From a virus, in the IMG/VR virus record IMGVR_UViG_3300047452_000109, positions 1-31,955 of that record: a DNA stretch of 31,955 bases, one strand, 5' to 3'. Every line of letters begins with the position of its first letter. Position 1 is the stretch's first letter. Below, piece after piece: positions 1-31,955 of this stretch. The position numbers and the translations under genes were made by a program. The notes beneath the pieces are model-generated. The model was not told the DNA's origin and did not search any database. It was given only the letters and a program-made list of their open reading frames with translations.

Positions 1-695
1 ACGTTGTTATCATCGCCCATTAATACTAGTCTACCAAAGTTGCTTTCGCCACTGCCACCTTGATAACCATCTACTGTATTGTCATTTCCTATAACAGCAA
101 TTTCTGCTTGTTCGTATTGTGTTCCGTCTTGTGTTAGTGTTAATGTATTTCTATCGCCAGTAAGTGGTGTGTTGCCGTAGCCATACACCATATGATTGTC
201 GCCGTCTTGGTCAATAACAATAGTATTGTCATCTCCGTTTGCTTCAACGGCGGCTACGTTATCATCACCATTTTGTGTAATTGTAATACTTTGATCATAG
301 TCGCCGCCATCGCCAACTTCAGCCGAAACATAGTTGTCGTTTCCTGTTTGTGTAACGTCAAGCACACAATTATTACCGTGACAGTCTAAAAATGCTTCGT
401 TGTCGTTGCCTGTTTGAGTTACTTCGGTAATACCGTTGCCTGCAGACTTGTAAACTTTTATAGCATTACGATCACCGTCTTGGTCGTATGTTGAGCTAGT
501 ATTATTGCCACTAATTGTTGCTTTGCTAGTGCCGCCTGACAGACCAGTAATTGTATTATCATCACCTTCTTGTGTGATAGTCAAGTTAGTATTGTCACCA
601 ACTTGGTTTACATAAATTTCATTGGCCATACAGGATTGGCTAACAAAGTAAGTTAGTATAACTGCTATTCCTAAATGTGTTCCTGTTAGTTTCAT
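1..695 (-). CDS. Curlin-repeat (CsgA/CsgB-like) amyloid protein, 3' end outside window
   Basis: Reading from the ATG at 695 the frame stays open to the left edge, giving 231 codons without a stop, so the C-terminus is missing. A signal peptide of about 24 residues (cleavage near CMA/NEIYV) is followed by repeated units of the form TQ-x-G-D/N-D-N (for example ITQEGDDN, VTQTGNDN, ITQNGDDN, IDQDGDN) spaced 20-25 residues apart, the hallmark of curlin strands that stack into an extracellular amyloid. Cys105 and Cys110 flank a short turn, unusual for curlins. The start codon overlaps the stop of the FecR-domain gene (TAATG), so translation is probably coupled. Whether it is the major subunit or a nucleator cannot be decided without the missing end. 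Confidence 0.85.
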   Translation of the reverse strand, partial: MKLTGTHLGIAVILTYFVSQSCMANEIYVNQVGDNTNLTITQEGDDNTITGLSGGTSKATISGNNTSSTYDQDGDRNAIKVYKSAGNGITEVTQTGNDNEAFLDCHGNNCVLDVTQTGNDNYVSAEVGDGGDYDQSITITQNGDDNVAAVEANGDDNTIVIDQDGDNHMVYGYGNTPLTGDRNTLTLTQDGTQYEQAEIAVIGNDNTVDGYQGGSGESNFGRLVLMGDDNN

Positions 696-1822
696 TACTG
701 TCTCTGCGATACGTCTATTGAGTTATTACCTGCACCCAATCTATATTCGTATACTGCTTCGTCGCTTTGTTCAATGTTTATATTATATCCATATTCTTGA
801 TTTAAGTTTAAACGCATATAGTTATTTACGTCTGTACTCGTTCTTTCTACTATCCAACTAGGATCTCTTATTTGTAATGTAATACGAGTTTTGTCATCGT
901 AGCCGCCTTGCTGTTGTTCAAAAAACTGTTTGTTTTGTGCTTTGAGCTCATCTCTAAATAATGCCGATAGTGCTGCATTTAATTGATCTATCATATCAAC
1001 TAACAGTTCGCCTAAGTAATAGTCTGCTCCGTGATCTAACTCTGTTGCCCATATATCTTTAATGCTTTCTGCTAATGCATCTTCATCTAAATCATCAAAC
1101 TCTAATGCATCAATATCGAGAAACTCAAACATCTTACGTGTACGTTTACGTATTTGATCTTCTTCTTCGTCTATCACAGTCCTTTTTCTTAATATGAGTA
1201 AATTTGTTATTTGTTCTTCACCGATACTTAGAATTACAGGCTTACTAGGAAGTTGTCCACTGTGTGAAACTTGTGTTGCTTGAAATGCTTGATTCATTAC
1301 AACAAAGCCTTCGTCTGTTTCTACTTTAATTTCACCTGTTACACAAAACCCTGCGGCATCACAACTAGGTAATAGTGTTACCATTGAGCCGCCAATTTCA
1401 TCTACAACCATAATAAAGTCTGTACCACGTACAGAGATAGTTGCGCTTGGTGTACGCACTCTAACATTTTGTCTTGAGTTTTTAGCAATTTGGCCACTTG
1501 CATAACGCACTGTACCTAGTGCGGCTCTCATATCTAGTTTACCTGTTCCACTAGATGGATCATATACAAAGTCGTCTATGACTAGTATACTGTTGTCAAT
1601 AACATCTACTCTAGTGTCGTCAATAAAGTCTAAACGCATTTTACCACGTTTGGTTCTTGCAGTATCCATTGACTCTAAAGGAGTGCCTTGGCTGTTGCCA
1701 ACTATGTTGCTCTCACGTACAATTTCGCCAGATCCTTTGAGCTCAGTCACTGTGCCAATTTGTGCATTAGCATATGAGAAAGTAGTCAGGATAATGGTAA
1801 ATGTAAGAACTAAGAATTTCAT
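695..1822 (-). CDS. Exported FecR-domain protein inside the curli cluster
   Basis: The protein has 375 residues with a clear signal peptide (about 1-20, ending SYANA). Residues about 50-140 carry the FecR-type beta domain, including the family signature TPSATISVRGTDF (124-136). The remainder is acidic and helical (about 200-300) with no domain I recognise. Cys154 and Cys160 form a close pair in a predicted turn. FecR domains occur in anti-sigma regulators with a membrane helix, but here there is no transmembrane segment after the signal peptide, so a periplasmic or secreted role, perhaps as a scaffold or accessory of the curli fibre, is more likely than sigma-factor signalling. It sits one base after the upstream curlin stop and overlaps the next curlin start, so it is co-expressed with both. 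Confidence 0.8.
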   Translation of the reverse strand: MKFLVLTFTIILTTFSYANAQIGTVTELKGSGEIVRESNIVGNSQGTPLESMDTARTKRGKMRLDFIDDTRVDVIDNSILVIDDFVYDPSSGTGKLDMRAALGTVRYASGQIAKNSRQNVRVRTPSATISVRGTDFIMVVDEIGGSMVTLLPSCDAAGFCVTGEIKVETDEGFVVMNQAFQATQVSHSGQLPSKPVILSIGEEQITNLLILRKRTVIDEEEDQIRKRTRKMFEFLDIDALEFDDLDEDALAESIKDIWATELDHGADYYLGELLVDMIDQLNAALSALFRDELKAQNKQFFEQQQGGYDDKTRITLQIRDPSWIVERTSTDVNNYMRLNLNQEYGYNINIEQSDEAVYEYRLGAGNNSIDVSQRQ

Positions 1823-1823
1823 C

Positions 1824-2543
1824 TTAGTCGCTCTGAGTTATGTCTACGTCTTGACTGTCGCCTGTGAATGTTGCTTCAATTGTACTACCATCAACACCGC
1901 TTTGTGTAATATCATATGTACTACCGCCGCCTGTGATGTTTAGCGTAATAACGTGTCCGTCTAAACTTGCACCACCGCTTGAGTTAATAGTAATAGCATT
2001 ACCCTCGTCACTGTTAGCACTTGTAGTTGCTAGTGAAGCTGAGTTATCTGAAGTTACAGTAATCACACTGTCAATTCCATCTACAGTTACATTATTAACG
2101 TTGTTGTCGCCATCTACATCAAAAACAATAGTACTTCCGCCAGCGTCATTTGTTTGACCAATGTTGAATGTATATGTGTTATCATCACCATCGCCATCAA
2201 TGTTTAGTGTTACTTCTTCACAGTTTCCTGATCCTGCTGAACCTAAACTATCACAGTTTAGTGTTACAGCATTTGAGTCCCCAAAGAAGTCCCAAGTACC
2301 TGTGTAATCTGCTCCGTTAATGACTGCGTCAATAGTGTTAGTGTTACCCGTTTGTGTAATGCTAAACGTCATATCGTCGCCTTTGATTGTAAAATCTGTT
2401 GTTGAATCACCTATTTCGTTGTCTGTACCATCTTGCACTAGGTCTAAGTCTAAATTATCACCTACTTGGGTAATATAGATATCATTAGCCAGAGCGAAGT
2501 TAGCCATAAACAAGAAAGGTAATATGCGTAAAAATGTTTTCAT
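1824..2543 (-). CDS. Curlin-repeat amyloid subunit
   Basis: The 239-residue protein has a signal peptide (1-19, ending NFALA) followed directly by DIYITQVGDN, nearly the same mature start as the second curlin gene (NEIYVNQVGDN). Curlin-type units (VQDGTDNEI, ITQTGNTNT, IGQTNDAGG, ITQSGVDGS, ITQSD) continue to the last residue. It is very rich in Asp, Asn, Thr, Gly and Ser and almost free of basic residues after the signal. Cys97 and Cys108 are the only mature cysteines. By family knowledge such proteins are secreted unfolded through CsgG and polymerise outside the cell. It lies directly after csgG with a GAGG ribosome-binding site in the 27-base gap. Confidence 0.85.
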   Translation of the reverse strand: MKTFLRILPFLFMANFALANDIYITQVGDNLDLDLVQDGTDNEIGDSTTDFTIKGDDMTFSITQTGNTNTIDAVINGADYTGTWDFFGDSNAVTLNCDSLGSAGSGNCEEVTLNIDGDGDDNTYTFNIGQTNDAGGSTIVFDVDGDNNVNNVTVDGIDSVITVTSDNSASLATTSANSDEGNAITINSSGGASLDGHVITLNITGGGSTYDITQSGVDGSTIEATFTGDSQDVDITQSD

Positions 2544-2570
2544 AATGTGCCCTCGACTTTCGTCTTTATT

Positions 2571-3515
2571 TTATTCCTCGTTTTTATCAATCGGTACACA
2601 TAAGTCATCTGCACTGCAATTTAATCTTGCATCGGGCCACTTCAGTAATGCTTCTTCTAACTTCAATGGTCTTACTTCAGGCAACTTGCCTGTATACGTC
2701 TTGTCTTTAAATTTCCACAGATTCCGAATTTCACCTTCAGAAACTATTTCAATTACTCCCTGTTCTATCGCTGCTCGTACCGCATAGTTAACTGGTTCGT
2801 TAACACTGTAGCCGGTTTCAGCTTCTACAAGTTTTGTCCCCAAGTCAAAAAACTTGAAGATGTCCGCTCCGGACCTATAGCTCGCGATTGTTTTCTCGGT
2901 TGCTATACTCATAAGCACTTTCCCTGTGCTTACGCTCACTAAACGCATTACTACAGTCACAGTATCAACTCGATACTCAGTCTGCATACCTACGCCTAGG
3001 TATCTCGCTCCTGCACCACCTACTGCTGTGTTGCTATCATACCCGACAATTCCCCCTTCAAGTATGAGCCCTGCAAACAACATAGGCTTTAACGGTGTAG
3101 GACCGTTTGGAAGTTGTTTTTCATAAACTTCCCGTGTACTTCGAATAAGTTGACGTTCTTTAATCAAATTATCCATACCCACACGCTCTACAACTTCAAA
3201 CCAGGCGCCGTTACCTACATCTTGAAGTGCTTTGATAACCCAAACCTCTGATCCTTGGGTAACTGCACTCGACAAGTTGGCGATATTGTCCGCCGGCTTA
3301 CGCTGTCCTGTTGCATCTCTGAAACCATAAACAGCGATAGTAATCTTTGGTCCATCTAAAGCGGGAACCGCCGCTAGCCTATCTTCAATCGGACTAACTT
3401 GTACTGTTGGTGATTCCTTTGTATCTTCTAGAATCTGCAAGCTAGTGCTTGTCGCACAGCCCTGCAATAGTAGTACACTGAATCCAAATAGTAAAAGCGT
3501 CTTTATCATTCGCAT
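2571..3515 (-). CDS. csgG: CsgG-type curli secretion channel lipoprotein
   Basis: The 314-residue protein begins with a lipoprotein signal ending LLLQGC (lipidated Cys20). The CsgG domain spans about 55-265: the ITIAVYGFRDATGQ strand, the FEVVERVGMDNLIKERQ segment, the GGIVGYDSN stretch with a Gly-rich loop, and TVTVVMRLVSVSTGKV. The length exceeds that of E. coli CsgG (277) by a C-terminal extension of about 40 residues that contains Cys300 and Cys306. By family knowledge it forms the outer-membrane nonamer that exports curlins. The ATG at 3515 overlaps the csgF stop (TAATG). An ATG two codons downstream (MIKTL) is an alternative start. Confidence 0.95.
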   Translation of the reverse strand: MRMIKTLLLFGFSVLLLQGCATSTSLQILEDTKESPTVQVSPIEDRLAAVPALDGPKITIAVYGFRDATGQRKPADNIANLSSAVTQGSEVWVIKALQDVGNGAWFEVVERVGMDNLIKERQLIRSTREVYEKQLPNGPTPLKPMLFAGLILEGGIVGYDSNTAVGGAGARYLGVGMQTEYRVDTVTVVMRLVSVSTGKVLMSIATEKTIASYRSGADIFKFFDLGTKLVEAETGYSVNEPVNYAVRAAIEQGVIEIVSEGEIRNLWKFKDKTYTGKLPEVRPLKLEEALLKWPDARLNCSADDLCVPIDKNEE

Positions 3516-3976
3516 TAGAAATTAAACTCCCCTGCGCCTGGTATAGTGATTTCGGTAGTAGTACCGTCCGCACCAACGATTGTCAATGTTATACTGCCTG
3601 TAGTAGGATCTTTAACCCAAGTAAGTTGTGAGCCTTCGATCTCTGCTGAGCCTGTATTAGTGCAAGTATCTCCACAATCAGCAAACATAGCGTCTACCAT
3701 TTGTTTACTTAGATTAGCGTAAATTCTACTTTCAATATTTCTAAGAAATTTATTTAAAGTAGTGTTTTCTAATTCACGCTCAATACGAGCTGCTTCTGCC
3801 TCTGCTGCCTTCCGCAAATCTTCTTTCCGATTATGTTGTAGTTGCTCTACACTTAAAACGTGTGTAGAATAGCCATTCCCATAATGAAAAGCCGGAGATT
3901 TAAACCCCCACACAAGTTCAGCATTGGCCGGACTTGCTATTGCTAATAATCCAACTATTATACATATTTTTTTCAT
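3515..3976 (-). CDS. csgF: CsgF-like curli assembly factor
   Basis: The 153-residue protein has a signal peptide (1-19, ending SPANA). The mature N-terminus reads ELVWGFKSPAFHYGN, matching the CsgF N-terminal segment (FxNPxFGGN) that plugs into the CsgG channel. A charged helix (about 48-70) and a C-terminal beta region rich in Thr, Ile and Gly (about 115-153) follow, as in CsgF. Cys101 and Cys105 form a close pair. It is the promoter-proximal gene of the curli cluster: a perfect TATAAATA box lies at 3995-4002 and a GGAG ribosome site precedes the ATG. CsgE, CsgC and CsgD homologues are not in the window. Confidence 0.88.
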   Translation of the reverse strand: MKKICIIVGLLAIASPANAELVWGFKSPAFHYGNGYSTHVLSVEQLQHNRKEDLRKAAEAEAARIERELENTTLNKFLRNIESRIYANLSKQMVDAMFADCGDTCTNTGSAEIEGSQLTWVKDPTTGSITLTIVGADGTTTEITIPGAGEFNF

Positions 3977-3994
3977 ATTTGTCTCCGTATATTG

Positions 3995-4002
3995 TATTTA
4001 TA
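3995..4002 (-). promoter_or_regulatory. T4-type late promoter box before csgF
   Basis: On the minus strand this reads TATAAATA, the exact consensus of T4 late promoters, about 12 bases upstream of the csgF ribosome-binding site. No -35 element is needed for this class. It suggests late, virion-phase expression of the curli cluster. Confidence 0.6.
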
Positions 4003-4037
4003 GGATCAGTTAAAAACGTGCATAATTGTTACAACTA

Positions 4038-4045
4038 TATTTATC
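4038..4045 (-). promoter_or_regulatory. Second late-type box upstream of csgF
   Basis: The minus strand reads GATAAATA, the variant also found before other genes here. It lies about 60 bases upstream of csgF in the divergent intergenic region, and is weaker evidence than the TATAAATA nearer to the gene. Confidence 0.35.
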
Positions 4046-4049
4046 AATT

Positions 4050-4069
4050 GGTGTAAATTATTTTACACC
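4050..4069. promoter_or_regulatory. Dyad operator candidate in the csgF/Fis intergenic region
   Basis: Perfect 8-base arms GGTGTAAA and TTTACACC are separated by 4 bases (TTAT). The dyad lies 25 bases before the Fis-like start and 73 bases before csgF, so it could be a protein-binding site for both divergent genes or an RNA hairpin. Fis-type proteins bind as dimers, which suits a dyad, but no link to this protein is shown. Confidence 0.4.
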
Positions 4070-4094
4070 TACATATTGAAAACTAAATATGTTT

Positions 4095-4325
4095 ATGAAA
4101 GATATGACTGACCAAGATGCACTGTGGGAATTATTTGAAAAGCAATGGCCTACTGACGTTCCTAGCGAACCAATTAGTTTGCCTAATGAAGTTGACGATT
4201 TTATTATTGATAAAATCAAAGATGCGTTAATTGAATGTAACAATAATAGGACTCACACTGCTGAACATTTAGGGTTGAAACGTGAGACTCTATTAGCTAA
4301 AATGAAAAAGTACGAGCTATTTTAA
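4095..4325 (+). CDS. Fis-type helix-turn-helix DNA-binding protein
   Basis: This is the only plus-strand gene in the window. The C-terminal half matches the Fis/NtrC-type HTH (HTH_8): ALIECNNNRTHTAEHLGLKR followed by ETLLAKMKKYELF, with the typical N-R-T-x-A-A/E-x-L-G core. The N-terminal 35 residues are acidic and not recognised. I prefer the ATG at 4095 (76 residues, MKDMTDQD) because an ACTAAATA box (4082-4089) lies 5 bases before it; the ATG at 4089 would add two residues. Neither start has a Shine-Dalgarno sequence. The protein faces the curli cluster divergently and could regulate it or itself. Its stop is one base from the stop of the convergent nuclease-like gene, leaving no room for a terminator between them. 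Confidence 0.85.
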   Translation: MKDMTDQDALWELFEKQWPTDVPSEPISLPNEVDDFIIDKIKDALIECNNNRTHTAEHLGLKRETLLAKMKKYELF

Positions 4326-4326
4326 G

Positions 4327-5427
4327 TTATTGAATGTTTGCTTTGTTTAAAGTAAGCTGAGCCCACTGTTCACGCCCGGCGCCTGCCTGTGTTGGAATAA
4401 CACTAATACTAAGCCCGCCAGCGTGACCGCTTTGTCTAAATGCTATAAGATCTTGTGCAGAACGCAACATAGCTGATTTTTGATTTGGAATACTCATTAG
4501 TAGCAAAGCATCAAAATCATCTCTATTCTTATACCATTCAAAGTTTTGTTGTAAGTAAACTAGTTCTACTTGTGCAACATCTTCAGTATCTGAAACTTTC
4601 TGTGCAATAGGATCAGCATATCTATCCATATCCATTGATAATAACTCTATCATAAGCGCACGTCTAATTCGTTTAGAATCATTAGCAGGAACGTTTTCTT
4701 TTCCTGCTACAGGTAAGTCTTGATTCAACGCTGCCATAAAAGGACCTAATCCTAAACTGCCGCCTTTGGCACCGATAGCACTAATAACAGTTGGAATTTT
4801 TTCTACGTATTTTTGTAATACTGCACGTTTGGCTTTTTGTGAGCCGCCACCGTAACCAATACGTCCACCACTTGAACTCATTGCTGCTTTAAGTTCAACC
4901 TTGCCAATACCATCTACTTCTAAGTCACCTTCACCTGATGCTAAACGTATTTTATTAGAAAGACAAGCTAGTCCATATTCACCTGGACCTTTTTGTGCTT
5001 TACCAACACCGTATCCTGCAAGTTGTTTAAATATATTTGATGTTGCTGTATCACCAAATACTTTATCAAATGTATTCATTGGTTTAGCAAGCTCAGTAAT
5101 ATCTACTACACCGCCGGCAGTTTCTAATCTTTTTAGTATAGCGTTCATAGTTTTGTAGTCACTATCAACTCCAGCAATGATCTTAGTCATATCTTGACGC
5201 ACTGCGATCTTTTGCTTTTCAGCCATATTTTCATCTGACAATGGAATACCAAATGCTGTATCAATATTAGTAGTAATTTGTCCACTGTTAAGTATCTTCC
5301 AAATTCTATCTAGTATTGCAGCATCTTCTTTATTATTAGCTGTCATACCTGAAATAGATTGAATGATTTGTTCTTTTTCTTGATCTAAGTCTGTGTACTC
5401 GACTAATTTGAAATCCTTGTATCGCAT
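4327..5427 (-). CDS. Phage protein with a candidate PD-(D/E)XK nuclease core
   Basis: I do not recognise this 366-residue protein as a named family. Residues 148-182 fit a PD-(D/E)XK nuclease pattern: Glu150 (GPGEYGLA), Asp168 in GEGDLEVDG, then VELKA with Glu178 and Lys180, followed by a Gly/Ser-rich turn. Spacing of D to ExK (9 residues) and the flanking beta strands are typical. The N-terminal 120 residues are helical and the C-terminal part (about 240-366) is helical with a Gly-rich end. There is no signal peptide or membrane segment. An AGGAG site precedes the ATG and a CATAAATA late-type box lies at 5447-5454. A structural role is an alternative, as marine T4-like phages carry many large unnamed virion proteins. 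Confidence 0.6.
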   Translation of the reverse strand: MRYKDFKLVEYTDLDQEKEQIIQSISGMTANNKEDAAILDRIWKILNSGQITTNIDTAFGIPLSDENMAEKQKIAVRQDMTKIIAGVDSDYKTMNAILKRLETAGGVVDITELAKPMNTFDKVFGDTATSNIFKQLAGYGVGKAQKGPGEYGLACLSNKIRLASGEGDLEVDGIGKVELKAAMSSSGGRIGYGGGSQKAKRAVLQKYVEKIPTVISAIGAKGGSLGLGPFMAALNQDLPVAGKENVPANDSKRIRRALMIELLSMDMDRYADPIAQKVSDTEDVAQVELVYLQQNFEWYKNRDDFDALLLMSIPNQKSAMLRSAQDLIAFRQSGHAGGLSISVIPTQAGAGREQWAQLTLNKANIQ

Positions 5428-5446
5428 TTAAATACTCCTGTTAAAG

Positions 5447-5454
5447 TATTTATG
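5447..5454 (-). promoter_or_regulatory. Late-type promoter box before the nuclease-like gene
   Basis: The minus strand reads CATAAATA, overlapping the stop codon of the bilin reductase gene and 19 bases upstream of the next ATG. It would give this gene its own late transcript, separate from the bilin genes. Confidence 0.45.
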
Positions 5455-6142
5455 CTAGTTTAGGGAATAACATATCTGTACAGAACTTGTCTACATCAGC
5501 TTCGTCAAGTCCTAGACTTTTCATTACATTAGGAGTATGCGGATTTTGTTGCTGGTTATGGCAATAGTAGTCTTGTGATGCTTGCACCATTTCTCTAATG
5601 CCCTCACCTTTAGATAATCCTACTTCGCCAAAGTATGCTCGCAAGTTATCTAACGCAATACGAATAATTTCTGTTGCTTCTTCTTCTGTCTTTACATTAC
5701 CAGCGGCAAGCATTTTACCTGTGAAAATATTACGTGCCCACTCTGGCAGTTCACGTTGCTTCTCTGGTACAAAGTGTTCTACACTTTCAAAGTAACCTTG
5801 TATCATAGGGTGGTCTGGATCAGCACTAGGTGAAAAGTCGTGAAAGGCTCCTGTCATTTTGTTCTTACCAGCAATAACATCAAAGCCGTAAATAGGTGCA
5901 GGATTATCTAGTGTCGGAAAGATGCATACGTGCATCATCCAGAGGCCTTTACTTGTTCGAGCATCAACAACGTCAATGTGTGCTCTGCGTACAGAGCTAT
6001 TAGCCCAAACACGATTAATCCAACCACCATCGGGCCTATTAAAATAATCAAGTCCGGGTTCATTAATTTCTGTAGCCTGTTCGTCAAATATTGAGATAAT
6101 CTCATTCTGACACTCAATCAGTTTGTTCCAGATAATGCTCAA
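5450..6142 (-). CDS. pcyX: Ferredoxin-dependent bilin reductase, PcyX type
   Basis: The 230-residue protein carries the core of the ferredoxin-dependent bilin reductases: AHIDVVDA (54-61), LWMMHVCIFP (67-76), PAPIYGFDVIAG (81-92) and GAFHDFSP (98-105). His71 and Asp88 are 17 residues apart, exactly as His88 and Asp105 of PcyA. Asp57 sits where PcyA has its catalytic Glu76, the Glu-to-Asp change reported for PcyX from marine phage metagenomes, which makes phycoerythrobilin rather than phycocyanobilin. It would act on biliverdin from the overlapping heme oxygenase gene, with reduced ferredoxin presumably from the host, as none is encoded here. The start is TTG at 6142 with GGAG seven bases upstream; no in-frame ATG exists before the conserved core. 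Confidence 0.9.
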   Translation of the reverse strand: MSIIWNKLIECQNEIISIFDEQATEINEPGLDYFNRPDGGWINRVWANSSVRRAHIDVVDARTSKGLWMMHVCIFPTLDNPAPIYGFDVIAGKNKMTGAFHDFSPSADPDHPMIQGYFESVEHFVPEKQRELPEWARNIFTGKMLAAGNVKTEEEATEIIRIALDNLRAYFGEVGLSKGEGIREMVQASQDYYCHNQQQNPHTPNVMKSLGLDEADVDKFCTDMLFPKLA

Positions 6143-6686
6143 TTTCTAACTCCATTAGTTCTTTAAATAATTGTGTTGCGCTTTCAAATACATATTTTGC
6201 TTCGTCTGCCATTTCATCAGTAGTGCAATTTCTAATTGCATCTTTAACAGCTTGTAAGTCTCCATCAAACTGATACATACGTCCTTCGCCTGGGACTTTC
6301 TTTTTAATCATTTGCCCGCCACTTAGGTCGCCCATATGTAAAACGTAGATATGTGCCATAACTGCTTCTTTATCGTGCATAATAGTTTTCATATGATTAA
6401 TGTATTCGTGTGTACTAGGCACAAGTGGTGGAGGATTTTCTTTATCTTCCCATAATTCTAAAAAGTCTTTTTCAATTGCCATTTTACGCTGTATCGGAAA
6501 TGGGATGTCTAACCAAATTCCATTGATAGCCGCTATTGCTTCTAACAAATCATATTTCTTATGTTGGTTCCATAAGTATGTTGCGTAAAATTGTGGATTA
6601 ATTTTTCCACTCATTAATACTTTTACATAGCCTTGACGCTCTGCATTTGTATGTGCTTCTTTGGTTAGTTCTTTTAAATTGCTCAT
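6114..6686 (-). CDS. Heme oxygenase (heme to biliverdin)
   Basis: The 190-residue protein is a short HO-1-type heme oxygenase. His12 in LTKEAHTNAE is the expected axial heme ligand, and GDLSGGQ (119-125) is the conserved distal-helix glycine motif that contacts heme and oxygen. The length is close to bacterial and cyanophage forms and shorter than animal ones, with no C-terminal membrane anchor. It converts heme to biliverdin, CO and Fe2+ using ferredoxin-type electrons. Its 3' end overlaps the bilin reductase start by 29 bases, and its ATG overlaps the clpS stop (ATGA), so the genes form one translation unit. A GGAGGA ribosome site precedes the start. Confidence 0.95.
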   Translation of the reverse strand: MSNLKELTKEAHTNAERQGYVKVLMSGKINPQFYATYLWNQHKKYDLLEAIAAINGIWLDIPFPIQRKMAIEKDFLELWEDKENPPPLVPSTHEYINHMKTIMHDKEAVMAHIYVLHMGDLSGGQMIKKKVPGEGRMYQFDGDLQAVKDAIRNCTTDEMADEAKYVFESATQLFKELMELEIEHYLEQTD

Positions 6687-6988
6687 TCTTCCTCCAATTT
6701 GATCTGTAATGGGAATCCACGTTCTCTACTTGCTGACACTGCTTCTAACGAGCGTTGTTCTGCAATTTCATATGTATATATGCCTGCAATGCCTGCACCG
6801 TCGTTATGAATGATCATTGTTAGATCTTGTGCAGTTGCTTGTGAATGTTTAAATATTGATACTAATACTTCAATTACCCATTCCATTGGGGTTTCATTAT
6901 CATTTAATAAAACCACTTTGTATCTTGGTGGTACCAAAACAATTTCGTCAATTTTTTCATCAATTACAATATCTGTGTCTGTACTCAT
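6683..6988 (-). CDS. clpS: ClpS, ClpAP N-degron adaptor
   Basis: The 101-residue protein has the full ClpS domain after a 20-residue acidic tail: PRYKVVLLNDNETPMEWVIE (21-40) holds the Asn29-Asp30 and Met35 parts of the N-degron pocket, and IIHNDGAGIAGIYTYEIAE (59-77) holds the conserved His61. By family knowledge it delivers substrates with destabilising N-termini to ClpA and blocks ClpA degradation of SsrA-tagged proteins. A phage copy could redirect host proteolysis during infection, notable as the phage also encodes a tmRNA at 18525-18772. It is followed by heme oxygenase with an ATGA overlap. Confidence 0.93.
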   Translation of the reverse strand: MSTDTDIVIDEKIDEIVLVPPRYKVVLLNDNETPMEWVIEVLVSIFKHSQATAQDLTMIIHNDGAGIAGIYTYEIAEQRSLEAVSASRERGFPLQIKLEEE

Positions 6989-7008
6989 TTGTTCCTCTCT
7001 AACTAAGT

Positions 7009-7028
7009 GGGGGGCGTTGCCACCCCCC
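7009..7028. other. G/C-rich hairpin between hsp20 and clpS
   Basis: Six G (7009-7014) pair with six C (7023-7028) around an 8-base loop, between the hsp20 stop and the clpS start. No T-tract follows on the minus strand, so it is not a classical terminator; it may stabilise or process the mRNA. Confidence 0.4.
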
Positions 7029-7036
7029 TAGCCTGT

Positions 7037-7489
7037 TTACTTGCTGTCGATTACTGACGAATCATTAATCTTAATTGTTTTAGGCTTTAGTGCTTCTGGT
7101 ACTTCACGTACTAAATGCACATTCAGCATACCTAATTCAAGGTTTGCATTTGCTACCTTAACGTGGTCAGCAAGTGTGAACTCTCTACGGAAGTTGCGTC
7201 CGCCAATACCTTTGTGTAGGTAATTAACATCTTCATCTCCTTTAGGAGCAGTTCCCTCAATCTTTAATTGATCACCATCTGTTGTGATTGAAAGATTGTC
7301 CATACCAAAGCCAGCAACGGCTAATGAGATCATATACTCATCTTCGTTGATCTGTGCAATGTTGTATGGGGGATAACCATTTCCGTTTGGACTATTTGCG
7401 AACTGTCTTTCCATTTCGTTGAATAGTCTGTCAAAGCCAATAGTAGCTCTGTGGAAGTTTGGTAGGTCTAGAGTTGTTAGTCTTGTCAT
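7037..7489 (-). CDS. Small heat-shock protein, Hsp20/IbpA type
   Basis: The 150-residue protein has an IbpA-like N-terminus (FHRATIGFDRLFNEMER), an alpha-crystallin domain (about 38-130; YNIAQINEDEYMISLAVAGF, GRNFRREFTLADHVKV) and a C-terminal I-x-I motif (TIKI) used for oligomer assembly. Such holdases bind unfolded proteins and pass them to refolding chaperones. It lies downstream of groES and groEL, consistent with a phage chaperone set. A GATAAATA box at 7550-7557 and an AGGAG site precede it, so it may be transcribed separately from groEL. Confidence 0.92.
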   Translation of the reverse strand: MTRLTTLDLPNFHRATIGFDRLFNEMERQFANSPNGNGYPPYNIAQINEDEYMISLAVAGFGMDNLSITTDGDQLKIEGTAPKGDEDVNYLHKGIGGRNFRREFTLADHVKVANANLELGMLNVHLVREVPEALKPKTIKINDSSVIDSK

Positions 7490-7524
7490 TGTTTTCTCCT
7501 TATAATAAGCAAGATTAATATTAA

Positions 7525-7545
7525 TGTAACCCTTTCGGCGTTACA
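7525..7545 (-). other. GAAA-tetraloop hairpin in the hsp20 leader
   Basis: On the minus strand TGTAACGCC and GGGTTACA pair around a GAAA loop with one bulged G. It lies between the GATAAATA box (7550-7557) and the hsp20 ribosome site, so it would fold in the 5' leader. No T-tract follows. Its role is unknown. Confidence 0.4.
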
Positions 7546-7549
7546 CATT

Positions 7550-7557
7550 TATTTATC
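7550..7557 (-). promoter_or_regulatory. Late-type promoter box before hsp20
   Basis: The minus strand reads GATAAATA, just after the groEL stop codon and about 60 bases upstream of the hsp20 ATG. Confidence 0.45.
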
Positions 7558-7559
7558 AT

Positions 7560-9203
7560 CTAATAATCCATTGGATCCGGAGCGTGAACACTTTCTGGAT
7601 CAAAAGGTTTATCTTTTGCGTCCAAAGGTTGTGTAATAGTAATGCTACAATCTGATGTAATCAGCAATCCAGCAATACTCGCCGCGTTTTCCAATGCAGT
7701 CTTAGTGACTTTAACCGGATCAATAATGCCCATTTGCATCATATCACCGTATTCTCCAGTAGCGGCATTATAACCATAATTGTCACTACCTTCAAGAATT
7801 TTGTTAACAACAACATCAGGTGATTCGCCTGCGTTATCTACAATTTGTCTAATAGGAGCTTCAAGTGCTTTTGCTACAATGTTAACTCCTGCTGTTTGAT
7901 CAACATTAGTAATGTTAGTGTCTGCTAGTGCAGACTTTGCTCTCATTAATGCTACTCCGCCGCCTGCTACAATACCGTCGCCAATGGCTGCTCTAGTTGC
8001 GTTTAATGCATCGTCATATCGATCTTTCTTTTCGTTAATTTCTACTTCACTACGTCCGCCAACTTTAATAACAGCAACACCGCCTGTAAGTTTAGCTAAA
8101 CGGTTGCGTAGTTTATCAGCGTTATAATCATTAGAAGCAGTTGATAACTGTGTTCTAATATGCTGTACACGTTCTTCAATTACTTCTGGGTCACCTCTAC
8201 CACCAATAAAGGTTGTAGTTAACTGGTCAACTTCAATGCGGTCACAAACACCTAATTGTTCAAGTGTAGCTGTGGTTAAATCTCTATTAAGTTCCTTAGA
8301 GAAAACTGTTCCGCCTGTCAGCGTTGCAATATCTTCTAATGCTGGAAGTCTACGATCTGCAAAACTTGGTGCTGTTACTACACAACATTTTAAAGAACCG
8401 TTCTGATGATTCATTAATAGTGTTTGCATAGGAATTTCTTCAATGTCTTCTGCAACAATCAAAATAGGGCAACGTGTTTTCGATACTTCGTCTAGCAACG
8501 GTACTATATCTGCAATATCTGTAATTGTTTTATCATATAAGAAAACAAAGCAATCTTCTAATACAGTTTTAAGTGCTTCGTGGTCAGTGGAAAAATAAGC
8601 ATTCATATAACCACGATCAATTTGTAATCCAGTTACAACTTCTAGTTCATCCTCTAAACCTTTAGCTGTTTCAATTGAAATAGCACCTTCTTTGCCTACT
8701 GCTTCTAATCCTTCGGCAATGTTTTTACCAATAGACGCATCTGAGTTAGCTGATAACTGTGCCACTTGCATTATTTCTTCTGATGCAGAACAAGTTTTAG
8801 CTTTAGTAGTTAATTCTTCGCACACTTTATCTGAAGCATAATCAATGCCTCTTTTTAAATCCATTGGATGAAATCCTGCCGCAACCAATTTTAATCCTTC
8901 AGTAACAATTGCCTGTGTTAATACTGTTGCTGTAGTCGTGCCATCGCCTGCTTTTGATGCAGTATTTGCGGCTGCTTCGTACACCATTACAGAACCCATA
9001 TTTTCTAAAGGATCTTTAAGCCATACTTCTTTAGCAACACTAACACCGTCTTTGGTTACTGTAGGTCTTTTAAAAGGTTGTTGGATAATGACATTTCGAC
9101 CTTTTGGGCCTAGTGTGCTTTTTACAGCGTTAGATATTGTATTAATCCCCACCATTAGTTTATTATGGCTTTCTGATCCAAATCTTACATCTCTATAATC
9201 CAT
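7560..9203 (-). CDS. groEL: GroEL chaperonin (Hsp60)
   Basis: The protein is full length at 547 residues and collinear with bacterial GroEL: TLGPKGRNVIIQ and VTKDGVSVAKE at the N-terminus, the GDGTTTATVL ATP-binding segment, and a C-terminal equatorial domain with GDGIVAGGGVALMRA and ITSDCSI. The C-terminus ends HAPDPMDY rather than in the flexible Gly-Gly-Met tail of most bacterial GroELs, so the cavity floor differs. It probably forms the folding cage with the adjacent GroES, perhaps for phage capsid or tail proteins as host GroEL does for T4 gp23. AGGAG precedes the ATG, and an AATAAATA box overlaps the end of groES (9229-9236). Confidence 0.97.
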   Translation of the reverse strand: MDYRDVRFGSESHNKLMVGINTISNAVKSTLGPKGRNVIIQQPFKRPTVTKDGVSVAKEVWLKDPLENMGSVMVYEAAANTASKAGDGTTTATVLTQAIVTEGLKLVAAGFHPMDLKRGIDYASDKVCEELTTKAKTCSASEEIMQVAQLSANSDASIGKNIAEGLEAVGKEGAISIETAKGLEDELEVVTGLQIDRGYMNAYFSTDHEALKTVLEDCFVFLYDKTITDIADIVPLLDEVSKTRCPILIVAEDIEEIPMQTLLMNHQNGSLKCCVVTAPSFADRRLPALEDIATLTGGTVFSKELNRDLTTATLEQLGVCDRIEVDQLTTTFIGGRGDPEVIEERVQHIRTQLSTASNDYNADKLRNRLAKLTGGVAVIKVGGRSEVEINEKKDRYDDALNATRAAIGDGIVAGGGVALMRAKSALADTNITNVDQTAGVNIVAKALEAPIRQIVDNAGESPDVVVNKILEGSDNYGYNAATGEYGDMMQMGIIDPVKVTKTALENAASIAGLLITSDCSITITQPLDAKDKPFDPESVHAPDPMDY

Positions 9204-9228
9204 TTTATCTCCTTTTATATTACTAAAT

Positions 9229-9236
9229 TATTTATT
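9229..9236 (-). promoter_or_regulatory. Late-type promoter box before groEL
   Basis: The minus strand reads AATAAATA, 25 bases upstream of the groEL ATG and overlapping the groES stop. It would boost groEL over groES. Confidence 0.35.
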
Positions 9237-9525
9237 GTGCTACTAGTGCAACTATCTCAGATTCGACTATGGTTACATATTCTTCTTCTTGATGAGAAAA
9301 CTTGTAACCACTACTAGCATTAATCAATACTTGATCTCCTACTTTAGTAGTTGTAGCAACAAATTGCTTTTTAGCTTCGTCATACGTTCCCGGACCTACT
9401 GCTAAAACTTCGCCTTGGGTGATACCCTCGTGCTTTACGTTTGCAATAATAATTCCGCCAGATGTTTCTGTTTCAGGGTCGTCAATTTTTAAAATAACTT
9501 TATCTTGTATCGCTCTTATATTCAT
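9232..9525 (-). CDS. groES: GroES co-chaperonin (Hsp10)
   Basis: The protein is 97 residues, the standard length: IRAIQDKVILKIDDPETETS, then the mobile loop with GGIIIANV that docks onto GroEL, GEVLAVGPGTYDE, GDQVLINASSGYKF and EEEYVTIVESEIVALV. It caps the GroEL cage. The order groES then groEL matches bacteria, unlike T4, which encodes only a GroES substitute (gp31). The start lies 3 bases after the guaC stop. Confidence 0.96.
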   Translation of the reverse strand: MNIRAIQDKVILKIDDPETETSGGIIIANVKHEGITQGEVLAVGPGTYDEAKKQFVATTTKVGDQVLINASSGYKFSHQEEEYVTIVESEIVALVAQ

Positions 9526-9528
9526 AGT

Positions 9529-10680
9529 TTAGTTTCCGATTGTGGAGTTTTCGTATACTCCGTTGTGTGTTTGTGTACAGCGTACAAACGTTGTACAGCG
9601 CATTAGATGCTTTAAGCGTATAGCACCTGCATATGTACAAGTACTACGCACACCGCCTAGTATGTCTTGTACAGTGTTTCCTACAGCACCTCTGTAAGGC
9701 ACTAGGACTGTTCTACCTTCGCTTGAACGATAGTCTTTCAGTCCGTCAAAATGTTTGTCGTTTGCACTTTTGCTACTCATACCGTAGAACTGTACAAACT
9801 GTTTTTGTTCAACGTGGCGTGTTTCTTTTGTTTGGTCGCCAACATCTTCACGTATTAATTCATTTGTTTGATAGTACTTGGTAATAACATCGCCACCGCC
9901 TTCATCGTGTCCAGCAAGCATACCGCCTAGCATTACAAAGTCAGCGCCAGCGGCAAATGCTTTAGCGACATCTCCAGGACAAGTACAACCCCCGTCAGCA
10001 ATGATGTGACCACCAAGGCCGTGAGCAGCATCTGCACATTCGATAACTGCCGAGAGTTGAGGATAGCCGACACCAGTTTGTATACGAGTAGTGCATACAC
10101 TACCAGGACCAATACCCACTTTAACAATATCTGCTCCTGCAAGAATAAGTTCCTCCGTCATTTCGCCTGTTACTACATTCCCGGCGATGATTATAATATG
10201 TGGATAGTTTTGTCTAAATCCTCTTACAAAGGCAGCAAACCTTTCTGAGTAACCGTTTGCAACATCAATGCAAACATACTTTAGATTACCATCTGCTTGT
10301 TCGTATACTTCACGAAACTTTTGATGATCGTTATCAGTAATACCAATGCTCATTGCTACATAGTTTGTTCGCAAGTAGTCATCAGTATCAAAGAACTCAA
10401 CAATCTCTTCTACACTATAAGTCTTAACCAAGCAGGTCATAATGTTTTGTTTAGCAAGTGTGTCTGCCATTTCAAATGTACCAACACCGTCCATATTACT
10501 TGCCATAATAGGTACACCACGCCAATGTCTGTATTCACTATTTTCAGGAAACTCTGGCTTGTAGTTACGATAAGTGTAACCACGTTCTAGATCTACATCT
10601 TTACGACTTCCAAGTGTCGAACGTTTAGGACGTATTAGAACATCCTTGTAGTCTAATTTTACGTCTTCTTCAATACGCAT
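9529..10680 (-). CDS. guaC: GMP reductase (IMPDH/GMPR family)
   Basis: The 383-residue protein matches GMP reductase rather than IMP dehydrogenase: it lacks CBS domains, and the active-site loop reads [11 protein letters not shown] (189-199, catalytic Cys196) followed by [40 protein letters not shown] and [12 protein letters not shown], all GMPR-specific. The C-terminal [20 protein letters not shown] also fits. It is about 35 residues longer than E. coli GuaC. The reaction is GMP + NADPH to IMP + NH3 + NADP+, allowing guanine nucleotides from degraded host RNA to be recycled towards adenine nucleotides. It is directly followed by groES. Confidence 0.92.
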
Positions 10681-11259
10681 TTATTTTGCTCCACAGTTAA
10701 ATGAAATACTAATCCTGTTTTGGTTGGTTGTGTTTCCATCAACACTGTGATGTAGCCAGCCTGGAAAAATATATAGTGCTCCTGTCTTTGCAGGATAAGT
10801 TGTTTTAGATGAATTAAAATGATGTGGTTGTTTTATTAGTGTACTTGGTAAGTGATACTCGGCACCGTCATTACGCATAAAATTAATATTGCCTTGGCCT
10901 TCTACTGCATCAATATAATACACTCCACTAAACACAGCGTCTTGGTGATGATGAGTATGATTGTATGCTCCTGGAGGGTTAATATTAATCCACACGTTAT
11001 ACAACGTAACAGGATTCAATCCAACTGACTCTGCAATCTCGTTAACTGCTTCATCAATATGTTTTACTAATTGATCAAGTTCTGCACTGTCACCAGATTT
11101 AATATCGTTACTTTGATATCCGCCATAGTTACTAATAACTCTACCTTTGTCAACTTGTGCGTGATTATTCGCATAAGCCTTTAGTGCTTCGTTATCAATG
11201 CCTTTTACATCAGCGTTCCAAATGACACTGGGAAACCAAGGCTCTGCATTCATCGGCAT
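10681..11259 (-). CDS. 2-oxoglutarate/Fe(II) oxygenase, TIGR02466 type
   Basis: The 192-residue protein matches the phage-common 2OG-Fe(II) oxygenase family: WFPSVIWNADV at the start, YNVWININPPGAYNHTHHH, then the iron ligands His105 and Asp107 (HQD) and a distal His in PGWLHHSV (170/171), with Arg182 in QNRISISFN as the expected 2-oxoglutarate anchor. The substrate is unknown; members are frequent in cyanophages and pelagiphages. The stop and the guaC start are adjacent with no gap. An ATG two codons in (MNAEPW) is an alternative start. Confidence 0.88.
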   Translation of the reverse strand: MPMNAEPWFPSVIWNADVKGIDNEALKAYANNHAQVDKGRVISNYGGYQSNDIKSGDSAELDQLVKHIDEAVNEIAESVGLNPVTLYNVWININPPGAYNHTHHHQDAVFSGVYYIDAVEGQGNINFMRNDGAEYHLPSTLIKQPHHFNSSKTTYPAKTGALYIFPGWLHHSVDGNTTNQNRISISFNCGAK

Positions 11260-11262
11260 TGC

Positions 11263-11523
11263 TTAGTATCCTTGATCTTTGTTTTGCTTTTGTTTTTTCT
11301 TCCAACGTGCAATACCAGCGGCTTTTGCTTTAGCACGTTTTTCACTAGGCTTAACGTAGTGTGTACGTTCTCTTAGCTCTTGAAGTACGCCTGCTTGTTG
11401 TACTTTCTTTTTAAAAATACGCAGGGCTTTATTAAAATCACCATTACGTACAGTAACCGTCAGTCCTGCGGGTGTATCTTTTTCGTTCCTTTGATTCCCG
11501 CGATCTCTGTTATCTCTTCTCAA
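11263..11523 (-). CDS. rpsU: Ribosomal protein bS21 homologue
   Basis: The 86-residue basic protein carries the bS21 core LTVTVRNGDFNKALRIFKKK followed by VQQAGVLQELRERTHYVKPSEKRAKAKAAG. In bacteria bS21 sits near the mRNA exit channel and affects initiation; phage copies, known from pelagiphages, may bias host ribosomes towards phage mRNA. The N-terminal 20 residues (RRDNRDRGN) are an added charged tail. The start is TTG at 11523, supported by a perfect AGGAGGT four bases upstream; the next in-frame starts fall inside the domain. It overlaps the preceding gene by 14 bases. Confidence 0.93.
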   Translation of the reverse strand: MRRDNRDRGNQRNEKDTPAGLTVTVRNGDFNKALRIFKKKVQQAGVLQELRERTHYVKPSEKRAKAKAAGIARWKKKQKQNKDQGY

Positions 11524-11908
11524 GTTGACCTCCTATTAAGTCTTCAATTATATCTAATCCATAAATTCTATTTGGACTTAGTTTATTATACAACATCCAG
11601 TCGTCATTTGTCAACCAATAAGTGTGTGGTAAACTTACCAAATAACTGCTTAGTGTTTTAACGTGGGCTGGACTGTTGTCGTAGTCTAGAATAACAATGT
11701 TACTCATTTTAGAAGTAGTCAACAGCCAATCGACATCAGCTTCTTCTTCAGGCAAATTATACAAATAGATATTAATTTGCCCTTGTGTGTTTGCTAATAT
11801 TTCTTGTGCTTGTTCTCTTACCGCATCACTCGGATATATTAATACTACCGAGTAATTTTGATTGAATAATTTATCTGGTGGAGTGATCAATAATAATTTA
11901 TTATCCAC
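11510..11908 (-). CDS. Unrecognised 132-residue phage protein
   Basis: I do not recognise this protein. It shows alternating hydrophobic strands and helices (VVLIYPSD, INIYLYNLP, NIVILDYDN), which suggests an alpha/beta fold of the receiver or Rossmann type, but no catalytic motif. It has no signal peptide or membrane segment. The start is GTG at 11908 (VDNKLLL), overlapping the end of the large membrane protein gene region by a 2-base gap, with only a weak ribosome site. It overlaps the bS21 start by 14 bases, so it is part of the same operon. Confidence 0.7.
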   Translation of the reverse strand: MDNKLLLITPPDKLFNQNYSVVLIYPSDAVREQAQEILANTQGQINIYLYNLPEEEADVDWLLTTSKMSNIVILDYDNSPAHVKTLSSYLVSLPHTYWLTNDDWMLYNKLSPNRIYGLDIIEDLIGGQLEKR

Positions 11909-11910
11909 TG

Positions 11911-13941
11911 TTACTTATCTAACCTCTTCCAAAGTGATGAATCGTTTTGTTCTTCATTCTGTATATAACTATCTTTGGTAGACGGATCATCTAAATCTGG
12001 CTTTGTTTCTTTAACAATTTGTTTGCCTTTGTCCTTCATAATGTATTCTTGATTATCAAGTTCTTCAGGATAGAACACTCTATTTTTTGTATCTGGAATA
12101 CTGTCTTGTTCTTTGGCAACTTCTTCTTCAGCGGCTGCTACCCACTTATTCCAACTCTCCAGATCGTTTGATTCTTCCGACGATTCTATACTTTTTTTTT
12201 GAGGCTCGTCTTCGAACTCTTTGTCTAAGGTTTCTTGATCGATGTCTTCATAAGCCGGTACTTCGTCTGGTTCCACTCGCTCAGTTGTTGCATCTGGATT
12301 GGTAGTATCATCTTTTGGTACCACGTCTCCACTATCTCCATCTGGAGTAACATCATCTTCTGTAGCATTTACTTCTTCCTCTTCCTCTTTAGGTGGCGCA
12401 GGAGCATCAGGATTATAAGGAACGTTGTCAACTATACGCTGTGCTCTTGCTCGTTCGTATTCTTCTCTCTCGAGCCGAAGACGTTCACCGTCGTCATCCT
12501 TGGGTTTTCTAAACTCAAAGGTATATTGACTGGCGATCAAAAGTAATACTGCTAATGGATCAAACACAAAGATAATAATCATAATTACCCAACGCACTGC
12601 TTCTTCTAGCATATTGTTGTCTGCTTGTTCGCCATAAACAAACTCAGCAATGTATTTGATTGGACCTACTTCTGCTTCTAGTTTACGGTATTCGCTTTCT
12701 AGTGCAATTCGTTCCTCAGTTAATGTTTCTATTTCAGATGATGCGGTTCGAACTCGTTCGGACTGCTCGTCTATGGCCTTTTGGACCTCATCTGCGTTTT
12801 CTTTGTTACCAAGTTGCGCTCTTAGTCTATTGATTAATTCATTTGATTGAGCGACTTGATCCTCTGCGCTCTTACGCAGACGTTGTATTTCATCTCTTGC
12901 TGTTGCAATAACAGGCGATTCAGTTTGACGTACTTCGTCAATCTTGCCTAGCATTGTAAGCTCACGTTCTTTGAGCGCAGGAATTTGTACTGTACGTATA
13001 TCCTTGACTACGTCTGCTAATCTTACACGCTCGTTGTCTACTGTAGTTGTAGCGTTTTTGCGTACTGTTGCTACTTCGCCTTGTATTTGCGTTATACGTT
13101 CACGTTGTGCCGCAACCCAAGCTACTAATGCTCTACGTGTGTTTCCACCAAATGCTCCGTCACTGCTTACGCCTATGATAGCTTGTCCTGCACGTACTTG
13201 ATCACGCTCGCCACTTTGTAGTTGATTGGTTACACGAATGATCTCTTTTTCAATTGCATCTATTTGTGCAAGTAAAGGTTCAACTCCACTTGAGTCTGCA
13301 TTAAGTCCTGCAATCTTAGTTTCGTATTCTTTAGCACTAGTTTCTAAACGTAGGATCTCTGCTGTAATACTTGTAAGCTGATCTTCGTATGGCTTAGTGC
13401 GTGTTGAATCATTTGCTCTGGCATCTGTAATAATTTTATTTTGTTGTTCAATAGCAGGTTGAATACGATCAAATGCTTTGTCAATACGTTCTTGTTCTTT
13501 ATCAATCTGCGACTGTATTGTTGCATCTGCACCTGTGTCACTATTTTCTAAGTCACGAATTCTATTTTCAGAACGTCCAACTATACCTAGCTGTCTATCT
13601 ATTTCTGACTGGATGGTTTCAATACGTGCAACACTTTCTTCGCTTGCACTAGTTTGTTCAATATGCGCTTTTGACAGGAAGCCAAAGATACCCATACTAG
13701 TAATAAACATAAGAACTACTACTGCGGTAGCTAAGTAGGTCCTAAGCCACCAAGCGGCTTTGCTCCAGTACTTGTGTAACCACACTGCGGTAACTAGTTT
13801 ACCTATTTCAAGTACACCTCCCATAATCATAATGGGAACTGCGGCCGCCGCAAAGATTGCAACCAATCCTGCGACAGAGTAATATATTGCTACAGCACTA
13901 ATTGCTAATGCTGTGATTAGAGTTAAAATTGCTAAAAACAT
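11911..13941 (-). CDS. Large membrane-anchored coiled-coil phage protein
   Basis: The 676-residue protein has hydrophobic segments at about 1-44 (two spans) and 68-90, a long coiled-coil region (about 95-430), a fourth hydrophobic segment at 451-472 and an acidic, Pro/Glu/Asp-rich tail (485-676). Residues 253-280 contain SSDGAFGGNTRRALVAW, which resembles the core of peptidoglycan-binding domain 1 (DGxFGxxTxxAV). If the topology is right, the coiled coil lies in the periplasm, where it could contact peptidoglycan, and the acidic tail in the cytoplasm. Similar proteins are, to my recollection, common but unassigned in marine T4-like phages. There is no Shine-Dalgarno site; a GTTAAATA box lies 7 bases before the ATG. 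Confidence 0.8.
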   Translation of the reverse strand: MFLAILTLITALAISAVAIYYSVAGLVAIFAAAAVPIMIMGGVLEIGKLVTAVWLHKYWSKAAWWLRTYLATAVVVLMFITSMGIFGFLSKAHIEQTSASEESVARIETIQSEIDRQLGIVGRSENRIRDLENSDTGADATIQSQIDKEQERIDKAFDRIQPAIEQQNKIITDARANDSTRTKPYEDQLTSITAEILRLETSAKEYETKIAGLNADSSGVEPLLAQIDAIEKEIIRVTNQLQSGERDQVRAGQAIIGVSSDGAFGGNTRRALVAWVAAQRERITQIQGEVATVRKNATTTVDNERVRLADVVKDIRTVQIPALKERELTMLGKIDEVRQTESPVIATARDEIQRLRKSAEDQVAQSNELINRLRAQLGNKENADEVQKAIDEQSERVRTASSEIETLTEERIALESEYRKLEAEVGPIKYIAEFVYGEQADNNMLEEAVRWVIMIIIFVFDPLAVLLLIASQYTFEFRKPKDDDGERLRLEREEYERARAQRIVDNVPYNPDAPAPPKEEEEEVNATEDDVTPDGDSGDVVPKDDTTNPDATTERVEPDEVPAYEDIDQETLDKEFEDEPQKKSIESSEESNDLESWNKWVAAAEEEVAKEQDSIPDTKNRVFYPEELDNQEYIMKDKGKQIVKETKPDLDDPSTKDSYIQNEEQNDSSLWKRLDK

Positions 13942-13948
13942 AGTACTA

Positions 13949-13956
13949 TATTTAAC
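13949..13956 (-). promoter_or_regulatory. Late-type box just before the large membrane protein
   Basis: The minus strand reads GTTAAATA, 7 bases before an ATG that lacks a Shine-Dalgarno sequence. It is a weaker match to the consensus than most boxes here. Confidence 0.3.
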
Positions 13957-13963
13957 CTAATCA

Positions 13964-14380
13964 CTATACTTTAATAAAACGCCAGTTATTTCCAGAACCA
14001 CACGCTTTCTGATTCATAGTAAAAGTCTGACCGTTTGTGTCAATAATTGATGATCTCAGCGTCTTACAAGTCTTACTTCCTGCACGATACATATCAGCAA
14101 CCATTACTTGACCCCTTGCAGTATTTGTACTCCAATCACATCTATTTCCATAATTGGAATTATACAAAGATGTTGCAAGACAGGCTTGGTGTTTGTTGTA
14201 CGACTCTTTGTCTAACTTGTGATACTCGTGTTTAAAAATATTGTATACTACACCTATTGCAGTAGTTGGCTTTTGATAGCCATCAGCGGTGCTAATAGTT
14301 GTACTAGAGCACCCACTAATGAGTGCTAACAGTATACCAATTCCCAGTGATTTGATCACGGCATCTTTTCTGTCTAACAT
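13964..14380 (-). CDS. Lipoprotein with 17-kDa surface-antigen-like C-terminus
   Basis: The frame is open up to 14545, but the start at 14380 (MLDRKDAVIKSLGIG) is chosen because AGGAG lies 8 bases before it and a lipoprotein signal with ALISGC follows at once. The mature protein ends with CKTLRSSIIDTNGQTFTMNQ and KACGSGNNWRFIKV, resembling the C-terminus of the rickettsial 17-kDa surface antigen family (C-R-x...G-x-A-C-x...G-x-W). It probably sits on the inner face of the outer membrane. It is the last of three lipoprotein genes in a row, overlapping the preceding one by 65 bases in another frame. The function is unknown; envelope modification or superinfection exclusion are possibilities. 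Confidence 0.75.
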   Translation of the reverse strand: MLDRKDAVIKSLGIGILLALISGCSSTTISTADGYQKPTTAIGVVYNIFKHEYHKLDKESYNKHQACLATSLYNSNYGNRCDWSTNTARGQVMVADMYRAGSKTCKTLRSSIIDTNGQTFTMNQKACGSGNNWRFIKV

Positions 14381-14660
14381 TGGTTCGTTCTCCTGTAACG
14401 CTGTTAAAAAATTCTTGCTCTGAATACATACACTGTATACTAGGCGGAGTTGTTGCATAAAGTTCAAGTGGATTAGTTGAACACTTTGATCGCTTGCTAT
14501 GATCAATGTCACCGTTGTTTGACTGTGTGTCGCTACTATAGACACAGTCCATAGATGCTTCTACAGGTACAAACGCCGGAGTACTCGAACATCCACTAAG
14601 AACTATAAGAACTACTCCTAGTAAAGGAATACTAATTAGGTAGCTGAGTCGTTGCAACAT
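14316..14660 (-). CDS. Small lipoprotein, surface-antigen-like
   Basis: The 114-residue protein has a lipoprotein signal ending VLSGC (Cys23). The C-terminus CMYSEQEFFNSVTGERTNVR followed by QKRCRDQITGNWYTV resembles that of the next lipoprotein (C...TG/NG...A/R-C...G-N-W) and of 17-kDa surface antigens, so the two may be diverged paralogues. AGAGGAT lies upstream of the ATG inside the preceding gene, which it overlaps by 29 bases. Confidence 0.75.
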   Translation of the reverse strand: MLQRLSYLISIPLLGVVLIVLSGCSSTPAFVPVEASMDCVYSSDTQSNNGDIDHSKRSKCSTNPLELYATTPPSIQCMYSEQEFFNSVTGERTNVRQKRCRDQITGNWYTVSTH

Positions 14661-15117
14661 TAATCTGATCCTCTGGAACTTTAATTTTTACAAACGTAAC
14701 AAATTTACCTTGGTATGGATACGTCATTGAATCAATAATCTCATACTCTTTTAGTGTAGACGGTTTGATCTTATTCGAACGAGTCAATTTGTTATCTTTA
14801 GATTCGTTGTGATATGTTAGATCTGCTTGACTACTAACTACACCATTGATTCTGTCTGCAACTTTTGCTTTAGCGTTCATAATTGCTGTGCTTCTAGAAA
14901 AGTCTTCAAAGCCATCAGTTGCGGCTCCGCAACCTACTAAGTTCTTTTCACGCCAGAACAGTTTGTACCATTCGTCAGTAGTATATTGTTGACAGTCATC
15001 GTACCACTTGGGCACTTTGTATGATGTTGATTCCACGTATGTCTTTGTTGAACTACACGCTGTCATTGTAATCATTGCTACACCTGCTAGTAGCACCGTT
15101 AATTTGCCTTTAATCAT
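14632..15117 (-). CDS. LPP20-like lipoprotein
   Basis: The start at 15117 (MIKGKLTVLLAG) is chosen over the upstream ATG at 15144 because GGAGG lies 7 bases before it and a lipoprotein signal ending TMTAC follows directly. The 161-residue protein contains KNLVGCGAATDGFEDFSRST followed by AIMNAKAKVADRI, resembling the LPP20 lipoprotein family pattern (G-x-G...A-x...A...A-x-A-x-L/V-A), then a segment ending in a beta-rich C-terminus. It is the first gene after a strong TTGACA-N17-TATAGT promoter, so the three-lipoprotein operon is likely expressed early. Confidence 0.75.
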   Translation of the reverse strand: MIKGKLTVLLAGVAMITMTACSSTKTYVESTSYKVPKWYDDCQQYTTDEWYKLFWREKNLVGCGAATDGFEDFSRSTAIMNAKAKVADRINGVVSSQADLTYHNESKDNKLTRSNKIKPSTLKEYEIIDSMTYPYQGKFVTFVKIKVPEDQINVATTQLPN

Positions 15118-15154
15118 AATCAAGCCTCCATAGCCTTGTTTCATTTATAGTTAC

Positions 15155-15183
15155 ACTATACTATAAGTTGTTGTAGTTGTCAA
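15155..15183 (-). promoter_or_regulatory. Sigma70-like promoter of the lipoprotein operon
   Basis: TTGACA (15183-15178) and TATAGT (15160-15155) on the minus strand are spaced by 17 bases. The predicted transcript starts near 15148, about 30 bases before the first lipoprotein ATG at 15117. This form suggests use of host RNA polymerase early in infection. Confidence 0.7.
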
Positions 15184-15198
15184 TACTTTTTGGTAAAC

Positions 15199-15735
15199 CT
15201 AGTCTTGACGATAAAAGATATGTTCGCCAATTCTACCAATCAGTTGAAAGTGTCGAGCCCAACTTGGATCAACATACTTTGCGTGGTAGTGTGTTGCGCC
15301 TTCTGTAATGCCACGAGCATCAAAATGAACAACCATATTGTATGCAATCTGTTGTGCTTCTACCCAAGAATCCATATCTTTTGGCCAATCACTTTTGCCA
15401 TCGCAATACCAGCTGAACTGACATTTGTTACGCACCATAACCATTTTAGTTTCATCTTTCCAGCTAGGACGTTGCTTGCCTTGGTTTACTACTTTACAAA
15501 TAGTATCTGGATAACGTGTATCCTGTACACGATTAAGAACTACATCAGCAACAGCCATTCGGTCTGCTCTGTTACTGCTTCGTGATTCAAAATAAATGTT
15601 CTGTGCTAGACACCACATCTCTGGACGTTCTTCTGCTGTAAACAAGCCTTTAGCTTGTCCTGCTTGTGCAAAACTAAGTCCTGCTGAACAAAATACCGCA
15701 ATGGTGATGATTCTTTTCAATGTTTGCTTTGTCAT
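15199..15735 (-). CDS. SleB/CwlJ-type cell wall hydrolase (probable endolysin)
   Basis: The 178-residue protein has a signal peptide (about 1-28) and the Hydrolase_2 (SleB) domain: WCLAQNIYFESRSSNRADR with the catalytic Glu50, VADVVLNRVQDTRYP, CQFSWYCDG and GATHYHAKYVDPSWA. SleB-like enzymes are lytic transglycosylases that cleave peptidoglycan. Such proteins are the usual candidate endolysin of marine T4-like phages. The signal peptide would allow Sec-dependent export without a holin, although a holin-like protein is encoded at 30966-31202. AGGAG precedes the ATG. Confidence 0.9.
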   Translation of the reverse strand: MTKQTLKRIITIAVFCSAGLSFAQAGQAKGLFTAEERPEMWCLAQNIYFESRSSNRADRMAVADVVLNRVQDTRYPDTICKVVNQGKQRPSWKDETKMVMVRNKCQFSWYCDGKSDWPKDMDSWVEAQQIAYNMVVHFDARGITEGATHYHAKYVDPSWARHFQLIGRIGEHIFYRQD

Positions 15736-15744
15736 AATAAACTC

Positions 15745-16197
15745 CTATCGACGCATCGCGGCAATTTCTTTGGCTTCGTTAGTGCCACGCATTACCGGAA
15801 CTGCATTTGATTTGTGCATTGTTGCAATGCCAACAATAAGATCGCCTGTGTATTTCATAGACTCTTTCTTAGTGCCGCCTGAACAACCTTTGTTAAACGT
15901 ACCGTTCTTAATTGCTTCTTCCATTGAAGAAGGAATTCTTGGCTCATCTCTGCGCCAGCTATCGTCTGGCTTATAAGTTGTTGCTTTTCGCTTAGGTGCT
16001 TTGTACTCGCCTCGTACATATGCAATGTAGTCATCGACAGTGTCGTACTGTAGTGAATGATTGTTTGCTCGACGCATTGCCTTGTTGTGCTTACGCCATT
16101 CAATAGTATGACGCTCTATATCTTTTTGCGTCAACGCTTTCTTCTTACGCTTTTTGGTGTTAAGAGAAGTCATACCTCTCACAAGTCCCATAGTCAT
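15745..16197 (-). CDS. Basic phage protein of unknown function
   Basis: I do not recognise a named family. The 150-residue protein is basic, with a Lys/Arg-rich N-terminus (TKKRKKKALTQKD), a central YDTVDDYIAYVRGEYKAP segment and a C-terminal YTGDLIVGIATMHKSNAVPV block that I recall as conserved in cyanophage hypothetical proteins. There is no signal or membrane segment. The ribosome site AGGAG is part of a 13-base inverted repeat (16202-16247), and a consensus promoter lies at 16232-16260, so its expression is probably controlled at both levels. Confidence 0.75.
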   Translation of the reverse strand: MTMGLVRGMTSLNTKKRKKKALTQKDIERHTIEWRKHNKAMRRANNHSLQYDTVDDYIAYVRGEYKAPKRKATTYKPDDSWRRDEPRIPSSMEEAIKNGTFNKGCSGGTKKESMKYTGDLIVGIATMHKSNAVPVMRGTNEAKEIAAMRR

Positions 16198-16201
16198 AAA
16201 A

Positions 16202-16247
16202 AAACTCCTGCTATTGTTAAACTGTATATACAGTATAGCAGGAGTTT
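16202..16247. repeat. 13-bp inverted repeat with a 14-bp palindrome in its loop
   Basis: Arms AAACTCCTGCTAT (16202-16214) and ATAGCAGGAGTTT (16235-16247) are perfect complements. The loop contains the perfect palindrome ACTGTATATACAGT (16221-16234). On the minus strand the second arm holds the Shine-Dalgarno AGGAG of the downstream gene and is followed by seven T before the ATG at 16197, so it can act as a terminator or hide the ribosome site in read-through transcripts. Confidence 0.7.
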
Positions 16248-16260
16248 AGTTAACTGTCAA
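16232..16260 (-). promoter_or_regulatory. Consensus sigma70 promoter inside the inverted repeat
   Basis: TTGACA (16260-16255) and TATACT (16237-16232) are spaced by 17 bases, with TGC before the -10 box as in extended -10 promoters. The palindrome 16221-16234 overlaps the -10 box end and the likely start site, the usual position of a repressor operator. Transcripts from here would lack the first arm of the inverted repeat. Confidence 0.75.
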
Positions 16261-16278
16261 GCAGTTTTGGTAAACTAG

Positions 16279-16527
16279 TTACGCCGCAAACATTTTTGCT
16301 CTTGAACCGTTTACATCTCTAGCAGTAATCGCATAGCGAGTCTTACCAGTTGTAGCAACGTCAGTTTTCACGTTCAAGCCAGCCGCTTTGAGTTCACTCA
16401 TTCTTGCTGGTAATTGTTGAATACCGAATCTTGCTTTAGCGTCTGCCGCTGTCAATGTTTTACCTGTTCCACGTAGATACGTTTCTAGGAATGTTTTTTG
16501 GTTAGTTTTGATTTTTGTAAATGCCAT
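16279..16527 (-). CDS. Small helix-turn-helix protein (HTH_39-like)
   Basis: The start at 16527 (MAFTKIKTNQ) has GGAGG five bases upstream; the ATG at 16539 lies inside that ribosome site and is rejected. The 82-residue product has KTFLETYLRGTGKTLTAADA followed by KARFGIQQLPARMSELKAAG, matching the small phage HTH domain in which a winged helix reads DNA. The C-terminus GKTRYAIT resembles the wing. It is likely an early transcriptional regulator: it follows a perfect TTGACA/TATAAT promoter, and the palindrome downstream (16221-16234) is a candidate target. Confidence 0.75.
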   Translation of the reverse strand: MAFTKIKTNQKTFLETYLRGTGKTLTAADAKARFGIQQLPARMSELKAAGLNVKTDVATTGKTRYAITARDVNGSRAKMFAA

Positions 16528-16581
16528 TATGGCCTCCATTAGTTAATTTAAAATTATACTAATTTTCTTAGTATGTGTAAC

Positions 16582-16609
16582 ATTATACACGAATCTACAA
16601 AAATGTCAA
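16582..16609 (-). promoter_or_regulatory. Perfect-consensus sigma70 promoter of the HTH gene
   Basis: TTGACA (16609-16604) and TATAAT (16587-16582) are separated by 16 bases on the minus strand. The start site would fall near 16575, about 50 bases before the ATG at 16527. Both hexamers match the E. coli consensus in all six positions. Confidence 0.75.
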
Positions 16610-16624
16610 CCTTTTTTGGACAAA

Positions 16625-17113
16625 CTACTTGCCTTCCATTAATTTAACGGCTGCATCGTAATCTTCTTGTGCAATTACACCTTCACGTAATAATTTGGTT
16701 CTGTTTGCTAGGTGCTTTAATTGGATTTCTTCTTTGCTTCCGCCAAAGTATGCCACAGCGTGTCCTTCTTCAATAAGGATATCTGTTACAAGTTCAGCTG
16801 GACCATTTTCAAAACGTTCTACTTTGAAGTCTCCTAAGATACGTCCGAACTTGCCTTTCATATCTTCACCTTTGCGGTCTTCAGTAGTAATAAGTTTACC
16901 ACCGTCTTCCATAAGTTCTTTCAAACGTGCTTTAGCGGCTTCACCAAACAAGTCTTCTACTTTGTCCCTTGTACGTGACTCAGGCGTGTCAATGCCCATA
17001 ATTCTTACACGTTCGTCTGTTAATGTTACTCCAAATCCTAGATCGATATCTACATCTACTGTATCACCGTCTACTACTTTAATAACTTTTACATCATATT
17101 CATTCTTTTGCAT
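16625..17113 (-). CDS. Thermonuclease (staphylococcal nuclease-like)
   Basis: The 162-residue protein carries the SNase fold signatures: VVDGDTVDVDIDLGFGVTLT (13-32), then VRIMGIDTPES (36-46) with Arg37, Asp42 and Glu45 at the positions of the catalytic Arg35, Asp40 and Glu43, and KGKFGRILG (86-94) with Arg91 as the second arginine. It has no signal peptide, so it should act inside the cell on DNA or RNA, perhaps in host DNA breakdown. A GAGGG site precedes the ATG. It is separated from the next gene by the HTH promoter. Confidence 0.9.
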   Translation of the reverse strand: MQKNEYDVKVIKVVDGDTVDVDIDLGFGVTLTDERVRIMGIDTPESRTRDKVEDLFGEAAKARLKELMEDGGKLITTEDRKGEDMKGKFGRILGDFKVERFENGPAELVTDILIEEGHAVAYFGGSKEEIQLKHLANRTKLLREGVIAQEDYDAAVKLMEGK

Positions 17114-17125
17114 TTTATTTCCCTC

Positions 17126-17497
17126 TTATTCATCTAAGTTTAATGCTTGGTCGCCCCATAGTTCCATTACTGCCGCGGCAAACGCTTGCCCGAAGAGCCA
17201 CATAAGTGTAAGAATAATTATGCCCACGCATATTATTAGAAGCCATACTATAATTTTTACTATTATATGTTTGTCTTCTACCCAATGTGCTACTCGTTTT
17301 ATTTTGTTTTTAACGCCGCCTAGTAAATAGTTTCCTATTACAAAACGTGCTAACCGCATTACAATTAATATCGGAGAACTTAATACGTCAAACAATATTA
17401 GGAACAAGTCTACTGAAGCATCTATAATGTTGTCAACATTGAACCAATTGCGAATACGTTCGACACGTTCTCTGCGTTTCTGTTCGCGCTTGTCCAT
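17126..17497 (-). CDS. Small membrane protein, unknown
   Basis: I do not recognise this 123-residue protein. It has a very basic N-terminus (MDKREQKRRERVERIRN), hydrophobic segments at about 28-55 and 80-110 and a short acidic end (NLDE). The charge pattern suggests a cytoplasmic N-terminus and two membrane spans. An ACTAAATA box lies upstream (17524-17531), immediately after the porin-gene terminator, and an AGGGC site precedes the ATG. Confidence 0.7.
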   Translation of the reverse strand: MDKREQKRRERVERIRNWFNVDNIIDASVDLFLILFDVLSSPILIVMRLARFVIGNYLLGGVKNKIKRVAHWVEDKHIIVKIIVWLLIICVGIIILTLMWLFGQAFAAAVMELWGDQALNLDE

Positions 17498-17523
17498 TTG
17501 CCCTGCCCTTTATATGCTAACTT

Positions 17524-17531
17524 TATTTAGT
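17524..17531 (-). promoter_or_regulatory. Late-type box (ACTAAATA) before the membrane protein
   Basis: The minus strand reads ACTAAATA, directly downstream of the terminator at 17534-17560 and 27 bases before the ATG at 17497. The location right after a terminator supports its use as a promoter. Confidence 0.4.
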
Positions 17532-17533
17532 CA

Positions 17534-17560
17534 TAAAAAAAGAGCCCTGAGGCTCTAATT
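17534..17560 (-). terminator. Rho-independent terminator after the porin-like gene
   Basis: On the minus strand a perfect stem AGAGCC/GGCTCT with a four-base loop (TCAG) is followed by seven T. It starts 20 bases after the stop of the porin-like gene. Confidence 0.9.
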
Positions 17561-17579
17561 TTAGTGTTATGTTTTTAAC

Positions 17580-18362
17580 TTAGAAGTTAAACGATAGACC
17601 TGCTGTTGGTGTCCAATCTTTTGCGTCTGTATCATAATCAATACCTGCGCTTAGTTCTGCACCTGCTACGTCTACTGTGTACTCACCACCGATGTGCTGT
17701 AGTTTGTTAGTATCTGAACCGTTGATGTATGCTTCTAATCCACTTACTGCAAGTGAACCTTCAAAAGCCATTGCTTCTGCATCCAAGTCGTATGTTGCCA
17801 TACCGCCTGCTGTTACCATACCTAAGTCTAGTCCAGCAACTTCTGCACCTAGTACAGTGTTTTCGCTTGCGCGGTTGTAGTCAGCACTTGCTGTTACGTC
17901 TGCAATGCCTGCGTCTACTGTGTATGCACCTTGTAGGTTGCTTACTTCAGTTACATCTGTTGTCCAGTCTGTTAAGCCTACTGCTACACTTGCATTACCA
18001 AATGACAATGCTACTGATTCAGTCATTGCCGGTGCTGCCAATGTGCCGTCTGTTGATGCGTTTGCATTTGTTTCTGGCATTAAGTTGTTGTCATCACCAA
18101 ACACTACGCCTACGCCTGCTACTGTTGTGCCTACTGCCCAAGTGTCAAGTGTTAGAGCATTACCGTCTGTTGCTTTAAAGTCTAGGTCTACTGTTGCCAT
18201 TGAACCTGCATCTACATCTAGTTCGACACCCATTGTGCCTGCTGTTTTGCCTGCTGTTGTTTCAGCAAAGTCTAAGTTTATTGCACCTGAAATTACAGGT
18301 GTATCAGCCGTTGCTGATGTTGCTGCCATTGCGGCAACCATTGCTATCGCGAGAATACGCAT
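17580..18362 (-). CDS. Exported porin-like beta-barrel protein
   Basis: The 260-residue protein has a signal peptide (1-19, MRILAIAMVAAMAATSATA) and then many short amphipathic strands (for example VISGAINLDFAET, ATVDLDFKATDG, YINGSDTNKLQHIGGEYTVD) ending in LSFNF. The terminal Phe after alternating hydrophobics is the classical outer-membrane barrel signature read by BamA. It is rich in Ala, Asp, Thr and Val and has no cysteine and few basic residues. No named porin family is recognised. As a monocistronic gene with its own leader hairpin and strong terminator, it is probably made in quantity. It could alter host permeability or hide the phage receptor. Confidence 0.75.
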   Translation of the reverse strand: MRILAIAMVAAMAATSATADTPVISGAINLDFAETTAGKTAGTMGVELDVDAGSMATVDLDFKATDGNALTLDTWAVGTTVAGVGVVFGDDNNLMPETNANASTDGTLAAPAMTESVALSFGNASVAVGLTDWTTDVTEVSNLQGAYTVDAGIADVTASADYNRASENTVLGAEVAGLDLGMVTAGGMATYDLDAEAMAFEGSLAVSGLEAYINGSDTNKLQHIGGEYTVDVAGAELSAGIDYDTDAKDWTPTAGLSFNF

Positions 18363-18389
18363 TTTGTCTTCCTTATATATTTTTGTTAA

Positions 18390-18417
18390 GTGAGCGGGGT
18401 GGGTTTTTGTGGCTCAC
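18390..18417 (-). other. Hairpin in the leader of the porin-like gene
   Basis: GTGAGC and GCTCAC (six base pairs) enclose a C-rich 16-base loop, about 30 bases before the ATG. A possible weak promoter (TATAAC near 18436) lies upstream. The hairpin may protect the mRNA or control its translation. Confidence 0.35.
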
Positions 18418-18486
18418 GTATTAGTTATAACATATTCAATATAAAATGCAATGCTTTAGAGCGGTTTTAGCTATATATGCCACAAA

Positions 18487-18520
18487 TAAAAAAAAGAGTG
18501 TTGCTATAAAACAACACTCT
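18487..18520 (-). terminator. Rho-independent terminator after the tmRNA
   Basis: On the minus strand AGAGTGTTG and CAACACTCT (nine base pairs) enclose an eight-base loop and are followed by a run of T. It closes the tmRNA transcription unit and separates it from the porin-like gene. Confidence 0.9.
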
Positions 18521-18524
18521 CTAA

Positions 18525-18772
18525 TGCTATGTTTGGTAACAAGGCCTAACTACCTCGTAACAGCCTAGGCTGCTAATGAATAATTTGCGTTTGCAATTAT
18601 TAAGTTTGTTCGCGTTAACCGAGCTTACATCCGGGCAACTCCACTCTTCTACTAATCCGCCTGTCGATCCTAGTTCAGCCCCATCATAAAAACATTCAGC
18701 AAATGTGCTTATGGTGGAGCTGCCGGGTACCGCCCCCGGGTCCAGCTCGTCGTTTGAATTGCTTCAACGTTA
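18525..18772 (-). ncRNA. ssrA: Two-piece (circularly permuted) tmRNA
   Basis: On the minus strand the acceptor piece comes first: a T-arm CCGGG-GGCGGTA-CCCGG (18739-18723) followed by CAGCTCC and an encoded ACCA ending at 18712. After a 29-base spacer the coding piece starts at 18682 with GGGGCTGA and GGATCGACAGG. GGGGCTG pairs with CAGCTCC over seven base pairs, including G3-U70, the alanine identity pair. The tag frame runs from the resume codon GCA at 18594 to TAG at 18567-18565 and reads ANANYSLAA, with the LAA end typical of degradation tags. An A lies at -4 of the resume codon as in E. coli. This acceptor-first order is that of alphaproteobacterial tmRNAs. Outer ends of both pieces are approximate. 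Confidence 0.92.
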
Positions 18773-18778
18773 CAAGTA

Positions 18779-18809
18779 TATTTATAACACTCTTATGCTA
18801 GAATGTCAA
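18779..18809 (-). promoter_or_regulatory. Dual early/late promoter of the tmRNA
   Basis: TTGACA (18809-18804), 17 bases, then TATAAA (18786-18781) on the minus strand form a sigma70-like promoter. The same -10 region reads TATAAATA (18786-18779), an exact T4 late box. Transcription would start near 18772, just before the acceptor piece. The -35 box lies inside the end of the upstream 99-residue gene. Confidence 0.65.
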
Positions 18810-19092
18810 GTTCTTTTTGTAGTTTTTTGTTCTTTTTAGTAGTTGGTATTTTTCGTAACCAACTGTCAGCAATGTATGCCCTAGGTGACGGGCCTAATTG
18901 AATAGTTAGGTCCTCTGCTTCAATCCACCAGTAGTAATCTGCAACCGGTGCTTCACAAGGCATTCCTCGAAAGTAAAACTGTTCTTTTTCTTTAAACTTG
19001 CCAATATATTCTGACACGTTAACAATGCGTCCTACGTTTGCAGGATTTACACTAAACACTATTACTGCTTTATCGCCTTGTTCTACATTCAT
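18793..19092 (-). CDS. Unrecognised 99-residue phage protein
   Basis: The ATG at 19092 overlaps the stop of the preceding gene (TAATG), which decides the start over an upstream TTG at 19098. The N-terminus MNVEQGDKAVIVFSVNPANV followed by GRIVNVSEYIG suggests a small beta barrel of the KOW/SH3 type; the C-terminus is Lys-rich. No catalytic motif is seen. It is the last gene of a coupled chain starting at nrdB, and its 3' end contains the -35 box of the tmRNA promoter. Confidence 0.7.
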   Translation of the reverse strand: MNVEQGDKAVIVFSVNPANVGRIVNVSEYIGKFKEKEQFYFRGMPCEAPVADYYWWIEAEDLTIQLGPSPRAYIADSWLRKIPTTKKNKKLQKELDILA

Positions 19093-19301
19093 TACCAAAA
19101 GCCTAAGTTTCTTCCGTTGCCTGCAATAATACTAAAACAAGTTATTATATGCAATACAATCCAAAATGTTCTAAACCAAAGTGCTTTCTTTACATCATCT
19201 TGTGATATAGGAAGAAACTCTGGTTTGTCGTCGTCTGTTATTCCTACGGGCATTCCAACTGTTCTTGCCCACATTTTTAACCATCTTCGCTGACCGCTCA
19301 T
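19092..19301 (-). CDS. Small membrane protein, unknown
   Basis: The 69-residue protein has a soluble N-terminal half (WLKMWARTVGMPVGITDDDK) and one hydrophobic span (about 41-61, ALWFRTFWIVLHIITCFSII). I recall close relatives as hypothetical proteins in cyanophages. It is coupled at both ends by TAATG overlaps, to the PAAR gene before it and the 99-residue gene after it. Confidence 0.7.
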   Translation of the reverse strand: MSGQRRWLKMWARTVGMPVGITDDDKPEFLPISQDDVKKALWFRTFWIVLHIITCFSIIAGNGRNLGFW

Positions 19302-19609
19302 TAGGCACCATTCGCAAATACGTTAGGACTACCACCTGTCATTTTGCCAGCATCAACTGCATCGTTTATTCTTGTAACTGCAATGCTGTTAATGAAAACA
19401 TTAGGCGATCCTGCTTTAGTTACATCTGTGTGAGAAACACAATCGTCGCCGCTTGGTATGTCGTGTGATACTGTAGGAGCACCAATTACAATAACATCAA
19501 TGTTATTGGCGTGTACTGTACCGTCTGTGTTAGAACTATCAATTGTAGTTGTTCCGTCACACCCGTGACCAGTGTTTAGTGCATCTCCTACTCTGCACAC
19601 TGCAGGCAT
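19301..19609 (-). CDS. PAAR-domain tail spike tip protein
   Basis: The 102-residue protein is one PAAR domain: VCRVGDALNTGHGC at the start, IVIGAPTVSHDIPSG in the middle, then AGSPNVFINSIAVTRINDAV and GGSPNVFANGA. PAAR proteins form the sharp cone, with a bound metal held by His/Cys residues, at the tip of the central spike of contractile tails (T4 gp5.4 and type VI secretion). Candidate metal ligands are His15, Cys17, His49 and Cys57. It is an unexpected structural gene in an otherwise nucleotide-metabolism operon (nrdB-grx). Both ends use TAATG overlaps. Confidence 0.88.
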   Translation of the reverse strand: MPAVCRVGDALNTGHGCDGTTTIDSSNTDGTVHANNIDVIVIGAPTVSHDIPSGDDCVSHTDVTKAGSPNVFINSIAVTRINDAVDAGKMTGGSPNVFANGA

Positions 19610-19896
19610 TAGAGTGCAATGCCAGTCGTTTGTGTTGTGTATTGTTTGCTGATCTCATCTTCTGTTTTTGCAACACAAAGAACTGATGCAGCCTTCATTA
19701 CAAATTTACCAGTAGGTGACACAGAGAACATAAAAGGAGCAAGTCCTAATCCTTTCTCTTGTGCAATAAGAACCATTGGTTTATGCAATGTAATATTTTG
19801 ATCTGTTTCTGAATCTAAACGTCCAAGAATTTCTTCTCCTGAACTTAGTTTCAAAGAAATAGTATCTCCGTTTTTATATGGGGTTTCTAATAACAT
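19609..19896 (-). CDS. Small beta-rich phage protein, LSm/Hfq-like at most
   Basis: The 95-residue protein has KNGDTISLKLSSGEEILGRL followed by DSETDQNITLHKPMVLI, resembling the Sm1-type strand pattern of LSm/Hfq folds (a strand, G-E-E-I-x-G-R, then a bend), but the Sm2 motif is not clear. Function is unknown; RNA binding is only a guess. TAATG overlaps couple it to glutaredoxin and to the PAAR gene. Confidence 0.7.
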   Translation of the reverse strand: MLLETPYKNGDTISLKLSSGEEILGRLDSETDQNITLHKPMVLIAQEKGLGLAPFMFSVSPTGKFVMKAASVLCVAKTEDEISKQYTTQTTGIAL

Positions 19897-20147
19897 TATA
19901 GTGTGAATCCTGTTCCGTTATAATTAGTGTTGTCGATGTATTCAATCATTTGTTCGTAGCCGCCTACTTTATTTCCACCTACAATAATCTGTGGGAATGT
20001 TCTTGCGGTAGGAAAAACTTCAAACAGTTCTTCTCTAGTAAAATCAACATCGAGTTGTTTGTATTCAAATTTAAAGTCCCTTGCCTCGCACAACGCTTTT
20101 GCCTTTGTACAAGAAGGACAAGATGGTTTACCATATATAGTAATCAT
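19896..20147 (-). CDS. Glutaredoxin
   Basis: The 83-residue thioredoxin-fold protein has the dithiol active site CPSC (10-13), TFPQI with the cis-proline and GGYEQM for glutathione binding. It would re-reduce the class Ia ribonucleotide reductase encoded just upstream, as T4 NrdC does. It overlaps the nrdB stop by ATGA. Confidence 0.93.
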   Translation of the reverse strand: MITIYGKPSCPSCTKAKALCEARDFKFEYKQLDVDFTREELFEVFPTARTFPQIIVGGNKVGGYEQMIEYIDNTNYNGTGFTL

Positions 20148-21247
20148 AAACTGAATCCTTTTAGGCTGTTTTTATCAACATCCTGTTTAATGCCACCAAT
20201 GATATAACTTTCAACTTCTGTCTCCTGCGGTGCAACTTGCAAGCCTGAGCTAGATAGCCAATGCTGTGTCCACGGTAGCGGGTTAGTGTTTACTGGTTGA
20301 TCAAAAATTGCATCAAAGCCCAGCGCCTTTAGTCTGCGGTTAGCAATGTATTCTACATACTGATGTAACAATGTACTGTTAAGACCAATCATTGAACCAT
20401 CTTTGAACAGGTAGTCTGCCCAATCTTTTTCTTCTGCAACACATTCACGCCACAAATCATATACTTCTTGTTTACATTCTTTTGCAATTTCTGCCATTTC
20501 TGGATCGTCCTTGCCTTGTGCCCACAACTTCAATACGTGAGTACTAAGTGCCAAATGCTGTGCTTCATCCCTAGCGATAAGACTAATAATCTTAGCACTA
20601 CCTTCCATTAGCTTTAGTTCTCCAAAGCCAAAGGTGCAAGCAAATGACACATAGAAACGTAAACCTTCAAGTATATTTACAGTATGCATAGCAAGATATA
20701 ACTTCTTCTTAACATCACGCATATTACCTTTGTTGCGATGTGTGTACGCATCAGCGGCTTCTGTAAATGCATCGTAATGTTTAGTTACACTTGTTGCACG
20801 AGCAATAATCTTTTCGTCATCTAAAATAGTGTCAAACACTTCTGACGGGTCAGCATACACGTTTTTCATAATGTGTGTATAGCTACGTGAATGGATTGTT
20901 TCAAAGAAGTCCCAAGTAACAATACATCCTTCTAGTTCAGGTAATGATACGTGCGGCAAAAATGCTAGGCACGGACCACGCCCTTGGACACTGTCAAGTA
21001 ATGTTTGATATTTTAAATTGCTTGTAAAAATATGTTTTTGTTCTGGACGAAAGTTAGCAAAGTCTGCTCTGTCTTTTTGTAGACTTACTTCTTCTGGGCG
21101 CCAAAAATAACCTAGCATAGTTTGATTTAGTTTATCAAACACTGGAAATTTAAATACGTCATAACGTTGTGTGTTTTGATCTGCTCCAAAAAACATATTT
21201 TGTTTTGTAAAGTCTACTTTGTCTTTGTTGAATACGGTCTTTGCCAT
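20144..21247 (-). CDS. nrdB: Class Ia ribonucleotide reductase beta subunit
   Basis: The 367-residue protein has all residues needed for a di-iron tyrosyl radical: Asp85 (TLLDSVQGR), Glu116, His119 and Tyr123 (FETIHSRSYTHI), then EGLRFYVSFACTFGF and ARDEAQHLALS with the second set of Glu and His ligands. The spacing equals E. coli Asp84/Glu115/His118/Tyr122. With NrdA it makes dNDPs for phage DNA synthesis. It is followed by glutaredoxin with an ATGA overlap and preceded by a 58-base gap with a possible promoter. Confidence 0.97.
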   Translation of the reverse strand: MAKTVFNKDKVDFTKQNMFFGADQNTQRYDVFKFPVFDKLNQTMLGYFWRPEEVSLQKDRADFANFRPEQKHIFTSNLKYQTLLDSVQGRGPCLAFLPHVSLPELEGCIVTWDFFETIHSRSYTHIMKNVYADPSEVFDTILDDEKIIARATSVTKHYDAFTEAADAYTHRNKGNMRDVKKKLYLAMHTVNILEGLRFYVSFACTFGFGELKLMEGSAKIISLIARDEAQHLALSTHVLKLWAQGKDDPEMAEIAKECKQEVYDLWRECVAEEKDWADYLFKDGSMIGLNSTLLHQYVEYIANRRLKALGFDAIFDQPVNTNPLPWTQHWLSSSGLQVAPQETEVESYIIGGIKQDVDKNSLKGFSL

Positions 21248-21273
21248 CTTACTTCCTCTGTTTCTCTCTGTAT

Positions 21274-21302
21274 AGTATGCACTATAAATGCCCTTTTGTC
21301 AA
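21274..21302 (-). promoter_or_regulatory. Possible sigma70-like promoter before nrdB
   Basis: TTGACA (21302-21297) is followed after 17 bases by CATACT (21279-21274) on the minus strand. The -35 box is perfect and the -10 box weak (four of six). It overlaps the nrdA stop region and would give a 20-25-base leader for nrdB. Confidence 0.4.
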
Positions 21303-21305
21303 TGA

Positions 21306-23618
21306 TTAAATTGCACAAGCCTCGCAATAATCATCATATTCTTCATCCGAACCGTTAAACTCATCTCTTGCTAACGGTTGTTCTTTTTCTTCTTCAATCT
21401 CACTTGGATCTGTTTTATAATCATATGTGTTTTGATAATAACTTGTTTTCCAACCAAACTTATAAGTGTTTAGTAGGTCACCTATCATTACACTCATTGG
21501 CACTTCATTGTTTTCAAAGTGCGTAGGATTATAACTCCAGTTACCGCTGATCGCTTGATCAAAGAACTTTTGCATTACTGCTACTACATTGATATAACCT
21601 TCGTTGCTTGGCATATCCCATAATAAACTGTAATGCTGTTTTAACGACTGATACTGCGGAACAATCTGCTTAAGAGGCCCTTTTTTGGACTTCTTAATGG
21701 ACAAGTAGCCTCTAGGAGGTTCGATTCCATTGGTAGCGTTCGACACAACGGAACTACTCTCCGAAGGCATTTGTGCGGACAATGTGCTGTGCCGTAGCCC
21801 GTGTTCCCCAATCTGTACTCGTAAAGTCTCCCAATCATACGCTAAGTCATTCTCCACTACAGTATCGATATCCTTCTTATATGTATCAATAGGAAGAATT
21901 CCGTCGCTGTATTTAGTACGGTTAAAGTATTCACAAGCACCACGCTCTTGCGCTAATTTGTTGCTGGCTTTAAGTAAGTAGTATTGGAACGCTTCTGTTA
22001 AACTGTGTACAAGTTTCCACGCTTTAGGATCGCTGTACTGCACTTTCTGACGTGCAAGATAGTGTGCGAGACCAATGTAGCCTACACCTAATGAGCGTCT
22101 TGCTTTGGTGCTAATCTCAGCTGCCTTGATTGGATAGTTTTGATAGTCGATAATTTCTTCTAATGCACGTACTGCTAGTTCACATAGTTCTTCTAAGTCG
22201 TCTAGTTCTCTAATCAATCCAACATTAATAGCACTAAGAATACATAGTGCAATCTCGCCATCTTCATCGTCAATATGCTGTAATGGCTTTGTTGGTAATG
22301 TAATTTCTTGACATAAGTTACTCATATATACTGTGTCTTTGAATGAGCTGTGTGTATTACAATGATCAACATTCATAATATAAATGCGTCCTGTTTCTGC
22401 ACGTTCTTTGATCAACGCAGAAAATAATTCCATAGCAGGAATAGACTTTTTCTTTATGCTAGTTGCACGTTCATACTTCTCGTATAGCTCTTGAAATGCT
22501 TCTGGCTCTCCAAAGTATGCTTCATATAAGCCTGGCACATCGTGTGGTGAGAAAAGAGTGATATTGCCACCAGTTAGTAGTCTTTCGTACATTGTTTTGT
22601 TAAGCTGAATTGAATAGTCTAGCTTACGTACTCTGTTGTCCTCTGTGCCTTTGTTGTTCTTTAGCACAAGGATGTCTTCAATCTCTTGATGCCAAAACGG
22701 GAAGTGTGTTGTAGCACTGCCACCACGTACACCATTCTGTGTACAACAACGTACTGTTGCTTCGAACTTCTTTAGGAACGGAATGATGCCAGTGTGAGCA
22801 ACTTCGCCTCCCCTAATCTTTGCGTTTACTCCTCGGATACGTCCTGCGTTGATTCCGATTCCTGCTCTTTGCGCCGTATAGCGTCCAATAGACATATCGC
22901 TGGCAAAGATGCTATCAAGGGTATCGTCAGAGTCAACAAGAACGCAACTTGCAAACTGCCTGACAGGGGTCCTGACGCCTGCCATAACTGGCGTTGGGAT
23001 ATTGACTTTAAAAAGTGAGGTCGCATCGTAGTATCTCCTTACATAGTGCATACGTGTTTCTGCTGGATAATTAGCAAATAGAGTTGCCGCAATCATCATA
23101 TACATAAACTGTGGAGTTTCAAAAATTTGCCCTGTGCTTCTATCTTGACACAAGTACTTGTCTACTACTTGACGCAATCCTGCGTAGGTAAAGTTCTCAT
23201 CACGCTTGTGTCTAATATAACTATCTAATGTTTTGATTTCATCTGCGGTATAACTATCTAAAATAGCACTGTCATACAAGCCACGCTCGATGTTAACATC
23301 AATATTTTGTTGTAGTGTGATTGCAGTGTACTCACCAAACACATCTTTATTGATACCATAACTTAATAGCCTTGCTGCCGCATATTGGTAATTTGGAGCG
23401 TCTAATGAAATTAGATCATTTGCACTGCGAACTAATACTTCTTGAATTTCTAATGTTGTCATACCATCGTAAAACTGCAAGTTTGCATTCATTTCAATTT
23501 GACTACTACTAACTCCAGCTAATCCATCGCAAGCAAATTCTACTACTTTGTGTATCTTATCTACGTTGATTGGTTCTTTTGATCCGTCTCGCTTTACAAT
23601 GAAAATCCCGTTTGCCAT
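21306..23618 (-). CDS. nrdA: Class Ia ribonucleotide reductase alpha subunit
   Basis: The protein is full length at 770 residues and uninterrupted. It has an N-terminal ATP-cone (about 1-90; IFIVKRDGSKEPINVDKI), the catalytic barrel with the NLCQEI cysteine and the paired cysteine in QFASCVLVD, the radical-transfer YY pair in GWKTSYYQNTYD, and the C-terminal redox pair (Cys765 and Cys768 in YCEACAI) that accepts electrons from glutaredoxin. It reduces ribonucleotides to deoxyribonucleotides. AGGAG precedes the ATG. It is followed by nrdB in the usual order. Confidence 0.97.
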   Translation of the reverse strand: MANGIFIVKRDGSKEPINVDKIHKVVEFACDGLAGVSSSQIEMNANLQFYDGMTTLEIQEVLVRSANDLISLDAPNYQYAAARLLSYGINKDVFGEYTAITLQQNIDVNIERGLYDSAILDSYTADEIKTLDSYIRHKRDENFTYAGLRQVVDKYLCQDRSTGQIFETPQFMYMMIAATLFANYPAETRMHYVRRYYDATSLFKVNIPTPVMAGVRTPVRQFASCVLVDSDDTLDSIFASDMSIGRYTAQRAGIGINAGRIRGVNAKIRGGEVAHTGIIPFLKKFEATVRCCTQNGVRGGSATTHFPFWHQEIEDILVLKNNKGTEDNRVRKLDYSIQLNKTMYERLLTGGNITLFSPHDVPGLYEAYFGEPEAFQELYEKYERATSIKKKSIPAMELFSALIKERAETGRIYIMNVDHCNTHSSFKDTVYMSNLCQEITLPTKPLQHIDDEDGEIALCILSAINVGLIRELDDLEELCELAVRALEEIIDYQNYPIKAAEISTKARRSLGVGYIGLAHYLARQKVQYSDPKAWKLVHSLTEAFQYYLLKASNKLAQERGACEYFNRTKYSDGILPIDTYKKDIDTVVENDLAYDWETLRVQIGEHGLRHSTLSAQMPSESSSVVSNATNGIEPPRGYLSIKKSKKGPLKQIVPQYQSLKQHYSLLWDMPSNEGYINVVAVMQKFFDQAISGNWSYNPTHFENNEVPMSVMIGDLLNTYKFGWKTSYYQNTYDYKTDPSEIEEEKEQPLARDEFNGSDEEYDDYCEACAI

Positions 23619-23658
23619 TATATTATTGCTCCTATTTGTATCTGTTTTAATTAATTAC

Positions 23659-24084
23659 TTATGTGTAGTTTGGGAGGGGTTGAACGCTTTTTGAATGTAA
23701 TTCCTTAGGCAGTTCTTCTTTAAAAATCCATTCATTTTCTTTCCATCCTATTACTTTTTGATTGTCCACTAACAACAAAAATACGTAGCCTTCGTTATCG
23801 TGTGTATAGGTATGTATCTCAAAATTGGCCTCACAAAAACAGTCTGTTAACTGTAAAGAATAGCCAATACCTAATACACGAGTAAACTTACAATATTCAT
23901 TCCAGTCTAATAGTTCCCAAGGACTAGGCCAATTGGTCGCATCAAAAGGATCTGCGTTCAGACTAACTGTCGGAGCATTGCTATAAAAGTCAATTACTTC
24001 CTGTATAGGATCTTCTGATTGTTCGAGAGAGTTTCGAAACTGTGACCAGAGAGCTAGTCTTTCTTCATATGATTTATTAAACAT
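23659..24084 (-). CDS. Unrecognised 141-residue phage protein
   Basis: I do not recognise a family. The protein is acidic and Trp-rich, with a helical N-terminus (ERLALWSQFRNSLEQSEDPI), a DPFDATNWPSPWELLDWNEY segment and a beta-rich C-terminus. There is no signal or membrane segment. Its ATG overlaps the tail-spike stop (TAATG), so it may be translated along with the spike and be a chaperone or a baseplate component. Confidence 0.7.
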   Translation of the reverse strand: MFNKSYEERLALWSQFRNSLEQSEDPIQEVIDFYSNAPTVSLNADPFDATNWPSPWELLDWNEYCKFTRVLGIGYSLQLTDCFCEANFEIHTYTHDNEGYVFLLLVDNQKVIGWKENEWIFKEELPKELHSKSVQPLPNYT

Positions 24085-25766
24085 TAAATGACATTAGTCT
24101 TTTTTGCTGTTACTGTATATTTCATTTGCGTTGTGTCATCACTCGGCATACTTGATATAACTTTAACATCAATAGTTTCCTTTGTCAAGTCTAAATCTGC
24201 ATCTCTTAAGTCGACTCCGAAGGTGATGTTGTCCAAATATGTTTCATCACCGTTGAAATGGAATTCGTCTGATATCTCTGCTGTTTCGTTATAAGCATCG
24301 ATCACAATATATAGTGTTCCACTTCTAATCACTCGGTAGTTTTCACTAACAAGTGTATAATCTAATTCGTATGCTTGGTTAATTACACCAGGCAATCTAA
24401 ATAATGTTACGTTCGTTACTTGTCCAAAATCTAATACATTTTCAAAAGGCATTGTAAAGAACGCTGTACCTGATACTTCAGGAAGATATGGTACTGTGTC
24501 TAAGTCGTTACCATTTGATAATGCATACGTTCTAGAAAAATAGTCATCAAATGACTTGTTTGAATCCTTTTCGTATCTAATAACACTAAATGCTGGTAAA
24601 ACTTCTGTAGAGCCGTTGTTGCCACACTCTGTAAATTTGTTTTGTTTACTTGAATTGTTAACACCGTTGTATACTCTAATAGCTTCTCTGTGTATATCGT
24701 TAAACAAACTGTTTTCAATTACATTTGCACTTGGACCTTTGTTCTGTCCTGATGCTATGTTACCTAACGTCATAGTTTCGCCAAATACAACACCTTGTCC
24801 AAGTGTAGTAAACTTACATCCTGTAAATCTATTGTCGTCTGCGTCCCAATTTGAGCGCACTGCTGATCCATATCCTTCAAACTTACAATTAATAAACTTA
24901 TTGTTATCAGTTGCAATCGAACCACTTAAATTATTCATAGTTACTGCGTTGTCGTCTGCATTTACTGCTCCGTTCACCCACGTTCCTAAAAAGGCAATGT
25001 CTTCGAATGTGCTATCTTTGCAACTTTGTAATATAAGTCCGTGTGCAGTATCTGGGTCAGCGTCTGAGCTAATTACGTTAGCACTGGCAGCACCTGTTGC
25101 TGTTGTTTGTACAGTCATTCCCTGCATTGTAATATTGCTTGCCATATTAATATCACTTGAACTAGAGTCTGATGATGGTGTTCCTGGAATACTAGTTGAG
25201 TTTACAGTAATTAACGCAGGTTTATTCACAATCATACGCAAGATAGTCTTGCCACTGCCTTCGCCAATAATAGTAGCCTGTGGTGGAATGTAAAGTGTGT
25301 CGCTGATTACATATGTCCCAGCTTCGATGTGTAATTTAATACGGCTTTCAACACTGCCTTTAGTTGCACTGTTTAAATATAATTGATCAATAGCACGTTG
25401 TAGTGCTGCCGTATCGTCTGTACTACCATCACCCTTTGCTCCGAAAGAACGAACGCTCACACGGTCATCTAGACGCTGTTGTAATGTTCTTTTGATAGCA
25501 TTGGCACTGTCTGCACCTGTAATAGTATACGCATCATCTGAATTATATACATACGTGTCTGCTAAAGAGAACAAATCATCATATTGTGTAAGTACTTTGG
25601 TATTACCAACAGCTGGTGCGCCTTCGCTTACTGCTCCGTTACCAATGTATAATTCTCTTGTATCAATTGCCCAACCAATTTCGCCACTGGCTAGTTGCGG
25701 TAAGCCGGTGCCTACGTTCTTCTGTCCTCTACGAACTTGAATTTTTGATATTTGTACTACAGCCAC
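24084..25766 (-). CDS. Beta-helix tail spike/fibre protein
   Basis: The 560-residue protein begins with an adhesin-type tail module (IQVRRGQKNVGTGLPQLASG followed by EIGWAIDTRELYIGNG), as in phage major tropism determinant N-termini. Residues about 108-400 form a right-handed parallel beta-helix of the pectate-lyase type: VRSFGAKGDGSTDDTAALQR, TIIGEGSGKT, then many short repeats with N/D-stacked turns. The C-terminal 130 residues are a beta domain that may bind the host receptor. The start is GTG at 25766 with AGGAG six bases upstream. No lyase active site could be identified by eye. Confidence 0.85.
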   Translation of the reverse strand: MAVVQISKIQVRRGQKNVGTGLPQLASGEIGWAIDTRELYIGNGAVSEGAPAVGNTKVLTQYDDLFSLADTYVYNSDDAYTITGADSANAIKRTLQQRLDDRVSVRSFGAKGDGSTDDTAALQRAIDQLYLNSATKGSVESRIKLHIEAGTYVISDTLYIPPQATIIGEGSGKTILRMIVNKPALITVNSTSIPGTPSSDSSSSDINMASNITMQGMTVQTTATGAASANVISSDADPDTAHGLILQSCKDSTFEDIAFLGTWVNGAVNADDNAVTMNNLSGSIATDNNKFINCKFEGYGSAVRSNWDADDNRFTGCKFTTLGQGVVFGETMTLGNIASGQNKGPSANVIENSLFNDIHREAIRVYNGVNNSSKQNKFTECGNNGSTEVLPAFSVIRYEKDSNKSFDDYFSRTYALSNGNDLDTVPYLPEVSGTAFFTMPFENVLDFGQVTNVTLFRLPGVINQAYELDYTLVSENYRVIRSGTLYIVIDAYNETAEISDEFHFNGDETYLDNITFGVDLRDADLDLTKETIDVKVISSMPSDDTTQMKYTVTAKKTNVI

Positions 25767-25788
25767 TTGTGTCTCCTAGTTATTTAAT

Positions 25789-25831
25789 ATATTTAGCCGT
25801 TCAAGGAGAGTAAGGGCGACCTAAGCCGCCC
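25789..25831 (-). promoter_or_regulatory. Hairpin plus late-type box before the tail spike
   Basis: On the minus strand a 5-bp GGGCG/CGCCC hairpin (25831-25814) follows the stop of the upstream gene, and a CTAAATA box (25796-25790) lies about 23 bases before the GTG. The hairpin has no good T-tract and is at best a weak terminator. Confidence 0.35.
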
Positions 25832-25839
25832 ATACTTTA

Positions 25840-26907
25840 TTAGTCTGACAAGTATACGTTTGCCCATAGCTCATAATAAGCATTGGCAATAGTTACTTCT
25901 GTAATATCCTCTGGCATTTCTGTGCCTTTGATAATGCTATTCCAACAAAACGCTAGATAGTTCAATACCACTGCTGGATTTTGTCCATAACCAATATCAT
26001 AAGGTAGGGCATTGTGTGCGCCTACTGGGTTTTGTACGTTGCCTTTTACTAATGCATCAACTGCATTAGAACTAAAGTTGCTGTCTTCGTAACCATACAG
26101 TTTAATATCTGTACTAGCAAGTTCATCAACAATACCTAACCATTCATCACTGCAATCCATTGCAACTCCTGCTAAGATAGCCATACCTGTTGCAGGTTGT
26201 ACGTGGAAGTGTCCGTTACCTGGAGCATTTAGTTTGTCCATATGCACCAACGGATCTACCAATAAGTCTACTTGATCGTGTAGATCTTTTACACCTGGTG
26301 TTTGCATTAGGCTCTTGCCTCCGTATGGGCAACCTACATTAAGAGCTCCGCCAATCTGTCCTCTTTTGAGTTTAGGATTTTTGAAACGATCAAGTAAGTT
26401 TTTTGCACGGAAAGCACCTGTGATTTTATCTGCTTTTGTTTCTACAGCATCAACACTGTCAATAATGTAGTACAATGAGCAAGCCTCATATGGATCACTG
26501 ATCTCATATGTTCTTACTGCTACTTGACTTGGTACTGGAATTGACTTTACATTTGTGTTGACTACTTGTTTGTCACTGTAATGTCTTTTCCAAATGTGTT
26601 GGCGTGTGTTGCCGTCAAGTACATATGTTGAACCGTGTTGGAAGAAAGCAGGTGTTGATGTAGTTGGTCCTGTATAATGTAACAGGTCAACTTCTGCGTG
26701 TTTGTGCATTGCTTTAGTCAAGCGTGTTACTGCTTTCTTAGCACGATGCTCTACATCACGGTTAATTGGAAATGTTGGAACTTTTAAGAACTCTTTTAGA
26801 TCTATCGTTGTGCCTTCTGACGGCATTGGAAAGTCTGTTAGTTCAAATGTTGATTCTTCTTCGAATTCAAATAGGTCATTAGAGACCACTGATAGTGTGT
26901 TTGACAT
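25840..26907 (-). CDS. Phage protein with a ParB-like DGNTR motif
   Basis: The start at 26907 (MSNTLSVVSN) has AGGAG six bases upstream; the in-frame ATG at 26931 lies before this site and is rejected. The 355-residue protein contains TYVLDGNTRQHIWKRH, resembling the G-x-H/T-R loop of ParB/sulfiredoxin-type nucleotide-binding domains, followed by a helical region with QIGGALNVGCPYGGKSL. No full ParB fold can be confirmed. A CATAAATA late-type box lies at 26972-26979. Its function is unknown. Confidence 0.7.
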   Translation of the reverse strand: MSNTLSVVSNDLFEFEEESTFELTDFPMPSEGTTIDLKEFLKVPTFPINRDVEHRAKKAVTRLTKAMHKHAEVDLLHYTGPTTSTPAFFQHGSTYVLDGNTRQHIWKRHYSDKQVVNTNVKSIPVPSQVAVRTYEISDPYEACSLYYIIDSVDAVETKADKITGAFRAKNLLDRFKNPKLKRGQIGGALNVGCPYGGKSLMQTPGVKDLHDQVDLLVDPLVHMDKLNAPGNGHFHVQPATGMAILAGVAMDCSDEWLGIVDELASTDIKLYGYEDSNFSSNAVDALVKGNVQNPVGAHNALPYDIGYGQNPAVVLNYLAFCWNSIIKGTEMPEDITEVTIANAYYELWANVYLSD

Positions 26908-26971
26908 AATTTTCTCCTTGTTCTCAAACAATATGTATGTACGTTAGTATGATCGCAATCATCGTACAGTG

Positions 26972-26979
26972 TATTTATG
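26972..26979 (-). promoter_or_regulatory. Late-type promoter box
   Basis: The minus strand reads CATAAATA, overlapping the stop codon of the RecB-like nuclease gene and 65 bases before the ATG at 26907. Confidence 0.45.
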
Positions 26980-27661
26980 ACAACTTTGCTTGTTGCTCAT
27001 AAAACTGGTAGACGCGGTTGTACCATTCAGTACGCCACTCGTCGTATTCATCAGGCCAAATATCAAACTGTTGATACTCACCTGCACGGCTACACATAAA
27101 CACGTGACCTTCACGTATATCTGTGCCAAATATTTCATTGTGTGCTTCAGCATAGGCTGTTAGCTGTAAGAAGTAATCTACTACCCACTCTAGTTTCTTA
27201 GGTTTATTGGTTTGCTTGAAGTCCATAATCGCAGGCTGTCCTTTGTATGTTCCTACTAAGTCAGTAGTTCCTGCATACATCTGCGGCATATACAAATTAA
27301 CTTCACTACCCCATACTACAACGTCATCCATTACTTGATCTTTGATAACTTGTGCCATACCGTGTGCTTGTTGTGCATACGGATTGCTTCCAGGTTGCGG
27401 CCATTCACCAGTCTCAACATAGTCCTCAAGGTACTTGTGCATCCTTGTTCCTACACTGGCTGCTTCAGTTACAATCTCTTGTGCTTTCTTTTCGCCTACA
27501 CGCTTGCGCCACGCAATAAGATGTGACTTATCCTTAGTGGCGTCTAAGATTGTAGTAACGCTTGCTACAGCGTTGCCATCAGGAGTTGCGTATAAACGCT
27601 TACCGTCTACTTGTTTCCTGCTTATTGGTTGATAGTCATACTTCTTTTGTATTAGACTCAT
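26975..27661 (-). CDS. RecB/Cas4-like PD-(D/E)XK exonuclease
   Basis: The 228-residue protein shows the whole RecB-family pattern: GTRMHKYLED (71-80, His75), Glu120 in WGSEVNLY, Asp134 in YAGTTDLVG, Asp147-x-Lys149 in PAIMDFKQ, and the QLTAYAEA (166-173) Q-x3-Y motif. Such enzymes degrade or process DNA ends in phage replication and recombination. It overlaps the NfuA-like gene by 26 bases and has GGAG upstream of its ATG. Confidence 0.9.
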   Translation of the reverse strand: MSLIQKKYDYQPISRKQVDGKRLYATPDGNAVASVTTILDATKDKSHLIAWRKRVGEKKAQEIVTEAASVGTRMHKYLEDYVETGEWPQPGSNPYAQQAHGMAQVIKDQVMDDVVVWGSEVNLYMPQMYAGTTDLVGTYKGQPAIMDFKQTNKPKKLEWVVDYFLQLTAYAEAHNEIFGTDIREGHVFMCSRAGEYQQFDIWPDEYDEWRTEWYNRVYQFYEQQAKLS

Positions 27662-28007
27662 TCAGTTCTCCGTTGCTAATGTCTCGAGTATTAATTAAAT
27701 CTGATTGCATCGACTGGAATGGATCTTGTTGATAGTATGGCATTACATTAGAGTTAGGGTCGTCAACACTATCTACTTGTTTAATTTCAGGTACATAATG
27801 TTTAAGCATATTCTCTACACCCATCTTCAATGTCATTGTACTACCTGCACATCCTGAGCAGGCGCCTCCTAATTCTAGCAATACTGTACCTGCATCAAAG
27901 GTTACAAAACTAATTGTTCCTCCGTGGCTGGCTACTGCTGGCTTTACGTGGCTTTCTAATAACTCCTTAATTGCAATTATTACCTCTTCGTTACTTCGTT
28001 CAGTCAT
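27636..28007 (-). CDS. NifU C-terminal/NfuA-like Fe-S cluster carrier
   Basis: The 123-residue protein consists of the NifU C-terminal domain: SHVKPAVASHGGTISFVTFD followed by TVLLELGGACSGCAGSTMTL with Cys50 and Cys53 (CSGC) that bind a 4Fe-4S cluster between two subunits. The following KMGVENMLKHYVPEIKQVDSV is typical. A C-terminal tail of about 30 residues is added. It might deliver clusters to phage or host Fe-S proteins, for example the ferredoxin needed by the bilin genes. It has an AGGAGG site and a strong early-type promoter. Confidence 0.9.
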   Translation of the reverse strand: MTERSNEEVIIAIKELLESHVKPAVASHGGTISFVTFDAGTVLLELGGACSGCAGSTMTLKMGVENMLKHYVPEIKQVDSVDDPNSNVMPYYQQDPFQSMQSDLINTRDISNGELNESNTKEV

Positions 28008-28029
28008 AAGACCTCCTATTAATTAGTAT

Positions 28030-28058
28030 AGTATAATACTAATTTAATCAATTGTCAA
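28030..28058 (-). promoter_or_regulatory. Consensus sigma70 promoter of the NfuA-like gene
   Basis: TTGACA (28058-28053) and TATACT (28035-28030), spaced by 17 bases on the minus strand, lie about 23 bases before the ATG at 28007. This probably drives nfuA and the RecB-like nuclease early. Confidence 0.75.
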
Positions 28059-28076
28059 GTGTTTTTTTATATTTTT

Positions 28077-28421
28077 TTATAGAGGAGCGCCTGGATCTGT
28101 AGCTCTTGATGCCATTGAACTAATTTTGGATCCGCCGTCTGCGCTTGATGTAGCATTGCCCTTATCTAAATCTTGCTTAGTTTTAAGAGTAACACCTGCT
28201 TCTGAAAAGTCTTTACACATTTCTTTTACACGAGGATCTGAATCATATGCGTTTTTAAATGTGCCGTAAACAAAAGACTCACCGCCCATATTTTGCATAA
28301 CTTTATTCAAGTCAACATTAATAGTGTCTTGTTTGATGCCTTCGCGGGTGGGTTTTGTGAAGTGTAAAAAAGCCGGCTTGCCTTTTTGATCAGCGGCCTG
28401 TTGGACCGTTCTCAAAGCCAT
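28077..28421 (-). CDS. C-terminal part of a probable -1 frameshift fusion
   Basis: Read alone from the ATG at 28421 this gives 114 residues, but no Shine-Dalgarno site precedes it and the frame is open upstream to the slippery site at 28463-28469. A -1 shift there would add LVVEAAPQANEKLV and join it to the upstream 322-residue protein as one product of 450 residues (29428 to 28077). The sequence (FLHFTKPTREGIKQDTINVD, YGTFKNAYDSDPRVKEMCKD) suggests an alpha/beta domain of unknown function, with a Ser/Ala-rich end. Separate translation from the internal ATG cannot be excluded. Confidence 0.7.
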   Translation of the reverse strand: MALRTVQQAADQKGKPAFLHFTKPTREGIKQDTINVDLNKVMQNMGGESFVYGTFKNAYDSDPRVKEMCKDFSEAGVTLKTKQDLDKGNATSSADGGSKISSMASRATDPGAPL

Positions 28422-28441
28422 AACCAGCTTCTCGTTAGCTT

Positions 28442-28469
28442 GAGGCGCTGCCTCTACTACTAGTTTTTT
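28442..28469 (-). promoter_or_regulatory. Programmed -1 frameshift signal
   Basis: On the minus strand the heptamer A AAA AAC (28469-28463) stands in the correct frame (AAA AAA AAC TAG) at the end of the 322-residue gene. It is followed by an 8-base spacer holding the TAG stop and a perfect stem-loop GAGGC-AGC-GCCTC (28454-28442). The slippery heptamer is part of a nine-A run. Confidence 0.65.
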
Positions 28470-29428
28470 TTTGAAAGAATTGTACCTAATCGTCTGCTCG
28501 ATTCTAACATAGCTTTGTTGCTACGCTTTACGCTTTCACGCTTTGCACGACCTGCATCTTCTTCGCCGCCTGCCGCTGCGTCAGCTGCGTCTAATGATAC
28601 ATCTAAGTCGTCTGCTGGAGCATCCATATCTACAGTTGGCTCCATATCGCCTTCTGGTTCCATACCCATATCCATTGCTGGTTCAGCTTCGCCTGTTAGT
28701 AATCCAACACCTTGTGTTAAACTTTGGCGTGTGCTTTCCATTGCAGTGTACATACCTTCTAGTGCAGGTTTAACTGTTTGAACAAAACTGTCTGATTTCT
28801 CTTGACCTTGCTCATCACGGATAGCATCTGCTAGTTCTAGCATTGATTCTGTTTGCATTTCAGCAGTGTCTTCCATCCAACCTGTTACACGGTTGACCAT
28901 ATCTTTAGCAGCCATAACAAGCTCTGCTTGATCTTCGGCGCCTTCTTTAACTACTGATTCATTTTTACCTGCAATAGCTTTTTGTAAGCCTGCTGGTAAT
29001 TTCTTTTGCTTTGCTGATAATCCTTTTGCTTCAGCATCTGCTTTTTTATTACCAGCATCAACCATTGCTTTGATACCTTTAGACTTTTTATCTTTAGCTG
29101 CTTTTTTCATATCTTCGTCTTTATCGCCGTCACCGTCGATATCTGCAAAGTCTGGTTTAGCTGCTTCGCTAGTTACTTCTGAACGTTCTGTAATCTCTGC
29201 GTTCAACACATCAAGGAAGAGTTTGTTTTTTTGATATGTTTCGCTTTGAACTATGTTAAAACTTTCATTAGTTTCTACTTGACTAAGTGTTGTGCGTAAT
29301 TTGTTTCGTACGTCTTGTAACTGCTCTAGTGTAAATTTTTCTAATGCAATCTTTTTGCCAAACTTACGGGCAAGGCTTTCATTCAAGCTCTTTGCGGTAA
29401 CTGGTTTTGAAATTTCTCTAATGTTCAT
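28460..29428 (-). CDS. Probable virion/prohead-core protein, frameshift donor
   Basis: The 322-residue protein starts MNIREISKPVTAKSLNESLA, has a helical N-terminal region (about 15-85), a Ca-binding-like DIDGDGDKDE loop (about 97-106), Lys-rich and Glu/Asp-rich stretches and an acidic, Met/Ala-rich region (about 240-290). This composition is like scaffold or prohead-core proteins, but I cannot name the homologue. The last codons are AAA AAA AAC TAG; a -1 shift would extend it by about 128 residues. An ACTAAATA box (29466-29473) and an AGGAAGAG site precede the ATG. Confidence 0.75.
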   Translation of the reverse strand: MNIREISKPVTAKSLNESLARKFGKKIALEKFTLEQLQDVRNKLRTTLSQVETNESFNIVQSETYQKNKLFLDVLNAEITERSEVTSEAAKPDFADIDGDGDKDEDMKKAAKDKKSKGIKAMVDAGNKKADAEAKGLSAKQKKLPAGLQKAIAGKNESVVKEGAEDQAELVMAAKDMVNRVTGWMEDTAEMQTESMLELADAIRDEQGQEKSDSFVQTVKPALEGMYTAMESTRQSLTQGVGLLTGEAEPAMDMGMEPEGDMEPTVDMDAPADDLDVSLDAADAAAGGEEDAGRAKRESVKRSNKAMLESSRRLGTILSKKN

Positions 29429-29465
29429 TGTTAACTCTTCCTATTGGATTATCTCTTATATGTAT

Positions 29466-29473
29466 TATTTAGT
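29466..29473 (-). promoter_or_regulatory. Late-type box (ACTAAATA) before the frameshift gene
   Basis: The minus strand reads ACTAAATA, 37 bases upstream of the ATG at 29428, with a GGAAG ribosome site in between. Confidence 0.45.
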
Positions 29474-29477
29474 CTTT

Positions 29478-29885
29478 TTATAAAATAAACTGCTTAATCT
29501 CTTCTAGCACTGTTTGCTCACAAGACTTAGAAATATCATATCTAGTCTGGGTCACATCTCTTTTTACCTCACTATCAGTAGTATTAATAGTGTAATGGTA
29601 AAACATACAGTCCGTTCTGTGTTTTGCTGCAACATCATCTAATCTTAATATGTGATCAACATTGCAATTTTTGTTTAAACTTTTAGCAATAGCAAGTGCC
29701 GCTGCCTTAGTATACGTTTTTGCTACAACTTCGTTAGTTCTATAACATTTAATACTGTACATTCCCTTTGATGGTTTAATAGAATAGGAACCAATATTAA
29801 TTCTATTCTTAGTTTTAACCGGGAAAAGAACGGTGTCAACGTTATTATCAACAAATTCTTTTAAAATTTCAGCTGTGCTAGTCAT
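29478..29885 (-). CDS. Unrecognised 135-residue phage protein
   Basis: I do not recognise a family. It has a mixed alpha/beta pattern (TVLFPVKTKNRINIGSYSIK, YTKAAALAIAKSLNKN) and no signal or membrane segment. It overlaps the preceding 66-residue gene by 8 bases and has AAGGAAAA before its ATG. Confidence 0.65.
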   Translation of the reverse strand: MTSTAEILKEFVDNNVDTVLFPVKTKNRINIGSYSIKPSKGMYSIKCYRTNEVVAKTYTKAAALAIAKSLNKNCNVDHILRLDDVAAKHRTDCMFYHYTINTTDSEVKRDVTQTRYDISKSCEQTVLEEIKQFIL

Positions 29886-30078
29886 TTTTCCTTACCATAA
29901 AAGTTTTATTATGTGATACTTTACTTACCAAGCTCTTACGTACTAGGTTCTCAATTATGAAACGTTCTCTTTCTGTATAAACTTCAATAGGTGAAACACC
30001 ATCCATTTTGTTTAAAATGGTTTTTTCTTCGTTAGTAACAAAGATTTTAAAGTTTTTGAGAACATCATCTATTTTCAT
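29878..30078 (-). CDS. Small phage protein, unknown
   Basis: The 66-residue protein is helical and charged (LKNFKIFVTNEEKTILNKMD, ERFIIENLVRKSLVSKV), possibly a small winged-helix-like fold, but no family is recognised. ATGA couples it to the previous gene and 8 bases overlap the next. Confidence 0.6.
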   Translation of the reverse strand: MKIDDVLKNFKIFVTNEEKTILNKMDGVSPIEVYTERERFIIENLVRKSLVSKVSHNKTFMVRKND

Positions 30079-30356
30079 TTGATTGCTGCCAACTGTTTTT
30101 TCATTGCTGTAATTTGTTCTTGTTGTGCTTTAGCTTGTTCCTCAGCACTTTTAATTTGTTGTTGTAACATTGCACGTTGTTGCTGTTTATTTTTAGCTTG
30201 TGCTTGCTGTGCTTTGGCCATATCAGGAGCAGGTGCATTAGGGGCAGCTGCCGCGCCTTGTGCAGGCTGTGCTGTTGCTGTTGGTGTGTTCGGAGTAGGT
30301 GCAGCTCCCATTGTTGGTGCTGGCTCGTCCTCTAACATTAAATCTACAATTTTCAT
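30075..30356 (-). CDS. Pro/Ala- and Gln-rich coiled-coil protein
   Basis: The 93-residue protein has an acidic start (MKIVDLMLEDEPAP), an Ala/Pro/Thr-rich linker (15-45) and a Gln/Lys/Ala-rich coiled coil (48-93). The low complexity and position next to basic proteins suggest a small head or core component, like T4 gp67/gp68 in character, but no homology is claimed. ATGA overlaps join both neighbours. Confidence 0.6.
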   Translation of the reverse strand: MKIVDLMLEDEPAPTMGAAPTPNTPTATAQPAQGAAAAPNAPAPDMAKAQQAQAKNKQQQRAMLQQQIKSAEEQAKAQQEQITAMKKQLAAIK

Positions 30357-30649
30357 CTTGCTTTCCTTTTACCTGGCTTTGGCCTGTTTAGTGTTGCTAA
30401 TCTTCTTGAAGCATTATCAACTTTCTTAGTCTTTGTTGCTTTGTAGCGTCCGTGTGACCCCATTTTTTGCTTGTTCTTTTTCATTGTAAGTTTAGCACCT
30501 ACTTTGATTGGAGCATTACACGCTGTCGGACTTGCTCGAACTTGCCCTTTACGTGGTCCACTAGTACAACGATACTTCCTTGTAACTTGTGAGCCTTGCT
30601 TTTTCCAAGCAACTGTTGGGCCGCCTTCTAATATCTCAACTACTTGCAT
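30353..30649 (-). CDS. Small basic protein, tandem paralogue B
   Basis: The 98-residue protein is highly basic (KRKAR end). The segment RKYRCTSGPRKGQVRASPTA followed by CNAP matches RKFRCSAGPRKGRIVAKMAQ-C in the adjacent 96-residue gene, and both continue with MKxxKxKxG and a xNxASRRxxxLN motif. The two arose by duplication. Likely roles are nucleic-acid binding or DNA condensation in the head. The start overlaps the paralogue's stop (TAATG). Confidence 0.7.
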   Translation of the reverse strand: MQVVEILEGGPTVAWKKQGSQVTRKYRCTSGPRKGQVRASPTACNAPIKVGAKLTMKKNKQKMGSHGRYKATKTKKVDNASRRLATLNRPKPGKRKAR

Positions 30650-30939
30650 TATCTTCTACGTCCTGCTTTATTTAATGCTTGTACTCTACGTGATGCTGGG
30701 TTTATTCTTTTGGTACGCTTTGCTTTACGAGTCATTTTGCCGCCAAGACGTGCTTTGGTGCGCTTCATTGTCATTCTTGCTTTTAGGTTAGGTGCAACAA
30801 AACATTGCGCCATCTTTGCAACAATGCGGCCTTTGCGTGGACCTGCACTGCATCTAAACTTGCGCACGACATTCTTTCCAGAACGAGCCCAAATTTGCTT
30901 TTCTTCAATTTGATCAATAAAAAACTCACGTAGTAACAT
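30649..30939 (-). CDS. Small basic protein, tandem paralogue A
   Basis: The 96-residue protein is highly basic (AGRRR end). RKFRCSAGPRKGRIVAKMAQ is followed by a second cysteine, then MTMKRTKARLGGKMTRKAKR and INPASRRVQALN. It is a paralogue of the downstream gene. No Shine-Dalgarno site precedes the ATG; a GATAAATA box ends five bases before it, so the message may be leaderless. Confidence 0.7.
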   Translation of the reverse strand: MLLREFFIDQIEEKQIWARSGKNVVRKFRCSAGPRKGRIVAKMAQCFVAPNLKARMTMKRTKARLGGKMTRKAKRTKRINPASRRVQALNKAGRRR

Positions 30940-30958
30940 ATAGTTATTTATCGTGAGT
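30924..30958 (-). promoter_or_regulatory. Late-type box inside an inverted repeat spanning a start codon
   Basis: GATAAATA (30952-30945) is followed by five bases and the ATG at 30939. The arms ACTCACG (30958-30952) and CGTGAGT (30930-30924) are perfect complements and enclose box and start codon. Confidence 0.45.
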
Positions 30959-30965
30959 GGAAGGG

Positions 30966-31202
30966 TTACTGCATTAAAATTACAACTACAGTCGAAAGTA
31001 ATCCTGCAATTATAGTGCCAGCTGTGCCAATAAGCACTTTAATCATACTAGCATTGCCTTGCTGTATATCAGTATGAATGTTGTCAACTTTTCTTTCTAA
31101 GCTACCTAAGCGACTATCTAATTGCTCGTAACGAAGAGCGCACAAATCAACGTGTGCTTCTAAGTTGTCTTTTTCTAAATCTGTTGTTGGCGAAGTAGCC
31201 AT
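30966..31202 (-). CDS. XhlA-like holin-type membrane protein
   Basis: The 78-residue protein has an N-terminal coiled coil (about 8-50, YEQLDSRLGSLERKVDNIHT) and a single C-terminal membrane span (about 54-77, IKVLIGTAGTIIAGLLSTVV). This layout matches the XhlA/hemolysin-type accessory holins. It could aid lysis with the SleB-like hydrolase. GGAG precedes the ATG, and a GATAAATA box lies at 31282-31289. Confidence 0.65.
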   Translation of the reverse strand: MATSPTTDLEKDNLEAHVDLCALRYEQLDSRLGSLERKVDNIHTDIQQGNASMIKVLIGTAGTIIAGLLSTVVVILMQ

Positions 31203-31280
31203 AAATTATTCTCCGTAAATAAAGTAAACTCTGTCGTTAGCCTTTTAGTGTATTAATTTATAGCCTATATTGTTATAGTA

Positions 31281-31670
31281 TTATTTATCAGATTCACTAA
31301 TTATAATGTTGCATTTTTCACTATTTTTAGTAAAAAATACGTGAGTATTACTAGCTATAGTTTCATCTAAATTAGAAATATAAGGCACTAAATTAAAGTC
31401 GTCTAATAGGTTATCTGCACTAGCAGATCCGTCAGGTAGCCAAAATTCGTATGTCCAAACATTGTGCTTACCTTTATGCTTTGAGCCAAAGCCATACTCT
31501 TTGATATCAACTTTTTTCATATCGCCTTGTTGTGGTTCTGGGTTTGCTCTAAGGCCAATTACTTGTACAAGAGTGTCCCAGTTAGTTTGCTGACCTACTG
31601 CTAGTTTGTCAGGACCTTTGCGAACACCTGTTTCTGTAATATCAATTAATGTTTGGATTTTTATTATCAT
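31281..31670 (-). CDS. Unrecognised phage protein, likely virion-associated
   Basis: The 129-residue protein (MIIKIQTLIDITETGVRKGP, FGSKHKGKHNVWTYEFWLPD) shows a beta-rich pattern; I recall similar sequences among unnamed genes of marine T4-like phages, but cannot assign a function. No Shine-Dalgarno site is seen; a TGTAAATA box (31675-31682) ends four bases before the ATG. Confidence 0.65.
   Translation of the reverse strand: MIIKIQTLIDITETGVRKGPDKLAVGQQTNWDTLVQVIGLRANPEPQQGDMKKVDIKEYGFGSKHKGKHNVWTYEFWLPDGSASADNLLDDFNLVPYISNLDETIASNTHVFFTKNSEKCNIIISESDK
31282..31289 (-). promoter_or_regulatory. Late-type promoter box before the holin-like gene
   Basis: The minus strand reads GATAAATA, overlapping the stop of the 129-residue gene and 80 bases before the ATG at 31202. 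The 78 bases between the two genes hold no other feature I can see. Confidence 0.4.
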
Positions 31671-31674
31671 ACTG

Positions 31675-31682
31675 TATTTACA
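31675..31682 (-). promoter_or_regulatory. Late-type box (TGTAAATA) just before the 129-residue gene
   Basis: The minus strand reads TGTAAATA, ending four bases before the ATG at 31670. It lies inside a short palindrome (CTGTATTTACAG). Confidence 0.3.
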
Positions 31683-31686
31683 GAGA

Positions 31687-31719
31687 TAAAAAAAGGGCCC
31701 AGTAAAAACTGAGCCCTTT
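31687..31719 (-). terminator. Rho-independent terminator after the right-edge gene
   Basis: On the minus strand AAAGGGCTCAGT and ACTGGGCCCTTT form a long stem with a two-base mismatch and a small T-rich loop, followed by a T-tract. It ends the transcript of the gene entering from the right edge. Confidence 0.85.
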
Positions 31720-31772
31720 GTGTGACGCCTGCCTTACGGCCATAATCACGATTCTAAGGTAGTTAGAATTTA

Positions 31773-31955
31773 TTAAGCTGGGTTCTGATCAAAGTCAGCT
31801 ACTAATGCTGCTGTTACGCCTGTTACACCGCGGTATGCTGCGCCAGGTGTTAATACGCCTGTGCCTTGTACTGCAACGTGTGCAACGTCTGCACTTGTGT
31901 GAGCTACGCCTGCAATAGTTACTGCATCGTCTGTGCCGGCAACGCCGCCAGTTTG
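31773..31955 (-). CDS. C-terminal end of a Gly/Ala/Val-rich structural-type protein
   Basis: The 60 C-terminal codons are in the window; the start lies beyond the right edge. The sequence (QTGGVAGTDDAVTIAGVAHT, GVLTPGAAYRGVTGVTAALV, ending ADFDQNPA) is rich in Gly, Ala, Val and Thr with short strands, as in phage decoration, fibre or tail proteins. No cysteine or charged cluster is present. The strong terminator after it suggests an abundant product. I cannot name it. Confidence 0.7.
   Translation of the reverse strand, partial: QTGGVAGTDDAVTIAGVAHTSADVAHVAVQGTGVLTPGAAYRGVTGVTAALVADFDQNPA

Follow-up and report, generated by a model that had tools for sequence, protein, structure and literature searches.

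Known frameshifted genes and the junction described here

C-terminal extensions made by frameshifting are known for the coat protein of phages T3 and T7, for Lactobacillus phage A2 and for Listeria phages (PMC5009743). Two products from one gene are also proven for dnaX, where the shift is ribosomal in E. coli, at the heptamer A-AAA-AAG (PMC5009743), and transcriptional in Thermus thermophilus, on a run of nine A (A9) that is a known slippage site (PMC1088944, PMC5009743); in a Roseiflexus IS, slippage occurs with a hairpin abutting the run (PMC1088944, PMC5009743). In the tail assembly chaperone genes G/GT of phage lambda, a -1 shift at the end of an ORF in the structural region leads into an ORF that has no start of its own.

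Here we describe a junction of two ORFs on the minus strand of a 31,955-nt stretch of viral DNA, referred to below as the window, that shares features with each of these systems. Comparison with related sequences makes us almost certain that programmed -1 recoding takes place at this site, and we consider ribosomal slippage its probable main agent. In the proposed mechanism, two Lys tRNAs would slip by -1 on A-AAA-AAN just before a stop codon, helped in the window phage by a hairpin 8 nt downstream, so that one gene would yield two products, one of 322 aa when translation terminates normally at TAG and one of 450 aa with a folded extension, which presumably provides a second interaction domain on a set fraction of copies. 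The ribosome, and not RNA polymerase, as the slipping agent, the ratio of the 322-aa to the 450-aa product and the entry of both forms into the virion are parts of this mechanism that we infer.

As in gene 10 of T7 and T3 (10A/10B), phage A2 and the Listeria phages, a frameshifted structural gene would produce a second, C-terminally extended product, but the gene belongs to a different family that is not capsid and has no recognised Ig-like domain, the site is of the A9/A-AAA-AAN type, and in relatives the extension has repeatedly become a downstream gene in its own right. The heptamer found in this family is that of E. coli dnaX and the run length that of T. thermophilus dnaX; unlike in either, the two signatures coincide at one site, and it is the longer product that arises from the shift. 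Lambda G/GT likewise has a -1 shift from the end of an ORF of the structural region into a start-less ORF, but here no chaperone homology was found, the protein's relatives carry the annotation of virion structural proteins, and what follows is NifU-like and exonuclease genes and not a tape measure gene. Among isolates, Klebsiella phage RaK2 (ORF135-ORF136), Agrobacterium phage Atu_ph07 (gp044-gp043) and Sinorhizobium phage Phosso encode a first protein homologous to the 322-aa protein, but all three have two distinct genes that each start with an ATG, and no slippery heptamer was seen at their junction. A preliminary description of this DNA knew of no described case in genes of this type; extension of a structural protein by frameshifting is already known (PMC5009743), while this gene family appears new. 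The same can be said of the phage group, the repeated exchange with split genes and the double signature, all of which appear to be new as far as the literature shows.

The junction in the window

The zero-frame ORF of 322 aa (28460..29428, minus strand, as for all features of the junction) ends in TCA AAA AAA AAC TAG. Within its A9 run (28464..28472), two slippery heptamers are in phase, A-AAA-AAA (28472-28466) and A-AAA-AAC (28469-28463), the second of which had been reported and does stand in frame directly before the TAG stop (28462-28460) of the 322-residue gene. A spacer of 8 nt (28462-28455) separates the heptamer from the hairpin GAGGC-AGC-GCCTC (28442..28454), a candidate stimulator of -1 frameshifting; the spacer and perfect GAGGC/GCCTC stem of the preliminary description are thus both present, at 28462-28442. 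The 35 nt after the heptamer fold with -9.0 kcal/mol, compared with a mean of -5.07 for shuffled sequences (z -2.20), a value equalled or bettered by 8 of 200 shuffles. No hairpin abuts the A9 run in the window, and the junction region contains neither a match to an Rfam family nor a terminator-like site.

The -1 frame has no stop between a point 58 nt ahead of the zero-frame stop and a TAA at 28077..28079. As had been proposed, it runs through the next ORF, so that its coding sequence (28080..28463) would add a C-terminal extension of 128 residues and the fused product would have 322 + 128 = 450 aa, reading through ...SKKKLVVEAAPQ. The only ATG, that of a 114-aa ORF (28419..28421), lies 3' of a Leu (L13) that is almost invariant in the domain, and a start there would leave out the conserved residues NEKLV. 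It was said to lack a ribosome site, and indeed no AGGA, GGAG, GAGG or AAGG motif is found at a useful distance from it.

This in-frame ATG at 28421 is what the window itself offers to the explanation that the downstream ORF is made separately, by termination followed by re-initiation at an internal or weak start, with the A run incidental. Its position inside the conserved core and its lack of a Shine-Dalgarno (SD) motif argue against such use, and the related junctions described below lead us to regard re-initiation as very improbable.

Conservation across related junctions

Viral contigs were scanned four times and genomes once, which together with the window yielded 297 sequences. Both proteins could be scored in 295 of them, and grouping by 12-mers shared around the junction left 115 non-redundant clusters. 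An in-phase A-AAA-AAN heptamer within a run of A6 to A10, followed soon by a zero-frame stop and by a homologous domain in the -1 frame, is present in 96 of these clusters. The check that had been named beforehand, namely whether slippery site, stop and -1 frame persist while the surrounding sequence diverges, came out in favour of recoding. Across the group, the extension is 100-130 residues long.

The heptamer and a start codon for the downstream gene exclude each other almost completely. In 83 of the 96 heptamer clusters there is no ATG, GTG or TTG at all before the domain, and an SD-led start occurs in one cluster only (L028), which is the sole cluster with both. The remaining 19 clusters lack the heptamer, and every one of them has an ATG 2-16 nt after the stop, in most cases with a motif of the AAGG/AGGA/AGGT type. 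The association is strong (Fisher p about 1e-20, with clusters treated as independent despite their shared ancestry). On a tree built from both proteins, with the site itself left out, the two states change at least four times on well-supported branches, so the exchange has occurred repeatedly, with a start codon replacing the slippery site each time; we consider these changes a safer argument than p-values that assume independent clusters. As the comparison among relatives shows, the slippery site is swapped as a unit for the downstream gene's own start codon.

These split genes bear on two earlier points. Separate ORFs with a good ribosome site, which the preliminary description would have taken as a refutation, do exist in 19 clusters, yet only where the heptamer is absent, and for that reason they count as support for recoding. 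That the same 19 clusters express the domain from an ATG just after the stop could be read in favour of re-initiation in the window as well, but the 83 heptamer clusters without any ATG, GTG or TTG before the domain, together with the strong synonymous constraint on the slippery codons (below), speak against it.

The preliminary description had named an error in the A9 homopolymer as the main alternative, in which a mistake of sequencing or assembly hides one continuous gene. The site is indeed an A9 run in metagenomic assemblies, but 96 clusters, drawn from many metagenomes, share this break, which is seen at A6 and A8 runs too, and no in-frame fusion of the two proteins was found among the 295 scored loci. 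Since relatives that have lost the A run make the extension as a separate protein, we take the recoding to be real and assign to such an error a negligible probability.

Several loci have further features of their own at this position. Tandem slippery sites, A9G and then A-AAA-AAG 18-21 nt later, directly before the stop, are present in L010, L025, L032 and L161, and L158 has an A9G site near the stop with a separate A8 run upstream. At split-gene loci such as L036, L054 and L148, the downstream ATG lies within a hairpin (GGATACAAAATGAAGGTATCC) just after the stop, which may couple translation of the downstream gene to that of the upstream gene.

Selection on the site and on the -1 frame

The codons of the site are nearly fixed as TCA AAA AAA AAG, while codons vary freely at other invariant Ser and Lys residues of the same gene. 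Where a Ser codon precedes the A run, it is TCA in 81 of 89 sites, compared with 35% of all Ser codons and 50% of Ser codons before Lys in general. Similarly, AAG serves as the third Lys codon at 76 of 83 sites, compared with 26% of Lys codons, so the preference at the site runs opposite to the codon bias. In the -1 frame, the window and its closest relative (L076) differ with dN 0.118 and dS 2.03, indicating purifying selection on the extension. By these comparisons, the -1 frame is shown to be coding without a start of its own and the slippery site to be under selection. Selection on both the site codons and the -1 frame excludes sequencing error: a homopolymer artefact would not account for a heptamer maintained by synonymous constraint.

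Ribosome or RNA polymerase as the slipping agent

The preliminary description proposed a programmed -1 ribosomal frameshift. Recoding to the -1 frame is supported in 96 clusters, but sequence in itself does not separate the ribosome from RNA polymerase on an A9 run. If RNA polymerase slipped on A9 or A10, part of the mRNA would contain one extra A and be translated normally through the fused frame. As the explanation of the site we hold this to be rather unlikely; even so, polymerase slippage is a serious rival or partner of ribosomal slippage.

The length of the runs fits polymerase slippage well, as 87 of the 96 sites, the window among them, have A9 or longer, all 14 sites without AAG have runs of at least 9 A, and other A9 runs are scarce in these ORFs (7 in 120 kb). 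The favoured TCA codon also lengthens the run and is not needed for A-AAA-AAG. However, five A6 and four A8 sites persist; all nine keep exactly A-AAA-AAG, and only the one in L028 comes with an SD-led start. On the tree, the main A6 lineage branches from within A9/A10 relatives, which means that the heptamer must have been enough once the run became shorter. In addition, it is AAG and not AAA that ends the Lys run in nearly all sites.

Hairpins point in both directions as well. A strong downstream hairpin at frameshift distance is present in 30 of the 96 clusters, compared with 8.8 expected from synonymous recoding, an enrichment that favours the ribosome over the polymerase. The closest relative of the window has a different hairpin, AGTCT-CCAC-AGACT, at nearly the same place. 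Conservation of the stem among relatives had also been named as support; hairpins are enriched, but about two thirds of the 96 clusters have no strong one downstream. The folding signal that follows the site is modest on average (mean z about -0.8), and the split-gene relatives also fold after the junction, around their start codons.

On the upstream side, 24 clusters have a strong hairpin whose end lies 0-3 nt from the start of the run, compared with 3.4 expected from synonymous recoding. In the best-sampled lineage, this hairpin has compensated pairs (A-T/T-A, 7:7; T-A/C-G, 5:8; 16 clusters), for example AGTAC-GGAGA-GTACT and AGCAC-GGAGA-GTGCT in the lineage typified by L010 and L018. Such hairpins were seen in L010, L018, L046, L063, L070, L134, L147, L170, L214 and L218-L220. 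A hairpin in the nascent RNA that abuts the run could stimulate slippage of the polymerase in one lineage, and there are precedents both for the A9 run, in T. thermophilus dnaX, and for the abutting hairpin, in the Roseiflexus IS (PMC1088944, PMC5009743). The covariation suggests that the abutting hairpin of the L010/L018-type lineage is a stimulator of transcriptional slippage.

For the window, ribosomal frameshifting is the better reading, because a hairpin is present downstream and none abuts the run upstream, the latter being a point against transcriptional slippage there. Its site has several of the features by which -1 ribosomal frameshifting is recognised: a heptamer of the X-XXY-YYZ form before a stop, a start-less -1 frame under purifying selection and a hairpin about 5-9 nt downstream. 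The ribosomal reading is weakened by AAC in place of AAG, as heptamers ending in AAC are less shifty than those ending in AAG in E. coli (PMC5009743). We found no sign of an internal SD stimulator upstream, in that AGG-forming Leu codons were not enriched over other Leu-Gly pairs. Some bacterial -1 frameshift sites lack such a stimulator.

A further possibility, doubtful on present evidence, is that one site serves two machines, with the A9-A10 run causing RNA polymerase to slip, the A-AAA-AAG end causing the ribosome to slip, and lineages shifting the balance between them. The upstream abutting hairpin would then be found where the polymerase dominates and the downstream hairpin where the ribosome does. 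If this were true, the family would provide a natural series in which one recoding mechanism replaces another within one phage gene family, and the same series would also show a fused gene splitting into two.

Whichever machine slips, the switching between a slippery site with no start and an own start with no site is an unusually clean evolutionary test of function, and the family offers matched sites (A6, A8, A9 and A10 runs; AAG, AAC and AAA ends; hairpins before or after) for separating slippage mechanisms. With these junctions, a widespread case of recoding, which probably lies in a virion gene, is added to what is known of uncultured phages, most of them marine; standard gene calling would not recover the second product in its true form.

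Identity of the two proteins

The 322-aa protein is helical, with an acidic low-complexity stretch near its C-terminus, and matches PHROG 14154, 'virion structural protein' (E 5.7e-13). BLAST found no matches among isolated phages, either for the junction region or for the 322-aa protein, and a distant family member reached Atu_ph07 at E 0.5 only, a relationship that was firmed by the PHROG match and by profile searches. A profile of the first protein matched Atu_ph07 gp044 (6.8e-15), RaK2 ORF135 (1.2e-5) and also the Phosso protein, with E values from 1e-5 to 7e-17 over the three phages. The 322-aa protein is therefore a probable virion structural protein of RaK2/Atu_ph07-like jumbo phages. 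By position, gp044 falls within the Atu_ph07 cluster CDS 31-76, from which 29 proteins were detected in virions by mass spectrometry (PMC6102473). RaK2 functions were assigned by similarity and/or MS/MS (PMC3622015). In that phage, the adjoining ORF135 and ORF136, the second of them small, both carry the annotation virion structural protein, and the genes after them, exonuclease, nrdA and nrdB, have the order found in the window.

The preliminary description placed the two ORFs in the head region, a label that we find unsupported because the capsid genes lie elsewhere: in RaK2 the capsid gene is at 86-88 kb and ORF135 at 125 kb, in Atu_ph07 the capsid is gp215, and in a 335-kb contig with the site the capsid gene is about 210 kb from this gene pair. 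Neither homology to capsid genes nor a place beside them supports a head (capsid) gene; the relatives carry the annotation of virion structural proteins.

The extension matches RaK2 ORF136 weakly, in a C-terminal motif only, and profile comparison found no homology to Atu_ph07 gp043 or to the second protein of Phosso. Its residues 10-100 are predicted to form a confident alpha/beta domain (pLDDT >90 over most of it) in which the order of helices and strands is winged-helix-like. A Foldseek search of the extension against the PDB and viral models returned nothing at E 0.001, and the best VIA-align Z was about 5, mostly for winged-helix domains; this likeness was judged too weak to name a function.

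The phage group and neighbouring genes

The phages that carry this junction form a large group, uncultured and for the most part marine, with jumbo phages such as RaK2 among its relatives. The 335-kb contig carries a RaK2-like capsid gene (60% identity), so that some members of the group, at least, belong to the RaK2-like jumbo phages. That contig (L082, PBPT01000016.1) is filed under a Neomarinimicrobiota MAG; as it has a RaK2-like major capsid gene and the gene pair, it probably represents a jumbo phage that was binned into a bacterial genome, another contig of which also gives the capsid match.

In the window, the frameshifted gene is followed directly by a gene for a NifU-like protein (27636-28058, E 1.5e-25), preceded by a sigma-70-like promoter, TTGACA-17-TATACT, and by AGGAGG; a NifU-like ORF also follows in L082 and L083. 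Farther away are curli-type genes (1824-3976; CsgG, E 5.8e-49; CsgF, 1.6e-11), beside which a protein with a weak curlin-repeat match is encoded, and a block of chaperone and proteolysis genes (6683-9525) with ClpS, Hsp20 and GroEL and, as judged by eye, a small GroES-like ORF. Between these blocks, adjacent genes for a heme oxygenase and a ferredoxin-dependent bilin reductase (5450-6686; Pfam E 3e-21 and 7e-17) constitute, by their domain matches, a phage bilin pathway.
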